Source: Desulfolithobacter dissulfuricans (lineage in GTDB: Bacteria; Desulfobacterota; Desulfobulbia; Desulfobulbales; Desulfobulbaceae). Taken from it: a stretch of 64,000 bases of DNA. The position numbers were made by a program, and so were the translations under genes. Positions 1 through 64,000 of this stretch are shown here, piece by piece (the first letter of the stretch is position 1; every line of letters starts with the position of its first letter). The DNA lies in NCBI RefSeq assembly GCF_025998535.1, contig NZ_AP024233.1, positions 2,876,001-2,940,000 of the forward strand, read 5' to 3'. The notes beneath the pieces were generated by a model. That model saw only the letters and a program-made list of their open reading frames with translations, was not told the origin of the DNA and ran no database searches.

Positions 1-85
1 CCCGTACGTTCAGCTTCCAGGGTTTTCCGGCAAGTTCCGAGAGCCTGGTCACAGCCTGAAGATTGGAGAAATCCGTACCCTGCAT
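1..85 (-). CDS. 5' end of an unidentified gene, cut by window edge
   Basis: An ATG at 85 on the minus strand opens a frame that runs off the window. It is preceded by a strong ribosome binding site (AAGGAGA), which overlaps the stop codon of rpe 11 nt upstream. Only 28 residues are visible, beginning MQGTDFSNLQAVTRLSEL. The tight spacing means it is probably co-transcribed with and downstream of rpe. The product cannot be identified from this fragment; a sugar-phosphate enzyme is possible from context only. Confidence 0.6.
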   Translation of the reverse strand, partial: MQGTDFSNLQAVTRLSELAGKPWKLNVR

Positions 86-96
86 AATCCTTCTCC

Positions 97-759
97 TTAG
101 AATCCGGCCAGCTCTTTGAGCCGAGCGATCACCGCCCGGTAATCACTGTGCCCGTAAATGGCCGAGCCGGCGACAAAAATATTGGCCCCGGCCTCGGCTA
201 TGCGGCCAATGGTCTGCGGGCTGACCCCGCCGTCGATTTCGATCCCGGCCTCCGGATTGACCGCATCCAGACGGCGGCGCAGTTCCCTGGTCTTTTCCAG
301 CGACGACTCAATAAACGACTGGCCTCCAAAGCCGGGATTGACGCTCATGAGCATGACCAGATCCACCTCTTCCAGCACATAATCCAGAGTGGAAAGCGAG
401 GTGGCCGGATTGAGCACCGCGCCGGCCTTTTTGCCGAGATCGCGGATACAGCGCAAGGTCCGATGCAGATGGGTACAGGCCTCTACATGGACGGTGATCC
501 AGTCGGCACCGGCATCGGCGAACTCCTTGAGATACCGGTCCGGATCACTGATCATCAGATGGACGTCCACCGGCAGATCCGTCACCGCCCGGACCGCCTT
601 GACCACCAGCGGACCTATGGTGATATTGGGAACGAAATGGCCGTCCATTACATCCACGTGGATAACCTCGGCACCGGCATCGGCCACACCACGGATCTCG
701 TCCCCGAGGCGGGAAAAATCAGCAGAGAGAATGGAAGGGGCAATCATCATCGATTTCAT
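97..759 (-). CDS. rpe: Ribulose-phosphate 3-epimerase
   Basis: This cytosolic TIM-barrel enzyme interconverts ribulose 5-phosphate and xylulose 5-phosphate in the pentose phosphate pathway. The family start MIAPSILSADFSRLG is present, followed by VHVDVMDGHFVPNITIG, HLMISDP, NPGFGGQSF and EIDGGV, which carry the metal-binding His/Asp residues and the phosphate-binding region. The frame is open upstream to 813, but the ATG at 759 is chosen because it has an AGGTAG ribosome binding site and gives the usual family length (about 221 residues). The next gene downstream begins 11 nt after the stop. Confidence 0.95.
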   Translation of the reverse strand: MKSMMIAPSILSADFSRLGDEIRGVADAGAEVIHVDVMDGHFVPNITIGPLVVKAVRAVTDLPVDVHLMISDPDRYLKEFADAGADWITVHVEACTHLHRTLRCIRDLGKKAGAVLNPATSLSTLDYVLEEVDLVMLMSVNPGFGGQSFIESSLEKTRELRRRLDAVNPEAGIEIDGGVSPQTIGRIAEAGANIFVAGSAIYGHSDYRAVIARLKELAGF

Positions 760-1012
760 AGCAACTACCTGAAAAGTAATGTTTGTCAATCGTTGGAACG
801 GATAAGCAGCCAACAGTTCATGGCCCTATATACCGGGACCGGGACCATTGTGCACGGAGATTCAATAGGAAAACAAAACGACACGGCCAGGGGAAGCGGC
901 CGGTCCAAACGACCCCGGGCCGGTGTGTCGCCGTATCCGGTGAAAATCAGAAAAAAGAAACCTGAAGAGAAGAGTCGCCGGGCCTGCCGACACCAAGCTC
1001 GACATCTACCTC

Positions 1013-2164
1013 TCAGCCGCCCTTGGTGATGCGCTCGTACTGCTGGCCGGGCAGCTGCCGGACCCGGCCCATGATCTCCAGCTGCAGAAGGATCCCGTGC
1101 AGTCGGGCCGGCTCCATCCCGACAGCACGGGCCAGGGAATCAATGTCCCGTGGATAGGTGTCGAGCCCGGCAAGCACCCGGCTCTCTTCCGGGTTCAAAC
1201 CGTCCGTGTCGACCTCTTCCGTCTCAGGCTGCAGCCCGCCGGCCCCTGATCCCTTCCCGTCCTCCATGGGATCAGTCGTTACGAATCGCAACTCTTCGAG
1301 GATATCGTCCACCGAACTGACCAGGGTCGCCCCCTGGCGCAGGAGCTCATGGGTACCGCGAGACCTGAAGGAATCCACCCGTCCCGGGACGGCAAAGACC
1401 TCCCGCCCCTGCTCCAGGGCCATTCTGGCGGTTATCAGGGCTCCGGATCGGGACCCGGCCTCCACCACCACGACCCCCAGGCTCAAGCCGGAGACGATCC
1501 GGTTCCGGGCCGGAAAACGAAACCGGGCCGGACCTATGCCCGGACCATACTCGGACACCAGCAGTCCCCGGCGGCCAACCTCGGCAAACAGCGTTTCATG
1601 CTGGCGGGGATAGATCACATCGATACCGCAACCCAGCACCCCGGTGGTCAGGCCGCTGCTGTCGAGCGCTCCACGGTGGGCGGCCCCATCAATGCCAAGC
1701 GCCATGCCCGAAAGTACGACAATCCCATGATTGGCCAGTTCCCGGCCAAGCTCACGGCCCACCCGCTCTCCATAACCGGTGGCAGCCCTGGAGCCGACCA
1801 CGGCCACCGCCGGCAGGCTCAGCAGTTCAAGCCGGCCCCGGCAAAACAGCAGCAGCGGGGGATCATGGATATGCAGCAGGCGGGTAGGAAATTCAGGATC
1901 CTGACAGGTCAGAACAGTGGTCCCGGACCGGGCCAGCCATGCAAGCTGGTCCTCGGCCTGGCCACGGATTTGCGAGAGAACCGCAGGGTCTCGCAGGCGG
2001 GCAATAGTTTTGGAGCCCAGACCGGGAATGGAGCGAAGAGAGGCAGGAGGGGCGTCGAAAATACGCCTGGGTGTCTGGAACCGGTCCAGCAGCCGACCGG
2101 CCAGTGCCGGCCCGAGACCGGGCACCAGGGCCAGGCTCAGCCAGTCGAGCAGATCAGGGAGCAT
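1013..2164 (-). CDS. dprA: DNA-processing protein DprA
   Basis: DprA (Smf) is a cytosolic Rossmann-fold protein that binds incoming single-stranded DNA and loads RecA during natural transformation; it is also found in bacteria not known to be competent. The 383-residue protein has an N-terminal helix-hairpin-helix-like stretch (about residues 10-60, GLGPALAGRLL and IPGLGSKTIARL). The conserved Rossmann core follows: VGSRAATGYG, SGMALGIDGAAHRGAL, FPARNRIVSGLS and SGALITARMALEQGREVFAVPG. A C-terminal winged-helix-like region (about 310-380) matches the DprA C-terminal domain. The 253 bp between it and rpe shows no other gene. Confidence 0.95.
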   Translation of the reverse strand: MLPDLLDWLSLALVPGLGPALAGRLLDRFQTPRRIFDAPPASLRSIPGLGSKTIARLRDPAVLSQIRGQAEDQLAWLARSGTTVLTCQDPEFPTRLLHIHDPPLLLFCRGRLELLSLPAVAVVGSRAATGYGERVGRELGRELANHGIVVLSGMALGIDGAAHRGALDSSGLTTGVLGCGIDVIYPRQHETLFAEVGRRGLLVSEYGPGIGPARFRFPARNRIVSGLSLGVVVVEAGSRSGALITARMALEQGREVFAVPGRVDSFRSRGTHELLRQGATLVSSVDDILEELRFVTTDPMEDGKGSGAGGLQPETEEVDTDGLNPEESRVLAGLDTYPRDIDSLARAVGMEPARLHGILLQLEIMGRVRQLPGQQYERITKGG

Positions 2165-2279
2165 GGTGCAGGATCTGCTTCACGGAGACAACCGGCCAGC
2201 ACTGTACCCGGGCGGGCGGCAACAACGCAGGGAGGCCACAGGATCTGGTGCGCTTCCCCGTCATCGCCAACACAGGAAT

Positions 2280-3802
<1,523 letters not shown>

Positions 3803-3806
<4 letters not shown>

Positions 3807-3925
3807 CGGATCTCCCCCTCTTCTTCTGCAAACAGCCAGGTGAGATCACCCGAATCTGCCTGGTCATCATGTTCCAGCCCGACATCCTCAAAAGCACTGC
3901 CTGGAAAATTTTCCTTCAAGGCCAT
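3803..3925 (-). CDS. 40-residue acidic ORF coupled to, or the real N-terminus of, RpoD
   Basis: The ORF starts at ATG 3925 behind a GGAGG site with a 5-nt spacer and ends in TGA at 3803-3805, overlapping the GTG of rpoD (GTGA). It begins [20 protein letters not shown] and is rich in Asp and Glu. Two readings are possible. It may be a translationally coupled leader peptide, or the true RpoD N-terminus separated by a single missing G in the homopolymer at 3814-3818. The second reading is favoured because four other genes in the window show the same lesion. No homologous family is recognised. Confidence 0.5.
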
Positions 3926-4131
3926 CAGCACCTCCGGACCGTACCCAGAAAAATATCTCGGTTACTTCTGGATTGTCCCTGTTTACCCGCCCGACTCAGC
4001 CTCAAGCGGGCCTACACAACAAACCGGCTGTATCTCACTGTATTTGCTTGATTCAAACTACAACCTGCTGAAACAACTCAACTTATACAGCAATACCGCT
4101 CAAGTACATTTTTGTAATGTACCATATTGCA
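3926..4131. other. Non-coding dnaG-rpoD spacer with an inverted repeat
   Basis: This A+T-rich spacer follows the dnaG stop. It holds a perfect inverted repeat at 4104-4122 (GTACATT, 5-nt loop, AATGTAC) just downstream of dnaG. On the minus strand there is a weak promoter-like pair, TTGAAT with GATACA about 16 nt later, ahead of the rpoD leader ORF. No U-tract follows the hairpin, so it is not a standard terminator; it could be an operator. Confidence 0.35.
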
Positions 4132-5940
4132 TTATTCTTTCAACAATTTATAACTAAAAGTTAAATTTTTTTTACTCATCTCCTGTTTCTTTTCCAGGAG
4201 TATCATGAGCCGTTCCCGGTCACCGGAACGCTGGGCCTCATTGATCTCGGCCAGCAGTTTGGCCGCATTCTGCCTGTAGCGGAATGATTCCAGCCAGGCC
4301 AGCAGTTCATCGCAAAACCTCCTGGCCTCCTGCTCCCGCTCCTCATCGCTGGTCCCTACACCCCGAATCAGGACCTCGGCCACGTACCTCCGCTGCCGCT
4401 CATCGGTCACGGCAGAGAGAATCCTTTCCGGGGTGACCTCGCCCTGACCGGTGAGGGAGACAATGGTGTCAATAAAATGGCGGATTCCCGGATCCTGCAC
4501 CACTTCATGCAAACCATTTGCCAGCAATTCTTCAATGAATTCGGGATAGAGAATCAGGAAATCGATCAACTGCCGTTCCTGGCGGGACAACCGACGCCGG
4601 GGACGATCCTCCAGCACCGGCTCCTCCGGAGCGGCCTTGCCCGGCTGGATACCGGAGAGCAGCTGGCCCGGAGAGATCCCCAGCTTTTCACTGAAATGGG
4701 CCACCATCAGGGAACGCTGGCCCTCATCCGAGCTGCCGGCGATCACCTGCCTGAGTTCACCGATAATCCTGTTTTTGCCCTCCAGGGTCAGGCCATGCTC
4801 CCTGACCAGAGCCTCGAAGACGAATTCATCCAGGGGTTTGGCTGCCTTGACAAGTTCCAGAACCGCGTCGGCACCTTTCCTTCGTACCAGGGTGTCGGGA
4901 TCATCGCCCTCTGGCAGCAGGGCCACCCGGGCATCCACCTGCTCGGCCAGAAAAAACGGAATGGAACGCATGGCGGCCTTGAGCCCGGCCCGATCCCCGT
5001 CAAAGAGCAGCACCGCCTCGTCGCAGTATCCCCGCAGGGTCCGGACATGGGCCCGGGTCAGGGCGGTGCCCAACGGAGCCACCACGTTGTCGATACTGTG
5101 CACCGCCAGGAGCAGGAGATCGAAATTACCTTCCACCACAATGGCCTGGCGCTGCCGACGGATGGCTTCCCGATGCTGATAGAGCCCAAAGAGAATCCTG
5201 CTCTTGTCAAAAATCTGACTCTCCGGCGAATTCATATATTTGGGCTTGCCATCTCCGAGGATCCGGCCGCCAAAGGCCACCACCCGGCCGGTCATGTCAT
5301 AGATGGGAAAGAGCACCCGGTCCCGGAACCGGTCATACCAGGTCCCACGGTCGCTGCGCACCGCCAGGCCGGCCTGTTCGATGGCGACCACGGGCAGGTC
5401 CTTGCGCCGCAGGGTATCGGTGATGAAGTTCCAGCCCGCCACCTCGGGATCCGGCGCATAGCCCAGCCGGTAGGTCCTGATGATCGTTTCAGGCACATCC
5501 CGCTGCCGGAGATACTCCCGGGCTCCCCTGGCCGCCTCGGCATTGAGCAGGTAGCGGTGATAGAGTTCGGCCGCCTCTTCGTTCACCCGGTAGAGACGTT
5601 CGCGCTGGCGGATGCGCTTGCGGTCCGCCTCACTGAGTTTTGGTTCGGGAAGGTCGATCTGGTAACGCCGGGCCAGCTCCTTGAGGGCTTCGGGAAAGGA
5701 GAGGTGATGATACTTCATCACAAAGGAAAAGACGTCTCCCGATTCGCCGCAACCGAAACAGTGAAAAAACTGCCCCTGGGGATTAACGGAAAACGAGGGC
5801 GTCTTCTCGGCATGGAATGGACAGAGACCGGTGTAGCGGCTGCCGGCCTTTTTCAGCTCCACGCACTCACCGATCACCTGGACGATATCGGCCGCGTCCC
5901 GGACCCGGTTCTTGACTTCCTCACGCAGATCAGCCATCAC
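4132..5940 (-). CDS. dnaG: DNA primase DnaG
   Basis: DnaG synthesises RNA primers for replication and docks on the DnaB helicase. The 602-residue protein has the CHC2 zinc-binding domain (about residues 40-65: CPFH, then CFGC), the primase core and the Toprim catalytic motifs (AIVVEGNFDLLLL near 265; VLLFDGDRAG near 310). A C-terminal helical region from about 440 is consistent with the helicase-binding domain. The start is MMADLREE; the second Met is equally possible. It precedes rpoD on the same strand. A divergent gene begins about 95 bp upstream, so this short space probably holds both promoters. Confidence 0.95.
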   Translation of the reverse strand: MMADLREEVKNRVRDAADIVQVIGECVELKKAGSRYTGLCPFHAEKTPSFSVNPQGQFFHCFGCGESGDVFSFVMKYHHLSFPEALKELARRYQIDLPEPKLSEADRKRIRQRERLYRVNEEAAELYHRYLLNAEAARGAREYLRQRDVPETIIRTYRLGYAPDPEVAGWNFITDTLRRKDLPVVAIEQAGLAVRSDRGTWYDRFRDRVLFPIYDMTGRVVAFGGRILGDGKPKYMNSPESQIFDKSRILFGLYQHREAIRRQRQAIVVEGNFDLLLLAVHSIDNVVAPLGTALTRAHVRTLRGYCDEAVLLFDGDRAGLKAAMRSIPFFLAEQVDARVALLPEGDDPDTLVRRKGADAVLELVKAAKPLDEFVFEALVREHGLTLEGKNRIIGELRQVIAGSSDEGQRSLMVAHFSEKLGISPGQLLSGIQPGKAAPEEPVLEDRPRRRLSRQERQLIDFLILYPEFIEELLANGLHEVVQDPGIRHFIDTIVSLTGQGEVTPERILSAVTDERQRRYVAEVLIRGVGTSDEEREQEARRFCDELLAWLESFRYRQNAAKLLAEINEAQRSGDRERLMILLEKKQEMSKKNLTFSYKLLKE

Positions 5941-6035
5941 TGCCCCCGGGTGGAATATCCGTATGGAAATTTCTCACACATGCATTACTGTATGGTACAG
6001 TGCTAAGGATGGATTCCAGCTCTGGAGGTGAGGCC

Positions 6036-6776
6036 ATGGAAGATATTGACAAGATTCTCTCGCTGGAGATCAAAAAGGAAATAGCTGATCGCTACTTTGG
6101 CTTCCGCAAACTCATCGAGGACAATATACGGGATTATGACCAGCAGGTCCTCCGCTCGTTCTCGCTGCTGGAAAAGAAAATAGGTCTCGACCTGATCCGG
6201 CTCTACATCTTACTGAAAGATGAAGGTCTTATCCATGATTTTTTCAGGGAAGCCGGCCTGGAACATCTCCTGTTCTACGATCCCTATATAGTTTCCTCGC
6301 CGACCATCCGCCAGCAGGTCTTCGCCGGCCTCGACACCCATGGGCTGACCGCCCACAGTCGCTTCAAACACATGATCTTTGACCTCTACGAAGAGCTTGA
6401 GAGTCATATCAACCAGTACCGGGAACGCATGCAGAAGCTGGCCGAAGAGCATGACGTCATTGCCGAGGAGATCAAGCTCTTCTACAAGAAAAACGACCTC
6501 GGAACGATTATGGATTTCATGCGCAATATCGACGGGCTCGGCTCTTACAAGGCCGGCTCCATGGAAGGCGGCCTGACGCCCCGGACCGGCCAGAACCTGG
6601 AGAAAAAAATGCGGGTCACGCCACCGTCGCCGGTGGAAGAACTGCTGCCCATCATCCCGCCGATCAAGCCGCTGTCCGAGGTCAAGGGCCGCCTGAAACC
6701 GATCATCGAAAAGGCCTGGAAGCTGCAAAAAGGGCTGGATCTTCGCACCCTGACCAGAAAACAGCAGGACGCATAG
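6036..6776 (+). CDS. Conserved-looking protein of unknown function
   Basis: This 246-residue soluble protein is not recognised. ATG 6036 is preferred over the upstream start at 6000 because GGAGGT lies 6 nt before it. The protein is mostly charged and helical (for example KKEIADRYFGFRKLIEDN and YEELESHINQYRERMQKLAEE), has no signal peptide or membrane segment, and changes to a Pro-rich stretch near residue 210 (PPSPVEELLPIIPPIKPL) before a basic tail. Codon usage and G+C match its neighbours, so it is probably a native gene. It is divergent from dnaG. Confidence 0.75.
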   Translation: MEDIDKILSLEIKKEIADRYFGFRKLIEDNIRDYDQQVLRSFSLLEKKIGLDLIRLYILLKDEGLIHDFFREAGLEHLLFYDPYIVSSPTIRQQVFAGLDTHGLTAHSRFKHMIFDLYEELESHINQYRERMQKLAEEHDVIAEEIKLFYKKNDLGTIMDFMRNIDGLGSYKAGSMEGGLTPRTGQNLEKKMRVTPPSPVEELLPIIPPIKPLSEVKGRLKPIIEKAWKLQKGLDLRTLTRKQQDA

Positions 6777-7104
6777 GCCACCGGCAGCCCAGCCGGCCAC
6801 CAGTCCGGACCGCACCCATCCGCCTGAGGACAAAAAAATACCCGCCCCCTGGTTCCCGGGCAGAGCCAAACGCCCGAAACGCCGGCCCCGGCAACTTTTC
6901 CGGGCCCAAATAAAGCCTGGACTTTTTCCCCCACCTCTTTTATTGATGAGCGCCCAAGATCGCCTGGTTACCAGGTATCTGCCACCACGGCCGGCCAACT
7001 CACCGACCCTGCCCACCGCCAGCTGGTCATAGCACACAGTACTACAATTTTACTTTTTATATATTTTTTTATTTTTTAACCAAGTTTATGGAGGTACACC
7101 ACCC
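6777..7104. other. Intergenic region with A+T-rich leader for the next gene
   Basis: No gene is seen here. The first 250 bp are G+C-rich without a clear terminator. From about 7040 to 7085 the sequence becomes strongly A+T-rich, with long T runs and TATATA, and is the likely promoter and leader of the exported heptad-repeat protein. A GGAGGT ribosome binding site lies 9 nt before its ATG. Confidence 0.4.
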
Positions 7105-7752
7105 ATGCAATCACTCAACCTCAAAAGACATCACGTCATCACCCTTGTTGCCGCCCTCTTTCTGCTGCTATCCACCCAGCCGGCCCGAGCGGCCCTGGAC
7201 AGTGCCGCATTCACCACCGAGCTGGACTCCCTGATCCTGGAGGGCAACGACCTGCTGGTTCAGGTCAACAACACCGTGCTCAACTCGCTGACCATGGACA
7301 GCCAGCTGGCGGAGCTTGAAACCGCGGTGACCAATTACCAGGCCAACATAGTCGCCACCTACGACTCTGTCGTCGCAGCGGCAGGCACCACCCTGAGCCT
7401 GACCTCGGACATGCTGGTGGCCCTGCAGACACTGAGCACGGTGAGCCTGTCACTGGCAAATGCGTTTGCAGATCTCACCGTGCAGATCGGTGAGCTGGCC
7501 GCCTCCACATCCCTGGCGGTCCTGGACAGCTCACTTGCCGCCATGCTTAGGCTGTCCGACGACATCGGCCTGATGGCGGACCGGATCCTGGAGATGGCTG
7601 ACAAGATTCTGATCATGGCCGATAATATCGGTCTGATGGCCGACCGGATCATCGCCACCCAGATTATCCAGAGCGACAACCTGAAACTGATCCTGGATGC
7701 GACCCTGACCACCCAGAACAACACCATCAAGCTGATCAGCCTGTTTCTCTAG
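7105..7752 (+). CDS. Exported protein with C-terminal IxxMADx heptad repeats
   Basis: The 215-residue protein starts with a clear Sec signal peptide (cleavage likely after QPARA, about residue 29). The mature part is small, rich in Leu, Ala, Ser, Thr and Asp, and has no cysteine or transmembrane helix. Between about residues 154 and 181 four consecutive heptads follow IxxMADx (IGLMADR, ILEMADK, ILIMADN, IGLMADR), encoded by 21-bp units at 7564-7647. Such a pattern favours an amphipathic coiled coil or a surface-binding helix. The gene stands alone with its own A+T-rich leader. Function is unknown; a structural periplasmic or extracellular protein is an inference. Confidence 0.8.
   Translation: MQSLNLKRHHVITLVAALFLLLSTQPARAALDSAAFTTELDSLILEGNDLLVQVNNTVLNSLTMDSQLAELETAVTNYQANIVATYDSVVAAAGTTLSLTSDMLVALQTLSTVSLSLANAFADLTVQIGELAASTSLAVLDSSLAAMLRLSDDIGLMADRILEMADKILIMADNIGLMADRIIATQIIQSDNLKLILDATLTTQNNTIKLISLFL
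7564..7647 (+). repeat. Four tandem 21-bp repeats encoding IxxMADx
   Basis: Four 21-bp units encode the heptads of the exported protein. The DNA copies differ at several third positions while the MAD core is kept, which suggests selection on the protein rather than a recent duplication. Confidence 0.75.
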
Positions 7753-7878
7753 GCCCTCATAAACCACGGTCAGGGAAAGATACGGACCTACGGGTTTTTC
7801 CCCGCCATTTCCGACAAAAACAGATCCGGATCCGGCCAGCCCCACCGGCTGGTGTGCAAACAGATCAGTTTATGGTAG

Positions 7879-7900
7879 ATATGGTCTCCTCAGACCATAT
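7879..7900. terminator. 9-bp perfect hairpin (possible terminator or operator)
   Basis: ATATGGTCT and AGACCATAT form a perfect 9-bp stem around a CCTC loop, about 130 bp after the heptad-repeat gene. No T run follows, so intrinsic termination is uncertain. Confidence 0.4.
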
Positions 7901-7905
7901 TCAAC

Positions 7906-8013
7906 CTAAATTGAGCGTTTCACCCATCTGCAAATGGTAAAAAGATAACTGATTATAATTGTTTTTCTTTTTAAAGTGTTGCAGATGGGTAAAATGAAAA
8001 TCGCTCAATTTAG
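7906..8013. repeat. Long bipartite inverted repeat upstream of the antiporter
   Basis: Two perfect 12-bp arms on each side face each other. CTAAATTGAGCG (7906-7917) pairs with CGCTCAATTTAG (8002-8013), and ACCCATCTGCAA (7922-7933) pairs with TTGCAGATGGGT (7979-7990). They enclose an A+T-rich 45-nt centre. The structure sits just before the likely start codon of the antiporter at 8042. It could be a mini-element with terminal inverted repeats or an mRNA leader structure. Confidence 0.65.
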
Positions 8014-8041
8014 CTTCAACTCAGAACACACACCAGGCATC

Positions 8042-9013
8042 ATGTCTATGGACTACTCTCCGAACTTTTCCTCGATATGGCTCGCTTTTGGTGCGGTTGT
8101 AGTCGGCCTTGTCATGCTGGTCAGCGGCGGCGAATCCCTGGTCTCCGGGGCGGTCAGGCTGGCCCGGCGCTGGGGCGTCTCTCCCCTGGTCATCGGTCTG
8201 ACCGTAGTGGCCTTCGGCACCTCGGTCCCGGAACTCTTTGTCAGCCTCACCGCCGCCCTCCAGGGCCACCCCGATATCATGATCGGCAACGTGGTTGGCT
8301 CCAATATCGCCAACATAGGACTCATACTGGGCTTCTGTGCTCTCATCGTTCCACTCCACCTGACCCTGCGCGAAGTCTGGAACGAACTGCTCCTGGTCCT
8401 GGGAGGCTCCATTCTGCTGATGCTCTGCAGCGCCTATGGCTTCTTTCCCCGCTCCGTCGGCCTGATCTTCATCGTCACCCTGCTTGGTTACACCACCCTG
8501 ACCTATTACCGCAAGTCCGGTCGGATCCCGGAAGAACTCCTGTCCGAAAGCGACAGCAGGGCCGCAGCGCAACCCGTGCTGGTGCCCATCCTCCTGGTGA
8601 TCGGCGGCCTGATCCTGCTGGGTTCGGGCTCGTCGCTGTTCATCAACGGCGCCGTGGACGTTGCCCGTTATTTCCGCGTCAGCGAGTTGATCATCGGCCT
8701 GACCCTGGCGGCCATCGGCACCTCCCTGCCTGAACTGGCATCCAGCCTTTCCGCCTTGCGGCGCAAGGAATCGGGCATGCTGATCGGCAATGTGATCGGC
8801 TCCAACATGTTCAACCTTTTCATGGTTCTCGGCCTGACCGCGGTGATCAAGCCCTTTGCCCTGTCCAGGGATCTCCTCCACCGGGACCTGCCGATCATGC
8901 TGTCCTTCACCCTGATCCTGATCCCCATTCTGCAGCGCAACGGCGGCACCAACCGGTGGCACGGCCTGCTCTTTCTCCTGGGCTACGCCGGCTACTGCCT
9001 GGCTCTCCTGTAA
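8042..9013 (+). CDS. Na+/Ca2+ exchanger-type antiporter (CaCA family, YrbG-like)
   Basis: This is an inner-membrane cation antiporter predicted to exchange Ca2+ for Na+ or H+. The two inverted alpha-repeats are clear: GTSVPELFVSLTA with GNVVGSNIANIG in the first half, and GTSLPELASSLSA with GNVIGSNMFNLF in the second. The acidic residues of the PEL motifs are the expected cation ligands. About ten hydrophobic segments are visible in 323 residues, normal for the family. ATG 8042 (MSMDYSPNF) is preferred; the frame is open upstream to a GTG at 7976, but that region is the inverted repeat. Ion specificity cannot be read from sequence. Confidence 0.88.
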   Translation: MSMDYSPNFSSIWLAFGAVVVGLVMLVSGGESLVSGAVRLARRWGVSPLVIGLTVVAFGTSVPELFVSLTAALQGHPDIMIGNVVGSNIANIGLILGFCALIVPLHLTLREVWNELLLVLGGSILLMLCSAYGFFPRSVGLIFIVTLLGYTTLTYYRKSGRIPEELLSESDSRAAAQPVLVPILLVIGGLILLGSGSSLFINGAVDVARYFRVSELIIGLTLAAIGTSLPELASSLSALRRKESGMLIGNVIGSNMFNLFMVLGLTAVIKPFALSRDLLHRDLPIMLSFTLILIPILQRNGGTNRWHGLLFLLGYAGYCLALL

Positions 9014-9102
9014 GAAGCAGGGAGCCAGCTTGACTTTGCCCCCAGCGGTCTTATGTTTTGCCTGAACAGACATAACCAGGCAAACTCAAGGAGAAGACGA
9101 CC

Positions 9103-9939
9103 ATGATCAATACCGTCAAGACATTCATCCTCATGGCGGCCCTCACCGCCCTGTTCATGGTGGCCGGTCGGGCCATGGGTGGCCAGCAGGGCATGATGAT
9201 CGCCCTGTTCATGGCTGTGGGACTGAACTTTTTTGCTTACTGGAACTCGGACAAGATGGCCCTGGCCATGAACCATGCCCGGGAGATCAGCGAGGTGGAG
9301 GCCCCGGAACTGCACCTGATTGTTGCCAACCTGGCCAGGCGGGCCGGAATCCCCAAGCCCAGGGTCTACATCATCGAAAGCCCGACACCCAACGCCTTTG
9401 CCACCGGCCGCAACCCGCAGCACGCCGCGGTGGCGGTCACCAGAGGCATCCTCCAGATTCTCAACCGGGAGGAACTGGAAGGAGTCCTGGCCCATGAACT
9501 CGGACACATCAAAAACCGGGATATCCTGATCAGCTCCATTGCCGCGGTCATGGCCGGTGCCATTTCCTATCTGGCAACCATGGCGCAATGGGCCATGATA
9601 TTTGGCGGAACAAGAGATGACGACGAGGGTGGCAGTCCGCTGGCAACCATCGTCATGATGATTGTGGCCCCGCTGGCGGCAACTCTGATTCAGATGGCCA
9701 TCTCCCGGAGCCGGGAATACCTGGCCGACCGGGCCGGGGCGGAAATCTGCGGCCACCCCAAAGCACTGGCATCGGCGCTCAACAAACTGGCCAATTACAA
9801 CAAACAGATCCCCATGGATGTCAATCCGGCCACCGCCCAGATGTATATCGTCAACCCTCTCGCCGGCGGCTCGCTGGCCAACCTTTTTTCAACCCATCCT
9901 CCCATCGAGGAACGGATCCGGCGACTGCTGTCCATGTAG
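9103..9939 (+). CDS. htpX: Membrane zinc metalloprotease HtpX
   Basis: HtpX is an inner-membrane M48 protease that degrades misfolded membrane proteins together with FtsH. The 278-residue protein has two N-terminal hydrophobic segments, the zinc-binding motif [10 protein letters not shown] (His-Glu-x-x-His, about residue 130), two more hydrophobic segments, and a downstream [11 protein letters not shown] that supplies the third zinc ligand. The C-terminus [13 protein letters not shown] is typical. A strong bidirectional terminator follows at once and separates it from the convergent TIM-like fragment. Confidence 0.95.
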
Positions 9940-9948
9940 AGCGCAACA

Positions 9949-9996
9949 AAAAAGCCCGCAGAAACCTCTTAGCCTGGGTTTCTGCGGGCTTTTCTT
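9949..9996. terminator. Strong bidirectional intrinsic terminator, copy A
   Basis: AAAGCCCGCAGAAACC (9951-9966) and GGTTTCTGCGGGCTTT (9977-9992) form a perfect 16-bp stem flanked by A and T runs, so it works for htpX and for the convergent TIM-like gene. A near-identical copy sits at 14635-14690. Confidence 0.92.
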
Positions 9997-10402
9997 TTGT
10001 TTCCCCAGCGTCTTCTCAGCGCAAAATCACGAGAAGATCGAGAAATTCCGCCACATCCAGGCAGATCCGGCCCACCATCACCCCGGCCAGCTCAGGCACA
10101 CCCATGAGCCCCTGAATATTTTCACGGTTCACACCGCCACCGTACAGCACTGGCCGGCCGCCGGAGAGCGCCGAGAAGAATGCAGCCGCATCCCGGACCT
10201 CCCGGGCACCGTGCGCCACCTCCAGCTGCACCGCATCAGAGGGTGTATAAGAAAGCACGGTCCGTTCCAGGTCACCACTGTCAATGGCTGCAATCTGCGC
10301 GGTGGCAACCGCGCGTTCCATACAGAGAATCGGCACCAGGCCCGCGGTCACCGCTTCCCGTACCTGCCCGGCCACCTCCTGCGGGGTTTCATGAAAATAC
10401 TT
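9950..10402. repeat. Direct repeat copy A (terminator plus TIM-like 3' end)
   Basis: This segment matches 14636-15081 with about 95% identity by eye: 17 differences over the roughly 385 bp of coding part, clustered at the gene's 3' end. Homology stops abruptly at 10402/10403, where transposase-like sequence begins. Confidence 0.9.
10016..10402 (-). pseudogene. Truncated 3' copy of the TIM-like gene
   Basis: The fragment encodes the C-terminal half of the triosephosphate-isomerase-like protein found complete at 14695. It keeps ILCMERAVATAQIAAID, VLSYTPSDAVQLEVAHG and YGGGVNRENI but lacks the N-terminal barrel strands. The frame is still open, so the duplication is not very old or the fragment was acquired from a close relative. 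An internal ATG at 10375 could start a 119-residue product, but half a TIM barrel is unlikely to be functional. Confidence 0.9.
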
Positions 10403-10406
10403 GTAA

Positions 10407-10655
10407 CGTTCCGGTGTGTTATTATCCCTGGAAGATGCGCGGGAAGTTGTTGCAGGTTTTAATGAGCATTACAACACAAAACGTCCACATAGCCCCATTG
10501 GATGTGTTGTTACCCTGGAGGATAATCCTAGAAGTTGCTATCAGCAAATTTTCAAAGATCGAGAAGCCAAACTGGAGTCCGCCGGGGCGGCCAGAAAAGC
10601 ATTGAGATACCAATGTGGTTGCCCGCCCTTAGCAAAGGATGTTATTGTCTTGTAA
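10407..10655 (+). pseudogene. C-terminal remnant of an IS3-like transposase (rve integrase)
   Basis: The frame encodes FNEHYNTKRPHSPIGCV followed by IFKDREAKLESAGAARKALR. This matches the end of DDE integrase-type transposases of IS3-like elements, where YNxxRPHSxLG precedes a charged tail. A stop (TAA at 10404-10406) lies just upstream, and the catalytic domain is absent because the sequence joins the TIM-like fragment at 10402/10403. It is a dead insertion-sequence end marking the left edge of the A+T-rich island. Confidence 0.75.
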
Positions 10656-10756
10656 TAACCCAGTTACAACCAACTGGACGACCTAGAAGATCCAATTTCA
10701 ACTTAATCATTACACCACAAGTACCATAAAACGGTACTTCGGCACAAAAATTATAT

Positions 10757-11147
10757 GTGATTACCACCAAAGCTCAGCTGTCACCATATAAGGGACAACA
10801 TCGCTTCTTCTCTCTACCTGTGGAAAACTCGTGATCACCGCTCTGCGGTGTCACGCAGGTGACCAGGTAGCCGACGAAGTACCAGCAGACAATGCCCCGC
10901 TCTGCGGGGTGATGCCGGAAACAGGTGTCGGAGCTTCTGGTCTCTGCAATGGTTGTCTGCGGGCCTTGCGAACTATGGGCCATCCCTGCCAGGTACATCA
11001 GGGTACCGCGGGAGCGGTACCTGGGGTGATGGAACGTTCACCGCAGGAGCGGAGGAACGAGAAGTCCAGGCGGTTTTTATTGCTGCCCGGCTCCGTGGCG
11101 CCAGGCGTTGGTATCTTCTCTTCAAGCTGAGCTTTGGTGGTAATCAC
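10757..11147. mobile_element. 391-bp MITE-like element with 23-bp terminal inverted repeats
   Basis: Perfect 23-bp terminal inverted repeats (10757-10779 and 11125-11147, starting GTGATTACCACC) bound a segment with no real gene. AAAATTATAT is present directly outside both ends, which looks like a 10-bp target-site duplication. The interior is G+C-rich with small hairpins (ACCGC-tct-GCGGT, CCCCGC-tct-GCGGGG, and GGTACC repeats), unlike the A+T-rich surroundings. Related ends occur at 14454 and at 47432-47601. Confidence 0.85.
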
Positions 11148-11314
11148 AAAATTATATGATACTGGCAGTGCCATATCGTTTGTGAAAACTTGCGAAAACA
11201 ACCCATTGCTTATTCCTTTTGCTACGTTGTGAGGACAACTCAGACTCGGTTATAGCAATGAGTCGTTCACGCCGAAAATGCTATAAACTCTGACCATATC
11301 CAAAGGCATATGGT
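11148..11314. other. Upstream region of the GGDEF/EAL gene
   Basis: No gene is seen. A short inverted repeat (TATAGCA and TGCTATA, 21-nt loop) lies near 11250-11290, directly upstream of the GGDEF/EAL gene. Base composition drops toward A+T from here. Confidence 0.3.
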
Positions 11315-14170
11315 TTGCATATTAAAACAAACAATATAATTAAAAAATTAATACGAATAATGAACCACATAACAATACGCAAACGCATTACGCTTGTCAT
11401 ATCATTTATTATAATCCCATTCCTAATTCCATCTTATTTCACTTTTGAATCCCAATACAATGAACTCGTACTTATTCATAATGAAAAAAGTGCCCTTAAA
11501 TACCTTGACCACATAAATAGATTGCAAGTATTAATTGCAGAGCATAGGGGAATGATGCAGGCATTTCTCAACGGTGACAATTCATTCAATTCATCATTAG
11601 ATACGCTTGAACGTAAAATAAATAGTACATTTAGCACATTCGAACAAGTTGACTGGTCTGAAAAAAAATTTCTGCATGACGATGCCAACTACAAAAATGC
11701 AAAAGCACTATGGCATACTGCAACAATGAAACATTTTCTAGATACTTCTGACAAAAACTTCAATCTGCATACAACAATTATTGAAGAACTGATCTACTTG
11801 ATAAAAAATATCTCCAACAGACTGGGTATTCCTAAAGACAGGAATATCCAGAACCATTATCTCTCCGTAGCTCTTTTTGACACACTTCCAAAACTTAAAA
11901 ACCATATTGGCATGATTCGTGGATTTACCACAGGAATACTGACCAAACAACAAATAAGCAAAGAGGACAAAAAGCTCTTCCTCAAGATTTACCTGCTTGC
12001 CAATGCAGAACTCAATACCCTACAGCTGAGCATGCATCACTACCTGAAACAAACGAATATTCCAAAACTTGAGCGAAGTATTCTACAGTCATCAAAGACA
12101 ATTGAACTTTTTATGCAAAGAACAGAATCCTTGGTGCTACATACAGATTCACTCGCGCAGCCGGTTAAGAGTTTCTTCAAAGAAGCCACCCAGACGATCG
12201 GTGAAATATCCAAACTCCATGATGATATCCTCAACCATTTCCAAAACGACCTGAAAAACCGAATGGATGCAGCAGAATCAAAAATCATTCTGGTGGCATT
12301 GGGCTTGACAAGCATGGTTTTGTTCGCCGGCCTGCTCGGCCTGGCATTTTACCAATCCGTTTCAAGACCGCTCCAAGAGCTTCAAAATGGTGTCTATGCG
12401 ATAACGCACGGCAACTATTCTCCGCTAAAGGTGGACACCAAAGACGAACTGGCGACAATTGCACTGGCATTCAACACAATGGCCGCCGAAATCAGAAAAC
12501 AGCTAAGTTTTCTCCAGTGGTACAAAACAGCCCTTGACAGTTCATCGCTTGTCAGCAAAACCGACCCTGAAGGCAACATCACCTATGTCAACGAACTATT
12601 GTTGCACGCAACCGGTTATTCAGAGAAAGAGCTAATCGGCAAGCGGTACAAAACACTCCTTCATCCGGAAATGCCAGAAGAACTGTTTAGGCAGATGCGG
12701 GAGGCAATCAGGGACAAAAAAATATGGAATGGGGAATTGAAAACCCGTACAAAAAACGGCACGGAACTGATAACAGAGACGACGATCATTCCGATACTTG
12801 ACGACAAAAACCAGATCAAAGAGTATGTGGCCGTGCACAGCGACATCACAGAACTGATCAAGTCGAAAGAAAAAATCCAGAACATGCTCTATTTCGATAC
12901 ATTGACCGGGCTTCCAAACCGTGCCAGGCTACTTGAAGATCTGAAAAAAGAAAAAGGATACGCTATTATCATTGTCAACATCGACGATTTCAGACTGGTG
13001 AACGATTTTTACGGCTACGAAGCCGGAAACAAGATGCTGCAGGACATGGCCCTATGGATCAGTAATTTTGCGCAGGGGCACTACGCTGTTTATCGACTGC
13101 CTTCCGATGAGTTCGCCCTTGTCTCGTTTGAGAGCAGAGAGGCGAGGAAGGTTATCGATTTTGCCAGAGCGATGACTGAATATATCGAAAAACATACGAT
13201 TTCATACAATGGCAGCGATATTCCGATACTGATAAAAGCTGGAGTAGCACTACTTCGCGATGATAAAGATGTAGGAAGAATACTGATCAATGCCGATACC
13301 GCGATCAAAGAAGCCAAGCAGCATCTGGAAAAAATTATCTTTTACAACGAAAGCAGGTTCGCAAAAGAGGCGTACAAACGCAACATGGAATGGATCAAAA
13401 AGATCAAGACAGCGATTGCGGAAGATCGCATCGTTCCTTTTTTTCAGCCCATTTACAACAACAGGACAAATAAAATTGACAAGTATGAAGCCCTTGTGCG
13501 TCTCATCGATACAGATGGCAGTGTCATTTCGCCGTTTCACTTTCTCGATATCGCAAAAAAGGCAAAACTCTATACCGACATCACCCGGATCATGATCGAA
13601 AAATCGTTTCAGGTTTTTGCCCGGCGAAATGAAGAACTCTCCGTCAACATCTCGACACAGGACATTCTTGATGCCGACCTCGTTGCATTTTTAATTGAAA
13701 AAATCAAAGGTTACAAAATGCAAAATCGCATAAACTGCGAATGCTCAGACACGGATCAGGCCACGCTCAACAACCGCATCGTATTCGAACTCACCGAAAG
13801 CGAAGAAGTGGAAAACTATGATGAAACAATCAGGTTCATAAAGAAGATCAAAGAATGCGGCGGAAAAATGGCCATCGACGATTTTGGAACCGGTTACTCC
13901 AATTTCGTCTATATCCTCAATATGGGAATAAATTATCTGAAAATCGACGGGAGCCTTATCAAAACCATTTTAACTGACGACAAATCGCTGACGCTCGTCA
14001 AGGCCATCGTCGGCTTTACCCGTGAACTGGGAATTAAAACGATTGCGGAATTTGTCAGCGACGCCGAGTTGCAAAAGAAGGTCGAAGAGATCGGAATTGA
14101 CTATTCACAAGGCTACTATATCGATAAACCGCTCCCACAAGAGAAACTTCCACCTCCTATAGGATCCTGA
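11315..14170 (+). CDS. Membrane HAMP-PAS-GGDEF-EAL cyclic-di-GMP protein
   Basis: The 951-residue protein has an N-terminal membrane helix (about 26-45), a helical periplasmic sensor region, a second helix (about 324-346), HAMP (350-395), PAS (400-520), a GGDEF-fold domain and a C-terminal EAL domain. The GGDEF signature is degenerate (RLPSDEFAL), so cyclase activity is doubtful. EAL residues are kept: YEALVR, ELTESEE, DDFGTGYSN, KIDGS and SQGYYIDKPLP, so a c-di-GMP phosphodiesterase is likely. The start is TTG 11315 or ATG 11360; neither has a strong ribosome binding site. Its low G+C and AAA/ATT-rich codons contrast with all neighbours, indicating horizontal transfer, possibly from an A+T-rich campylobacterial-type donor (inference). 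Confidence 0.88.
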   Translation: MHIKTNNIIKKLIRIMNHITIRKRITLVISFIIIPFLIPSYFTFESQYNELVLIHNEKSALKYLDHINRLQVLIAEHRGMMQAFLNGDNSFNSSLDTLERKINSTFSTFEQVDWSEKKFLHDDANYKNAKALWHTATMKHFLDTSDKNFNLHTTIIEELIYLIKNISNRLGIPKDRNIQNHYLSVALFDTLPKLKNHIGMIRGFTTGILTKQQISKEDKKLFLKIYLLANAELNTLQLSMHHYLKQTNIPKLERSILQSSKTIELFMQRTESLVLHTDSLAQPVKSFFKEATQTIGEISKLHDDILNHFQNDLKNRMDAAESKIILVALGLTSMVLFAGLLGLAFYQSVSRPLQELQNGVYAITHGNYSPLKVDTKDELATIALAFNTMAAEIRKQLSFLQWYKTALDSSSLVSKTDPEGNITYVNELLLHATGYSEKELIGKRYKTLLHPEMPEELFRQMREAIRDKKIWNGELKTRTKNGTELITETTIIPILDDKNQIKEYVAVHSDITELIKSKEKIQNMLYFDTLTGLPNRARLLEDLKKEKGYAIIIVNIDDFRLVNDFYGYEAGNKMLQDMALWISNFAQGHYAVYRLPSDEFALVSFESREARKVIDFARAMTEYIEKHTISYNGSDIPILIKAGVALLRDDKDVGRILINADTAIKEAKQHLEKIIFYNESRFAKEAYKRNMEWIKKIKTAIAEDRIVPFFQPIYNNRTNKIDKYEALVRLIDTDGSVISPFHFLDIAKKAKLYTDITRIMIEKSFQVFARRNEELSVNISTQDILDADLVAFLIEKIKGYKMQNRINCECSDTDQATLNNRIVFELTESEEVENYDETIRFIKKIKECGGKMAIDDFGTGYSNFVYILNMGINYLKIDGSLIKTILTDDKSLTLVKAIVGFTRELGIKTIAEFVSDAELQKKVEEIGIDYSQGYYIDKPLPQEKLPPPIGS

Positions 14171-14213
14171 CGCTGCGTAACATGCCGTTCTTCGATGTAA
14201 TCAAGCTGATTTT

Positions 14214-14452
14214 TCAAAGAGTTCGGAATTTATTTTCCGCCATTGTTTCAATGGTCTGAGCAGATATTATGTACCCGAGATTTTTCAGTGGAATGTGATT
14301 ATCGGATATCCTCCAGCAGTCATCCAATATTCCCTTGAGATGGCCGGCAGATTGAAATCTTGTCTGGGCAACGACTTCCGCTATTCCGGAGTTGAACTTC
14401 TCGACTTTTCCATTGGTTTACGGTCGTTTCGGTCTGGTAAGGCAATGTCCTA
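14214..14452 (-). pseudogene. IS481-like transposase remnant with nonsense mutation
   Basis: Read on the minus strand the frame gives TNGKVEKFNSGIAEVV, then QTRFQSAGHLKGIL, ISDNHIPLKNLGYI and a stop at 14214. This matches the C-terminal part of IS481-type DDE transposases (PQTNGKVERFN, YNHxxPxxALG). A TAA at 14418-14420 replaces the expected Gln just before TNGKVE, and the sequence is cut at its 5' side by the MITE end at 14454. It is inactive. Confidence 0.7.
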
Positions 14453-14453
14453 T

Positions 14454-14529
14454 GTGATTACCACCTTAGCTCAGCTTTCATCGATCTGAGGGGTAACATC
14501 GCTTCTTCTCTCTGCTGGTAGAAAAAACT
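14454..14529. mobile_element. Left-end fragment of the GTGATTACC MITE family
   Basis: About 75 bp match the left end of the 391-bp element: GTGATTACCACC, then TAGCTCAGCT and ACATCGCTTCTTCTCTCT. No matching right end is found, so this is a truncated copy. It abuts the IS481-like remnant. Confidence 0.7.
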
Positions 14530-14634
14530 TAATTGCTCTAATATACTATATATATACGCTTTTACGAATAACTCTTTCCAATGCTCAGCGATGCCAACCC
14601 CTGTTCAGGCTGAGTTTCAGAGGTCATCAGAGTG
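14530..14634. other. A+T-rich non-coding junction
   Basis: This is a short A+T-rich stretch (TAATATACTATATATATACG) between the MITE fragment and the second terminator copy. No gene or clear signal is seen, and it ends at the right boundary of the island. Confidence 0.3.
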
Positions 14635-14690
14635 AAAAAAAAAGCCCGCAGAAACCTTATGCAAACGGTTTCTGCGGGCTTTTCCTTTCT
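14635..14690. terminator. Strong bidirectional intrinsic terminator, copy B
   Basis: The perfect 16-bp stem AAAGCCCGCAGAAACC / GGTTTCTGCGGGCTTT of copy A is repeated, with a different loop and flanking A9/T-rich runs. It terminates the TIM-like gene on the minus strand. Confidence 0.92.
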
Positions 14691-15081
14691 TTTCTCATCG
14701 CAGGGTCTCGAGAAGATCGAGAAATTCCGATACATCCAGACAGCTCCGGCCCACCATCACCCCGGCCAGCTCAGGCACACCCATGAGTTCCTGAATGTTT
14801 TCACGGTTCACACCGCCACCGTACAGCACTGGCCGGCCGCCGGAGAGCGCCGAGAAGAATGCAGCCGCATCCCGGACCTCCCGGGCACCGTGCGCCACCT
14901 CCAGCTGCACCGCATCAGAGGGTGTATAAGAAAGCACGGTCCGTTCCAGATCACCACTGTCAATGGCTGCAATCTGCGCGGTGGCAACCGCGCGTTCCAT
15001 ACAGAGAATCGGAACCAGACCCGCGCTGACCGCTTCCCGTACCTGCCCGGCCACCTCCTGCAGGGTTTCATGAAAATACTT
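14636..15081. repeat. Direct repeat copy B (inside the complete TIM-like gene)
   Basis: This is the counterpart of 9950-10402. Homology ends at the shared TTTCATGAAAATACTT, after which copy B continues in the intact gene. Confidence 0.9.
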
Positions 15082-15387
15082 CCGGGTCTCTCGGTGCCCG
15101 GCAAGGGTGTATCCGGCCATTCCCGCAAGCCAGACCGCCGGCAGTGCCCCGGTATACGCCCCCGGAGGATAGGGAGAGACATGCTGGGCTGCCACGGCCA
15201 CACCATCGAGCGACGCCACCTCCCGGTATACCTGGCGCAGATACAGGGAAGGCACAGCCAGCACCACCTCTATCCCGGAAACCGGTCGATACCGCTGCCG
15301 AAAGACATCCAGCCACTGCTTCACCTTTACCGGTGACAGGGCCGCCTTCCAGTTAGCCACCACCATCTTTCCCTGTTCAGACACCAT
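14695..15387 (-). CDS. Triosephosphate-isomerase-like TIM-barrel protein, catalytic Glu not conserved
   Basis: The 230-residue protein is clearly related to triosephosphate isomerase. It has NWKAAL with the substrate Lys near the N-terminus, GHRETRKYFHET in place of the GHSERR histidine loop, YGGGVNRENI for the phosphate site and MVGRSCLD near the end. The loop that normally carries the general-base Glu (YEPxWAIG or the archaeal VEPPELIG) reads SYTPSDAVQLEV, with no Glu at the catalytic position. It may therefore be a pseudo-enzyme or have another role, and a canonical tpiA may lie elsewhere. ATG 15387 is chosen for its GGAGG site; upstream Met codons are possible. Confidence 0.75.
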   Translation of the reverse strand: MVSEQGKMVVANWKAALSPVKVKQWLDVFRQRYRPVSGIEVVLAVPSLYLRQVYREVASLDGVAVAAQHVSPYPPGAYTGALPAVWLAGMAGYTLAGHRETRKYFHETLQEVAGQVREAVSAGLVPILCMERAVATAQIAAIDSGDLERTVLSYTPSDAVQLEVAHGAREVRDAAAFFSALSGGRPVLYGGGVNRENIQELMGVPELAGVMVGRSCLDVSEFLDLLETLR

Positions 15388-15539
15388 ATGTTGAATCCTC
15401 CCTGGAAAGGTCTTGTTTTCTATCCTTCTGACCTCATCCCGCCAATACATAGAGATGAATGGTCGACAATGCGTTTTTGGCCTGGGGGCAAGGCTGCGGC
15501 TGCGAGACCTTCGCGAAAGTCCTCGTTTGTGGACGGACC

Positions 15540-16496
15540 CTAGTCCAGCAGTCTTTTCTCGCCTGTGATTTTCTGAATGTCACCGATGGCCTGGGTGACC
15601 TCGAGGACCCCAAGGTATTCGCCCTGTTCGTTTCGCACCGGAAAGTAACGGATGAGTACCTTGTCACCGCGAAAATCGATCCAGAATTCCGCCTTGTCCC
15701 GGGTGCCGTTCTTGAAGCCCTCGACGATCTCACTGACCATGTCGACACTTTTTTCCGGATGACATTTGGTGACCTTGCGGCCGATGACCGAACGGGTTCT
15801 GGGAAACAGTTTCTCCTTGTCAAGCCGGTTGAAATAGGCAACCGTGTCTTCGGCGTCCACAAAAGTCACCTCGAAGGGCAAGGTCTCCATGATCCCCTCT
15901 ATCTGTTCGTAGGAGAGATTGTGGATGAGACCTTTTTTCTCTTTCAACACCTTCTCGACCTCAGTGACCATCTCCTCGAAATGTCTGTCAGCCTGGTCTC
16001 CGTAGGTTTCTCTGTTGATGCCGACAAATGCATCCAGCAGCTTCTGGTTGTCCTCGTCCAGCAGAACCTGTCGACCCATGGGATACAACACATCGTTTTC
16101 CTTCCAGATGTGTTCGGCGCGGACGCGGAGATAATCATATCCTTCCTGGCGGTAGCGCGCCACCTCTTCGGCCGGCAGCTCCGCCAGGGACGGAGCCTTG
16201 GTGATCATGTTCTGCAGCAGGTTGCGCTCCATCTCATGTTCCTGAAGCATGACACCGAGCGGTCCCCCCTGCACCGGGATACCCCGTTCCTGCATGAGAG
16301 GAAAAAGATACTCCTCCTCCTTGCGGTTGTGGACTTTGTCCCCGAACTCGAGCAGAAAATCCAGAGCCCGGACCATCTGCACCGGTTTGGCCATGGTCTC
16401 GTCCATGTTATCGAGGCAGCTTTTCAGAACGGCCATGGCCCGTTCGATCATCTCGTGCTCAGCGATCAGGAAATCGTCCCATCGTTGGTACTGCAT
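15540..16496 (-). CDS. Hemerythrin-PAS protein (DUF438-like)
   Basis: The 318-residue soluble protein combines an N-terminal hemerythrin-like four-helix domain (about 1-180; HEMIERA, HNRKEEEYLFP, LQEHEMER and AEHIWKENDVLYP supply His and Glu iron ligands) with a C-terminal PAS-like domain (about 200-310; FEVTFVDAEDTVAYFNR, VIGRKVTKCHPEKS, RYFPVRNEQGEYLGVLEVTQ). Such proteins are thought to sense O2, NO or redox state, and are frequent in anaerobes. The start has an excellent AGGAGG site. It is a single gene, downstream in orientation from an inverted-repeat element. Confidence 0.88.
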   Translation of the reverse strand: MQYQRWDDFLIAEHEMIERAMAVLKSCLDNMDETMAKPVQMVRALDFLLEFGDKVHNRKEEEYLFPLMQERGIPVQGGPLGVMLQEHEMERNLLQNMITKAPSLAELPAEEVARYRQEGYDYLRVRAEHIWKENDVLYPMGRQVLLDEDNQKLLDAFVGINRETYGDQADRHFEEMVTEVEKVLKEKKGLIHNLSYEQIEGIMETLPFEVTFVDAEDTVAYFNRLDKEKLFPRTRSVIGRKVTKCHPEKSVDMVSEIVEGFKNGTRDKAEFWIDFRGDKVLIRYFPVRNEQGEYLGVLEVTQAIGDIQKITGEKRLLD

Positions 16497-16616
16497 GGCA
16501 ATCCTCCTAGATTTGTATCGGATCGTGGATTGATAATTTTATCTTACAACTACCACAAGTTTGCATAATTCCATAGTGATTTTCACATGTTGCCATGTCC
16601 GGGCCGAGCCAGAGTC

Positions 16617-16785
16617 TGGTCCAGCCATGCTGGTTTAACTGAAAACCAGTGACAAGTGACGAGTTACTGGTGGCAAGTCTGTGGAAGAGATTCTATCCAA
16701 GCCAGCTATTCCCATTTTAGACATCAAAGGCTCAGAAAAACAAATTTTACGACGTATTTTTCAATAAACCAGCATGGCTGGACCA
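16617..16785. mobile_element. 169-bp element with perfect 21-bp terminal inverted repeats
   Basis: TGGTCCAGCCATGCTGG... at 16617-16637 is the exact reverse complement of 16765-16785. The interior contains a smaller hairpin (AACCAGT / ACTGGT) and no gene. No convincing target duplication is seen. It resembles a MITE of a different family from the one at 10757. Confidence 0.7.
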
Positions 16786-17118
16786 CATTTCAGAACTGTC
16801 CAGCCACAACAGATAGCGAAGACTTCGAACCATGAAAATCATCCTGGCAACACCTTGCCTTGGGGCAATTTTCGGATAAAAGAGCACGCTCTTGCCGTTG
16901 ATTCTGATGTTTTTGATCATGAGGCCCTGTTCGCAGTGATTTCTGGCGTTTTTTCCTTATGTTTTGGACGTGCCGGTTCATCTCTCGGCAAAAGTCTCAA
17001 GCCTACTCTTGACTTTTTTCGACCTATAAAAGCCAAAGGCAGACTTGACCTCACCATACGGGATATCATGCTGAGGTTCAGGCATCAGGCTGCCCGTAAA
17101 AATTTCAGGCAGATTCTT
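16786..17118. other. Non-coding region downstream of cbiG
   Basis: These 333 bp lie between the inverted-repeat element and the end of the cobalamin operon. Only short, out-of-context frames are present. No convincing terminator, RNA or gene was found. Confidence 0.3.
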
Positions 17119-18108
17119 TTACGGAATAAAAGGCATGGCAATGGCCACGGTGACATTGGGCCATTTCATTTTCCGGACAAGGAGTCGGCCGTTTCCCGCG
17201 GCGAGGATGGCGGCGGGTTCGGCCACGCCTTTGGCGCCGGTGGCTTTGAGGACAGCGGCAGACGAGGAGACATTGTCGACGCAGTTGAGTTGATCGCGGT
17301 TAAAAAAGACCAGCGGATAATCAGAAGTTCTGGCAAATTCGAGCAGTCCTGCTTCATCCTGCTTGAGATCAATGGAGGCCAGGCGGGCTATGGATGGGAG
17401 GGCCAGGTTGTTGGCTGCGCAGGCCTCGGCCAGGGCCTGTTCTATTTCCCGGGCCGGGGTGTCGCGGTTGCAGCCGATACCGGCCACCAGTATTTTCGGA
17501 TGCAGGAGTAAGCCCCGGGCTGTCACGTCGGTGCGGCAGGTCACCAGGAGGTCTGCCTGGCCGGGGTCATCAATTTTTTCCATATCCGGCGGCAGGTCAG
17601 GCAGCGGGATTTCACTCCATATCCGGATGGTTGCACCGTTCACCAGCCTGCCCATGATCCGGGTCAGCCCCTTCCGGTCAGGCACCACAAATCCCTGCTC
17701 CCTGATCCAGAGGTCCAGCGGTGTCTTGCCGAGCACATCCGAGGCCGTGGTGATCACGGCCTGTCCCCCGAGGATATCCGCCACCTGTTCGGCCAGGCTA
17801 TTGGCACCCCCGAGATGGCCGGAGACCAGGGAAATGGCAAAACGGCCCGCCTCATCGCAGACCACCACCGCGGGATCAGTCTGTTTATCATGCAGCAGCG
17901 GGCCAATGGTTCGAACCACGATGCCTGTGGCCATGATACAGATCAGGGCGTCATATCGTCTGTCTTCGACACTCTCTTTCCACACCCTGGCAAAGGTCTC
18001 CCGCAGCCTGCCCCGGCAGAAGAAAAAATCAGCCTGCTCCAGCGACCGGGCCAGCTGCTCACCCTTTTCCCTGCCGCCTTGGGTTATGGCCAGAACTGCT
18101 GTCCGCAT
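17119..18108 (-). CDS. cbiG: Cobalt-precorrin-5A hydrolase CbiG
   Basis: CbiG opens the lactone ring of cobalt-precorrin-5A, releasing acetaldehyde, in the anaerobic cobalamin pathway. The 329-residue protein has the N-terminal CbiG domain (ITQGGREKGEQLAR; ICIMATGIVVRTIGPLL; FAISLVSGHLGGANSLAEQVA) and the C-terminal CbiG domain (VAGIGCNRDTPAREIEQAL; VVFFNR-like and SSSAAVLKATGAKGVAEPAA segments). It is the last gene of the operon, and its start abuts the cbiF stop. A copy of the 18-bp repeat falls inside it (17957-17974), encoding part of SVEDRRYD just before the conserved MATGI motif. Confidence 0.93.
   Translation of the reverse strand: MRTAVLAITQGGREKGEQLARSLEQADFFFCRGRLRETFARVWKESVEDRRYDALICIMATGIVVRTIGPLLHDKQTDPAVVVCDEAGRFAISLVSGHLGGANSLAEQVADILGGQAVITTASDVLGKTPLDLWIREQGFVVPDRKGLTRIMGRLVNGATIRIWSEIPLPDLPPDMEKIDDPGQADLLVTCRTDVTARGLLLHPKILVAGIGCNRDTPAREIEQALAEACAANNLALPSIARLASIDLKQDEAGLLEFARTSDYPLVFFNRDQLNCVDNVSSSAAVLKATGAKGVAEPAAILAAGNGRLLVRKMKWPNVTVAIAMPFIP
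17957..17974. repeat. 18-bp repeat copy in cbiG
   Basis: CGTCTGTCTTCGACACTC, one mismatch from the consensus CGTCTGTCTTCGACACAC, lies inside the cbiG coding sequence. Confidence 0.75.
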
Positions 18109-18857
18109 TATTTCCTGTATTCGTGGCTGAATCCGGCGTCATAGAGTCTGGACGCTGCGGACGGACCATCTGCCAGGGCCCGGCCCACCAAGATCATGGC
18201 GGTCTTGCGGATCCCGGAGGTTCTGACCGCGTCACCAATATCAGCAAGCGTGCCCCGGACAATGCGCTCGTCAGGCCAGGACGCCTTTTCCACCACCGCC
18301 ACCGGAGTATCTTCCGGATAGCCGCCACCGGTGAGCTCCTCCACCACCTTGTCTATCATGGAGACGGAAAGAAAGATACACATGGAGGCCTGGATCCGGG
18401 CCAGGTTCCGCAGGGATTCCCGCTCAGGCACCGGGGTTCTGCCGGCCTGCCGGGTAAAGATGACGGTCTGGGTCACCTCGGGCACGGTCAGCTCCACCTT
18501 GAGCGCGGCTGCAGAGGCCAGGGCCGAGCTGACCCCGGGGACCACCTCGTACTCGATATCTTCCGCATCAAGACGCCGCATCTGCTCCCGAATGGCACCA
18601 AAGATGGCCGGGTCCCCGGTGTGGAGCCGGACCACTTTTTTACCTTCCCGATGGGCCTTGATCATAATCTCCATGATCTGGTCAAGGTCCATTCCCGCCG
18701 AATCATGAACCGTGGCCCGCACCCCGGCAAGCAGCTCAGGATTGACCAGGCTGCCGGCATAGATGATCACGTCGGCCTCATCCAGGAGCCGCCTGCCCTT
18801 GAGGGTCAGGAGCTCCGGGTCTCCGGCACCGGCACCGACAAAACAGACCGGCGTCAT
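18108..18857 (-). CDS. cbiF: Cobalt-precorrin-4 C11-methyltransferase
   Basis: This SAM-dependent tetrapyrrole methylase of the corrin pathway has the family start VCFVGAGAGDPELLTLKG, then YAGSLVNPELL, HTGDPAIFGAIREQM and VVPGVSSALASAAALKVELT. Together these identify the CbiF/CobM subgroup. ATG 18857 overlaps the stop of the preceding gene as ATGA. The frame is open further upstream, but only as an antiparallel shadow. Length (249 residues) is normal. It is followed directly by cbiG. Confidence 0.95.
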   Translation of the reverse strand: MTPVCFVGAGAGDPELLTLKGRRLLDEADVIIYAGSLVNPELLAGVRATVHDSAGMDLDQIMEIMIKAHREGKKVVRLHTGDPAIFGAIREQMRRLDAEDIEYEVVPGVSSALASAAALKVELTVPEVTQTVIFTRQAGRTPVPERESLRNLARIQASMCIFLSVSMIDKVVEELTGGGYPEDTPVAVVEKASWPDERIVRGTLADIGDAVRTSGIRKTAMILVGRALADGPSAASRLYDAGFSHEYRK

Positions 18858-19666
18858 ACCACTTCCCCGCATACCGCCCGTCTCCCTTCGGCACACTCCT
18901 CGTGTATGGCCAGCCCGCTGCCCACCGGCCTCCGGCGGATCAGCATGGTGGTGAAATAATGCAGCTCCCGACCCAGGGCCTCGCGGACATCGGTGTAGAT
19001 CCTCTGGTCCGCCATGCCGCACCGCTCGATAAGCACGGCATGATCGGTGAGACCCAGTTCATCGAGCAGGGCCACCACCGGAGCCAGCCGCCGGTGCACC
19101 TTCATCAGGACCACGGCATCGACACGGGTGAGAATATCCCGGAGCCGCTCATCATCAAAGACAGCCGGGACAATGGAGACCACGTCGTCACCCAGCCCCA
19201 GCGGGGCACCAACATTGGCCGAACAGGCAGCCATGGCCGTGATCCCGGGAATGATGGTCACCTGGACCTCGGGATGTCGCTGCTGGAGAGTGGCGAGAAG
19301 ATAAAAGGCCGTGGAATAGAGGGCCGGATCACCGAGGGTGGGAAAAGCCACATCCCGACCGCTGACAAGATGACCGAGCACGGCCTCGGCAGCCGCTTCC
19401 CAGCCTGCCTGCAATTCCGGATCAGGTACCTGGCCCAGCCGGACTTTTTTCATGGGAAAATGGAGCTCGACAATGGTCTTGTCCGTGGTGGCCACCTGAG
19501 CCGCGGCGATCTGCAGAGCGCTGCTGCTGCCGTTCTTTCTGCCCTTGGGCGCCAGCCAGACCGGCGCTTCCTGTAAAATACGCACGGCCCGCAGGGTCAT
19601 AAGTTCCGGATCTCCCGGACCCACTCCCACCAGAAACAGCTGGCCTTGTTGTTGTATACTCGTCAT
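18854..19666 (-). CDS. cbiL: Precorrin-2/cobalt-factor II C20-methyltransferase
   Basis: This SAM-dependent methylase acts early in corrin-ring synthesis. Evidence is LFLVGVGPGDPELMTLRAVR at the N-terminus, the CbiL-typical APKGRKNGSSSALQIA, the FPTLGDPALYSTAFYLL motif and IPGITAMAACSANVGAPL. ATG 19666 overlaps the stop of cbiET (ATGA), and its own stop overlaps cbiF, so translation is coupled. The 270-residue length is typical. Confidence 0.95.
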   Translation of the reverse strand: MTSIQQQGQLFLVGVGPGDPELMTLRAVRILQEAPVWLAPKGRKNGSSSALQIAAAQVATTDKTIVELHFPMKKVRLGQVPDPELQAGWEAAAEAVLGHLVSGRDVAFPTLGDPALYSTAFYLLATLQQRHPEVQVTIIPGITAMAACSANVGAPLGLGDDVVSIVPAVFDDERLRDILTRVDAVVLMKVHRRLAPVVALLDELGLTDHAVLIERCGMADQRIYTDVREALGRELHYFTTMLIRRRPVGSGLAIHEECAEGRRAVCGEVV

Positions 19667-20937
19667 TTTGTTCCGCAGATTATGGTTATGGGATTGATGG
19701 TCGTCTGCCGGGGCTGTCGTCTGTCTACGACACACTGTCTGTCTTCGACACACTCCTGTTCTTCCCCGGTCTCCTGCCAGCGGCTCACGCCGATCCGGGT
19801 GACCTGAACCGACAGGCCATGACGCAGCATGTACTTCGGCGCCTGTTCAGCGGTTCTGGCAAGCACTGCATTGACCACCAGTCTGCCACCCGGCTTCAGA
19901 CGCCGGGCACAGATATCGATAATCTCTTTCAGCCGCCCCCGGGATCCGCCGACAAAAATCCGCTCCGGATCCGGCAGCCCGCTCAGTATGGCCGGGGCCA
20001 ATCCGCTGACCAGCCGGACATTCCAGGCCTGATGGCCGCGGATATTGGCCCGGATGTTTTCCTGCTGTTCTCCCTTGGCCTCCACACAAAAAACAGCCAG
20101 GGCCGGACACATACGCGCCGCCTCGATACTGACCGAGCCCGAACCGCCCCCCACGTCCCAAAACACCCCGGAAGGTGGGAGCCGCAGGGTATGCAGGGTC
20201 ACGGCCCGGACCTCGTTCTTGGTGATCAATCCCCGGGAATGAACCAATTCCTCTTCATTCAGGCCCAGGACCGGCCCGAACACCGCTTCGCTTTCGCGAC
20301 TGATCAGCATCATGTTCAGGGGTGCAAAGGTAAGACCGGCTATCCGGGCCAGGTCACCCTCCACCAGACGCTCGTCTTTCAGGCCGAGGTTTTCCCCCAC
20401 CTGGACCCGAATGGTCCGGGCCAGCTCCATGGCTCCGTATTCCTCCAGGGTCTGGAGCAGCAGGGCTGCGATCCTGTCCGGGCTGTTATGCTGGTCCGTG
20501 AAGAGCATGACCTTGCCATGGGCAGTGTGTCGAAGACAGACGAGGACCCGGCCGGCAAGGGTGTCCATCTCCCGGCCATGGAGACTGAGAAAGGCCATGT
20601 CGTCCCAGGGGGTCTTGAACCGGGCGCAGGCCAGCTGCATGGCCGACAGGGCTGGACGGATATGCAGCCGGTCAGGCCCGAAACGACCCAGCAGGGTCCG
20701 ACCGATACCAAAGAACAACGGATCACCCGAGGCCAGAACCGTTACCGGCCCCAGGGCCAGCTCCCCTGCCAGCCGCTCGAGCATGGTTTGCACCGGCGCA
20801 ATGGGGATGATCCGCTCGCAAAGATCCTCCACCAGTGGAACATGCCGACCGGAAGCAACCACAGCGTGACACCTGGCAATGGTTTCCCGGACGCCATCAT
20901 CCAGGACATTGCCACTGACGCCGATCAGTTCAATCAT
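19663..20937 (-). CDS. cbiET: Bifunctional precorrin-6Y C5,15-methyltransferase/decarboxylase CbiET
   Basis: The protein fuses an N-terminal CbiE methylase (VVASGRH, VTVLASGDPLFFGIGRTL, about residues 1-200) to a C-terminal CbiT domain (ALITKNEVRAVTLHTLRLPPS-type region; DVGGGSGSVSIEAAR SAM site; IFVGGSRGRLKEI). It methylates C5 and C15 and decarboxylates the ring-C acetate. The start could also be upstream at 20997, but that extension is made of 18-bp repeats, so MIELIGVSG at 20937 is preferred. An 18-bp repeat interrupts the CbiE-CbiT middle (20525-20542). Two more encode the odd Cys/Asp/Arg-rich tail (19718-19753). Confidence 0.93.
   Translation of the reverse strand: MIELIGVSGNVLDDGVRETIARCHAVVASGRHVPLVEDLCERIIPIAPVQTMLERLAGELALGPVTVLASGDPLFFGIGRTLLGRFGPDRLHIRPALSAMQLACARFKTPWDDMAFLSLHGREMDTLAGRVLVCLRHTAHGKVMLFTDQHNSPDRIAALLLQTLEEYGAMELARTIRVQVGENLGLKDERLVEGDLARIAGLTFAPLNMMLISRESEAVFGPVLGLNEEELVHSRGLITKNEVRAVTLHTLRLPPSGVFWDVGGGSGSVSIEAARMCPALAVFCVEAKGEQQENIRANIRGHQAWNVRLVSGLAPAILSGLPDPERIFVGGSRGRLKEIIDICARRLKPGGRLVVNAVLARTAEQAPKYMLRHGLSVQVTRIGVSRWQETGEEQECVEDRQCVVDRRQPRQTTINPITIICGTK
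19718..19753. repeat. Two tandem 18-bp repeats at the 3' end of cbiET
   Basis: CGTCTGTCTACGACACAC (19718-19735) and TGTCTGTCTTCGACACAC (19736-19753) lie directly head to tail, encoding ECVEDRQCVVDRR on the minus strand. Confidence 0.9.
20525..20542. repeat. 18-bp repeat, inverted orientation, inside cbiET
   Basis: GTGTGTCGAAGACAGACG is an exact reverse complement of the consensus, within the cbiET coding sequence (VCLRHT on the minus strand). Confidence 0.9.
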
Positions 20938-20945
20938 GGACATGT

Positions 20946-20999
20946 CGTCTGTCTTCAACACACTGTCTCCCTTCGGCTCACCGTCTGTCTTTGACACAC
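20946..20999. repeat. Three tandem 18-bp repeats at the cbiD/cbiET junction
   Basis: CGTCTGTCTTCAACACAC (20946-20963), a degenerate unit TGTCTCCCTTCGGCTCAC (20964-20981) and CGTCTGTCTTTGACACAC (20982-20999) are contiguous. They supply the last residues of CbiD (ECVKDRR) and separate it from the likely CbiET start. Confidence 0.9.
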
Positions 21000-22147
21000 T
21001 CCACCACCCCGGCCTCCGAGGTTACCAGGTAGAGTTCCACTTTGAGGCCCGAACGTTTCCGGGCATACCCCGCAGCCTCCTCGCAGACGGCCCGGATCAG
21101 GTCGGTCCGTCCGGCTGAGCTGAGCCGTTCATAGATTTCCCGGGCAGTATTGGCACCGGCAAGTTCTCTGGCCATGGTCCGGTCCAGGCCCAGACGCTCC
21201 AGCAGGTCGGCAGCCTGACGCACCTCCAGGGCCCCGTGCCGGACGTGGGTCTGGGGTATCCTGAGGGCGCATTTGAGGACCTTGGCCCACATGCCGGCCA
21301 GGTGGATCTTTGCAAAACCGTGCCGCCGGGCCGCCTTGAGTCCATAGGCCAGGTAGTCACCCATCATCACCTGGGCCTCCTCGGGCAGGGACGCGCTCCG
21401 TCGGGCCTCGAGATAGCGCTGGACTGCAGCCTCGGAGGTACGACCGGTGGAAAGGAGTACCTCGTCAAGCCCGGCGGCCCGGGCCACCTTCATGGAGGCG
21501 TCGATGGTGTCGGTCCAGGCCCTGGCGGAGATCGGCCGGACAATGCCGGTAGTACCGAGGATGGAGAGACCGCCGACAATACCAAGCCTGGCGTTGAGGG
21601 TCTTTTCCGCCAGCAGTTCTCCGTCCCGGACGCAGATGGTCACCTTGAGGGGCAAGGGCTGCCCGTCTGTCTTCGACACACCGTCTGTCTTTGACACACT
21701 GTTCGCCTCGGCCAGAGCCTCCAACAGGGCCTCGCGGATCATGCGCTGCGGTACCGGGTTGATGGCAGGTTCACCGGGCGCAATCGGCAACCCGGGTTTG
21801 GTCACCGTCCCCACTCCGGGGCCGCCGCGAAGCGTCAACCAGTCCTCGCCGTCCACCTCGCCGGGCTCGACCACGGCTATGATCTCGGCCCCGTTGGTCA
21901 CATCGGGATCATCACCGGCGTCCTTAATCACCGAGGCCGTGGCCTGGTCATCCTGCAGGCAGCAGGAGTGGAGCGTAAAACCATACCGGTCACCGGTGGG
22001 GAAAGGTATCTCCACTGAGTCCGGCCGGCTTCCCCGCAGCAGAAGCAGGGCCGCCCCCTTGGCCGCGGCGGCGGCGCAGGCACCGGTGGTAAAGCCGGAA
22101 CGCAGTCTCTTTGTCTTTTTTGCAGCTGTCAACGTTCTCTTGGTCAC
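20978..22147 (-). CDS. cbiD: Cobalt-precorrin-5B C1-methyltransferase CbiD
   Basis: CbiD methylates C1 in the anaerobic pathway. The protein (389 residues) shows the family start LRSGFTTGACAAAAAKGAA, then VIKDAGDDPDVTNGAEI, GGPGVGTVTKPGLPIAPGEPAINPVP, GIVGGLSILGTTGIVRP and KIHLAGMWAKVLK. Between PVPQRMIREAL and the KVTI strand there is an in-frame 12-residue insert, SVSKTDGVSKTDG, made by two 18-bp repeats (21664-21699). Its last residues also come from such a repeat. ATG 22147 overlaps the cbiC stop. Confidence 0.95.
   Translation of the reverse strand: MTKRTLTAAKKTKRLRSGFTTGACAAAAAKGAALLLLRGSRPDSVEIPFPTGDRYGFTLHSCCLQDDQATASVIKDAGDDPDVTNGAEIIAVVEPGEVDGEDWLTLRGGPGVGTVTKPGLPIAPGEPAINPVPQRMIREALLEALAEANSVSKTDGVSKTDGQPLPLKVTICVRDGELLAEKTLNARLGIVGGLSILGTTGIVRPISARAWTDTIDASMKVARAAGLDEVLLSTGRTSEAAVQRYLEARRSASLPEEAQVMMGDYLAYGLKAARRHGFAKIHLAGMWAKVLKCALRIPQTHVRHGALEVRQAADLLERLGLDRTMARELAGANTAREIYERLSSAGRTDLIRAVCEEAAGYARKRSGLKVELYLVTSEAGVVECVKDRR
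21664..21699. repeat. Two tandem 18-bp repeats inside cbiD
   Basis: CGTCTGTCTTCGACACAC (21664-21681) and CGTCTGTCTTTGACACAC (21682-21699) insert 12 codons in frame (VSKTDG twice). Confidence 0.92.
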
Positions 22148-22800
22148 GCCAGCCGAAGCAGGGCATTGACACTGGCCACCGCCACCGGAGTTCCCCCCTT
22201 TCTACCCAGGGCCGTGATGTGGGGATAGGGCTTATCGGCCAGGATATCCTTGGATTCTACCGCATTGACAAAACCGACCGGCACCCCGATGACCAGGTCC
22301 GGATTGAAAAGCCCGGTCCGGATCATCTCCATGGCCTGAAGCAGGGCCGTGGGCGCGTTGCCGATGGCGACAATTCCGATATTGTCCTGGCTCGCCCGGA
22401 GGAAGGCAGCCTCGGAACGGGTCAGATTCTCGGCCCGGGCCAGGTCAGCGGTTTCCGGCTCGCCGATGCGGCAGATGACCCGGCCGCCGAACCGCTCCAG
22501 CAGCCCCCTGGAAATGCCGGCCGCTGCCATGTTGACATCGACCAGAATATTTTTTCCGGCCCGGATGGCCGTGAGACCGGCAGTGACCGCCCGGGGATGA
22601 AAACGCATGGTATCGGCAAAGGCAAAATCACCAGTGGCATGGATGCAGCGCCGAACCACGGCAAATTCTTCCTGGGTAAGGGTGGTCAGGACCGGATGGT
22701 CCTGGGCGGTAAGTTCCCGTTCGATGATGCGGAAACTTTCGGCCTCGATATCGCGGGGCGCGATTTTCAGTATGTCAATGACAGACGAAATCTTGTGCAC
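22144..22800 (-). CDS. cbiC: Cobalt-precorrin-8 methylmutase CbiC
   Basis: CbiC moves a methyl group from C11 to C12 to give cobyrinate. The 218-residue protein carries ESFRIIERE, VVRRCIHATGDF with the catalytic His, ILVDVNMAAAGI, GNAPTALLQAMEMI and GVPVGFVNAVESKD, all diagnostic. It overlaps cbiD by ATGA and follows cbiA after 18 nt. Confidence 0.96.
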   Translation of the reverse strand: MHKISSVIDILKIAPRDIEAESFRIIERELTAQDHPVLTTLTQEEFAVVRRCIHATGDFAFADTMRFHPRAVTAGLTAIRAGKNILVDVNMAAAGISRGLLERFGGRVICRIGEPETADLARAENLTRSEAAFLRASQDNIGIVAIGNAPTALLQAMEMIRTGLFNPDLVIGVPVGFVNAVESKDILADKPYPHITALGRKGGTPVAVASVNALLRLA

Positions 22801-22818
22801 AACAGTATCCTTGATGTT

Positions 22819-24197
22819 TTATCTTGCCAGATCTCTGCAGGCCTGGATAAAAGACCGGGCCGCCTCCGGGGTCCGGCCCCAGTGCAGGTGCAGGTAGCCG
22901 GCCAGGGTATTATGGATCCGGTAGCCTTCATACCGGCCGTCCTCCAGGCGGTAGACCCGTTCCACATCTTCGGGCATGGGGTCTATGGCCGAGTAATGGA
23001 ACTCGTGCCCGAACAGTTTCTGGCCGGCCGGGCCAAAAAAACCGGGGCGCTCCTGAACCACCTGCCGGTAGCCGAGCCGGCGCAGCCGGGGCTGCATGCG
23101 GGCTGTCACCGGAAAGACCCCGACCATGGGATACTCCCCGCCCTCCTGGTCCGTAGTGTGTTGAAGACAGACGATGGACCGGGTGAGGTACATGAAGCCG
23201 CCACATTCGGCATACACGGGACGCCCGGACCTGGCAAACACTTTTATGGCTGTCCGCATTGTTTTATTGGCGCTGAGTTGCCTGGCAAAGAGCTCCGGAT
23301 AGCCACCGCCAAGATAGAGTCCATGGAGTTCTTCCGGCAGGGTCGCATCATGGATGGGGCTGAACTCCACCAGCTGCCCACCTCCACTGCGGAGCATATC
23401 CAGATTATCCTGGTAATAGAAACAAAAGGCTTCATCCCTGGCAACGCCGATCCGCACCGTTTCACCAGTCGGCACCGACGTACCGGAAGGAGCCTGTGGC
23501 CGGGAAACCTCTCGTCCCGGTGTCAGCCGGCATGCCAGTTCCAGGAGCAGGTCCAGGTCCAGGTGTTCTTCCATGAACCGGGCCAGCTGCTCCAGGGCCA
23601 GCTCGTGTTCCGAGCCCATGTGCAACCCCAGGTGACGGGACGGAATGGTCAGCTCCTGGTTACGGGGCAGAAAACCGATAATCGGCAGATCACAGTACCG
23701 GGCCAGGGCCTCCTCGATCAGCTGGCGGTGCCTGGCGCTGCCCACCCGGTTCAATACCACCCCGGCCAGGTGCACTCCGGAATCCAGGGTGGCGAACCCA
23801 TGCACCACCGCAGCCACGGACTGGGCGGCTGATCGAACATCCACCACCAGGAGAACCGGCAGGCCGAGAAGCCGGGCCAGGTGGGCGGCCGACCCGTCCT
23901 CCCCGTCAAAGAGCCCCATCACGCCTTCTATGACCGAGATCCCCCTGGCGCGGTCCGGTTGGCGGCGAAACAGGTGCGGACAAAGTCCTCTCCGCACATC
24001 CGCAGATCCAGATTCCGGGACACGCGGCCGGTCACCACCTGGTGGAGGGTGGGATCGATGAAGTCCGGGCCGCACTTGAAGGGCTGCACATCCTGGCCCC
24101 GGGCCCGCAGAGCCGCCATGATACCGAGGCTTACCGTGGTCTTGCCGCAGCCGGAATGGGTCCCGGCAATGAGTATAGCTGGCCCGTGGTCCATCAC
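22819..24197 (-). CDS. cbiA: Cobyrinic acid a,c-diamide synthase CbiA (frame broken)
   Basis: CbiA amidates the a and c side chains using ATP and glutamine. The N-terminal part (24197 to about 23945) has the P-loop [10 protein letters not shown] and [10 protein letters not shown]. The rest is in another frame and contains [33 protein letters not shown] and the GATase nucleophile in [11 protein letters not shown]. The frames meet at a C5 tract (23941-23945); a sixth C would restore one reading frame of about 460 residues. The ATG overlaps the btuF-type stop (ATGA). An inverted 18-bp repeat lies at 23156-23173 (IVCLQHTT), next to the GATase site. Confidence 0.9.
23156..23173. repeat. 18-bp repeat, inverted orientation, inside cbiA
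   Basis: GTGTGTTGAAGACAGACG is the reverse complement of the consensus with one change, within the glutaminase half of cbiA. Confidence 0.85.
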
Positions 24198-25099
24198 TGC
24201 ACCGGATAGAGAATCTCAAACACGGTCCTGATCCCGGTAAGCAGCCCCAGGGTGGGCCGGGAGACCAGTTTTTCGTCCACCAGGTAGATCTGGTCGTTGC
24301 GAACCGCCTTGATCACCTGAAAGCCGGGTTCGCTGCGGATCATCTCCACGGTCACCGGGTTCATCCGTCCCTTCTGGGCCAGAAAGACATCGATCTCCGA
24401 AGCCCGGGCCAGGATCCGTTCCTTGCCATAGGCGGCAATATTGGTGTTGCGCACCTGAAGCGCGTCGGCGGCCACATTGATCCCGCCGGCGGATTCAAGA
24501 ACAAAAATGGCCATGGAGCGGGGGGCAAAGGTCTTCATCCGCCTGTGGATGGCCTCGAAGTAGACCTTTTTGCGCTGCCCAGCCGGGATCAAATCCACCT
24601 GGCGCCGGATGGTCGCCAGTTCGCGGCCGAAACGACCGATCATGGCCCGAACCCCATCCTCCTTTCCGGTCAGCCGGCCCAGGGTCTCCCAGTACCAGAA
24701 CAGCCGGTCCATGGAGGCGGGCTGCAGGGAGACCACCGTGACCCCGCTCTGCTCGAGGCGCTTGACAAGCTGGGGATAGGCGCGGCTGATCATGGGCCGG
24801 ATCAGGACCAGGTCTGGTTCCAGGGCCAGCAGCCGTTCGGGATCGTCCCGGAAACTGACCCGGGGTCGATCAAGCTGGCGGTCACTGCGGCCCACGGCGA
24901 CGATCTTCTCCGGTTCAAGGCCCATGTCCAGGAGGTTCCGGGTATGGGCGGGATAGAGGGAGATAATCCGGGAAAAAGGGTGGTCAAAGACAATCACCCG
25001 GTTGTCACTGTCGCGCAGGGTGGCGGCCCGAACCGTCCCGCCTACTGCCAGGAGAAGGAACAGCGCCAGGAAGCAGAGCATCATGCGCCACTGTTTCAT
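24194..25099 (-). CDS. Periplasmic corrinoid/siderophore-type ABC binding protein (BtuF-like)
   Basis: The 301-residue protein starts with a Sec signal peptide (cleavage probably after GTVRA) and belongs to the class III periplasmic binding proteins, with [27 protein letters not shown] and a [11 protein letters not shown] segment. No lipobox is seen. Its place between cobalamin synthesis genes and an ABC permease/ATPase pair under a B12 riboswitch suggests it binds a corrinoid or a precursor, but iron-chelate binding cannot be excluded. The start overlaps the ATPase stop (ATGA). Confidence 0.85.
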
Positions 25100-25890
25100 A
25101 CCATATCCTCGCTTCTTCTTTTAAAGCTGACCTGGAGCCCGCCGGTGAACCCATCCTGCCGCACCCGGGAGCAGACCCCGTAGACCTCATCGATGATTTC
25201 CGGCACCAGGACCTGATCCACCCGTCCCCGGCGGACCACGCGTCCCTCTTTCAGAAAGACCAACTCGTCACAGAACCAGGCCGCCAGATTCAGGTCGTGC
25301 AGGGCCGCGACCACGGTCAGGCCCCTGTCGCGGATCCGGCACCGTATCACGTCCAGGATGGCCAGCGTATGGTAGATGTCCAGGTTGGAGGTGGCCTCAT
25401 CGAGCAGCAGCACCCGGGGTTCCTGGACCAGGGCCCTGGCCACGGCCACCCGTTGTTTTTCCCCGCCGGATAACCGGGTGACCGGCCGGTCGGCCAGGTG
25501 AGCGATCCCGAGCTCCTCCATGGTCCGTTCCACCAGACGGTGATCGCCGGGATCGAGGCTGGCGAACCGGTGCAGGTGCGGATGGCGGCCCATGGCCACC
25601 ACCTCGCGGACCGTGAACCCGAAGCGGATGACGAATTCCTGCGGTACCAGGGCCAGCCGGCGGGCCAGGTCCCGGACCGGCCACCTCCGCAGCTCCCGGC
25701 CCATGAAGGTCAACTGTCCCTCCCGGGGATGCAGCAGGCCGCAGAAAAGATCGAGCAGGGTGGTCTTGCCGCTGCCGTTGGGACCCAGGATACCGTAGCA
25801 GCATCCGCCCTTGCAGGCCAGGTCGATACCGGCGAGTACCGGCTGGTTACCGTAGGCAAACGAAACCTGCTCCGCCACCAGAACCGTCAT
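25096..25890 (-). CDS. ABC transporter ATP-binding protein (BtuD/FecE-like)
   Basis: The cytoplasmic ATPase of 264 residues has Walker A GPNGSGKTT, the Q-loop region LALVPQEF, the signature LSGGEKQRVAVARAL, Walker B VLLLDEATSNLD and the switch His in ALHDLNLAA. Its subfamily is the iron-chelate/vitamin B12 importers. The start overlaps the permease stop (TAATG) and its stop overlaps the binding-protein start, indicating one complex made from one mRNA. Confidence 0.92.
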   Translation of the reverse strand: MTVLVAEQVSFAYGNQPVLAGIDLACKGGCCYGILGPNGSGKTTLLDLFCGLLHPREGQLTFMGRELRRWPVRDLARRLALVPQEFVIRFGFTVREVVAMGRHPHLHRFASLDPGDHRLVERTMEELGIAHLADRPVTRLSGGEKQRVAVARALVQEPRVLLLDEATSNLDIYHTLAILDVIRCRIRDRGLTVVAALHDLNLAAWFCDELVFLKEGRVVRRGRVDQVLVPEIIDEVYGVCSRVRQDGFTGGLQVSFKRRSEDMV

Positions 25891-26918
25891 TATTCCGCCC
25901 TCAGTTTTCTCTTGAATATCACGCAGAAAAACGGTCCGCCGATCAGGGCGGTGAGGACACCGATGGGCACCTCGGCCGGCAGCACGGCCCGGGTCAGGGT
26001 GTCGGCAAAAAGCAGCAGCAGACCGCCACCGAAAAAGGACAGGGCCAGGAGCCAGCGGTTATCCGGGCCGATCACCGAGCGGAGCAGGTGGGGCACGATC
26101 AGGCCGACGAAACCGATGATCCCGGCCACGGCCACGCAGACCGAAGCCATCAGGGTACAGGTGACAAGGAGGGTGCGCCGCAGGCGGACCGTATCCACGC
26201 CCATGGTCACCGCGGTCCGCTCGCCAATCGCCATAACGTTGAGGTCCCGGCCATGGAGCAGCACCACCAGCAGGCCGATGACGGCCACCGGCACCAGGAC
26301 CAGAATGTCCTGCCAGGAGGCCCCGGACAGGCTCCCCATGAGCCAGAAGATGATCACCCCCACCTGTTCGTCGGCCAGGAATTTGAGAAACCCGATGGCC
26401 GCTGACAGAATCGCCGCGACAATGACCCCGGAGAGGATCAGGCTGGTGGAGGAGAGACGCCGGTCACCCGCAGCGAGCGACAGAACCACCGCCAGGGTGG
26501 CCACCCCCCCGCCAAAGGCGAACAGAGGTACGGATATGAACTGGGGCAGTGAGAGTCCGAAGACCTGGAGGACGATGACCAGGGAGGCGCCAAAAGCGGC
26601 CCCGGAAGAGATGCCAAGTGTGTAGGGATCGGCCAGCGGATTGAGCAGGATGGCCTGGAAGACCCCGCCGCACACGGCCAGCATCCCGCCCACCAGCACC
26701 GACTCGATGATACGCGGCAGCCGGACGTCCAGGACCACGGCGGCAGACACCGGATCCACGGAACTGTCCAGCCCCAGGATCCGGTCGCGGATCAGCTGCA
26801 GAACATCGGCGGCAGGGATCCTCATGTAGCCCATGGTGGCGGCCAGGACCATGCCCGCGACCAGCAGACCGGCCAGGACGACCAGGAGCAGTGGAGAGGA
26901 TCCCCGCCAGGCACGCAT
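25890..26918 (-). CDS. ABC transporter permease (FecCD/BtuC family)
   Basis: The integral membrane permease of 342 residues has around ten hydrophobic helices. FecCD family motifs are LPRIIESVLVGGMLAVCGGVFQAILLNPLADPYTLGISSGAAFGA and the cytoplasmic coupling region GFVGLIVPHLLRSVIGPDNRWLL. It starts directly after the cbiK stop codon. Together with the next two genes it forms a complete importer whose riboswitch control implies a corrinoid substrate (inference). Confidence 0.93.
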   Translation of the reverse strand: MRAWRGSSPLLLVVLAGLLVAGMVLAATMGYMRIPAADVLQLIRDRILGLDSSVDPVSAAVVLDVRLPRIIESVLVGGMLAVCGGVFQAILLNPLADPYTLGISSGAAFGASLVIVLQVFGLSLPQFISVPLFAFGGGVATLAVVLSLAAGDRRLSSTSLILSGVIVAAILSAAIGFLKFLADEQVGVIIFWLMGSLSGASWQDILVLVPVAVIGLLVVLLHGRDLNVMAIGERTAVTMGVDTVRLRRTLLVTCTLMASVCVAVAGIIGFVGLIVPHLLRSVIGPDNRWLLALSFFGGGLLLLFADTLTRAVLPAEVPIGVLTALIGGPFFCVIFKRKLRAE

Positions 26919-27908
26919 CTACTTCAGATGGATGCCGGCATCACTCGCGGCATCGACCAGGTGCTGGACAAAGATGTCAGCAAACTTATCGTTTTCGCCC
27001 AGCCCCTTCTTGACCGCAATCACCTGGATATTGTTCTTCTCCAGCACACTCTTCCAGGAATCCTCTTCATCACCAGCCATATCGTTCATGGCATGGTCAC
27101 CGGCCACCACCATGAAGGGCTTGAGCACGACCTTCTTCACCCCGGCATGCCTGAGCGAATCGAGCACGTCTTCCAGGGCCGGGAACCCCTCCACGTTGCC
27201 GATCAGGGTCAGGACGTCGGGATAGAGCTGACGCATGCGGTCGGCCAGCTCCAGATAGGAACCGCCCGAGGGAAAGTACTCGTTACCATGGCCCATGTAG
27301 ACCAGGGCGGCCTTTTCCCTGCGGGCCAGCTCGGCATCGCCGGCCAGGGCCCGGGCCGCGGTCATCACGTCCTCGTCATAGGGATGGGCGGTGCCGTAGG
27401 TGCCAAGCGCCGGACGTCCCAGGGCGATCTTGTGGAACGGCTTGTACTTGGCTTTCTTTACCGTGCCCATGCTCATCAGCCCGTCCACATAGGTGGCCAG
27501 GTCAAGAAACTCCTCGCCCATGGCGATATGGGTCGGCTGGAGGACGATGGTGTCGTATCCCTGGTCCTGGAGATCGGCGATGGTGGCCAGCGGGGTCTTG
27601 ACATGGAGAATATCGGCGGGAATCTCGGGATGGGCCTTGATATATTCGGGATCCTGGGCCCGGTGCTGCCATTTCTTGCGGATGATATTGGAGGTGAAGG
27701 CAACCCGGACCGGGGTTTCCGGATACATGGCCACGACTTTTTCCCGGATGTTCAAAAGTCCCTGCAGGGCAGGCTCCACCGTGGTTCCGAACATGGCCAG
27801 GACTATGGCGTTTTTATGTTCCACCTTGTACGCTCCGCTGGAATAACAGGTTGCCACCGACAGAAAGAACAGGGTCAGTGCCGCAAGAAAAACCGATTTC
27901 CATTTCAT
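26919..27908 (-). CDS. cbiK: Periplasmic sirohydrochlorin cobaltochelatase CbiK
   Basis: CbiK-type chelatases insert Co2+ into sirohydrochlorin, the entry step of the anaerobic cobalamin route. The 329-residue protein carries AIVLAMFGTTVEPALQGLLNI, LQPTHIAMGEEF, ALVYMGHGNEYF (metal-binding His) and VVAGDHAMNDMAG. An N-terminal signal peptide (FLAALTLFFLSVATCYSSGA) predicts export, like the periplasmic haem-binding CbiK described in Desulfovibrio. It is the first gene of the operon, 136 bp below the riboswitch, with an AAGGAGG site before ATG 27908. A periplasmic chelatase next to an importer raises a metal- or haem-trafficking alternative. Confidence 0.93.
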   Translation of the reverse strand: MKWKSVFLAALTLFFLSVATCYSSGAYKVEHKNAIVLAMFGTTVEPALQGLLNIREKVVAMYPETPVRVAFTSNIIRKKWQHRAQDPEYIKAHPEIPADILHVKTPLATIADLQDQGYDTIVLQPTHIAMGEEFLDLATYVDGLMSMGTVKKAKYKPFHKIALGRPALGTYGTAHPYDEDVMTAARALAGDAELARREKAALVYMGHGNEYFPSGGSYLELADRMRQLYPDVLTLIGNVEGFPALEDVLDSLRHAGVKKVVLKPFMVVAGDHAMNDMAGDEEDSWKSVLEKNNIQVIAVKKGLGENDKFADIFVQHLVDAASDAGIHLK

Positions 27909-28043
27909 ACGAAACCTCCTTCTCTACGGCCCGGAAATAAAAAAATCCCGGACCAATTGTTACATTGATCCAGGATGTCCCGTCTTTATCCCAGAGTCTC
28001 TCTATGTCTCCCCGCGCCTTTGCCGTCGGCCACGGAGTCATTT

Positions 28044-28248
28044 TTCAGGCAGGTCTTCTGACTTCCGGATCATCCTCCTCCCGCGCCTTCCCAGCCCTGA
28101 AGCGGCCAGTGGCATCGTCTGTCTACGACACACCGTCTGTCTACGACACACTATTGCAGGATTTGTCCCCGGTTACAGCGGCGGGCCCGTCCCGGAATTA
28201 CACCGGGTTCCCTTTTCATCCGCATCTGCGGACACCTGAAAACTGTCA
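28044..28248 (-). promoter_or_regulatory. Cobalamin riboswitch upstream of cbiK
   Basis: Read on the minus strand, the leader contains GGTGTAATTCCGGGACGGGCC, GCCGCTGTAACCGGGG, the conserved ATGCCACTG, GGGAAGGCG and the B12 box GAAGTCAGAAGACCTGCC. These are the hallmarks of an adenosylcobalamin riboswitch. Two tandem 18-bp repeats are inserted in a peripheral arm immediately upstream of the GCCACTG motif. Downstream, before cbiK, a G+C-rich hairpin (GGTCCGGGA / TCCGGGCC, U-rich loop, 27930-27960) lies ahead of the ribosome binding site. Confidence 0.95.
28116..28151. repeat. Two tandem 18-bp repeats inside the cobalamin riboswitch
   Basis: CGTCTGTCTACGACACAC occurs twice head to tail (28116-28133, 28134-28151), in a variable arm of the riboswitch. 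The copies are identical to each other. Confidence 0.92.
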
Positions 28249-28327
28249 TCATATGGTACAGAATCCCACTCCCGAAGTCAAGATAAAGGGTACGAGCCAG
28301 CTGCCCAGCCTGAAGGAAGCGGCGCTG

Positions 28328-30142
28328 TCACGAAGACATGGCGGCGAGCTCGCCCTCTTCCCCCCGGCCGAGCTGCTGCAGTTTGGTGGTCGTTTCCCTG
28401 AGCAGGGTGGTCAACTGCCCTGCTATCTCGTCGGAATACTCATGCACCTGGTGTGACAGTTCCCGGGCCCGGACCGCGGCCTCGTTGACCATGACGATGT
28501 TGGCCGAGACCATCCTGGTATTTTCCGATGTCTGGGAACTCAGCCCGGCGATGGTGGTTACCACTTCCTGCTGCTCACCCACCGCCCCGGTGATGTGGGC
28601 AGTGACCTGATTGAGATCCTGGACCCTTTGCTCTATATCCTGGAGATTGGCGACAAAGGTCAGGCTGGCCTTCTCGATGGCGCTCACCTTTTCCATCACA
28701 TCCTGGGTTGCCCGTTCGGTTTCCAGGGAGAGATCCTTGACCTCACTGGCCACCACGGCAAAACCCTTGCCGGCGGAGCCTGCCCGGGCCGCCTCGATGG
28801 TGGCATTGAGGGCCAGCAGCTTGGTCTGGTCGGTGATCTCCCGTACCAGACCGATTATCCCGCCGATATCGGCGATGGCCCGCTTGAGCTGACGGATGTT
28901 GCCGTGGGAGACGGTCACCCCGTGGACTATGCCGGCCACCAGCTCGTTCTGACTGACGATCTGGGCGTTGATGCCCTCCACTGTCCGGCGCAGCTGATCG
29001 GTGGCCTGGGAGACATTTTGCGTATGTTCTGCCGTATCCCGGGCCCGGACGGTGGCGCTCTCCGACTGGCTGCCCGTGGTGGCCGCCAGTTCCTGCAGGG
29101 TTTCCGACATGTCGACCAGCTGCCGGGCCCGCTGTTCCAGACCGTGCACCACAGTGGCGATGGAGTCTATCAGTTCGTCTATAATGTTTTTTTCCTTTGC
29201 CTTGCGCCGGTCTTCCAGCTGCAGCTCGGCCAGGGCCTCGCGGAAATTCTTGATCGCCCCGGACAGGACCCCGATCTGGTCACCCCGCTGCTGACAGGGA
29301 ATATCGGGAAAACGCCCGGCCCGAATCTCGTCGATGATGCGTGTCAGCCGGTACAGTGGCCGTTCGACGATGATCCGGATGAGAAAGAACAGCACCACCA
29401 TGTTGGCAAAGATGGCCAGCAAACCCATCCCCAGGGTAAAGCGCTGCTGCTGGTCGCGGACCGCAGCCAGTTTCTTTTCCATCGCGTTTATCTCTTCCAC
29501 ATGATCAAGAATCTCGTTACGGGTTTTTTCCGCCTTGAGGCTTTCATCGGCAACCTTGACCCCGAGCTCACGGATCTTCTGCTGCAGGGCCTCCGCCTCG
29601 CCGGACTGGTCGTCCAGCCGGCCGATCAGCTCCCGCAGCCTGGCCGCGTCCCCGGCCGGATCCGGACTCCGCAGGGTCAAGCGCTCCACAGTCTGGGTGA
29701 AGTTATTTTCCTCGTCCAGCAACCCATAGGAAAGCACCACCTTGCCGTCTCTTTCCTGGACCACCATCCGGTTCCTGGCCAGATCGCGGCGCTCGGTCCT
29801 GGAGTAAAGCGGCCTGTAGGCCTGGCGGCCGGTGAGTGTTTCCCGGCTGGCCACCTGGAAATCTCGGTCCACGGCCGAAAGTATCTCCGCCCTCCGGTCC
29901 ACCTTGAAGAACTCCGGTAGAGATATGAACTCCTTCTGAAGCTGGAAGATGGTGGACCGGAGGTTGGAACTGAGCTGTTCCCGTATCTGCAGAACGTCGT
30001 CAACGGTCTGCTGTACGGTCCGGCTGGACTGATAGTTGACATAGAGCAGCGCCCCTATGAACAGGTTGGAAACCAGGGCTACCCCGAAAAGAATCTTGGT
30101 CCCGACGGTGATCCATTTCCTGCCTTTCAGCCATTGCAACAT
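28328..30142 (-). CDS. Methyl-accepting chemotaxis protein
   Basis: This membrane chemoreceptor has about 604 residues. It has an N-terminal membrane helix (VGTKILFGVALVSNLFIGALLYV), a periplasmic helical region, a second helix (LGMGLLAIFANMVVLFFLIRIIV), a HAMP domain starting RPLYRLTRIIDEIRAG, and a cytoplasmic signalling domain. The signalling hairpin tip reads IGLVREITDQTKLLALNATIEAARAGSAGKGFAVVASEVKDLS. The start at 30142 is preferred; an upstream in-frame Met at 30220 would add a non-membrane tail. Ligand is unknown. It is not obviously linked to the cobalamin operon. Confidence 0.93.
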   Translation of the reverse strand: MLQWLKGRKWITVGTKILFGVALVSNLFIGALLYVNYQSSRTVQQTVDDVLQIREQLSSNLRSTIFQLQKEFISLPEFFKVDRRAEILSAVDRDFQVASRETLTGRQAYRPLYSRTERRDLARNRMVVQERDGKVVLSYGLLDEENNFTQTVERLTLRSPDPAGDAARLRELIGRLDDQSGEAEALQQKIRELGVKVADESLKAEKTRNEILDHVEEINAMEKKLAAVRDQQQRFTLGMGLLAIFANMVVLFFLIRIIVERPLYRLTRIIDEIRAGRFPDIPCQQRGDQIGVLSGAIKNFREALAELQLEDRRKAKEKNIIDELIDSIATVVHGLEQRARQLVDMSETLQELAATTGSQSESATVRARDTAEHTQNVSQATDQLRRTVEGINAQIVSQNELVAGIVHGVTVSHGNIRQLKRAIADIGGIIGLVREITDQTKLLALNATIEAARAGSAGKGFAVVASEVKDLSLETERATQDVMEKVSAIEKASLTFVANLQDIEQRVQDLNQVTAHITGAVGEQQEVVTTIAGLSSQTSENTRMVSANIVMVNEAAVRARELSHQVHEYSDEIAGQLTTLLRETTTKLQQLGRGEEGELAAMSS

Positions 30143-30430
30143 CCTCAATTTATCACTCCTGTATAATCTTTGATCTTGTGCCACACAGTCGTACCTGCAC
30201 GGCAACAAACCTGCATTCAAACGGGACAGTAGCCGGGAAAGATTATTTTTCTGTTAGGATTTGTTTTTGAAATGGATTGGATCTGCGTCCGGGCATGGAA
30301 CCGCAGGACAGAAAGGAGAGGAAAACAGAAGCAGGTTGTGACTGCTTCTTGATCTTTTTCTAACCAAGACCAAACAGGGAGACGGTATTATCTGAGGCGA
30401 TGGTATGCATATGCCAAAAGGAGGACCACC

Positions 30431-30676
30431 ATGAGCCATACATATGATCTCACCGAAAAGGCCCTTGAAAAAGCGGCAAAACTTATCTGTTCACTCAAAT
30501 GCGGGCTCTGTCCCATCCGCGAACCCGATTTTTCCGGTTGTCCCTTTGCCTGCACCGAGGATATCCGTCCCTGGCAATGCTGGGTACGCCATCTCAAGGA
30601 CCGTTCCGCCACCCCACATCCGCCGGAGAAAACCCGGCCCGGTGACCATTCCCGGCCGGCAGCCCTGGCCAGATAG
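30431..30676 (+). CDS. Small cysteine-rich protein of unknown function
   Basis: An 81-residue protein with a strong AAAAGGAGG site. Six Cys are spaced in the middle (CSLKCGLCPIREPDFSGCPF, then CTEDIRPWQCW), which suggests a zinc or Fe-S site. The N-terminus is helical and charged; the C-terminus is Pro/Arg-rich and probably disordered. No family is recognised. It lies alone between the chemoreceptor (divergent) and the hybrid kinase (convergent). Confidence 0.75.
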   Translation: MSHTYDLTEKALEKAAKLICSLKCGLCPIREPDFSGCPFACTEDIRPWQCWVRHLKDRSATPHPPEKTRPGDHSRPAALAR

Positions 30677-30802
30677 GTGACGGAACATGCCCGGTGGCGG
30701 GGCTGCCCTCATTGCGGGCGCCAGGACCAATGGGATCCTGGTCCGCTTCATGGCCAGTGAACCGGGCGGACCGGAGCAGGGGAAGCGAAGCGCACCGGCG
30801 CC

Positions 30803-33538
30803 CTAAAAGCCAAAGGAGTGGAGAACGCGCTTCATCTCTTCCAGGTTATAGGGCTTGGAAATAGCTGCCTGAAAGCCGTATCGCCGGTACTCGGCCATCA
30901 CCGGATCGTTGGAATAACCGCTGGAAACAATGATCCGGGCCTCAGGATCGAGTTCCAGCAACCTGGCCGCCGCCTCCTTTCCACCCATTCCGCCCGGAAT
31001 GGTCAGATCAAGTATCACCAGATCATAGGGCATACCACTCTCCCGGGCATCTCCAAAGCGGTCAACGGCCTCCTGGCCATCACTGACCGCTTGGACCCGG
31101 TGTCCGAGAAAGGTGAGCATCTGGCCCACCAGTTCGCGGATCATGGGATCATCGTCCATGAGCAGGATACTGGCCTGCCTCCTGGGCCCGGGACGTTCCG
31201 CGTCGATCCTCTGCCGCAGAACGGGCCCGGCGCCCACCGGCAGGAGGATGGTGAAGGTAGTGCCTTTTCCGGGGATGGAGACCACGCTGATTCGGCCGTC
31301 ATGCTTGTCAATGATGGAGTGGCAGATGGCAAGTCCCAGGCCGCTGCCCCCCTCCCGGTGGGAAAAATAGGGATCAAAAATCTTTTCCACCACTTCAGGG
31401 GGCATACCGGGCCCGTTGTCACTGATGACGATCTGCACGCATCGTTCAGGCGACGCGTTCTTCTTGGCAATACAGGCCTCGTAGTTCTCCGCCCGGACCT
31501 GGATGCGACCGCCCTCGCTCATGACCTGGCGTGCATTGAGGATAATATTCTGGATCACCTGGCTGATCTGGCCCGGATCGATCTCTGCCGGCCACAGATC
31601 CGGAGCGAAGTCGAACTGGCACTGAACCGAGCTTCCCCGGAGGATGAAGCCGGCCGCCTCGCGGATGATCTCCGGAATCAGGGCTGTCTGCTTCACCGGC
31701 TCTCCGCCACGGGAAAAGGTCAGCAGCTGGGTGGCCAGGTTGCGGGCCTGTTCGGCCGCCTTTTCCGCCTGGATCAGCAGCTCACCCACCGAGCTGGCTC
31801 CCCCATCTCCGGTGTCAAGCTGCGCCCTGGCCAGGCTGATATTGCCCAGGATCGCCGCAAGGATATTGTTGAAGTCGTGGGCGATCCCGCCGGCCAACAC
31901 GCCCACCGACTCGAGCTTCTTCACCTTGAGCAGTTCCTGCTCCATGCGGTACTTCTCGGTCACGTCACGAAAAACCACCACCACGCCGACGAGATTATGC
32001 TCCGGGTCATGGATCGGGGCCGCGCTGTCGGCTATCGAACGCCTGGTCCCGTCTCTGGCCACCAGGACCACATGGTTGCCCAGCTCGATCATTTTTCCGC
32101 TCTTCAGGACCTCTGTCGCCGGGTCGGGACGCGGATCGCCGCTCCGCTCGTCGACAATGGCTAAAACCTCGGACAGCGGCCAGCCCCGGGCCTCCTCCTC
32201 GGTCCAGCCTGTGAGTTCCTCGGCCACCCGGTTCAAAAGCACTACCTGACCCTCAAGGTCGGTGGTGATCACCCCGTCGCCGATGCTGCGCAGGGTCACG
32301 GCCAGCTGTTCCTTTTCCCGGGCGAGCTCGAGTTCGGCCCGCTTCCTGGCATCCACATCCCGGGCCACGGAAATGATGTAGTCCCGTTCGCCAAACCGGG
32401 TCGAGTGCAGGGCCACCTCAAGCCAGAACAGGGTGCCGTCCTTTTTCTTGCCCATCCACTCAAAACGCACTGATCCGCAGCGGACTGCCTGATCGATCCA
32501 GTATCTGGCCTCGTCCATCCCGTAAGGGGAAGACCCCTGGCTGATTTCGGCAAAGGTCATCTCCTTCAGCTCATCCGGACTGTAACCAAACATCTCCACC
32601 GCGCCCCGGTTGACATCCAATAAAGCAGCGGTTTCCGGATCATGGATAACAATGGCATCACTGGGCGCATTATAAATCGTACGATACCGCTGTTCTTTCT
32701 CCTGCAGTACCTCCAGGGTCTGCGAAAGCTCTTCCTCCCGCTCCCGTATCCGACGCAACTGGAGCTCTCTCTCTTTCATCCTGGCCCGAAGAGTCGCCAC
32801 CATTGCAATGATATCGTTTTTGAGCATACCGAGCTCGTAAACATATGAACCAACCGGTCTGGCCTGATAATCGCCGGTCCTGACCCGGGAAACGAACTCT
32901 GCCAGGTTGATCAGCGGCGTGACCAGATAGAGCTGCAACCCCTGAGTGAACAGCAGGGCGACCGCCACCACCAGGACCAGCACCGCCAGGTTGATCTGAA
33001 TGAAGAGATCCCGGTGGGCCAGGAGTTCGGCGGCTTCCATACTCAGCCCCACATAACTGTCCCAGGGTTTGTAATACTGAAACACCGCCCGTTTCTCCAC
33101 CCCGTCCACCCGGTAGACGATCGGTGAGTCACTCTCCGTGAGGAGAGCAAAGAATTTCTTGAAATCAGTGGATTGAGGGTCGCGGAAATCAGAGGACAGA
33201 AGAATCCCGCCGTCGGCCCGGATGACGAACAGGGTCCCGGTTTTCTTGTAGCGAAAGGCGTCAAAACTGCGCAGACCATCGTCCATGATCTCCTGGAGGT
33301 GAACCTGGCTGTCTTCAAGGCCGACCCGGTACAGGGTCTCGTAGCGGCGTTCCACCGGGGCGATCCTGGCCTGCAGCTCGCCGGCAAGCAGCTCCATGCC
33401 GTACTGCTCGATGAGGCTGTCCATGATCCGGATACCGGAGTACAGCAGGGGCAGGGACAGGACCAGGATCAGGATAGTCATGCCCAGGAGAAACAGGGTC
33501 CGGACCGAACGCAGTGGCGGTGGGATACGAAGAACCAT
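30803..33538 (-). CDS. Membrane hybrid histidine kinase with PAS domains and receiver
   Basis: The 911-residue sensor has a helix at 13-35, a periplasmic Cache-like domain (FRYKKTGTLFVIRADGGILLSS), a second helix near 180-200, two PAS domains (about 285-400 and 415-535), HisKA with AGGIAHDFNNILAAIL (about 550), HATPase with NIILNA, DNGPGMP and GGSGLGLA (about 640-750) and a C-terminal receiver (ILLMDDDPMIRE; phospho-acceptor in VILDLTIPGG near 844). The HDFNN box is of the ArcB-distant, NtrB-like type. It starts 14 nt after the substrate-binding-protein gene, so the two probably form a sensing pair. No separate output regulator is adjacent. Confidence 0.93.
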   Translation of the reverse strand: MVLRIPPPLRSVRTLFLLGMTILILVLSLPLLYSGIRIMDSLIEQYGMELLAGELQARIAPVERRYETLYRVGLEDSQVHLQEIMDDGLRSFDAFRYKKTGTLFVIRADGGILLSSDFRDPQSTDFKKFFALLTESDSPIVYRVDGVEKRAVFQYYKPWDSYVGLSMEAAELLAHRDLFIQINLAVLVLVVAVALLFTQGLQLYLVTPLINLAEFVSRVRTGDYQARPVGSYVYELGMLKNDIIAMVATLRARMKERELQLRRIREREEELSQTLEVLQEKEQRYRTIYNAPSDAIVIHDPETAALLDVNRGAVEMFGYSPDELKEMTFAEISQGSSPYGMDEARYWIDQAVRCGSVRFEWMGKKKDGTLFWLEVALHSTRFGERDYIISVARDVDARKRAELELAREKEQLAVTLRSIGDGVITTDLEGQVVLLNRVAEELTGWTEEEARGWPLSEVLAIVDERSGDPRPDPATEVLKSGKMIELGNHVVLVARDGTRRSIADSAAPIHDPEHNLVGVVVVFRDVTEKYRMEQELLKVKKLESVGVLAGGIAHDFNNILAAILGNISLARAQLDTGDGGASSVGELLIQAEKAAEQARNLATQLLTFSRGGEPVKQTALIPEIIREAAGFILRGSSVQCQFDFAPDLWPAEIDPGQISQVIQNIILNARQVMSEGGRIQVRAENYEACIAKKNASPERCVQIVISDNGPGMPPEVVEKIFDPYFSHREGGSGLGLAICHSIIDKHDGRISVVSIPGKGTTFTILLPVGAGPVLRQRIDAERPGPRRQASILLMDDDPMIRELVGQMLTFLGHRVQAVSDGQEAVDRFGDARESGMPYDLVILDLTIPGGMGGKEAAARLLELDPEARIIVSSGYSNDPVMAEYRRYGFQAAISKPYNLEEMKRVLHSFGF

Positions 33539-33552
33539 CAGCTTCTTCCTCC

Positions 33553-34545
33553 TCAGCGGACGACCATGTCCACGGCTTCCAGGGCATCGAAGGATATGGT
33601 CAGCCCCAGTCTGGAGGCCGCGACCAGGTTGATGAACGCGGTCTGACGGGAGGGCCGGGGGATGGTCTCCTGGATGGTCTTTCCGGAGTCAAAGATATCC
33701 GCGGTCATCTCCGCCGCCTGGCTGCCGCAGTAGGCAAAGGAGTTGAACAGCCCGGCCACCACATTGCTCTGCCGAACATACCGGTCGATCTCTTCCCGTT
33801 CGATGTCCAGGGTAAAGGAGGTTATCACCGGCAAACCAGAGGCGGCCAGCTCCCGGCGGTGCTGAAAGGCCCCGACAATGCCGCCATAGGCCTGGACCCG
33901 GTTTTCCTGCAGGGCACGCAGGGCCCCGGGCACGCCCCGGGCAAGATCAACAAAGACCAGCTCGATCCCGTACCGGTTGGCCTCGGACAGGGCCTCGTAG
34001 GCGGCCTTGAACACCATGTCGGCCGGAATCCGCGAATCATAGACATAACCGTAGCGCTCAAGATCAGGCAGGATCAGGCGGGTCAGGCGGAGAATTTTTT
34101 CCGGCGGATACATGAGGTAGACCCCGGAAAGATTGGTTCCCGGCGGCCTGGTGAGCGAATCGAGCATCTTCAGGGCCACGGACCGCAGCACCGGAACAAA
34201 GAGCTGGGCCACATCGCTTGAGCGGAGCAGATCACGGGCATAGAGAGAAACCCAGCCACAGGTGATAAACATGTCCGCCGTGGCCCGGTGGGCATCCACC
34301 GTTGCCCTGACCTCCGGCACCGAGAACCTGTCGGCCGTACTGGTCAGGACATCGACGTAGACGATATTTTTACCATCCACGTAGCCGCGCGCCTGCATGG
34401 TGGACTTGAAGGAGCTGACCACGGTGGCAAAACCGTTGGGGGCAATAGGGTAGCGGATAAAGACAACCTTTTTCGGTTCTTCAGCCTGAACGGTACCGGT
34501 GAAGACAAACAGGAACAGGAGAGCGAGACGGTAGACTGGGCGCAT
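33553..34545 (-). CDS. Periplasmic ABC_sub_bind-type protein paired with a hybrid kinase
   Basis: The 330-residue exported protein has a signal peptide (LALLFLFVFTGTVQA) and the fold of ABC_sub_bind proteins (TrpX-like family): FSVPEVRATVDAHRATADMFI, SGVYLMYPPEKILRLTRLILPDLERYGYVYD, and IVGAFQHRRELAASGLPV. No permease or ATPase gene is nearby. Instead a hybrid histidine kinase follows after 14 nt, and the same arrangement recurs at 50072-55020. This supports a role as a periplasmic ligand receptor for the kinase rather than an importer component (inference). Start has a CGAGGTT site. Confidence 0.85.
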   Translation of the reverse strand: MRPVYRLALLFLFVFTGTVQAEEPKKVVFIRYPIAPNGFATVVSSFKSTMQARGYVDGKNIVYVDVLTSTADRFSVPEVRATVDAHRATADMFITCGWVSLYARDLLRSSDVAQLFVPVLRSVALKMLDSLTRPPGTNLSGVYLMYPPEKILRLTRLILPDLERYGYVYDSRIPADMVFKAAYEALSEANRYGIELVFVDLARGVPGALRALQENRVQAYGGIVGAFQHRRELAASGLPVITSFTLDIEREEIDRYVRQSNVVAGLFNSFAYCGSQAAEMTADIFDSGKTIQETIPRPSRQTAFINLVAASRLGLTISFDALEAVDMVVR

Positions 34546-34719
34546 CTGAACCTCGTTTGGCAGGGGACATGGGATCGTTATTTCAAGTATATGAAATTAT
34601 CCCGGGCCAGGTCAAACGACAAAAATGCGCCCTGAATTATGAACCCGGCACAACCGACTGGCAGCCAGGCATTTGCGGGAATCCGGCCCCGGAAAGAGCC
34701 CCGGGACTTTTTTTGCAGC

Positions 34720-35700
34720 TTATTTCCGGGACAGGGCGGACCAGCGACTGTCCAATTTCCAGAACCAGACCGCGATCTGCTGCTGAAAGAGAAAAGCCAA
34801 GGCAACCATCATCGCGGTCTGGGAACCGAAGGCCGTGACCGCAAGTCCGATGGAAATGGCAAGATTTCGCAATACTCCGTTCAGGAACAGGGTGATGCCG
34901 TCCCTCCGGTCAAACAGACGCCGGGCCAGGAAGACGGTAAAAGCCAGAACCCCGAGGTAAAAGAGCAGCAGGCCACCCAGCCCCTGGATCAGCAGCGGCG
35001 GGCAACCAAGGATCATCGTCGCCTTCATGCTGATGCTGGTGAAGAGAATATAGACCAGGCCCCAGGAGCTCAGCCCTGGCAGCAGTGGCCTGATACGCTG
35101 CCTGAACTCCTCTTCGCTGTAGTGTCTCATCAGCCACCGGTGGGTGGATATACCCATGACCAGGGGCACAAAAACCACCAGGGAGATGGTCCGCACCAGA
35201 TGGCCCACATCGACAGAAACTGTGGTCCCGGCCAGAGCGTAAAGATAGACCGGCGCCAGGAATGAGCCCAGAATCAGGTTGGTGGCCGCCAGCTTGAGCG
35301 AGGCCGGGACATTGCCCTTGAACATCATGGTGAAGGCCACCACCATGTTACCGCCGGGGATGACCGAGATGATAAGCAGACCGGCAAAGAGCTCTGGCCG
35401 GCCAGCAAGCAGAGTTCGGCCGATCAGCAGGGCCCAGGCCGGCAGGACCAGGAAGTTGAGCCCCAGGTTGCAGAGCATCAGCTTTTTTTCTTTAAAGCTG
35501 AACAGGTCCCCGGGCTGAAAACCGATCATGGCCGGGTAGATCATGAGGATGGTTACCGGGAGGATAAAGGTTTTCAGGGGCGAGGTATCAAGAAAGAGAC
35601 CGGTAACCAGGCCGGCGGAGAGCACCACCGGGATAACCAGGGCAAGATGTCTTGCCGGGAATGTAAGCAGATAACGAAGTATCATGGCAGAGAGAACCAT
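34720..35700 (-). CDS. BASS-family (bile acid:Na+ symporter/ACR3-like) transporter
   Basis: An integral membrane protein of about 326 residues with around ten hydrophobic segments. The region FAGLLIISVIPGGNMVVAFTMMFKGNVPASLKLAATNLILGSFLAP resembles the discontinuous helix with Gly/Asn/Pro of the BASS and ACR3 superfamily. The segment LRNLAISIGLAVTAFGSQTAMMVALAFLFQQQIAVWFW matches its second core. It is preceded on the same strand by a radical SAM gene, whose stop lies 24 bp before the chosen start. Substrate (organic anion or arsenite) cannot be determined; ACR3-type Cys placement is not clear. Start may also be 35685. Confidence 0.75.
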   Translation of the reverse strand: MVLSAMILRYLLTFPARHLALVIPVVLSAGLVTGLFLDTSPLKTFILPVTILMIYPAMIGFQPGDLFSFKEKKLMLCNLGLNFLVLPAWALLIGRTLLAGRPELFAGLLIISVIPGGNMVVAFTMMFKGNVPASLKLAATNLILGSFLAPVYLYALAGTTVSVDVGHLVRTISLVVFVPLVMGISTHRWLMRHYSEEEFRQRIRPLLPGLSSWGLVYILFTSISMKATMILGCPPLLIQGLGGLLLFYLGVLAFTVFLARRLFDRRDGITLFLNGVLRNLAISIGLAVTAFGSQTAMMVALAFLFQQQIAVWFWKLDSRWSALSRK

Positions 35701-35723
35701 ATGTTTTTCCGGAAGCGGGCCTG

Positions 35724-36635
35724 TCAGATCCGCGAACCGACACTGCGGTAATGTTGCCACCGTTCTTCTTCAGGCAGGGCAAGGAAAGCGTGCAACTCGG
35801 CCAGCATCTCCTCCCGGTCCTCCTGGAGCGAGCCACTGACATTGATATAGTTGTTGGCATGATCGCAGACAAAAAAGGTGTCCAGAGGCTCAAGGAGTTC
35901 GAGCAGCAGCTTGAGCTCGAGCACCGTCCCCTCCGGAGTCTGCTCGACAAAGGAGCCATCCCTGACCTGTTCCCACAGGGGACATGGGGGACCGCCGGCT
36001 TCCCGGTAGAGCCACAGGCGACGCAGGCGGACAAAATCCGGCCTGCTTGTATTGATAAGCCAGGCGGTGCGCCTGATATGTCGCTGCCAGTGATCGCGAC
36101 CGCCAAGGCCGAGCAGGACATACCAGGAGACCTGGATCCCGGCGTCCCGGAGCCAGGTGGTCACCCGCTGCACCATCTCCGGCGACTGCCCCTTGCGGTG
36201 GAACCGCAGAGTTTCCGGATCGCCGGATTCAAGGCCCATGTGCACCCGGTTGAGCCCGGCCCGGGCAAGAACCTGCACCCCTTCCCGGCCAAGCCTGTGC
36301 AGGGTCGAGGCCCTGGCATAACAGGTAAGCCGCTCCACCGGCAACCGGGAACGCAGGTAGCGGGCAACCTCGACAAAAACTTCCAGCCCGGCCTCCAGCG
36401 GATCACCATCGCCGAAAAACGCGGTCCGGGCCCGGGGATGGCGGGCCAGGAGCAGATCGATATCCTCCTTGATCTCCGCCGCACTCCGGCGGGAAAATCC
36501 GGGTTCACCCAGAGCCGGATAAATACCGCAGAAACGGCACCGGTTCCAGCGACATCCCCTGGTCACCCGGACCAGCAGGCTACGCCACTCACTGGGTGGA
36601 CGGATAAGAGGAGTTTCGGGTTTCTTCTGTACCAT
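35724..36635 (-). CDS. Radical SAM protein
   Basis: A soluble protein of about 303 residues with the radical SAM cluster motif CRWNRCRFCG (CxxxCxxC) near residue 30, followed by FFGDGDPL, a GLNRVHMGLESG strand and WYVLLGLGG, typical of Elp3/HemN-like barrels. There is no cobalamin-binding or SPASM domain. It sits between another radical SAM gene and a BASS transporter, all on the minus strand, so a joint pathway is possible. The substrate is unknown. ATG 36635 is preferred (MVQKKPETP). Confidence 0.85.
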   Translation of the reverse strand: MVQKKPETPLIRPPSEWRSLLVRVTRGCRWNRCRFCGIYPALGEPGFSRRSAAEIKEDIDLLLARHPRARTAFFGDGDPLEAGLEVFVEVARYLRSRLPVERLTCYARASTLHRLGREGVQVLARAGLNRVHMGLESGDPETLRFHRKGQSPEMVQRVTTWLRDAGIQVSWYVLLGLGGRDHWQRHIRRTAWLINTSRPDFVRLRRLWLYREAGGPPCPLWEQVRDGSFVEQTPEGTVLELKLLLELLEPLDTFFVCDHANNYINVSGSLQEDREEMLAELHAFLALPEEERWQHYRSVGSRI

Positions 36636-36766
36636 GATTCCAGTCAATGACCACTTCCCGGCCCGCAAAAAAATTGCGGTGTGACAGCATGCACACTGGC
36701 CAATATCTTATACCACTCCCCGGACATATGCATGGAAATTCCAGCCGGGATCCAGGGGCAAAAACC

Positions 36767-38422
36767 TCAGCCGGGCAGCACCAGCACCCGGCAATGGTTG
36801 AATACCCCGCCACTTTCTTCGGGCAGGAACGCGACCACGCCGCCGGAACCATCATCCTGCAGGCCGAGCTCAGCCAGGGCCGGGCCGGAAAAATATTCGA
36901 ACTGGCATTTCTTCAGAAATTCATCCCGTTCCCGGTGACTGTAGATCCCTTCCAGGTTCTGCGGCAACCGGAGACGCAGCTCCCGGCGCAGGGTTGTAAA
37001 AGAAGGACTCCGGAGGTGGGACGGCAGGTAGCGGAAACCGCAACGCAGCCAGTCGTAGCGAAGCAGCTCCCTGAGTAACGGCCCGTCCTCCCTGGCCGAA
37101 ACCAGCTCGAAGAGCAGCCGGCTCATGGCCTTCTGGGTCCGGGCCCGGCTGAAAAAATCCCGTTTCCGGGCCAGGGCGAGCAGGGAAGTGAAAAAGCGGG
37201 CCGCGTCCTCGCCGGTCCGGGCCAGGTAGTTCCACAGGGAGGGAAAATAGCGGTTGTTGTGGAAGGCCTCCACCAGTTCACAGAAAAAATAGAGCTCCCG
37301 GAGGGTTTCATGGTCCAGCCAGCGGGTGGCCAGGATCTCGTAGGGCGGTTCCTGGCAGAACACCAGGCCAAACTCCGGCGCCCGGGCGGCCATCTCCGTG
37401 CCCGGCAGTACCTTGAGCAAGCCCATCTGGATATGATGGGGGCGAACCCGGAAGAGACGGTTGAACCCCTGGTAAAAGGTCGCCTGGTCCTCGTGGGGCA
37501 GGCCGAGGATCAGATCCACATGGATGTGGATGGTGTTGAGCGCCACCAGTTCCCTGATGTTGTCCAGGGCCGCTTCCTGGTCCATCCGGCGGTTGACTGC
37601 AGCCAGGGTCGGTGGATGGAGACTCTGGATCCCGATTTCGAACTGGAAACGGTTCGGGGGCACGGTGCGGAGAAAGGTATGCATCTCGCCGGTGAACCGG
37701 TCCGGGGCGATCTCGAAATGACACCTGGTGGAGCCAGGCCGGGAGACCAGATGCGCCCAGATGGCCAGGGCACGGCCGGGGTCGTCATTGAAGGTCCGGT
37801 CGACAAACTTGATGATCGGGGGTTCGTGTTCCAGGATCGAATCCAATTCGGACTTAACCTGGTCCAGTGGTTTATGGCGCACCCCCCTGGAGATGGAGGA
37901 CAGACAGTAGGAACAGAAAAAAGGGCAGCCCCTGGACGACTCATAGTAGATCTGGCGGTGACGGAGCTCGCCTTGAAAATCGTTCGCCTCGTACGGGGAC
38001 GCAAAACGCTGGCTGACCCCGGCCCGGTATTCGGCCTTGAGCCGGCGGGCCTGGAGATCCCTGAAAAATTGCCCGCCCACCCCCTCTATCTCGCCCCGGA
38101 CCAGGGTGCAGGTGGGCGGCAGCCCGGTGAGCACAGGCGCCTGGGGACCACCGATGACCACCGGCAGCTCGGGCCGTATACGGGCCAGGTCATGGATAAG
38201 CCGCCGGACATAGCCATGGTTCCAGACATAGACGGAAAAAAAGATGGCGTCCGCTCCGGAACCGGCCAAAGTGAGCAGGGTCTGGTAATAGGGGTCACCC
38301 AGGGAAAACTGGCTGATCCGTACCCGGCATCCGGGAAGAAAGGTTGCAAGCTCGTTGCGGATATAAAAAAGCGCCAGGCAGGAATGGGAATAGCGGCAGT
38401 TGATGGCGACAAGATGGTACAT
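36767..38422 (-). CDS. B12-binding-domain radical SAM protein (DUF4080-like)
   Basis: The 551-residue protein has an N-terminal cobalamin-binding-like Rossmann domain (about 1-140; SHSCLALFYIRNELA, ADAIFFSVYVWNHGYV, VVIGGPQAP) and a radical SAM core with CPFFCSYC near residue 174. It continues with KFVDRTFNDDPGRAL and HVDLILGLPHEDQATF, and a C-terminal extension of about 200 residues of the DUF4080 kind. Such enzymes methylate or rearrange unknown substrates. If the first domain binds cobalamin it is a local B12 consumer. No His ligand (DxHxxG) is evident. Confidence 0.82.
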   Translation of the reverse strand: MYHLVAINCRYSHSCLALFYIRNELATFLPGCRVRISQFSLGDPYYQTLLTLAGSGADAIFFSVYVWNHGYVRRLIHDLARIRPELPVVIGGPQAPVLTGLPPTCTLVRGEIEGVGGQFFRDLQARRLKAEYRAGVSQRFASPYEANDFQGELRHRQIYYESSRGCPFFCSYCLSSISRGVRHKPLDQVKSELDSILEHEPPIIKFVDRTFNDDPGRALAIWAHLVSRPGSTRCHFEIAPDRFTGEMHTFLRTVPPNRFQFEIGIQSLHPPTLAAVNRRMDQEAALDNIRELVALNTIHIHVDLILGLPHEDQATFYQGFNRLFRVRPHHIQMGLLKVLPGTEMAARAPEFGLVFCQEPPYEILATRWLDHETLRELYFFCELVEAFHNNRYFPSLWNYLARTGEDAARFFTSLLALARKRDFFSRARTQKAMSRLLFELVSAREDGPLLRELLRYDWLRCGFRYLPSHLRSPSFTTLRRELRLRLPQNLEGIYSHRERDEFLKKCQFEYFSGPALAELGLQDDGSGGVVAFLPEESGGVFNHCRVLVLPG

Positions 38423-38668
38423 GGAAAACAGGTCGATCCCGGCTGGACCCGGCGCAGGATGGGGGCTGCCGGGCCTGATGGACAGAGGTTCCTTGATTTA
38501 TTCCCTGCCTGCGGGACCACGCGACCAGCCACACACACTCTTTCCAGAGTGGTTCGCCCCGGCCAGGCCCCAACGGGCAGGGATGTGTGGACATGATACC
38601 AGCAAACACCGCCGGGGCGCCACGTTCTTTCTCAGGTTCCGTCAGCCGGCACCACCGGCACCGGTCGC
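38423..38668. other. G+C-rich intergenic region
   Basis: Non-coding, between two minus-strand genes. Apart from a short IR-like CCGGCACCACCGGCACCGG run near 38650, nothing specific is seen. Confidence 0.25.
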
Positions 38669-39220
38669 TCAGGCCAGAAAAACACCCGCGGCCAGCAGCA
38701 GCGCGCCCCCGATCACCAGCAGCCAGTCCAGGGGACGATAGCGCAGGATAAAGAGCCCGGTCAGGGTCACCAGGAGAATGGTGACACAGGCGAAATCGGC
38801 CACCACCAGCCAGGCGGTGGAGGTCTTGAAGACTTTGTGCAATCTGTTGAGATAATTCCAGGGTTGGCGCGGAGTTTTGTCGATTTGCTCCATCGTCCCC
38901 CGGGCCGGATCAATGATATAGGTGGTCCTGCCATGGGAACCGTAGAGAAATTCGATGGTGGAGGCGCCGCGGATGCGGATGACCGTGGGATCATCGCTCC
39001 GCCCGATCTGGTTCTTGTAGAAGTCGATAAACTCGCGCATCATGGCGGTATCCGACTTTTCCACCCGGGTTACGCTGCGGTGCCTGTCGATAAAATAGCC
39101 AAAACTTTTCCGGTGGTTCAGGAGCAGGCCGGTGAGGCAGTAAAAAACAACCAGTCCGGCCAGAAACAGGCCGAACCAGCGATGCAGGTTACGGAGCAGA
39201 TGTCTTGTCTTGGGGTCCAT
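38669..39220 (-). CDS. PepSY-associated membrane protein
   Basis: A 183-residue membrane protein with an N-terminal helix (WFGLFLAGLVVFYCLTGLLLNHRKSF), a soluble external domain (residues 45-130) and two closely spaced C-terminal helices (LVVADFACVTILLVTLTGLFIL and WLLVIGGALLLAAGVFLA). The HRWFGL...TGLLLNH pattern is that of PepSY-associated membrane proteins, often linked to iron or siderophore reduction. It is the last gene behind nrdD-nrdG on the minus strand, with no obvious functional tie. Confidence 0.75.
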   Translation of the reverse strand: MDPKTRHLLRNLHRWFGLFLAGLVVFYCLTGLLLNHRKSFGYFIDRHRSVTRVEKSDTAMMREFIDFYKNQIGRSDDPTVIRIRGASTIEFLYGSHGRTTYIIDPARGTMEQIDKTPRQPWNYLNRLHKVFKTSTAWLVVADFACVTILLVTLTGLFILRYRPLDWLLVIGGALLLAAGVFLA

Positions 39221-39253
39221 GACTGTGGATTCTGGAAAGAGAGTACTGGTGGT

Positions 39254-39883
39254 TCAACTGTTGGTGGAAAAGGAGCCACAGAGATCCGGGCGCAGGGCAT
39301 TTTCCGGCCGGAACGGCTGGAAGACATGCTGCATGGACGGAGGCAGCATGGCCGGGATCAGTTCCCGCTCCTCGGGCCGATGGAGCCCGTCCACCCAGGT
39401 GGTTCGGAACATGGCCGGGATACCGGCCCGGGAGATGATGCCGATGGAGCTCATGATACGGGCCGGCTCCACCGGAACTCCGGCCAGGATATGGTACCGC
39501 TCCGGTGTGGCCTTGACATCCATGGCAATGAAATCCACCAGGTTATCCGCCAGCAGATACTCGAGGGCCCTGGGCCTGGAACCGTTGGTGTCGAGCTTGA
39601 CCAGGAAACCCATATCCCGCACCGTACGACAGAAATCGGCCAGATCCGGGTGCAGGGTGGGCTCGCCGCCGGTGATAACCACCCCTTCAAGCAGCCCGCG
39701 CCGCTTGTGGAGAAAGGCAAGGATATCCGCCTCGCCGATCTCCTGCTCCGGGTTCCTTGACGGCAACAGAGCACCGTTGTGACAGAAGGGGCAGCGGAAG
39801 TTGCAACCCTGGGTAAAGACCACAGCCGCCATCTTGCCCGGATAATCGCAGAGGGAAAACCGCTGCAGGCCGCCAAAACGCAT
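39254..39883 (-). CDS. nrdG: Anaerobic ribonucleotide reductase activating enzyme NrdG
   Basis: NrdG is the radical SAM activase that generates the glycyl radical on NrdD. The 209-residue protein has GLQRFSLCDYPGKMAAVVFTQGCNFRCPFCHNG with the CxxxCxxC cluster, VVITGGEPTLHPD and VKLDTNGSRP. ATG 39883 follows GGAGGT. It begins 6 nt after the probable nrdD stop at 39890. The type matches the longer NrdG found in many strict anaerobes and archaea. Confidence 0.94.
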   Translation of the reverse strand: MRFGGLQRFSLCDYPGKMAAVVFTQGCNFRCPFCHNGALLPSRNPEQEIGEADILAFLHKRRGLLEGVVITGGEPTLHPDLADFCRTVRDMGFLVKLDTNGSRPRALEYLLADNLVDFIAMDVKATPERYHILAGVPVEPARIMSSIGIISRAGIPAMFRTTWVDGLHRPEERELIPAMLPPSMQHVFQPFRPENALRPDLCGSFSTNS

Positions 39884-39889
39884 GCCGGG

Positions 39890-42033
39890 CTACCTCCGGC
39901 CGGCCCCGGCCACCCGGTAGCGGCTGCGCAGGGGAACTCGTCACGCTTGCCACTGTTCCACTGGTCCACCGGCCGCAGGTAGCCGACCACCCGGGAATAG
40001 ATCTCGGTACGGGCACCGCACCGGGGGCACTTCTGCTGTTCGCCCCGCAGATAACCGTGGTCCGGACAGATGGAAAACGACGGGGTGATAGTAAAATAAG
40101 GCAACCGGTAGGAGCTGCAGACCTTTTTGACGAAGGCCTTTACCGCCCCGGGATCGACCTCCGATTCCCCGAGGAAGACATGCTGAACCGTGCCGCCGGT
40201 ATAGCGGGACTGGAGCGGATCCTGCAGGTCGAGGATTTCGAAGATATCGTCACTGAAGTTGACCGGCAGCTGGGTGGAATTGGAATAGATGGGCACCTGG
40301 CCGTCACTGCTGGTGCGCAGGGTACAGCGCATCTCCGGAAACCGGTGCGCATCGAGCCGGGCCAGCCGGAAACCGGTCCCCTCGGCCGGAGTGGCCTCCA
40401 GGTTGTAGTGGTTCCCGGTTTCCTCCTGGAACTGCTGCAGCCTGGCCCGCATGTGATCCAGCACGCGGATGGCGAACCGCTGGCCCGCCCTTTCTCCGAT
40501 GGTCTGGCCGAGAAAGTTGAGGCAGGCCTCGTTCATACCGATGAGACCGATGGTGGAAAAATGGTTGTTCCAGAAGGAACCGAACCGTTCCCGCACGTGG
40601 CGCAGATAGTAACGGGTATAGGGATAGAGCCCTTTATCGGTGAACTGCTCAAGAACCTTGCGTTTGGTCTCAAGGCTGGTACGGGCTGTCTCCATGAGCT
40701 GGTCGAGACGGGAGAAGAAATCAGCCTCGTCCGTGGCCTGGTACCCCAGGGCCCCCATATTGATGGTGACCACGCCGATGGAACCCGTGAGGGGATTGGC
40801 ACCGAAAAGTCCACCGCCCCGTTTCTCCAGCTGCCGGGTATCAAGCCGCAGGCGGCAGCACATGGACCGGGCGTCGTCCGGGGAGAGATCCGAGTTGACG
40901 AAATTGGCGAAATAGGGGATCCCATAGCGGGCTGTCACCTCCCACAGGGGTTCCAGGTCCGGGTCATCCCAGTTGAAATCATCGGTGATGTTGTAGGTGG
41001 GAATGGGAAAAGTGAACACCCGGCCCCGGGCATCGCCTTCGGAGAGCACCTCGAGAAAGGCCCGGTTGAAAAGCCCCATCTCTGCCTGGTAGTCGCCATA
41101 AACCGTGTCCTGCTGCTCACCGCCGATGATCACCGGCTGGGAGGCCAGGGCATGCGGCACCTGCAGATCCAGGGTCAGGTTGGTAAAGGGGGTCTGGAAT
41201 CCGACCCGGGTCGGGACGTTCAGGTTGAAGATAAACTCCTGCAGTGCCTGCTTCACCTCCCGGTACTCGAGTCGGTCGTGGCGGATAAAGGGCGCCAGCA
41301 GGGTATCAAAGGAGGAAAAGGCCTGGGCCCCGGCGGCCTCGCCCTGGAGAGTATAGAAAAAGTTGACGATCTGGCCAAGCGCGGTGCGCAGGTGACGGGC
41401 CGGAGCTGATTCGGCCTTGCCCGAGGCGCCGCGGAATCCCACCCGGAGCAGGTCCTGGAGGTCCCAGCCCACGCAGTATACCGAAAGCTGGCCCAGGTCA
41501 TGGATGTGCAGGTCTCCCTGCTGGTGGGCCCGGCGGACCTCGGGGGTGTATATCTTGCTGAGCCAGTAGACCTTGCTTACTTCGCTGGCGATATAGTTGT
41601 TGAGGCCCTGGAGGGAATAGGCCATGTTGGAGTTTTCCTCCACCTGCCAGTCGAGCCGTTCCAGGTAGCTCTCGATCAGCTCCACGTCCGCCTTCTGGAC
41701 CATCTCCCGTATCCGGGCGTGCTGATCCCGGTAGAGAATATAGGCCTTGGCTGTTTTCTTGTACGGCGAGGCCAGCAGCACCTCTTCCACCAGGTCCTGA
41801 ATGGTCTCCACCTCAAGGGTCTCATCGGACAGCATGGCCTGGGCCAGGCTGAGGACCCGGATGGTCAGCCGCCGGGCCTCCACCCGGCCAAATTCACCGG
41901 TGGCGCGGCCCGCCTTCAGGATCGCATCGGTGATCTTGTCCACCACAAAGGGGACCAACCGGCCATCACGTTTACGAATGGTGGTGAAAAGAGCAGACTC
42001 TGCCGCGGACGCGGCCTGAACAGACACGGACAT
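39890..42033 (-). CDS. nrdD: Anaerobic (class III) ribonucleoside-triphosphate reductase NrdD
   Basis: NrdD reduces ribonucleotides with a glycyl radical. It has an N-terminal ATP-cone (IRKRDGRLVPFVVDKITDAI), the catalytic barrel (FIFNLNVPTRVGFQTPFTN; GDLHIHDLG), a C-terminal zinc site (CPDHGYLRGEQQKCPRCG) and the radical loop RVVGYLRPVDQWN with the glycyl residue. The open frame runs past the natural end into nrdG and reaches 39451. Adding one base at the G4 tract 39931-39934 gives an end LRSRYRVAGAGRR and a stop at 39890, just before nrdG. ATG 42033 follows GGAGAG. A cobalamin riboswitch lies upstream. Confidence 0.93.
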
Positions 42034-42069
42034 ACCTCTCTCCTTTCCTCGAAGGGTCAAGTGCGGGAC

Positions 42070-42292
42070 ATGTTGCCGGCAGGTCTTCGGACTTGTGGAC
42101 AGGGGAACATGGTTCTCTTCCTACTGACCGTCGCTTCCCATCCCCGGAGGGGACAGTGCTTTTCCCGTTGCCGGGAGACGGTGGTCGTTTCCACTTACCG
42201 CTGCGGGACAGTTCCGGATTTGCACCGGATTCCCTGTCGTCCGGCTCGTAGCCAGACTGCCACGCTTCCCTTGAAGCGTACCGGCAATGTTG
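42070..42292 (-). promoter_or_regulatory. Cobalamin riboswitch upstream of nrdD
   Basis: On the minus strand the leader reads CTTCAAGGGAAGCG, then AGGGAATCCGGTGCAAATCC, GGAACTGTCCCGCAGCGGTAA and the B12 box AAGTCCGAAGACCTGCC, the canonical cobalamin riboswitch core. It ends about 37 nt before the nrdD start. When B12 is plentiful, it should shut off this B12-independent reductase. Confidence 0.95.
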
Positions 42293-42369
42293 CGTTTCGC
42301 CACTATATATTGTGGCTCACATTTAGTCAAACACCAAATGAGGGATTTTCCCTCTCGAAAAAAAGGGGG

Positions 42370-44184
42370 TCAGAAATCCTGCCGATCCCAGGTCGATTCC
42401 TTGAATTTGCGTATCTGGGCCAGGTAATAACGCCGGTTTTCCGGATCCAGTTTCAGGGCCTTGAGTTCGGTCAGGATGGCCTCTTCCTTCAGGTTGTTGG
42501 CCCAGTAGGCCGTAGCCAGGGTGTCTAAAATGTACCCCTGCTGCTTGAGAGTGGCGGCGGTCCGGGCCAGGGTCAGGGCGCGGATTGGATCGCGGAGTGC
42601 GGGATCACTGGCCGTGAGCAGCAGCCAGGCCAGGTTGTTGGCCACGTCACCATTGAGCGGATCGAGTTTCAGGGCCCGCTCATAGGCGTTGATGGCCTTG
42701 CGTTCCATCTTCTTTTCCTGCATCAGATCGCCAAGGAGCAGGAGCCAGACCGAGTTTTTCGGTTCCTGCCGAAGTTTCTGCTCCAGCACGGCCTCCATGT
42801 ACCTTGTCTCGTTACCGGCGGCCAGTTTGTCCAGATCCACCTGCCGCACAGCCACCACGCAGCTGAGCACGATCAGGGTATAGGCCGCCATCCCAAGCCA
42901 GACCTTGCGGTCATGGCGATGGATGAGAGAGCGGTCCTGTTCGCAGCGCTGGAGAAAATCGATCCGTTCGCCGATGCCGAAATGGTGCCACGATTTTTCA
43001 TCGCGGATATTGCCCGACAGGGTGGCTATCTTTTCAAAGGAACGGATAAGAGGCCAACTGGTACCCTGGGCCCGGAACACGTACAGATCGGCCTGCCGTT
43101 CAAAGTTGCGGATAAAAAAGCCAAAGATGAAACGGAAATAGACGATCATCAGCAGAAGGATCAGCCCGCCGCTGAACAGGGCCAGCAGGGTGTCGGGCGA
43201 GACATGCAGCCGCTCCACCGTCAAGTAGAAAAAGTCCCAACCCAGGACCAGGTAGGGCAGCACCCGGGCAAGGGCGCCGGCCAGGAGGCTGAACCCGAGG
43301 AAAAGATAGATATAGAGCACCAGGTGCATCCGCTTGACATGACCTATCTCGTGGGCCAGCACCGATTCCAGCTCTTCCGGATCCAGGGCGGCCAGCAGAG
43401 CCGGGGTTACCAGTAGATAGCGGAAACGGGGAACGATACCCATGATCCCGGCGGTCAGGACCTGGCCTTCGAACAGCGGCCAGTAGAGGATTTCCGCCTT
43501 GAAATCCTGCTGCCGACAGAACCGTTCTATCTCCCGGCGCAGGGGGGAATCCGGCATGGGCCGGCAGTTCCACAGCCAGCGGACCAGAGGCGGAAAGAAG
43601 ACGGCCAGGAAAACGACAAAGGCCGTAAAAAGAATCAGGTCGCCCCAGGGTGAGGTCAGGACCTGCTGAAAACGGGGCAGGGGCAGGGACGAGAGCAGAT
43701 CAAAGACCAGAGACAGAACCAGCCAGGGCAGAACAATGGGCAGATTGGCCTTGATATTGGATACCACGAACCCGGCCGGGGTATAGCGTCGCTGAAATAC
43801 GGCCTCGTAAGCGGGTCGGGCCTTAAGCCACATCAGGGACAGGAAAACGAAGAAAACCGCCAGCCCGCCCAGGTTCTCCAGGACCGGCAGCCGGCCGCCC
43901 AGGGAAAGAAAACGGAGGTAATACTTAAGATCAACCACATAGACGGCGACCAGGAAGAACAGAACCGCCAGGATGGAAAGCCGCCTTTCGGCGGAAAAAT
44001 AGGCCGAGGCCGAGCCGAAACGGGCCCGCCGATACAGCCGGCCTGCTATCTGCGAAAAGAGGACCAGCAGGCCACCCAGGACCATGGTTCCGTAGGCGGG
44101 CGCCAGCAGAGGCTCCTTGGGAGCGGTGTCGGTGGAAAAGACAAAGATGACCACCAGAAAATAGATAAGATTATTATAGATCAT
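42370..44184 (-). CDS. Membrane M48 metalloprotease with C-terminal TPR region
   Basis: The 604-residue protein has six or more N-terminal hydrophobic segments, the M48 zinc motif ESVLAHEIGHVKRMH near residue 280, two further hydrophobic helices, RNFERQADLYVF (third ligand region) and, after another membrane helix (about 430-450), a periplasmic TPR region. TPR units include NSVWLLLLGDLMQEKKMERKAINAYERALKLDP and GDVANNLAWLLLTASDP. This resembles Ste24/HtpX-type peptidases of Desulfobacterota. It is separated from nrdD by the riboswitch and is likely transcribed from its own promoter. Confidence 0.88.
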   Translation of the reverse strand: MIYNNLIYFLVVIFVFSTDTAPKEPLLAPAYGTMVLGGLLVLFSQIAGRLYRRARFGSASAYFSAERRLSILAVLFFLVAVYVVDLKYYLRFLSLGGRLPVLENLGGLAVFFVFLSLMWLKARPAYEAVFQRRYTPAGFVVSNIKANLPIVLPWLVLSLVFDLLSSLPLPRFQQVLTSPWGDLILFTAFVVFLAVFFPPLVRWLWNCRPMPDSPLRREIERFCRQQDFKAEILYWPLFEGQVLTAGIMGIVPRFRYLLVTPALLAALDPEELESVLAHEIGHVKRMHLVLYIYLFLGFSLLAGALARVLPYLVLGWDFFYLTVERLHVSPDTLLALFSGGLILLLMIVYFRFIFGFFIRNFERQADLYVFRAQGTSWPLIRSFEKIATLSGNIRDEKSWHHFGIGERIDFLQRCEQDRSLIHRHDRKVWLGMAAYTLIVLSCVVAVRQVDLDKLAAGNETRYMEAVLEQKLRQEPKNSVWLLLLGDLMQEKKMERKAINAYERALKLDPLNGDVANNLAWLLLTASDPALRDPIRALTLARTAATLKQQGYILDTLATAYWANNLKEEAILTELKALKLDPENRRYYLAQIRKFKESTWDRQDF

Positions 44185-44493
44185 CCCGGAACCACTGCTG
44201 ACAAGGAGTTATATACGATAGGGACCAGATGTCCCGCTCTCTTAACCCGCATATTTCACAAAGATCGTCGCGAAAGGACGGAAAACGCCATCCCTGCAGG
44301 CGGGGAGCACCCCACCGTGGCAGCCGGAGCGTCCGGGGGCCGGACTCGGCACGCGGCCTGGAGAGCTGGAAATTCAAAGACCAAGACTACCACAGGACCA
44401 GGACAACAGAAAATATTTTTTTCTGCACACCTGAAAAAAGATATTGACCCCTGCCCGGATCCTGGTAATATTATCTGTTTCTCTATCAGAGAT
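44185..44493. promoter_or_regulatory. Intergenic region ending in a tRNA promoter
   Basis: No gene is seen for about 250 bp. A good sigma-70 promoter precedes the tRNA: TTGACC (44444-44449), a 16-nt spacer and TAATAT (44466-44471), placing the start site about 15-20 nt before the tRNA. Confidence 0.75.
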
Positions 44494-44570
44494 GGGCCTA
44501 TAGCTCAGCTGGCTAGAGCCACCGGCTCATAACCGGTCGGTCCCTGGTTCGAGTCCAGGTAGGCCCACCA
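44494..44570 (+). tRNA. tRNA with CAU anticodon (tRNA-Ile2 more likely than tRNA-Met)
   Basis: A complete cloverleaf of 77 nt with encoded CCA: acceptor GGGCCTA/TAGGCCC, D-stem GCTC/GAGC, anticodon stem ACCGG/CCGGT with loop CTCATAA (CAT at 44528-44530), T-stem CCTGG/CCAGG. The anticodon arm GGCTCATAACC and the overall body resemble tRNA-Ile whose C34 is changed to lysidine by TilS. An elongator tRNA-Met is the alternative. It is not an initiator, because the acceptor's first pair is G-C. Confidence 0.92.
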
Positions 44571-44767
44571 CGGACAATACGGCATGGCGGGGTACCCACC
44601 ATGCATAACACTACGCAGGATCTTGAACAAAATCATCAGCTTTCGACAATCTGTTTTTTCAGAAACAGACTACAGCAACACCAAGCTCGAGATGAAGAGG
44701 TACATCCCCGGAGGATGTGCCTCTTTTTCTTTGGCATCATTCCTGCGCCACAGCCACAATCGCTACC
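44571..44767 (+). terminator. Intrinsic terminator between tRNA and Nif3-like gene
   Basis: AGAGGTACATCC and GGATGTGCCTCT (44696-44724) form a 12-bp stem with one G-U pair, followed by TTTTTCTTT. It terminates the tRNA transcript. A smaller hairpin CTGTTT / AAACAG sits at about 44651-44668. The terminator lies only about 40 bp before the Nif3-like start. Confidence 0.88.
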
Positions 44768-45580
44768 ATGACGGCAACCGTCCAGCATATTCTTGACATT
44801 CTAGAGCGTATAGCCCCGGCAGAGCTGGCCCAGTCATGGGACAATGTCGGTCTCCTGATCGGTGATCCCGGACAACCGGTGCATGGTATCATGCTGGCCC
44901 TCGATCCCACCTCCCAGGTGCTGGACCAAGCCACGCGACTCCATGCCGACCTGCTCATCACCCACCACCCCCTGATCTTCCACCCGACCAAATCCATTCG
45001 TACCGAACAGCCAGGCGGCCGGCTCATCAGCACAGCCATCCGTCACAACATATGCGTCATAGGCTGTCACACCAATCTCGATGCCGCCAGCGGCGGAGTC
45101 AGCGATATCCTGGCCCGAAGACTTGGTCTTGAAAAAACACGACCCCTTGACCCCACGTCCAGTGAAAGCGCGGCCGATTCCTGTGGCCTCGGTCGGATCG
45201 GGGAATACCCGGTCCCCCTGACTCCCGATGATTTCATCGGCCGCCTCAGGGAGGCCATTGAGCCACCCTGGTTGCTCGAGGCCGGCCCGCGACCCGAGAC
45301 TATCCGCAGGGTGGCGGTCTGCGGCGGCTCATGCTTTGACTATGCCGGAAAAACTCTGGACCTGGGGGCCGATGTCTTTGTCAGCTCGGAGCTCAAGCAC
45401 GCCACGGCCCGCTGGGCCGAGGAGGCCGGACTCTGGCTGGTGGACGGCGGACATTTTGCAACAGAACAGATCGTCATCGCATCGCTCCACCAGGCGCTTA
45501 CAAAGGAACTTGAGGCGGCCGGCCTGGAACTGCCCCTGCATACGGCAGCCCAGCGCAGTCCGCTTGCACGAATATTTTAA
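44768..45580 (+). CDS. Nif3-like dinuclear metal centre protein
   Basis: The 270-residue protein belongs to the NIF3/YbgI family, a broadly conserved metal-binding fold sometimes annotated as GTP cyclohydrolase I type 2. Motifs are APAELAQSWDNVGLLIGDP, LLITHHPLIF (two His ligands), VIGCHTNLDAASGGVSD and SSELKHATARWAEEAGLWLVDGGHFATEQ. ATG 44768 is preferred; the frame upstream crosses the terminator. Typically it is paired with a coiled-coil zinc-ribbon protein, as here. The true function of the family is unclear. Confidence 0.9.
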   Translation: MTATVQHILDILERIAPAELAQSWDNVGLLIGDPGQPVHGIMLALDPTSQVLDQATRLHADLLITHHPLIFHPTKSIRTEQPGGRLISTAIRHNICVIGCHTNLDAASGGVSDILARRLGLEKTRPLDPTSSESAADSCGLGRIGEYPVPLTPDDFIGRLREAIEPPWLLEAGPRPETIRRVAVCGGSCFDYAGKTLDLGADVFVSSELKHATARWAEEAGLWLVDGGHFATEQIVIASLHQALTKELEAAGLELPLHTAAQRSPLARIF

Positions 45581-45631
45581 CTGCCGGCGGTTTTTGCCGG
45601 CCTGAAACCGTGTTGCATAAGGAGTACACCA

Positions 45632-46360
45632 TTGAACGAAGAAATCAGCAAACTCATTGCCCTGCAGGAAATTGACACTGAAATCGCCGGATTTGACAAG
45701 CAGATCAGCGAAAAACAGCAGGAAATCACCGACCGGCAGCAGAGTATTGCCGACAAGCAGGAGCAGATAAACCAGTGCCGGGAAAAGGTCAGTGCCCTGG
45801 AGCAGCGGCAGCGGGAAGTCAAGGCGGAACACGAGGATGCCGCCGCCAGGATCAAGGACCGGCAGAACAAGATGATGCAGGTCCAGACCAGCCGCGAACA
45901 CCAGGCCCTGCTCAAGGAAATCGAGGACGCCAAGCGGCTGATCAAGGAAAGCCAGGAACAGCTGACCTTGATCATGGAACAGGCCGAACAGCTGGAAAAC
46001 CAGGCCGCCGAACTGGAAAATCTGTGCAAGGGTGAAGAGGAACTGCTGGCCGAGGAAACCACCAAGGTCAACAATGCGGTCAAGAAAATCACCACCCGCA
46101 AGAAAAGCGTGGCCAAAAAACGGGAAAAACTGGCCGCCGAGCTGAGCCCTTCTCTGCTCAAGCGCTACAACCTGCTGCTCAGCAAACGGCACGGCATGGC
46201 TGTGGTCGCCACCCGGGATGGCGTCTGTCAGGGATGCTTCATGGCCATTCCACCCCAGCAGTTCAACGAGGTCCGCAAGGGCGACAAGATGAGCATCTGC
46301 CCCACCTGCCACCGGATCCTCTACTTCCAGGAAGAAGAGAGCGAGACCGCGGATGCGTAA
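45632..46360 (+). CDS. Coiled-coil zinc-ribbon protein (DUF164/zf-RING_7)
   Basis: The 242-residue protein is a long coiled coil (about residues 5-180, repeated KQISEKQQEITDRQQ-type heptads) ending in a C4 zinc ribbon: CQGCFMAIPPQQFNEV and CPTCHRILYF. Starts at TTG 45632 behind AGGAG. The Nif3-zinc-ribbon-RNase H order is common in Desulfobacterota and allied groups. It may bind nucleic acid. It overlaps the next gene by 8 bp. Confidence 0.88.
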   Translation: MNEEISKLIALQEIDTEIAGFDKQISEKQQEITDRQQSIADKQEQINQCREKVSALEQRQREVKAEHEDAAARIKDRQNKMMQVQTSREHQALLKEIEDAKRLIKESQEQLTLIMEQAEQLENQAAELENLCKGEEELLAEETTKVNNAVKKITTRKKSVAKKREKLAAELSPSLLKRYNLLLSKRHGMAVVATRDGVCQGCFMAIPPQQFNEVRKGDKMSICPTCHRILYFQEEESETADA

Positions 46361-46994
46361 CCGACCGGGAAACGAAGAACTGCTGCAGACTCTGGCCGCC
46401 AGGCTATCTGACACCACCCTTTCCGCCCTCTTTCCCGACTACCGGGCCGAGGCGGTCCGGGCGGCGTTGATTGGCCTGGCAGAAGAACAGAAGAAGCGGT
46501 CCGCGGATGCGGTGCAGCCTTCCAACTCCTTTCCGGCTCTGGAAACAGAGCCTCCCCCGGAACGCCACCGCACCCCGGGCACCTGCCGGCTCTATACCGA
46601 CGGTGCCTCCCGGGGCAATCCCGGCCGGGCCGGGGCCGGCATTGTCCTGCTTGACGACAGCGACCGTGAGCTGACCACCAGGGCAGTGTACCTGGGCACC
46701 TGCACCAACAACGTGGCCGAGTACCGGGCCCTGCTCATAGGTCTGCAGGCAGCCAGGGACGAGGGATGTTGCAGGGTGGAGATCTTTATGGACTCCGAAC
46801 TCATTGTCCGCCAGCTCCAGGGGCGCTACCAGGTCAAGAGCGCGGCCCTCAAACCGCTCTTTACAGAAGTTCGCCAGCTGCTCCGCTCCTTTGAGGGCTG
46901 GAAGGTGCACCATGTGCCAAGGGCGCAGAACCGGAGGGCCGACGAGTTGGCCAACCAGGGCATCGACAACCACCGGCAGCTTCAAGGCGCCTGA
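46353..46994 (+). CDS. Ribonuclease HI family protein
   Basis: A 213-residue protein with an N-terminal helical region of about 75 residues and a C-terminal RNase H fold. The catalytic acid residues are visible in order: YTDGASRGNPG (Asp), NNVAEYRALL (Glu), FMDSELIVRQL (Asp) and RAQNRRADELANQG (Asp). It probably cleaves RNA in RNA-DNA hybrids. The short HBD-like N-terminus differs from E. coli RnhA. It overlaps the zinc-ribbon gene, so the two are translated together, and ends shortly before the rnpB promoter. Confidence 0.9.
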   Translation: MRNRPGNEELLQTLAARLSDTTLSALFPDYRAEAVRAALIGLAEEQKKRSADAVQPSNSFPALETEPPPERHRTPGTCRLYTDGASRGNPGRAGAGIVLLDDSDRELTTRAVYLGTCTNNVAEYRALLIGLQAARDEGCCRVEIFMDSELIVRQLQGRYQVKSAALKPLFTEVRQLLRSFEGWKVHHVPRAQNRRADELANQGIDNHRQLQGA

Positions 46995-47001
46995 CCCGGC
47001 C

Positions 47002-47030
47002 TTGACAATATTCCGGACCAGCACCATAAT
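47002..47030 (+). promoter_or_regulatory. Sigma-70 promoter of rnpB
   Basis: TTGACA (47002-47007), a 17-nt spacer and CATAAT (47025-47030) lie 20 nt upstream of the rnpB 5' stem. Confidence 0.85.
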
Positions 47031-47049
47031 AAATACGGCTATACAGTTT

Positions 47050-47420
47050 GGGACGGGCGCATGATCGCTCTGGATTTCACCTGAGATCCAGAGAGGAAAG
47101 TCCGAACACCACAGGGCACGGTGGTTCGTAACGCGAACTTCGGGTAACCGGAGGAAAGTGCCACAGAAAACACACCGCCGATGGCCCGCCACCGCGGGCA
47201 CAGGTAAGGTTGAAATGGCGAGGTAAGAGCTCACCGCTTTCGTGGCGACACGGAAGGCAGGGTAAACCCCACCGGGTGCAAGACCAAATAGGGAAGCGTT
47301 TGAGGGCGGCCCGTCCAAGGCTTCCGGGTAGGTTGCACGAGATGCCGGGCGACCGGTATCCCAGAGAAATGATCATGCTCCGCCTCGGCGGAGACAGAAT
47401 TCGGCTTACAGCCCGTCCCG
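47050..47420 (+). ncRNA. rnpB: RNase P RNA (bacterial type A)
   Basis: The catalytic RNA of RNase P matures tRNA 5' ends. The 5' stem GGGACGGGC (47050-47058) pairs with GCCCGTCCC (47411-47419). The conserved core is seen as GAGGAAAGTCCGAACACCAC near 47091, ACAGAAAACACACCGCC, GGTAAGAGCTCACCG and AGATGCCGGGCGACCGG, with ACAGAATTCGGCTTACA at the 3' end. A run of T (47422-47430) forms the terminator. The length of about 370 nt is normal. Confidence 0.95.
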
Positions 47421-47431
47421 ATTTTTTTTTC

Positions 47432-47601
47432 TGATTACCATCAATCTTCAGCATTGAAACCGGTGTCGGTCTCACTTGTTTCACGGGACGCCATGAACCC
47501 GTCCCTGGGGGCTTGACTGTGGCCATCCAGGCCACAGACACCCGTGCAACAAGTGAGGCCGACACCTTCATCCATCGAAGGCTGAATTTCAGTGGTAATC
47601 A
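47432..47601. mobile_element. 170-bp palindromic MITE-like element after rnpB
   Basis: Ends TGATTACCA (47432-47440) and TGGTAATCA (47593-47601) match the terminal repeats of the 10757 element over about 17 of 21 positions. Inner arms also pair: TTCAGC/GCTGAA and GGTGTCGGTCTCACTTGTT with AACAAGTGAGGCCGACACC (one wobble). Two central hairpins follow (GGGACG/CGTCCC, TGTGGCC/GGCCACA). Flanks ATTTTTTT on both sides may be a target duplication. It inserted directly behind the rnpB T-run. Confidence 0.8.
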
Positions 47602-47610
47602 CATTTTTTT

Positions 47611-47664
47611 GAGTGCAGGATAAATGAGGTCTGCGCGGCCGAGCTTGTCCTGCACTCTTTTTTT
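47611..47664 (+). terminator. Terminator-like hairpin before ispDF
   Basis: GAGTGCAGGA (47611-47620) and TCCTGCACTC (47648-47657) form a perfect 10-bp stem with a 27-nt loop, followed by TTTTTTT. It may be a second terminator for rnpB or a leader attenuator for the next gene, whose start is 26 nt further on. Confidence 0.65.
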
Positions 47665-47689
47665 CACCTCTTTTTTATTCGCCATCGCC

Positions 47690-48937
47690 ATGAGTACCGC
47701 AGGTACCGGAAAGAGAGAAACATCGGCCCGGGCCGGGGCCATCATTCCGGCCGCCGGGTTCGGCACCCGGATGGGAGCGGACCGGCCCAAGCAGTTTCTT
47801 GAGCTGGCCGGGGCGCCGGTCCTGATCCGCACCATCAGAATTTTCCTGGATCACCCGGCCATCTCCGCCGTGGTGGTCGCCCTTCCCCCTTCCCATTACC
47901 AGCAGAGCCTGGAACTGTTCACCAGATATCTTGCCAGTCCGCTGCCGGCAAAGCTCATACTGACCAGGGGCGGGGCCTCCAGGCAGAAATCGGTCTCCCA
48001 CGGCCTTGCCGCCCTGCCACCACAAATCGACACCGTCCTCGTTCACGACGGGGCCAGGCCACTGGTCAGCGACCGGGTCATCGGCCGCTGCCTGACCGGA
48101 GTTGCCAGCCACGGGGCAGTGATCGCCGCAGTTCCGGCCAAGGATACCCTCAAGGAGGTTGATCCGGAGAGTGGCCGGATCATCACAACCATTGACCGGA
48201 GCCGGGTCTGGCTGGCCCAGACCCCCCAGGCCATGCGCCGGGAACTGCTCGAACAGGCCTTCCGGCAGGCCGCGGAGGACGGCTTCACCGGCACCGACGA
48301 GGCCTCGTTACTTGAACATGGCAACATACCGGTTTATGTTGTGGCCGGAGACGAACAGAATATCAAACTGACCCGGCCCGGCGACCTGACCCTGGCCTCC
48401 TCTCTGCTTGGAGAGAGTGGGAAGCAAAAAAACCGGCGAGCTGACCGGGACCAGGAGAAAACAATGCGTATCGGCAGCGGATTTGACGCCCACCGGCTGG
48501 TGGAAGGAAGAAAACTTATCCTTGGCGGAGTGGATATACCCCATCCGCTGGGCCTCCTGGGCCATTCCGATGCCGATGTCCTGATCCACGCCCTGATGGA
48601 TGCCCTCCTCGGGGCCCTGGGAGAGGGCGATATAGGCCGCCATTTTCCCGACAGTGACAAGCGGTTCCGGAACATCAGCAGCCTCAAACTCCTGGAGCAG
48701 GTCATGAGCCTGCTCGAGGCGCGGCAGATGGTCCTGGTCAATGCTGATCTCACCATCATCTGCCAGCAGCCCAGGCTGGCCCCTTTTCTTGACCAAATGC
48801 TCAACAACCTGCAGACGGCCTGTCACTGCGATGCCATCAACATCAAAGCCACCACCACGGAAAAAATGGGCTTCACCGGCCGGAGGGAAGGCATCGCCGC
48901 CCAGGCCGTGGTCCTGCTCAGCCATAAGGATACCTGA
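47690..48937 (+). CDS. ispDF: Bifunctional MEP-pathway enzyme IspDF
   Basis: Two steps of isoprenoid synthesis are fused. The N-terminal IspD (about 1-230) has IIPAAGFGTRMGADRPKQFLEL, VHDGARPLVSD and LAQTPQAMRRELL, and makes CDP-methylerythritol. The C-terminal IspF (about 255-410) has RIGSGFDAHRLVEGRKLILGGV, GHSDADVLIHALMDALLGA, DIGRHFPDSD and INIKATTTEKMGFTGRREGIAA, and cyclises it. ATG 47690 is chosen, although an in-frame ATG at 47624 lies inside the hairpin loop. The stop precedes the peptidase gene by 5 nt. Confidence 0.94.
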   Translation: MSTAGTGKRETSARAGAIIPAAGFGTRMGADRPKQFLELAGAPVLIRTIRIFLDHPAISAVVVALPPSHYQQSLELFTRYLASPLPAKLILTRGGASRQKSVSHGLAALPPQIDTVLVHDGARPLVSDRVIGRCLTGVASHGAVIAAVPAKDTLKEVDPESGRIITTIDRSRVWLAQTPQAMRRELLEQAFRQAAEDGFTGTDEASLLEHGNIPVYVVAGDEQNIKLTRPGDLTLASSLLGESGKQKNRRADRDQEKTMRIGSGFDAHRLVEGRKLILGGVDIPHPLGLLGHSDADVLIHALMDALLGALGEGDIGRHFPDSDKRFRNISSLKLLEQVMSLLEARQMVLVNADLTIICQQPRLAPFLDQMLNNLQTACHCDAINIKATTTEKMGFTGRREGIAAQAVVLLSHKDT

Positions 48938-48942
48938 TTACC

Positions 48943-50085
48943 ATGCCTGCCAGCATCAACCGCCAGCGACTGGCCAACACCTTTGTAACCCTCTGTGAAA
49001 CCGACAGTCCCTCCCGCCGGGAAGGCCGGATGGCCGCCCTGCTCCGCGACATATTCACCCGCCTCGGAGCCGATGAAATCTTTGAAGACGACTCTGGAGC
49101 CGTTACCGGTTCGGAGTGCGGCAACCTGTTTGTCCGCTTCAGGGGAGAGACGGACCAGGAACCGATTTTTTTCAACTGCCACATGGATACGGTCGAACCC
49201 GGCACCGGGGTCAAGGTCGTGCGTCAGGGGAATATCTTCAGGAGCGAGGGGAAAACCATTCTCGGCAGCGACGACAAATCGGGCATCGCGGCCCTGATCG
49301 AGGCCGTGGAAACCGTCCGCGAGCACAACCTGCCCGTTGGCCCGCTGGAGCTGGTCTTCACCACCTGCGAGGAGATCGGCCTTCTGGGAGCCAAGGCCCT
49401 GAACCCGGACAATATCAGAGCCAGGATGGGATATGCCCTGGATTCCAGCGGTTTTGGCCGGGTTATCATCGGCGCTCCGGCCGCGAACCGTCTCCGGATC
49501 AGGCTTCGGGGAGTGGCCGCCCATGCCGGGCTGCACCCGGAAATGGGAATCAACGCCATCATCCTGGCGGCCAATGCTCTGGCCAAGGCTCCCTGCGGCC
49601 GGATTGACCGGGAGTCAACGGTCAATTTCGGCACCATCCGTGGCGGAACCGCCTCCAACATTGTCCCGGAGGAGGTCTGCATAGAAGGGGAAGTCCGCAG
49701 CCATGCCCAGGACAAGCTGGACCGGCTGACCACGGAAGTGGAAAAAGCGTTTTACGAGGTGATCGGTTCCTGGCAGGACCCGGAGGGGTACGCCACCGGC
49801 AAACCGCAGGTGGATATCAGCACCACCCTGGATTTCCCGGTCATGCGGCTTGACAGGGACGACCCGGTCATCAGAAGGATCTCCCGGGCAGCGGACATCA
49901 TCGGCCTCAAGCTGGAATTCAGGACCGCCGGCGGCGGCAGCGACGCCAATATCTTCAACGGCTACGGCCTGCAGACCGCCATTGTCGCCACCGGCATGAC
50001 CCATGTCCACTCCACCGACGAACAGGTGGACCTGGAGGACATGGTCGAGCTGACCCGGCTGGTGCTGGCGCTCATGCGCGGCTGA
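48943..50085 (+). CDS. PepT-like M20 metallopeptidase
   Basis: A 380-residue cytosolic zinc peptidase. The metal-site motifs are FFNCHMDTVEPG (His, Asp), ILGSDDKSGIAALIEA (bridging Asp), FTTCEEIGLLGAK (catalytic Glu pair) and ALDSSGFG; the dimerisation domain includes AAHAGLHPEMGINAI, and a late His is in MTHVHSTDEQ. It resembles the tripeptidase-like PepT group. It is 5 nt after ispDF, and its 3' end overlaps the convergent hybrid kinase gene by 14 bp. Confidence 0.9.
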   Translation: MPASINRQRLANTFVTLCETDSPSRREGRMAALLRDIFTRLGADEIFEDDSGAVTGSECGNLFVRFRGETDQEPIFFNCHMDTVEPGTGVKVVRQGNIFRSEGKTILGSDDKSGIAALIEAVETVREHNLPVGPLELVFTTCEEIGLLGAKALNPDNIRARMGYALDSSGFGRVIIGAPAANRLRIRLRGVAAHAGLHPEMGINAIILAANALAKAPCGRIDRESTVNFGTIRGGTASNIVPEEVCIEGEVRSHAQDKLDRLTTEVEKAFYEVIGSWQDPEGYATGKPQVDISTTLDFPVMRLDRDDPVIRRISRAADIIGLKLEFRTAGGGSDANIFNGYGLQTAIVATGMTHVHSTDEQVDLEDMVELTRLVLALMRG

Positions 50086-52792
50086 GCACCTCCCGCAGAA
50101 CCCGGCCCAGCTCACCCATCTGATACGGCTTGACCACCACCCCGGCAAAACCGTAGGTCTTGTACCTGGACATGATCGGGTGACTGGAGTAGCCACTGGA
50201 AACGATGCCCTTTACCTCCGGATCTATCTGCCGCAGGATGCGGATGGTCTCTTCCCCACCCATACCTCCCGGAATGGTCAGATCCACCAGCAGAGCATCG
50301 AACCGGTTGCCACTCTCCATGGCCTCCCGGTACACCCGCACCGCCTCCTCTCCATCTGCCACGCATTCCACACTGTAGCCCAGGGCCGTGAGGATGGAGC
50401 GCACCACGGAACGGACCATATCCTCATCATCCATGACCAGGATCCGGCCACTGCCCTCCGCCGGACTACCCTGCCTGTCCCCATCGCTGCAAATCCGGTC
50501 CTCTTCCAGGCGGGCGGGCAGGTACACATAGAAGATGGTACCGCTGCCCTGGACGGAATCCACCAGGATATAGCCGCCATGCTTATTGACAATGGCGTAC
50601 GAGATGGCAAGCCCCAGGCCGTTGCCTGCCTCCTTGGTGGTGAAGTAGGGATCAAAGATCCGGTCCAGGTGCTCGGGCGGGATGCCCATGCCTTGGTCTT
50701 CAACGGTGATCTGCACATACCGTCCCGCCCGCAGGGGCAGGGAGGTCTCCTCCGCCACCGTGTAATTACAGGCCGAAATACGAATCGTGCCGCCGTCGGG
50801 CATGGCCTGCATGGAGTTGATCAGCAGATTGGACAGCACCTGGTTGATCTGGCCGCCGTCGGCATGGACAGGCCAGAGATTGTCGGCCAGGTGCAGATCC
50901 GGCTGCACCGGCGAGCCGCGCAGAATAAAACCGGCCACCTCCTCGATCAGTTTGCCCAGGTGCAGTTTGCATTTCACCGGTGCGCCGCCGCGGGAGAACG
51001 TCAGGAGCTGCTGCGTCAGGTCCCTGGCCCGCAGGCTGGCCAGCTCGGCATCTTCCAGGTTGCGGTACTGCTGCTCGCCTGGATCGACCTCCAGTTTGGC
51101 CAGGGAAATATTGCCAAGGATCGCCGTCAACAGGTTGTTGAAGTCATGGGCAATACCACCGGCAAGCACCCCGATGGATTCCAGTTTCTGGGCCTTGGTC
51201 AGCTCCTCTTCCATCCTCCGACGCTGGGTAACGTCACGAAAAACCAGCACCGCGCCGACAATGTTACCCTCCCTGTCTTTCAGCGGCGCGCAGCTTTCGG
51301 TAATCAGGAACTCTTCACCGGAGCTTGCGCGCAGGACAAGATCACCGCTGGTCAGAGCCTGCTGGCCGGTCTCCATGATACGGGCCACCGGGTTACCCAG
51401 AACATGGCCGGTCAGTTCATCGACCACGGGACAGACCTCGTTCACCGGCCGACCCGAGGCCTCCTCCCGGCCCCAGCCGGTCAGCTGTTCCGCCACCCGG
51501 TTCATGATGACCACCCTGCCCTCGGTGTCGGTGGCGATGACCCCGTCGGCTATGGATTCCAGGGTGACCCGCAGCCGTTCCGATTCCGCTGCCAGCTCTT
51601 TTTCCGCCTCCTTCCGGCAGAGAACCTCGTGGTGCAGATCCTGGATCCGCTGTTCAAGACGTCCGGCCATGCGGTTGAAACCCGATATCAAATCACCGAT
51701 CTCATCATCGCGGCGCACGGGAACCGGCTCGAAGACTCCGCCCTTACGTACGTTGCGCATGGCGGTGGTCAGCCGATGGAGCGGCGTGGCAATGAAACGG
51801 GACATAACCAGAGTCAGGACCAGGGCCAGAACCAGAGCGGCGAAGAAGATGGATATCATCAGGCGCCACATCCTGGTGAGCAGGGGCTGAAAATGGGACA
51901 CATCGCGGAAACAGACCAGGGCGGCCAGGGACTCTTCCGGCATCTCCAGCGGATGATAGGCATAGATCTGTTCTTCCATGTCCAGGGGAGAGAAAATCCG
52001 GGTCCCGAACACCGCGTCGCTCGCCACCTCATAGTCAAGGCGCTCGGGAAAACGGAATCCCCACCTTCCCGCGCGGCCGTCGGGGTCCAGGCTTGATCCG
52101 GCCACCCGGTTGCCGGCGATCAGCTCCACCCGGTCACAGCCGGCCACGGTGCGGACCTGCTCCAGGAACGACTCGTTACCACTCACCATCCGGCCGCCGA
52201 AGACAATGCCGACAAACTTGTCCCGCACCACGATGGGACTGGCCGCTTCCATTACCAGGACCGGCATGTTGTCGACATTTCTGCCCTTGAGTTCCAGGAA
52301 ATGAAGCAGAGTGGCATTTTCCTCCAGCATGGTGGCCGAATAGTCGCTCATGAAAGCGGCCTCGGCGATGACCGGATGCTCGTAGAAATCATGTCCCATT
52401 TCCCGGCCGGGATAGGGGGAGACCGCCAACCGGCCAAGGGGGGTGACGATGAGGAGAAAATCCAGATTGTACTGGGCGCCCAGGGTTTCGAGATGTTTCT
52501 TGAGCTGCCCCTTGATTCCGAGATAAAAGGTTGTCTTGACGGTGTTGTCCAGAGATATGGAATGAACGGCATCCTGTACCCGGCCCAGCTCCTTCTGGTA
52601 AAACAGGCTAGCGGCGGAGACGTCGGAATAGAGCTGCCGGGCTATGTCTTCGTCCAGGTGCTGCTTGAGAACATGGACCACGGCAACGGTCACCACCACC
52701 ATGGGCAGCAGCACCACCACCAGGGTCATCACCTGGAGCTTTGTCCGCAGGGAATAGAGAAAGCGGTGTCGTCTGGCCGGAGTATCAGTCAT
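50072..52792 (-). CDS. Membrane hybrid histidine kinase with HAMP, PAS and receiver
   Basis: The 906-residue sensor has a helix at about 19-42, a double-Cache-like periplasmic region (residues 45-310; PVLVMEAASPIVVRDKFVGIVFGG), a second helix (about 313-335), HAMP (337-390), one PAS domain (about 405-525), HisKA with AGGIAHDFNNLLTAILGN (about 544), HATPase (DQGMGIPPEH, NGLGLAIS) and a C-terminal receiver (GRILVMDDEDMVRS; LLVDLTIPGGMGG near 836). It is paralogous to the kinase at 30803-33538. It begins 14 nt after the tandem substrate-binding protein gene, the same gap as in the other pair. Confidence 0.93.
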   Translation of the reverse strand: MTDTPARRHRFLYSLRTKLQVMTLVVVLLPMVVVTVAVVHVLKQHLDEDIARQLYSDVSAASLFYQKELGRVQDAVHSISLDNTVKTTFYLGIKGQLKKHLETLGAQYNLDFLLIVTPLGRLAVSPYPGREMGHDFYEHPVIAEAAFMSDYSATMLEENATLLHFLELKGRNVDNMPVLVMEAASPIVVRDKFVGIVFGGRMVSGNESFLEQVRTVAGCDRVELIAGNRVAGSSLDPDGRAGRWGFRFPERLDYEVASDAVFGTRIFSPLDMEEQIYAYHPLEMPEESLAALVCFRDVSHFQPLLTRMWRLMISIFFAALVLALVLTLVMSRFIATPLHRLTTAMRNVRKGGVFEPVPVRRDDEIGDLISGFNRMAGRLEQRIQDLHHEVLCRKEAEKELAAESERLRVTLESIADGVIATDTEGRVVIMNRVAEQLTGWGREEASGRPVNEVCPVVDELTGHVLGNPVARIMETGQQALTSGDLVLRASSGEEFLITESCAPLKDREGNIVGAVLVFRDVTQRRRMEEELTKAQKLESIGVLAGGIAHDFNNLLTAILGNISLAKLEVDPGEQQYRNLEDAELASLRARDLTQQLLTFSRGGAPVKCKLHLGKLIEEVAGFILRGSPVQPDLHLADNLWPVHADGGQINQVLSNLLINSMQAMPDGGTIRISACNYTVAEETSLPLRAGRYVQITVEDQGMGIPPEHLDRIFDPYFTTKEAGNGLGLAISYAIVNKHGGYILVDSVQGSGTIFYVYLPARLEEDRICSDGDRQGSPAEGSGRILVMDDEDMVRSVVRSILTALGYSVECVADGEEAVRVYREAMESGNRFDALLVDLTIPGGMGGEETIRILRQIDPEVKGIVSSGYSSHPIMSRYKTYGFAGVVVKPYQMGELGRVLREVLSRA

Positions 52793-52806
52793 TAAGAATA
52801 ATCCGC

Positions 52807-55020
52807 CTACCTGGCAAGGCCTGGAGTCATGGTTACAAACACCTTCCTGGCGGCCTCGAGAAATTCCAGTGGAATCTGCAGGCCCAGTTGCCGGGCCCGG
52901 GCCTGGTTGACAGCCAGATAGTATTCTTCCGGCGTCTCGATACTGATTTCACCGGGATCACTACCGGAAAGTACCCGGATCAGCTGGCGCCCCAGCTGCC
53001 GACCACAACCCTTCAGATCCATACCAACAGCCATGAGATAGCCATAGGCCACCCAGTCCACGGCAAAGGTGAAGCCGGGTTTGTGCTGGTTGGCAAAGAG
53101 CCAGCTCAGGGTATCGGCCAGGGGGTTGACCGTGCCGTCCTCGCGCAGCAGCCCAACCGGGGTGGGCACGGCCAGGAGATCCACCGACGGATCGGCGGAA
53201 TACTTCAGGACCAGGCGCTGGAACTCCTGCAGGGAGGATACCTGCTCCAGCTGAAAGGAGCCCGGAAATTCGCACTGGCTGTCGCAGGACTCGGCGTGCC
53301 GCTGCATCCGCTCACCCAGATCACGCAGCCACGGCTCGGTATCGGGCATGATGGCCACCATCTTTCTGGCCTCGGGCAGCATCACATGGACCATCTCCAT
53401 GATCTTGTCGAAAAACACCTCACTGGTTACCCCGGTGACGTTGAAACCGGGTTCCTGGAGCGTGTTCATGAAATGTTTTCGACTGTTGTAACGCTGGATA
53501 TCCATATTCATGCCGCCAAACAGAACCGGATAATCCGTGCCGACCAGCGGCAGCATCACCTCGGCGATGGCATTGTCCCCCAGGACCACGACGACATCCG
53601 GATCCGTGGCCTTGATCTCCTGCAGGGCCGCCTGGCCGCGGGCATGAACGAGGTCCGGGGTGGTATGGCTGTAGCGGGTATCCATGAAAAAACGTTTGAC
53701 GGTCACATCCCTGTCCACATGCATCCCCGCCAAGGCCAAGGCCTCCACCAGTCCCCGCTCAAGGACAGCACCGCACCCTGTGCCCTTCTCATAGCTCTGA
53801 ATGATAAAGATGGTCGGATTCTCCAGTTCCGTCCGGAGCCCCAGGGAGTCATAGACCGCATCGGCGGCACTGAGCACCTCCACCGGAATGGTGATGCCCA
53901 GCTGCCGGGCCCGGGCCACATTGAAGACAATGGCATACTCGCTGGAGTCCTCAATCGGCAGCATCCCGGCCGGGGTCCCATCCAGGATCTGGGCCACTTT
54001 CCGGGCCGTATGGCGGCCCATGGCCAGAAAATCCACTGACACCCCGCCGAAATACCCCTGCTGGGCCATGAAATAACTGAACGCCATGGCAGGTTTGCGG
54101 CACTTGCGCAGGGTCCAGCGGGTGACCTCCGGCAGGGGAACCACACTGCCGTCGGCCCGGACCAGCCGGGTGACCAGCGGATAATAGGCCTGGATTTCCG
54201 GATCGTTGTTGATTTTATGGATGAACTGCCGGTATCTGGCCAGGTTGTCCGCCTTCCAGATGGAGTAGAGGAGTCCGCCATTATCGGTCCCGAGGGCAAG
54301 CTCCACCTGTTTCTGCAGGGCCTCGCCGGTGGGCGTGTTGTCGACGATGAACACTATCTTGCCAAGCTCGGGCAGGACCTCCTTCATCACCCGGACCGAC
54401 TTGGAGATGTAGAGTTTTTCCAGCACCCCGGTCACATTATGGCCCGGCCGGGCCCGGGAGTTCATGAAATGACGTATCTTGTCATAGTCCTCGACCTGAC
54501 CGTTCATGCCGGCAAACACCACCGGGATATCACTGTCCACCAGGGGGAGCATCACGGTCCGGGCGGCGTTGTCATCAATGGTCAGAACCAGGTCCGGCTT
54601 GAGATCATGGATCAGGGCCAGGGCCTCGCGGCCGCGCTCCTCAATCTGCTCGGGAGAGATAAAGACCTTCTTGGTCTGCATGTAGAAGTGCTGGATATCA
54701 ATGGATTCACCCTCCAGATACCCCTGCCGGGCAAGCCCGGAGAGCAATCCCCTTGTCTGCTCCAGATCGGTCATCTGGTCCGGCTCATAACTGTGCACCA
54801 CCAGCAGCCTGGGCATGGCTGCGACAGCCACGGAGGTCCCCGCACAACCAAGAGCCAGCACCAGGACCAAAAGACAGAGAATCCAGGAGCAAATTTTCCC
54901 TGTGCTTCCGGAGAGCCACGCAACACGACGCTCTGGCGCCGACGACAACCGGGTCGGGCGCAAGCCTGCCCGAAGGGCCTGGAGGGTAATACAGGGTGAA
55001 AACAGGGTGGGCAGCGTCAT
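52807..55020 (-). CDS. Exported protein with two tandem ABC_sub_bind domains
   Basis: The protein has 737 residues. A membrane or signal segment (ICSWILCLLVLVLALGCAGTSVAVAA, about 43-68) is followed by two homologous halves: MPRLLVVHSYEPDQMTD, FAGMNGQVEDYDKIRHFMNSR and VFNVARARQLGI in the first, and TIFIIQSYEKGTGCG, FGGMNMDIQRYNSRKHFMNT and AVNQARARQLGL in the second. The matching motifs show an internal duplication. LALGC is only an imperfect lipobox. Its start codon overlaps the selD stop (TGATG). The hybrid kinase follows after 14 nt, suggesting a receptor-kinase pair. Confidence 0.88.
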   Translation of the reverse strand: MTLPTLFSPCITLQALRAGLRPTRLSSAPERRVAWLSGSTGKICSWILCLLVLVLALGCAGTSVAVAAMPRLLVVHSYEPDQMTDLEQTRGLLSGLARQGYLEGESIDIQHFYMQTKKVFISPEQIEERGREALALIHDLKPDLVLTIDDNAARTVMLPLVDSDIPVVFAGMNGQVEDYDKIRHFMNSRARPGHNVTGVLEKLYISKSVRVMKEVLPELGKIVFIVDNTPTGEALQKQVELALGTDNGGLLYSIWKADNLARYRQFIHKINNDPEIQAYYPLVTRLVRADGSVVPLPEVTRWTLRKCRKPAMAFSYFMAQQGYFGGVSVDFLAMGRHTARKVAQILDGTPAGMLPIEDSSEYAIVFNVARARQLGITIPVEVLSAADAVYDSLGLRTELENPTIFIIQSYEKGTGCGAVLERGLVEALALAGMHVDRDVTVKRFFMDTRYSHTTPDLVHARGQAALQEIKATDPDVVVVLGDNAIAEVMLPLVGTDYPVLFGGMNMDIQRYNSRKHFMNTLQEPGFNVTGVTSEVFFDKIMEMVHVMLPEARKMVAIMPDTEPWLRDLGERMQRHAESCDSQCEFPGSFQLEQVSSLQEFQRLVLKYSADPSVDLLAVPTPVGLLREDGTVNPLADTLSWLFANQHKPGFTFAVDWVAYGYLMAVGMDLKGCGRQLGRQLIRVLSGSDPGEISIETPEEYYLAVNQARARQLGLQIPLEFLEAARKVFVTMTPGLAR

Positions 55021-56104
55021 CAACCTCCTCTCTGCTCAAGAATAATCCGCCCGGCGGGTTCCGGGTGCACGTTGCCGATGATCCCGCAGGCAAGGGGATA
55101 GCCCTCCTCTTCCAGGTGGGTGAGCAGAGCCCGGGCCCCGGCCTCCGGCAAAGCGATGAGCAGCCCCCCGAGGTCTGGGGATCGCAGCAGATGAGTTCCA
55201 GGGAGGAGGCAGGCTCGCAGGCGCCATTCACCTGGGACAGGTAAAACTTCCGGTTGGTATGGGCCCCCTCCGGGATAATGCCCATATCGGCAAAGGCCAG
55301 GGTCTCCGGCAGGATCGGCAGGGTCTCGGTATGGATATGGATGGAAACCCGGGAGGCCTGGGCCATCTCATGCAGATGGCCGATGAGGCCAAAACCGGTG
55401 ATATCGGTGCAGGCATGGGGCCGCAGAGATGGATCATCTATAAATTCAGGACGTTGAAGAATCTCCGCCGGCAGCCGGTTCAGGGTGGCCATCACCTCTA
55501 TGATCCGCTTCTCCAGCCCGGATTCACCAAGCCCGCCCTTGATAGCCGTTGAGAGAATACCTGTTCCCAGAGGCTTGGTCAGGACCAGGACATCGTCCGG
55601 CCGGGCTCCGCTGTTCTTCAGCACCCGGTCCGGATGGACCAGTCCGGTGACCGAAAGGCCGTATTTCAGCTCCGTATCCTCGATGGAGTGCCCACCCACC
55701 AGCAAGGCACCCGCCTCCCTGATCTTTTCCAGGCCACCCTCTACCACCTGACGAAAGACGGTCTCGGGCATGGTCTTCACCGGACAGGCAAGGATGTTCA
55801 TACAGAGCAGAGGCCGACCGCCCATTGCATAGACATCGGACAGGGCATTGGCCGCCGTGATCTGCCCGAAGGCATAGGGATCGTCGACAATGGGCGTGAA
55901 AAAGTCCACGGTCTGTATCAGGGCCGTGGTATCGTTTAAACGGTACACCCCGGCATCGTCGCAGGTCTCCGATCCCACGATCAGGTTGGGGTCACGTGGC
56001 AGGTCAAGTCCGCAGAGAATCCGGCCCAGGTCCCCCGGGCCCAGCTTGGCAGCTCAGCCTGCGGCCTTGACGGTCTGTGTCAGACGGGGAGAGGAACTCT
56101 TCAT
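55020..56104 (-). CDS. selD: Selenide, water dikinase SelD (Sec-containing, frame broken)
   Basis: SelD makes selenophosphate for Sec-tRNA synthesis. From ATG 56104 the frame reads MKSSSPRLTQTVKAAG, then an in-frame TGA (56054-56056), then AAKLGPGDLGRILCGL and VGSETCDDAGVYRL. The TGA sits exactly at the active-site Cys/Sec of the family, followed by the essential Lys, so it is read as Sec17. A GGCCC/GGGCC stem-loop with a G-rich loop lies about 15 nt downstream and may be the SECIS. Later, ...DPQTSGG breaks at a C6 tract (55164-55169). One more base restores LLIALPEAGARALL and GIIGNVHPEPAGRIIL, with a stop at 55020. Confidence 0.9.
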
Positions 56105-56539
56105 CAAGTAATCCAGTTGTTGTCTTGCAGTATCTTTTCGGAAATGATGCCGTCAGCCGGATATGGACTGAACAAATCAGGAAAACGAAGCATCCATACC
56201 GACCATTCTATCAAATATCAGCATATATTTGTTGAAAAAAATAGTGTAATCTGGTTTGAAGGAAATATTCGTAAGTATATATGGATGACACTGCCGGGCA
56301 CAAAGAGATCATTCTTTGTGCCTTTCAAGTTTATCGGATTCATAATGCACGGGCACGCAGGGCCGGACACCTCACATTTTTCTTACTATTTTGTCTCTTG
56401 AATAAAAGTTCTGTCCCTCCCTGGACCGTCAGCAGACCTTCACGAAGTTAACCTGAAACAACCCTGAGCCTATCCCGCTCCACCACGAGGTATCTCTCCT
56501 GATGGGGCGGCATATTTCTGACAGCAATGGAACGTAGAC
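56105..56539. other. A+T-rich intergenic region with a hairpin
   Basis: No credible gene is seen; a 94-codon frame (56117-56401) has no ribosome binding site or family features. GGCACAAAGA and TCTTTGTGCC (56297-56322) form a 10-bp hairpin followed by TTTC, possibly a terminator. The A+T-rich stretch must include the divergent promoters of selD and purF. Confidence 0.45.
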
Positions 56540-57970
56540 ATGCAACAGTATATTCCTGATTTCAACAGCTGGGGCAAGCCCAAGCACGAATGTGGTATCT
56601 GCGGTATTTTCGGCCACGAGGACGCGGCCAAGCTGACATATTTCGGCCTCTATGCTCTCCAGCACCGCGGCCAGGAAAGCGCCGGTATTGTCGCCGGCAA
56701 TGGCGAGCGGATCGCCATCCACAAGGATATGGGACTGGTGCCCGAAGTCTTCAGTGAACGGATACTGCAGCGGTTGTCCGGTCACCTGGCGGTTGGCCAT
56801 GTCCGCTACTCCACCACCGGCGAATCCAACATCATCAACACCCAGCCTTTCATGGTCACCCACAAGGGCGAGCCCCTGGTGGTGGCCCATAACGGCAACC
56901 TGGTCAACTCCATTGACCTGCGCCGGCATCTCGAGGCCAAGGGATCTATTTTTCAGACCACCATGGACTCGGAAATCGTCCTTCACCTCCTGGCCCGGAC
57001 CATGGAAATGGGGATCGAACGGGCCATCAAGGAGTCGTTTGCCTGCATCAGAGGCGCCTACTCGCTGCTGCTCATGACCAGGGACACCATGATCGCGGTC
57101 CGCGATCCCAACGGCTTCCGGCCCCTGTGCCTGGGGCGGCTGGACAACGGCGGCTGGGTGGTGGCCTCGGAGACCTGCGCCCTGGACCTGATCGAGGCAC
57201 GCTACGAACGGGATATCGAACCGGGCGAGGTGGTCGTTATCGATAAGGACGGCCCGCGGTCCATCTTCCCCTGGCCGCCGCATCGCAAGAGTTTCTGCAT
57301 CTTTGAACATGTCTACTTTGCCCGGCCAGACTCGGACGTGTTTGGTATCAATGTCTATCAAACCCGGAAACGAATGGGTGAAATCCTGGCCAGGGAGGCG
57401 AAAATCGAGGCCGACTTCGTCATGCCCTTTCCGGACTCCGGCAACTACGCAGCCATCGGCTACTCCCAGGCATCAGGCATTCCGCTGGAAATGGGCATGA
57501 TCCGCAACCATTACGTCGGCCGGACCTTTATCCAGCCCACCCAGTCCATGCGGGACTTCTCGGTCCGGGTCAAACTCAACCCGGTCCGTCATCTGCTCAA
57601 GGACAAACGGGTCATCATCGTCGAGGACTCGATCATCCGTGGCACCACCGGCCGCAGCCGGATCCGTTCCCTGCGCAACGTTGGAGCCCGGGAAATCCAC
57701 ATGCTGGTCTCCTGCCCGCCCACAGCGCACGCCTGCTATTACGGCATCGACTTCCCCTCCAGCTCCGAGCTCATTGCCGCCACCCATTCCATTGAGGGTA
57801 TCCGGGATTACCTTGGCCTGGACTCGCTGAGCTACCTCAGCCTGGATGGCATGGTGGAGGCCACTGGCTTGGACCGGAACTCCTTCTGCCTGGCCTGCTT
57901 TGATGGAAAATACCCCATCAGCCCGGACAAAAGTTTCAACAAGGACGCGCTTGGCGGTTGTGGCTGCTGA
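56540..57970 (+). CDS. purF: Amidophosphoribosyltransferase PurF
   Basis: PurF catalyses the first committed step of purine synthesis. A short propeptide (17 residues) precedes the catalytic Cys in HECGICGIFGHEDAA, and the glutaminase domain shows LYALQHRGQESAGI and VGHVRYSTTGES. The PRPP-binding loop is RVIIVEDSIIRGTTG. Late Cys residues (CPPTAHACYYGIDFP; FCLACFDGKYP) match the 4Fe-4S-ligating type known from Bacillus. Length (476) is normal. It stands alone. Confidence 0.96.
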   Translation: MQQYIPDFNSWGKPKHECGICGIFGHEDAAKLTYFGLYALQHRGQESAGIVAGNGERIAIHKDMGLVPEVFSERILQRLSGHLAVGHVRYSTTGESNIINTQPFMVTHKGEPLVVAHNGNLVNSIDLRRHLEAKGSIFQTTMDSEIVLHLLARTMEMGIERAIKESFACIRGAYSLLLMTRDTMIAVRDPNGFRPLCLGRLDNGGWVVASETCALDLIEARYERDIEPGEVVVIDKDGPRSIFPWPPHRKSFCIFEHVYFARPDSDVFGINVYQTRKRMGEILAREAKIEADFVMPFPDSGNYAAIGYSQASGIPLEMGMIRNHYVGRTFIQPTQSMRDFSVRVKLNPVRHLLKDKRVIIVEDSIIRGTTGRSRIRSLRNVGAREIHMLVSCPPTAHACYYGIDFPSSSELIAATHSIEGIRDYLGLDSLSYLSLDGMVEATGLDRNSFCLACFDGKYPISPDKSFNKDALGGCGC

Positions 57971-58005
57971 TTTTTTTCATCATATCACCTCCCCGATTTC
58001 CCCTG

Positions 58006-58062
58006 GCGGGCAAGACAAAAGAGATATTTTATCCAATAAATCTGCCCGGATGTCTTGCCCGC
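58006..58062. repeat. 12-bp inverted repeat after purF
   Basis: GCGGGCAAGACA (58006-58017) and TGTCTTGCCCGC (58051-58062) are perfect complements around a 33-nt A+T-rich loop. It may be the purF terminator or a small repetitive element. Confidence 0.6.
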
Positions 58063-58165
58063 GGTCAGACTGAGCCCTTCTTTTCTTTTGGTTACCGCCC
58101 GGTTGTATGATACCATTACTCTATCAGACAGCTTGCGGAGCTTTTATTTCCCCATACCAATACTC

Positions 58166-58317
58166 CCTGTAGGGTGCTTTGAAAAATTAGAATTTTTGCC
58201 CGAGAACAAGGAGCGTCAAAATTAAAAAGCGCAGCATATTAAGTATATGTGAGCATTTTTCATTTTGCCAGTGACGCAGTTATCGGGCAAAAAGGCAACT
58301 TTTCAAGGTGCCCTGTA
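58166..58317. mobile_element. About 150-bp palindromic element upstream of ferredoxin
   Basis: Outer imperfect inverted repeats (AGGGTGCTTTGAAAAATT... / ...AACTTTTCAAGGTGCCCT) contain TTTTTGCCCGA and TCGGGCAAAAA. Inside, GCGTCAAAATTAAAAAGC pairs with GCATTTTTCATTTTG and GACGC around CATAT/ATATG, so the whole unit folds into one long hairpin. It carries no gene. It ends 17 bp before the ferredoxin start and removes or replaces a normal ribosome binding site there. Confidence 0.8.
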
Positions 58318-58334
58318 ATCACACTCTTTCTTTT

Positions 58335-58526
58335 ATGGCTGAAATACTCATCGATACCTATTTCTGCAGCAACTGCATGACCTGCGTGGAACTCTGCCCC
58401 GAGGTCTTTTACTTCAACGAGGACACGGAAAAGATCGAGCTGACCTCCATCAACCCGGAAATAACCGAAGATGTGCGTCAGGCCGTGGCCTATTGTCCGG
58501 AAAAATGCATCGAGATCAAGAACTGA
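58335..58526 (+). CDS. Small ferredoxin
   Basis: A 63-residue electron carrier with CSNCMTCVELCPEVF near the N-terminus and CPEKCIEIKN at the end, giving the four ligands of one 4Fe-4S cluster plus extra Cys. It resembles single-cluster ferredoxins of Desulfobacterota. ATG 58335 has no good ribosome binding site, because the upstream palindromic element reaches almost to it; a GTG at 58308 inside the element is an alternative. The bd-like gene cluster starts 152 bp downstream. Confidence 0.85.
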   Translation: MAEILIDTYFCSNCMTCVELCPEVFYFNEDTEKIELTSINPEITEDVRQAVAYCPEKCIEIKN

Positions 58527-58678
58527 AAGTCCGGGTTCAGATTTCCCGACTGCAGCATGAAAAATATTTCTGAGCCTGAAGTCTGCGAAAAGGAGACCTG
58601 GCGTAACAACGGCAGCATCCCTGCCCGCCGCGTCCCCCAGAACCCTGTATCCTCTTGCCATGTCAACAAGGAGGTACC

Positions 58679-59776
58679 ATGGATCCTGCCACCCTGATCC
58701 CCACCCCTGACCCCCTGCAGGTTCCCTGGGGCTGGTTCCAGCTGTTGCTGACCATCACCATTTTCCTGCATATCCTGCTCATGAACATGATGCTGGGCGG
58801 TGCCTTCATTGCCTTTGCCCGCCATCTCACCCATCCCGAAGACCCTGGTCCCCTGACCAGGATGATCTCCAGGCGGCTGCCCTTCACCATTGCCTTTACG
58901 GTCAATTTCGGCGTCGCGCCCCTTCTCTTTGTCCAGGTCCTCTACGGGCACTTCATGTACACCAGCTCCATCCTCATGGCCAGTTTCTGGCTCCTGATCA
59001 TCGCCCTGCTCATCGCGGCCTACTACCTGGCCTATATCTACAGCTACCGCTACGAGAGCATGCAGATGGGCCGTACCGTCACCGTGGGCCTGAGCCTTCT
59101 ACTGCTGCTGCTCATCGGTTTTTTCATCACCAGCAACTTTGTCATGATGATGCTGCCGGACTCCTGGGTTCGCTATTTTGACCAGCCCGGTGGCACCCTC
59201 CTGATTTTCAGCGACCCCACCATCGTGCCGCGTTATCTCCATTTCGTCATCTCGTCCGTGGCCGTGGGCGGCCTGGCCATCGCCTTTTACTATACCCTGC
59301 GTCCCGGAAAGGACAGGGAGCAGGCCTCGACCTGGATCCGTTATGGTTGCACCTGGTTCGGCGGGGCCTCCATCCTGAACTTCGGCATCGGCTTCTGGTT
59401 CTTCGGCAGCCTGCCACCGGGAACCGTTGATCTCTCGAGCACAACAGGTATCCTGATCACGGTGTGCCTCCTGGCCGGCATGGTGCTGGCAGGTCTGGCC
59501 ATCATCCAGGCCTTCCGGATCAAGGTCCTGCCGGCGACCTGGCTGATACTGGGATCGATTTTTACCATGCTCCTGGCCCGGGACCTGCTCCGCGCCGCCT
59601 ACCTCAAGCCCTGGTTCTCGGTCGGTGATCTTCCGGTGACACCCCAGTATTCACCCATGATCGTTTTTCTGCTCTTCTTCGTCGCCGGGCTGGCCCTGCT
59701 GGCCTGGATGGCCCATCTGGCCTGCCGGGGATCTGGACAAGTGGTTGCAACCGGAGATAAGGAGGAACGCTCATGA
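58679..59776 (+). CDS. Membrane subunit of a cytochrome-bd-superfamily-like complex (first)
   Basis: The 365-residue integral membrane protein has about nine hydrophobic helices. The pattern LPFTIAFTVNFGVAPLLFVQVLYGHFMYTSS and several helix-embedded His (HILLMNMML, YLHFVISS) recall CydA-like quinol-binding subunits. It lacks the standard CydA Q-loop. ATG 58679 follows AAGGAGGT. Its stop overlaps the next gene by 4 bp (ATGA), so the two subunits are made together. Assignment to the OR-N/CydAA'-like branch of the bd superfamily is an inference from layout and helix motifs. Confidence 0.65.
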   Translation: MDPATLIPTPDPLQVPWGWFQLLLTITIFLHILLMNMMLGGAFIAFARHLTHPEDPGPLTRMISRRLPFTIAFTVNFGVAPLLFVQVLYGHFMYTSSILMASFWLLIIALLIAAYYLAYIYSYRYESMQMGRTVTVGLSLLLLLLIGFFITSNFVMMMLPDSWVRYFDQPGGTLLIFSDPTIVPRYLHFVISSVAVGGLAIAFYYTLRPGKDREQASTWIRYGCTWFGGASILNFGIGFWFFGSLPPGTVDLSSTTGILITVCLLAGMVLAGLAIIQAFRIKVLPATWLILGSIFTMLLARDLLRAAYLKPWFSVGDLPVTPQYSPMIVFLLFFVAGLALLAWMAHLACRGSGQVVATGDKEERS

Positions 59777-60591
59777 ACTATCCTGTGTGGGAACTCGATG
59801 TTTTCGGCGGTGGCCTGTTCATTGCCCTGATCGCGGTCTTTCACGTCTATATCTCCCATTTCGCCGTGGGCGGCGGGCTCTTTCTGGTCCTGACGGAGAT
59901 CAAGGGGCTGCGAGCCCGGGACGAGGGTATTCTGGAATATGTACGCCGGCACACCAGGTTCTTTCTTCTGCTCACCATGGTGGCCGGCGGCATCACCGGG
60001 GTCGGCATATGGTTCACCATCGCCCTCCTGAACCCGGCCGCCACCTCCTCCCTGATCCATACCTATGTCTTTGGCTGGGCCACGGAATGGGTCTTCTTCA
60101 CCATCGAGATCCTGTCGCTCTTCATCTACTATTACACCTTTGACCGGTTGAACAGCCGGGACCACCTGATCATCGGCTGGATCTATTTCGGGGCAGCCTG
60201 GATGTCGCTGTTCATCATCAACGGCATTATCGATTTCATGCTCACCCCCGGCAGCTGGCTGGAAAACAACAACTTCTGGGCCGGGTTCTTCAACCCGACC
60301 TTCTGGCCGGCCCTCTTTTTCCGTTCCTTCCTGGCCTTCATGATCGCCGGCATGTTCGGCCTGCTGACCTCCACCTGGATCCGGGAAGAAAAACTGCGGA
60401 CCACCATGGTCCGTTACTGCGCCCTGTGGCTCCTGCTGCCCTTTGGCGGCTTTCTGGCCTCGGCCTGGTGGTACCGCAGAGCCCTGCCCCCGGAACTGGA
60501 GCAGCTGATTTTCCAGGCCATGCCGGAGATGCGCCCGTTCATCACCGGCTTTGTCCTGTTCTCCCCGCTTCTGATCCTGGGGGACTGCTGA
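59773..60591 (+). CDS. CydA-like membrane subunit (second), possibly split
   Basis: The 272-residue protein has about seven helices: FHVYISHFAVGGGLFLVL, FFLLLTMVAGGITGVGIWFTIALL, WATEWVFFTIEILSLFIYYYTF and others, resembling the N-terminal half of CydA (conserved His and ITGVGIW). The last helix stops abruptly at LILGDC. At the G5 tract 60579-60583 one extra G would continue the helix as LILGGLLMAARIP into the next gene and give one fused protein of about 880 residues. As read, TGA overlaps the next ATG (TGATG), with GGGGGA as a possible ribosome binding site. Both readings are open. Confidence 0.7.
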   Translation: MNYPVWELDVFGGGLFIALIAVFHVYISHFAVGGGLFLVLTEIKGLRARDEGILEYVRRHTRFFLLLTMVAGGITGVGIWFTIALLNPAATSSLIHTYVFGWATEWVFFTIEILSLFIYYYTFDRLNSRDHLIIGWIYFGAAWMSLFIINGIIDFMLTPGSWLENNNFWAGFFNPTFWPALFFRSFLAFMIAGMFGLLTSTWIREEKLRTTMVRYCALWLLLPFGGFLASAWWYRRALPPELEQLIFQAMPEMRPFITGFVLFSPLLILGDC

Positions 60592-62429
60592 TGGCCGCCC
60601 GGATTCCCACTCTACTCTCCAGGCCCCTGGCCGCCATGATCCTGATCATCGGCCTCATGTACATGGGCACCTTTGAATTCCTGCGTGAAGGCGGACGGCG
60701 ACCCTATATCATTCGCGACTACATGTATTCCACCTCTATCCTCAAGCGCGACCTGGACATGGTGAAGCAGAAAGGAGTGCTCCAGGAGGCGAAATGGGTG
60801 AGCCACAGGAACATCACCGAGGAAAACCGGCTGGAAGCGGGCCGGCAGCTCTACAACATTCTCTGCCTGCCATGCCACGCCATCGGTGGTCCCTTAAACG
60901 ACATCAAGCCTCTGGCCGCGCCGTTTTCCCCCTCTGGCCTGCAGTCCATGATTCTTAGCATGGACAAAATACACCCCTACATGCCCCCTTTTGCCGGTAC
61001 CCGGGAGGAGGCCGGAGCGCTGGCCTGGTATATCGCCCATGGCCTCAATGGCCGCACCGACCGGACCCGGCCGGTTGAGCTGCCTGCAGCCGCTGCCCGA
61101 GTCCCGGAGTTTGACCGGGAGAACGCAGGCTACGTGCTGCTTGCCTGGAGCGATTTCGGCATGCGCTCGCTCACCGATGCCAGCGCGACCTGGTTCATGC
61201 TGCCACCGGGAGTCAACCTGGAGGCCCAGCTGATCCGCCGCGGCGAGACCCCGGAAGTGGTCACGGAAGGCGTGACCCTGCACTATGAGGTAGACCGTCC
61301 CTTCAGCCACCCCTCGACCCAGATCGATTTCTGGGACAGCCTTGAAAAACTTCCCGGGATGGAGACTATCCCGCCGCCGGACACCGGCCTGGCCGGGAAA
61401 GGGCTGGAGGGAACCATGACAGCGGAGGGTATCGTCTTTCGCGCCGACCTGCTGCCCGTGGTACCCTATACCGACAGCGGATACATGCCCTATCCCCAGG
61501 TCACGGTCCGGGCCGTGGACGAACAGGGCCGGGTCCTGGCCCGGACCCGGGCCGTACTGCCGGTGGCAACGGAGATGAATTGCCGAACCTGCCATGGCGG
61601 TCCCTGGAAAAAAGAGGACCGGGCCGGAATTTCCACCGCCACGGCCATGTCCGTTCTTGCCGCCCATGATCGACTCTCCGGCACCCGGCTGCAGGAACAG
61701 GCCGCCTCGGGTCAGCCGGTGCTGTGCCAGCAATGCCACCATGATCCGCTACTGGCGGGCAAAGGCCTGCCCCAGGCCGGTCCGGACAGTGGCCAGCTCA
61801 ACCTGTCCGCCGCCATCCACGGCTTCCATGCCATCTTCCTGGCCGACCTGGGCGCCAAAGCCTGCACCCAGTGCCATCCGGCCGGGAATGAGGGCGCCAC
61901 CCGGGCGTTACGCGGTATCCATCACAATCTGGAGATGGACTGCACCAACTGCCACGGCTCCCTCTCCGACCATGCACTGGCCCTGCTCAGGGGAGAACAG
62001 GAGCAGGGCAAAGCCCATGCTGACGAGCTTATGCACTACCTTGCACCCGAAGCCGTGGCAGGGATCGACGAGATCAGACCCAGACAGCCGTGGATCAATG
62101 AACCCGACTGCCTGAACTGCCACCAGGACTTTCAGCCGCCGGAAACCGAAGAAACCTTTAACACCTGGACCGCCGACCGGGACGCTCTCTTTCGCAACCG
62201 GACCGATGAATCGGGCCAGCTGCGCTGCATCGGCTGCCACAACAGCGCCCATGCCCTCTACCCGGCCCAAAATCCCTACAACGACCAACTTGACGTGCTC
62301 CAGCCCCTGCAGTACCAGTCCACTCCATTTCCCATCGGCTCCGACGGCAGCTGCGATGTCTGTCACACCGTGGAGATGGAAGACGAGATGCATCACCCCA
62401 ACATGCTCCGGCCCTTCCGCAACCAGTAA
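60591..62429 (+). CDS. Octahaem c-type cytochrome, membrane anchored
   Basis: From MAARIPTLLS a membrane helix (PLAAMILIIGLMYMGTFEFL) anchors a large external domain of about 570 residues with eight CxxCH haem motifs: CLPCH, CRTCH, CQQCH, CTQCH, CTNCH, CLNCH, CIGCH and CDVCH. The first (CLPCH, with a distal PFAGT and nearby Met) looks like a mono-haem c domain and the rest a multihaem domain. It likely passes electrons between the membrane subunits and periplasmic donors or acceptors. It follows the CydA-like gene with a TGATG overlap, or is fused to it (see that entry). Confidence 0.85.
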   Translation: MAARIPTLLSRPLAAMILIIGLMYMGTFEFLREGGRRPYIIRDYMYSTSILKRDLDMVKQKGVLQEAKWVSHRNITEENRLEAGRQLYNILCLPCHAIGGPLNDIKPLAAPFSPSGLQSMILSMDKIHPYMPPFAGTREEAGALAWYIAHGLNGRTDRTRPVELPAAAARVPEFDRENAGYVLLAWSDFGMRSLTDASATWFMLPPGVNLEAQLIRRGETPEVVTEGVTLHYEVDRPFSHPSTQIDFWDSLEKLPGMETIPPPDTGLAGKGLEGTMTAEGIVFRADLLPVVPYTDSGYMPYPQVTVRAVDEQGRVLARTRAVLPVATEMNCRTCHGGPWKKEDRAGISTATAMSVLAAHDRLSGTRLQEQAASGQPVLCQQCHHDPLLAGKGLPQAGPDSGQLNLSAAIHGFHAIFLADLGAKACTQCHPAGNEGATRALRGIHHNLEMDCTNCHGSLSDHALALLRGEQEQGKAHADELMHYLAPEAVAGIDEIRPRQPWINEPDCLNCHQDFQPPETEETFNTWTADRDALFRNRTDESGQLRCIGCHNSAHALYPAQNPYNDQLDVLQPLQYQSTPFPIGSDGSCDVCHTVEMEDEMHHPNMLRPFRNQ

Positions 62430-62495
62430 CCGGCAGGCCACCCGGACCGGAACCATGCTCCGGCCGGGTGACCACCATTCCTGAGGATGCTGGCC

Positions 62496-63137
62496 ATGCC
62501 CGCCAATCTGTCACTCTGCCTGGTCTGGATAGCCTGGTGCACCCTGCACAGCTTCCTGGTCAGCCGGCGGATCACCGCGTATCTTAGCCGGCGCGGGGGC
62601 ATCTGGCGGGGAGGAGCCCGCCTGTTCTATATCTCTTTCTCCCTGCTCTCCCTCCTGCCGGTCATCTGGTATCAATACCAGCTCCCCAAGCAGGTTCTTT
62701 TCCGCTACCACGGCCCCTGGCGCCTTCTTCAGGCCCTCCTGCTGCTGTATGCGCTCATCATGTTCCATGGCGGCAAAAAAGTATATGATATGGAGTACTT
62801 CCTCGGCCTCAAGCAGTGGCGGGAGTACCGGGCCGGGTCCCAGCACAGCCGGGAGATACCCTTTCGCTGCAGCGGTATTCTGCGCCATGTCCGTCACCCC
62901 TGGTATTCGGGCGGCCTGGCTCTGCTCTGGGCAGCGGGGCCGGTAACCGATGTCAACCTGATCAGCCGGATGGTCCTCAGCCTGTATCTGGGCATCGGCA
63001 CCATGCTGGAAGAACGGAAGTTGAAAGAGGAACTCGGCCACCGGTATATCGAGTACTGCCGACAGGTACCCATGCTGGTACCGTGGAAGACAGGGCCCGG
63101 CGGCGACGCCACGGACACAGAGAACCAGAAAAAATAA
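62496..63137 (+). CDS. NnrU/isoprenylcysteine methyltransferase-like membrane protein
   Basis: A 213-residue membrane protein with four to five helices and the C-terminal RHVRHPWYSGGLALLW, followed by MLEERKLKEELGHRYIEYCRQVPML. This is the SAM-binding signature of the PEMT/ICMT superfamily. NnrU-like members often sit with nitric-oxide or cytochrome genes, and here it follows the octahaem cytochrome by about 65 bp. The start is taken at 62496 because of the GAGG site; 62487 is possible. Function unknown. Confidence 0.82.
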   Translation: MPANLSLCLVWIAWCTLHSFLVSRRITAYLSRRGGIWRGGARLFYISFSLLSLLPVIWYQYQLPKQVLFRYHGPWRLLQALLLLYALIMFHGGKKVYDMEYFLGLKQWREYRAGSQHSREIPFRCSGILRHVRHPWYSGGLALLWAAGPVTDVNLISRMVLSLYLGIGTMLEERKLKEELGHRYIEYCRQVPMLVPWKTGPGGDATDTENQKK

Positions 63138-63150
63138 CGGAGAGCAAAAA

Positions 63151-63735
63151 TCAGAGGAAGCGTTCTGGTGCGTTTCTGAAAAACCGGGCAGGGTCGATCA
63201 GGAGGGAGACACCTGGATCGCCCAGCAGCTTCCAGGAGAGTTTTTTCGGCGCAAAGGATTGCCTGATCCAGGCCAGGGAGACGTGCAGGTGCAGGGGAAC
63301 GGCCGACCCGGGTACCGGTTCGGGCAGCGAGGCCACGGGAGTGGTGGGGAAGACCGGTTGCCCGGCCTCTGGATCCATCTCCGGGCAGACGTGGCCATAC
63401 ACCGTGTAGAGCACCCGATCGTCCCACCGTATGTCCGGATGCATGATATAGAGAGAATGGGCCAGAAAATCCGGATGGGTATGAACAACGAACCCGGCGG
63501 CCGGCGCAGTGACAAGCCAGCCCGGCTCAACGAACTTCAGGTCCCCGGTTACGGTCCGGTAGCAGTGGAGATCGACCCCCTCGTGCCGTCCAGGACGCCG
63601 AGCGGGTGGCTGGTCCCCCTGCGGAGCCGGCAGCCTGGACCACCAGAAATCCCGGGCCCCGAACTCCATGCCCGGCCACAGGTGCCAGCAGACAAAACCG
63701 GCCAGATCACCAAAGGGCTCCAGCAGCATGGCCAC
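63151..63735 (-). CDS. M23-like (LytM fold) protein
   Basis: The 194-residue protein has HEGVDLHCYR (first metal-ligand-like His/Asp), APAAGFVVHTHPDF, YTVYGHVCPE and PLHLHVSLAWI (HxH). This order is that of M23 peptidases (HxxxD ... HxH), so a zinc-dependent peptidoglycan hydrolase is possible. No signal peptide is obvious at the called start (GTG 63735 or ATG 63729). It lies 1 nt after the stop of the LuxR-type gene and is convergent with the NnrU-like gene. Two of the metal ligands are not aligned with certainty. Confidence 0.65.
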   Translation of the reverse strand: MAMLLEPFGDLAGFVCWHLWPGMEFGARDFWWSRLPAPQGDQPPARRPGRHEGVDLHCYRTVTGDLKFVEPGWLVTAPAAGFVVHTHPDFLAHSLYIMHPDIRWDDRVLYTVYGHVCPEMDPEAGQPVFPTTPVASLPEPVPGSAVPLHLHVSLAWIRQSFAPKKLSWKLLGDPGVSLLIDPARFFRNAPERFL

Positions 63736-63736
63736 G

Positions 63737-64000
63737 TTACAGCTCGGTCAATCCCTCGCGGATGGCGTACTTCACCAGACCGGCCACCGACGAGATACCC
63801 AGCTTGTCCATGATATTGCGGCGCCGGGCCTCAATGGTTTTGACACTGACATTGAGCTTGGAGGCAATCTCCCTGGTGGAATATCCCTCGGCCAGGAGCT
63901 GGAGCACCGCCCGTTCACGGGTGGTCAGTTTTTCTTCCTTATTGGCACTGAGCAGGTGCTGGCGGTAATCATTGATCACCGTATGCGCGACCTGGGGGCT
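63737..64000 (-). CDS. C-terminal part of a LuxR/NarL-type transcription regulator (cut by window edge)
   Basis: The visible residues form a LuxR-type helix-turn-helix: [44 protein letters not shown], then a short tail ending REGLTEL. The frame is open to the window end, so the N-terminal (probably receiver) domain is outside. It may be a response regulator; the M23-like gene follows immediately. Confidence 0.85.

Follow-up and report, generated by a model that had tools for sequence, protein, structure and literature searches.

When molecules with the 3' end of lacZ recombined by single crossover in E. coli, 109-950 bp were duplicated (PMC3240628). In V. cholerae, homology-facilitated illegitimate recombination has been put forward as the origin of displaced 3' ends that were retained (PMC5361080). 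Here we describe a locus in which the terminator and the 3' end of a TIM-like gene are found on both sides of a 4.2-kb island. The locus is a legible case of foreign or rearranged DNA that became fixed beside a conserved gene pair with neither gene broken.

The direct repeat and the ancestral gene order

Unless given as genome positions, coordinates refer to the window, which is the whole stretch of DNA analysed (64,000 nucleotides). The genes and repeat copies that delimit the island are:

9103..9939, plus strand: htpX, zinc metalloprotease, the ancestral convergent neighbour (NCBIfam NF002826, E=5.7e-122, above cutoff)
~9945-10402, minus strand: repeat copy 1, terminator and truncated TIM-like 3' end (129 codons) beside htpX (alignment, codon differences)
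9945-9999: bidirectional terminator of repeat copy 1 (hairpin fold, -33 kcal/mol)
~14635-15081, minus strand: repeat copy 2, terminator and 3' end inside the intact TIM-like gene (alignment, codon differences)
14695..15450, minus strand: intact TIM-like gene, 251 aa as listed (Pfam TIM, E=2.4e-36)

Judged by its sequence, the TIM-like gene is a conserved family paralogue of triosephosphate isomerase. Of the catalytic residues of that enzyme, Lys (NWK) and His (GHRE) are conserved in the protein, and the position of Glu is occupied by Thr (SYTP), as it is in nearly all family homologues (AYTP versus AYEP in the alignment). The full catalytic set of Lys, His, and Glu that marks a triosephosphate isomerase enzyme is thus lacking. 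Identity to the gene in other sampled genera is at most ~59%. TIM-like homologues adjoin htpX in many genomes, and they coexist with a second, distant TIM homologue.

The first-pass annotation had reported that the terminator and the last ~380 bp of the TIM-like gene are duplicated. The direct repeat was borne out: the terminator and the last 129 codons are present twice, ~4.7 kb apart, and the island occupies the space between the two copies exactly. Copy 1 ends at 10402, where it meets internal sequence of an IS3-type transposase gene, and copy 2 continues into the intact gene, in agreement with the annotation's description of one copy truncated at an IS3-like transposase end and the other inside an intact gene. 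The intact gene now terminates in one of two alternative 3' ends. The repeat is the sole long direct repeat of such quality within the 64 kb, far beyond chance, and the 3.6-Mb genome contains two copies of it only.

The repeat is ~450 bp long, and the alignment of copies 1 and 2 revealed 18 differences over the 387 nt of the coding part (95.3% identity). An identical internal run of 152 nt lies in the coding part between two diverged tracts (p=0.0005 vs random placement). Seven of the 18 differences change an amino acid, which is fewer than under neutral decay (P=0.004 for full neutrality, and P=0.04 if half of the divergence is neutral); these tests of substitution bias have only 18 differences to work with and are blurred by gene conversion. 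Each copy holds a strong bidirectional terminator. The terminator stems are the same in both copies, while the loops and flanks differ and include an 11-12 bp indel; outside the hairpin stem, non-coding sequence has diverged further than coding sequence. The greater divergence outside the stem, together with the small number of amino acid changes, suggests that the divergence arose before the two ends were joined; the synonymous excess, counted over the same 18 differences, likewise suggests that both ends were still functional while they diverged. At several positions copy 1 carries residues (G, I, V, I) that are rare or absent in the family (30 homologues compared), so that it looks like the unconstrained one of the two.

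The genes htpX and TIM-like are convergent and adjacent in all 20 same-family loci where both could be read, and the island is found in none of them. The gap between the two genes is below 300 bp in 17 of these loci and 1.1-1.2 kb in the remaining three, which belong to members of one genus. Nine further loci, in which htpX falls beyond the fetched flank, are outside this count. The empty-site comparison is one of family genomes, with the genus represented by one genome in the set. The original order of the locus is htpX-terminator-TIM-like, with the genes convergent, and the island is thus an insertion in this lineage. The order that includes the island was not seen in distant relatives.

Contents of the island

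The following features were recognised between the truncated end of copy 1 and the terminator of copy 2:

10403..10700, plus strand: IS3-type transposase gene, 3' end only, adjoining the truncated copy 1 (ORF 10416-10655; Pfam rve_3, E=2.3e-6)
10756..11148, strand not applicable: MITE1, 393 bp, with 24-bp perfect terminal inverted repeats
11360..14170, plus strand: HAMP-PAS-GGDEF-EAL gene, 936 aa, intact (Pfam EAL 3.4e-53, GGDEF 6.4e-22, PAS_9, HAMP)
14203..14456, minus strand: C-terminal remnant of an IS481-like rve transposase (DNA matches and rve family)
~14453-14629, strand not applicable: MITE2, short (~177 bp) and degenerate, of MITE1's family, with homologues at genome 456655 and 2470271

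Besides the IS3-type end at copy 1, the island contains one intact PAS-GGDEF-EAL gene, an IS481-like remnant, and two MITEs, which matches the two transposase remnants and the MITE copies that the annotation had placed between the repeats. A search of the genome for a second copy of the IS3-type transposase end found none. The IS481-like remnant has DNA matches of 72-75% to better transposase copies at genome 441183-441430 and 956845-957097. The island ORFs were compared to Pfam and PHROGs; matches were limited to the rve_3 transposase end and the GGDEF/EAL protein, and no integrase, excisionase, tyrosine or serine recombinase, or phage gene was recognised. No tRNA was found in or near the island, and an Rfam scan of 9000-17000 returned no match. 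The possibility of a composite transposon was rejected, as flanking IS copies and a target duplication are lacking and the ends are an internal fragment of IS3 and a degenerate MITE.

MITE1 is flanked by an 8-bp target duplication, AAATTATA (10748-10755 and 11149-11156), and a 98% identical copy is located at genome 2634429-2634836. The perfect ends, the target duplication, and the copy elsewhere identify MITE1 as a recent insertion into a pre-existing island. The right end of MITE2 abuts the terminator of copy 2, its left flank is the IS481-like remnant, and a target duplication is absent. The family to which both belong occurs throughout the genome, and its members adjoin T/A runs, one of them behind an apparent terminator; this would account for the position of the MITE2 end, at the A-run of the terminator. 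At 16617-16785 the window also contains a perfect 21-bp inverted repeat, TGGTCCAGCCATGCTGGTTTA, with its arms 127 bp apart, which is probably another MITE. A similar sequence is present between htpX and the TIM-like gene in one other locus (L054).

Two further observations concern repeats elsewhere in the genome. An IS110-family transposase is present in seven copies with identical protein sequence, among loci L002, L003, L105, L108, L109, and L110 (genome 3171251, 3203072, 838864, 1728403, 2317611, and 2417100, respectively). For the six copies whose ends were read, the insertion site is the loop of a CACCGC-GCGG hairpin, similar in all cases; three of these copies lie within a MITE of the MITE1 type. 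IS110/IS1111 elements are known to target hairpins, and the pattern seen here is reminiscent of that. Loci L101 and L102 (genome ~2306-2347 kb) contain toxin-antitoxin-like genes (PIN, Fic, TacA/GNAT, Phd/ParE, and AAA-DUF4143) separated by recurring hairpin-rich repeats of 60-250 bp, parts of which also form the inside of MITE1. These repeats are candidates for an integron-like array or for REP-type repeats.

The start of the GGDEF/EAL gene is probably the ATG at 11360. The EAL signature and the metal and catalytic motifs are complete (YEALVRL, VNIS, ELTESE, DDFGTGYS, LKIDGS, IAEFV, and QGYYIDKP), and the GGDEF motif is degenerate (PSDEF); by known motif rules, the predicted product is probably a c-di-GMP phosphodiesterase. 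The gene has a G+C content of 42% and a GC3 of 0.487, compared to 0.732 +/- 0.057 for the host (33 window genes; z=-4.3), and its codon bias falls outside the host range. The gene is compositionally foreign, as the annotation had held, and the G+C content of the island differs from the genome mean. The annotation's description of the island as A+T-rich holds for the GGDEF gene, the remnants, and the spacers, to which low G+C is confined, but not for MITE1 and the repeat copies.

Searches for the source of this gene returned relatives but no donor. The best relatives are ~40% identical over the C-terminal half (the PAS-GGDEF-EAL part) and come from the same family, from a Sulfurimonas plasmid, and from the genome itself, where a paralogue of this part with native G+C is located at genome 3522948-3524564. 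For the N-terminal sensor part, the phylum sample gave no more than 20-25% identity across most of the length, and no relatives among the same-family members of that sample. A peptide-pattern search of genome contigs and viral contigs gave no match, and no relatives of the GGDEF/EAL gene or of the TIM-like gene were found in the viral contigs.

Origin of the island

We give slightly better than even credence to the island being the scar of an insertion-duplication, in which DNA with a slightly diverged TIM-like 3' end was joined to the chromosome by homologous recombination. On the incoming DNA, the island would have lain next to a version of the TIM-like terminator and 3' end that had diverged slightly, and homologous recombination within that 3' end would have joined this DNA to the chromosome. 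This could have happened through a single crossover that integrated a circular molecule (Campbell type), or with linear DNA that had one homologous and one illegitimate end (homology-facilitated illegitimate recombination). Both routes would lead to the same product, that is, one complete TIM-like gene and a second 3' end, truncated beside htpX and joined to IS debris. The locus has the anatomy of a single-crossover insertion-duplication, with direct repeats of the target fragment around the insert, one truncated and one complete, and the observed order (htpX, terminator, 3' end, island, terminator, 3' end, rest of the gene) is the one expected if the island DNA joined through a TIM-like fragment. 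Strand exchange at the crossover or later conversion would have created the 152-bp identical tract, and a tract of this kind flanked by diverged tracts fits either process. The insertion of MITE1 would have followed the joining.

Given the ~59% ceiling on identity to other genera, we infer that a 95% identical end came either from a close relative or, as a diverged copy of the locus, from the same genome; the crossover route we likewise infer from the anatomy. The edges of the island carry MITE and IS481 families that are native to the genome, and it may therefore be wrong to regard the incoming DNA as foreign.

The alternative that survives best is a tandem duplication in situ of the TIM-like gene or of its end, which we regard as possible though unlikely. 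The IS, the MITEs, and the foreign GGDEF/EAL gene would later have gathered between the copies, a deletion adjacent to an IS would have truncated copy 1, and gene conversion, which is common between close repeats, would have homogenised the middle. Family-atypical residues such as those of copy 1 would be expected in a decaying duplicate, and the flanking MITE and IS481 families reside in the genome. However, this scenario requires several independent steps with ends that coincide with the repeat borders, and the coding differences are skewed to synonymous ones.

The annotation had compared the island to an element inserted at the 3' end of a gene. That the island is an insertion stands, given the 20 family loci that lack it. 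We consider it improbable that it is a site-specific integrative element, one whose attachment site was the 3' end of the TIM-like gene, which brought in a substitute 3' end, and whose integrase has since disappeared. The geometry fits, with an intact gene that has one 3' end and a displaced 3' end on the opposite side, as do the partly foreign composition of the island and the empty site in the family genomes, and the 152-bp identical tract could hide an att core. Yet neither an integrase nor another element gene was recognised in the island, a tRNA was not found nearby, none of the 20 family loci holds an element of such anatomy, and the repeat consists of ~450 bp of diverged gene and terminator rather than a short identical core. 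In sequence, the repeat looks like the product of homologous recombination and not like an att core. Insertion-duplication by homologous recombination explains the same anatomy without a lost integrase, and the loss of an integrase does not follow from the presence of a long gene-end repeat on either side of an island.

Transposition of the gene end and island as a composite unit, mediated by a MITE or an IS, appears very improbable. MITE2 abuts the terminator, members of its family lie beside T/A runs, and an IS3 end forms the other junction; but MITE2 has no matching target duplication and has a different transposase remnant at its left flank, the IS3 junction is inside the transposase gene and not at a terminal repeat, and terminal repeats and target duplications are absent around the whole 4.2-kb block. 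Finally, a small unclassified element that has the terminator and gene end as its target and cargo, and that restores both to the gene it has entered, is scarcely credible; if it were real, htpX and the TIM-like gene would both keep a working terminator.

An insertion-duplication is an event of a known kind, and the island is most likely an ordinary recombination scar that represents neither a new element type nor a new mechanism. After the event, htpX and the TIM-like gene each own a copy of the terminator they formerly shared, with both hairpin stems preserved.

Comparison with known systems

As in the Campbell insertion-duplications in E. coli, a truncated and a complete copy of the gene flank the insert, and the repeat falls within the 109-950 bp range (PMC3240628). 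In contrast to those constructs, the island described here is natural and old, its copies have diverged, and it has no recognisable vector backbone. A replaced and a displaced 3' end are also the geometry seen when an integrative element gives its protein-coding target gene a new 3' end; the island differs from such elements in that it has no recognisable integrase and its repeat is long and diverged. At T6SS effector loci of V. cholerae and at Rhs loci, incoming DNA likewise joined a gene in its 3' part, and the former 3' end was moved downstream and retained (PMC5361080). In those cases a different module is encoded by the incoming 3' end, whereas at the present locus the two 3' ends are almost alike and the cargo consists of a c-di-GMP gene and IS debris.
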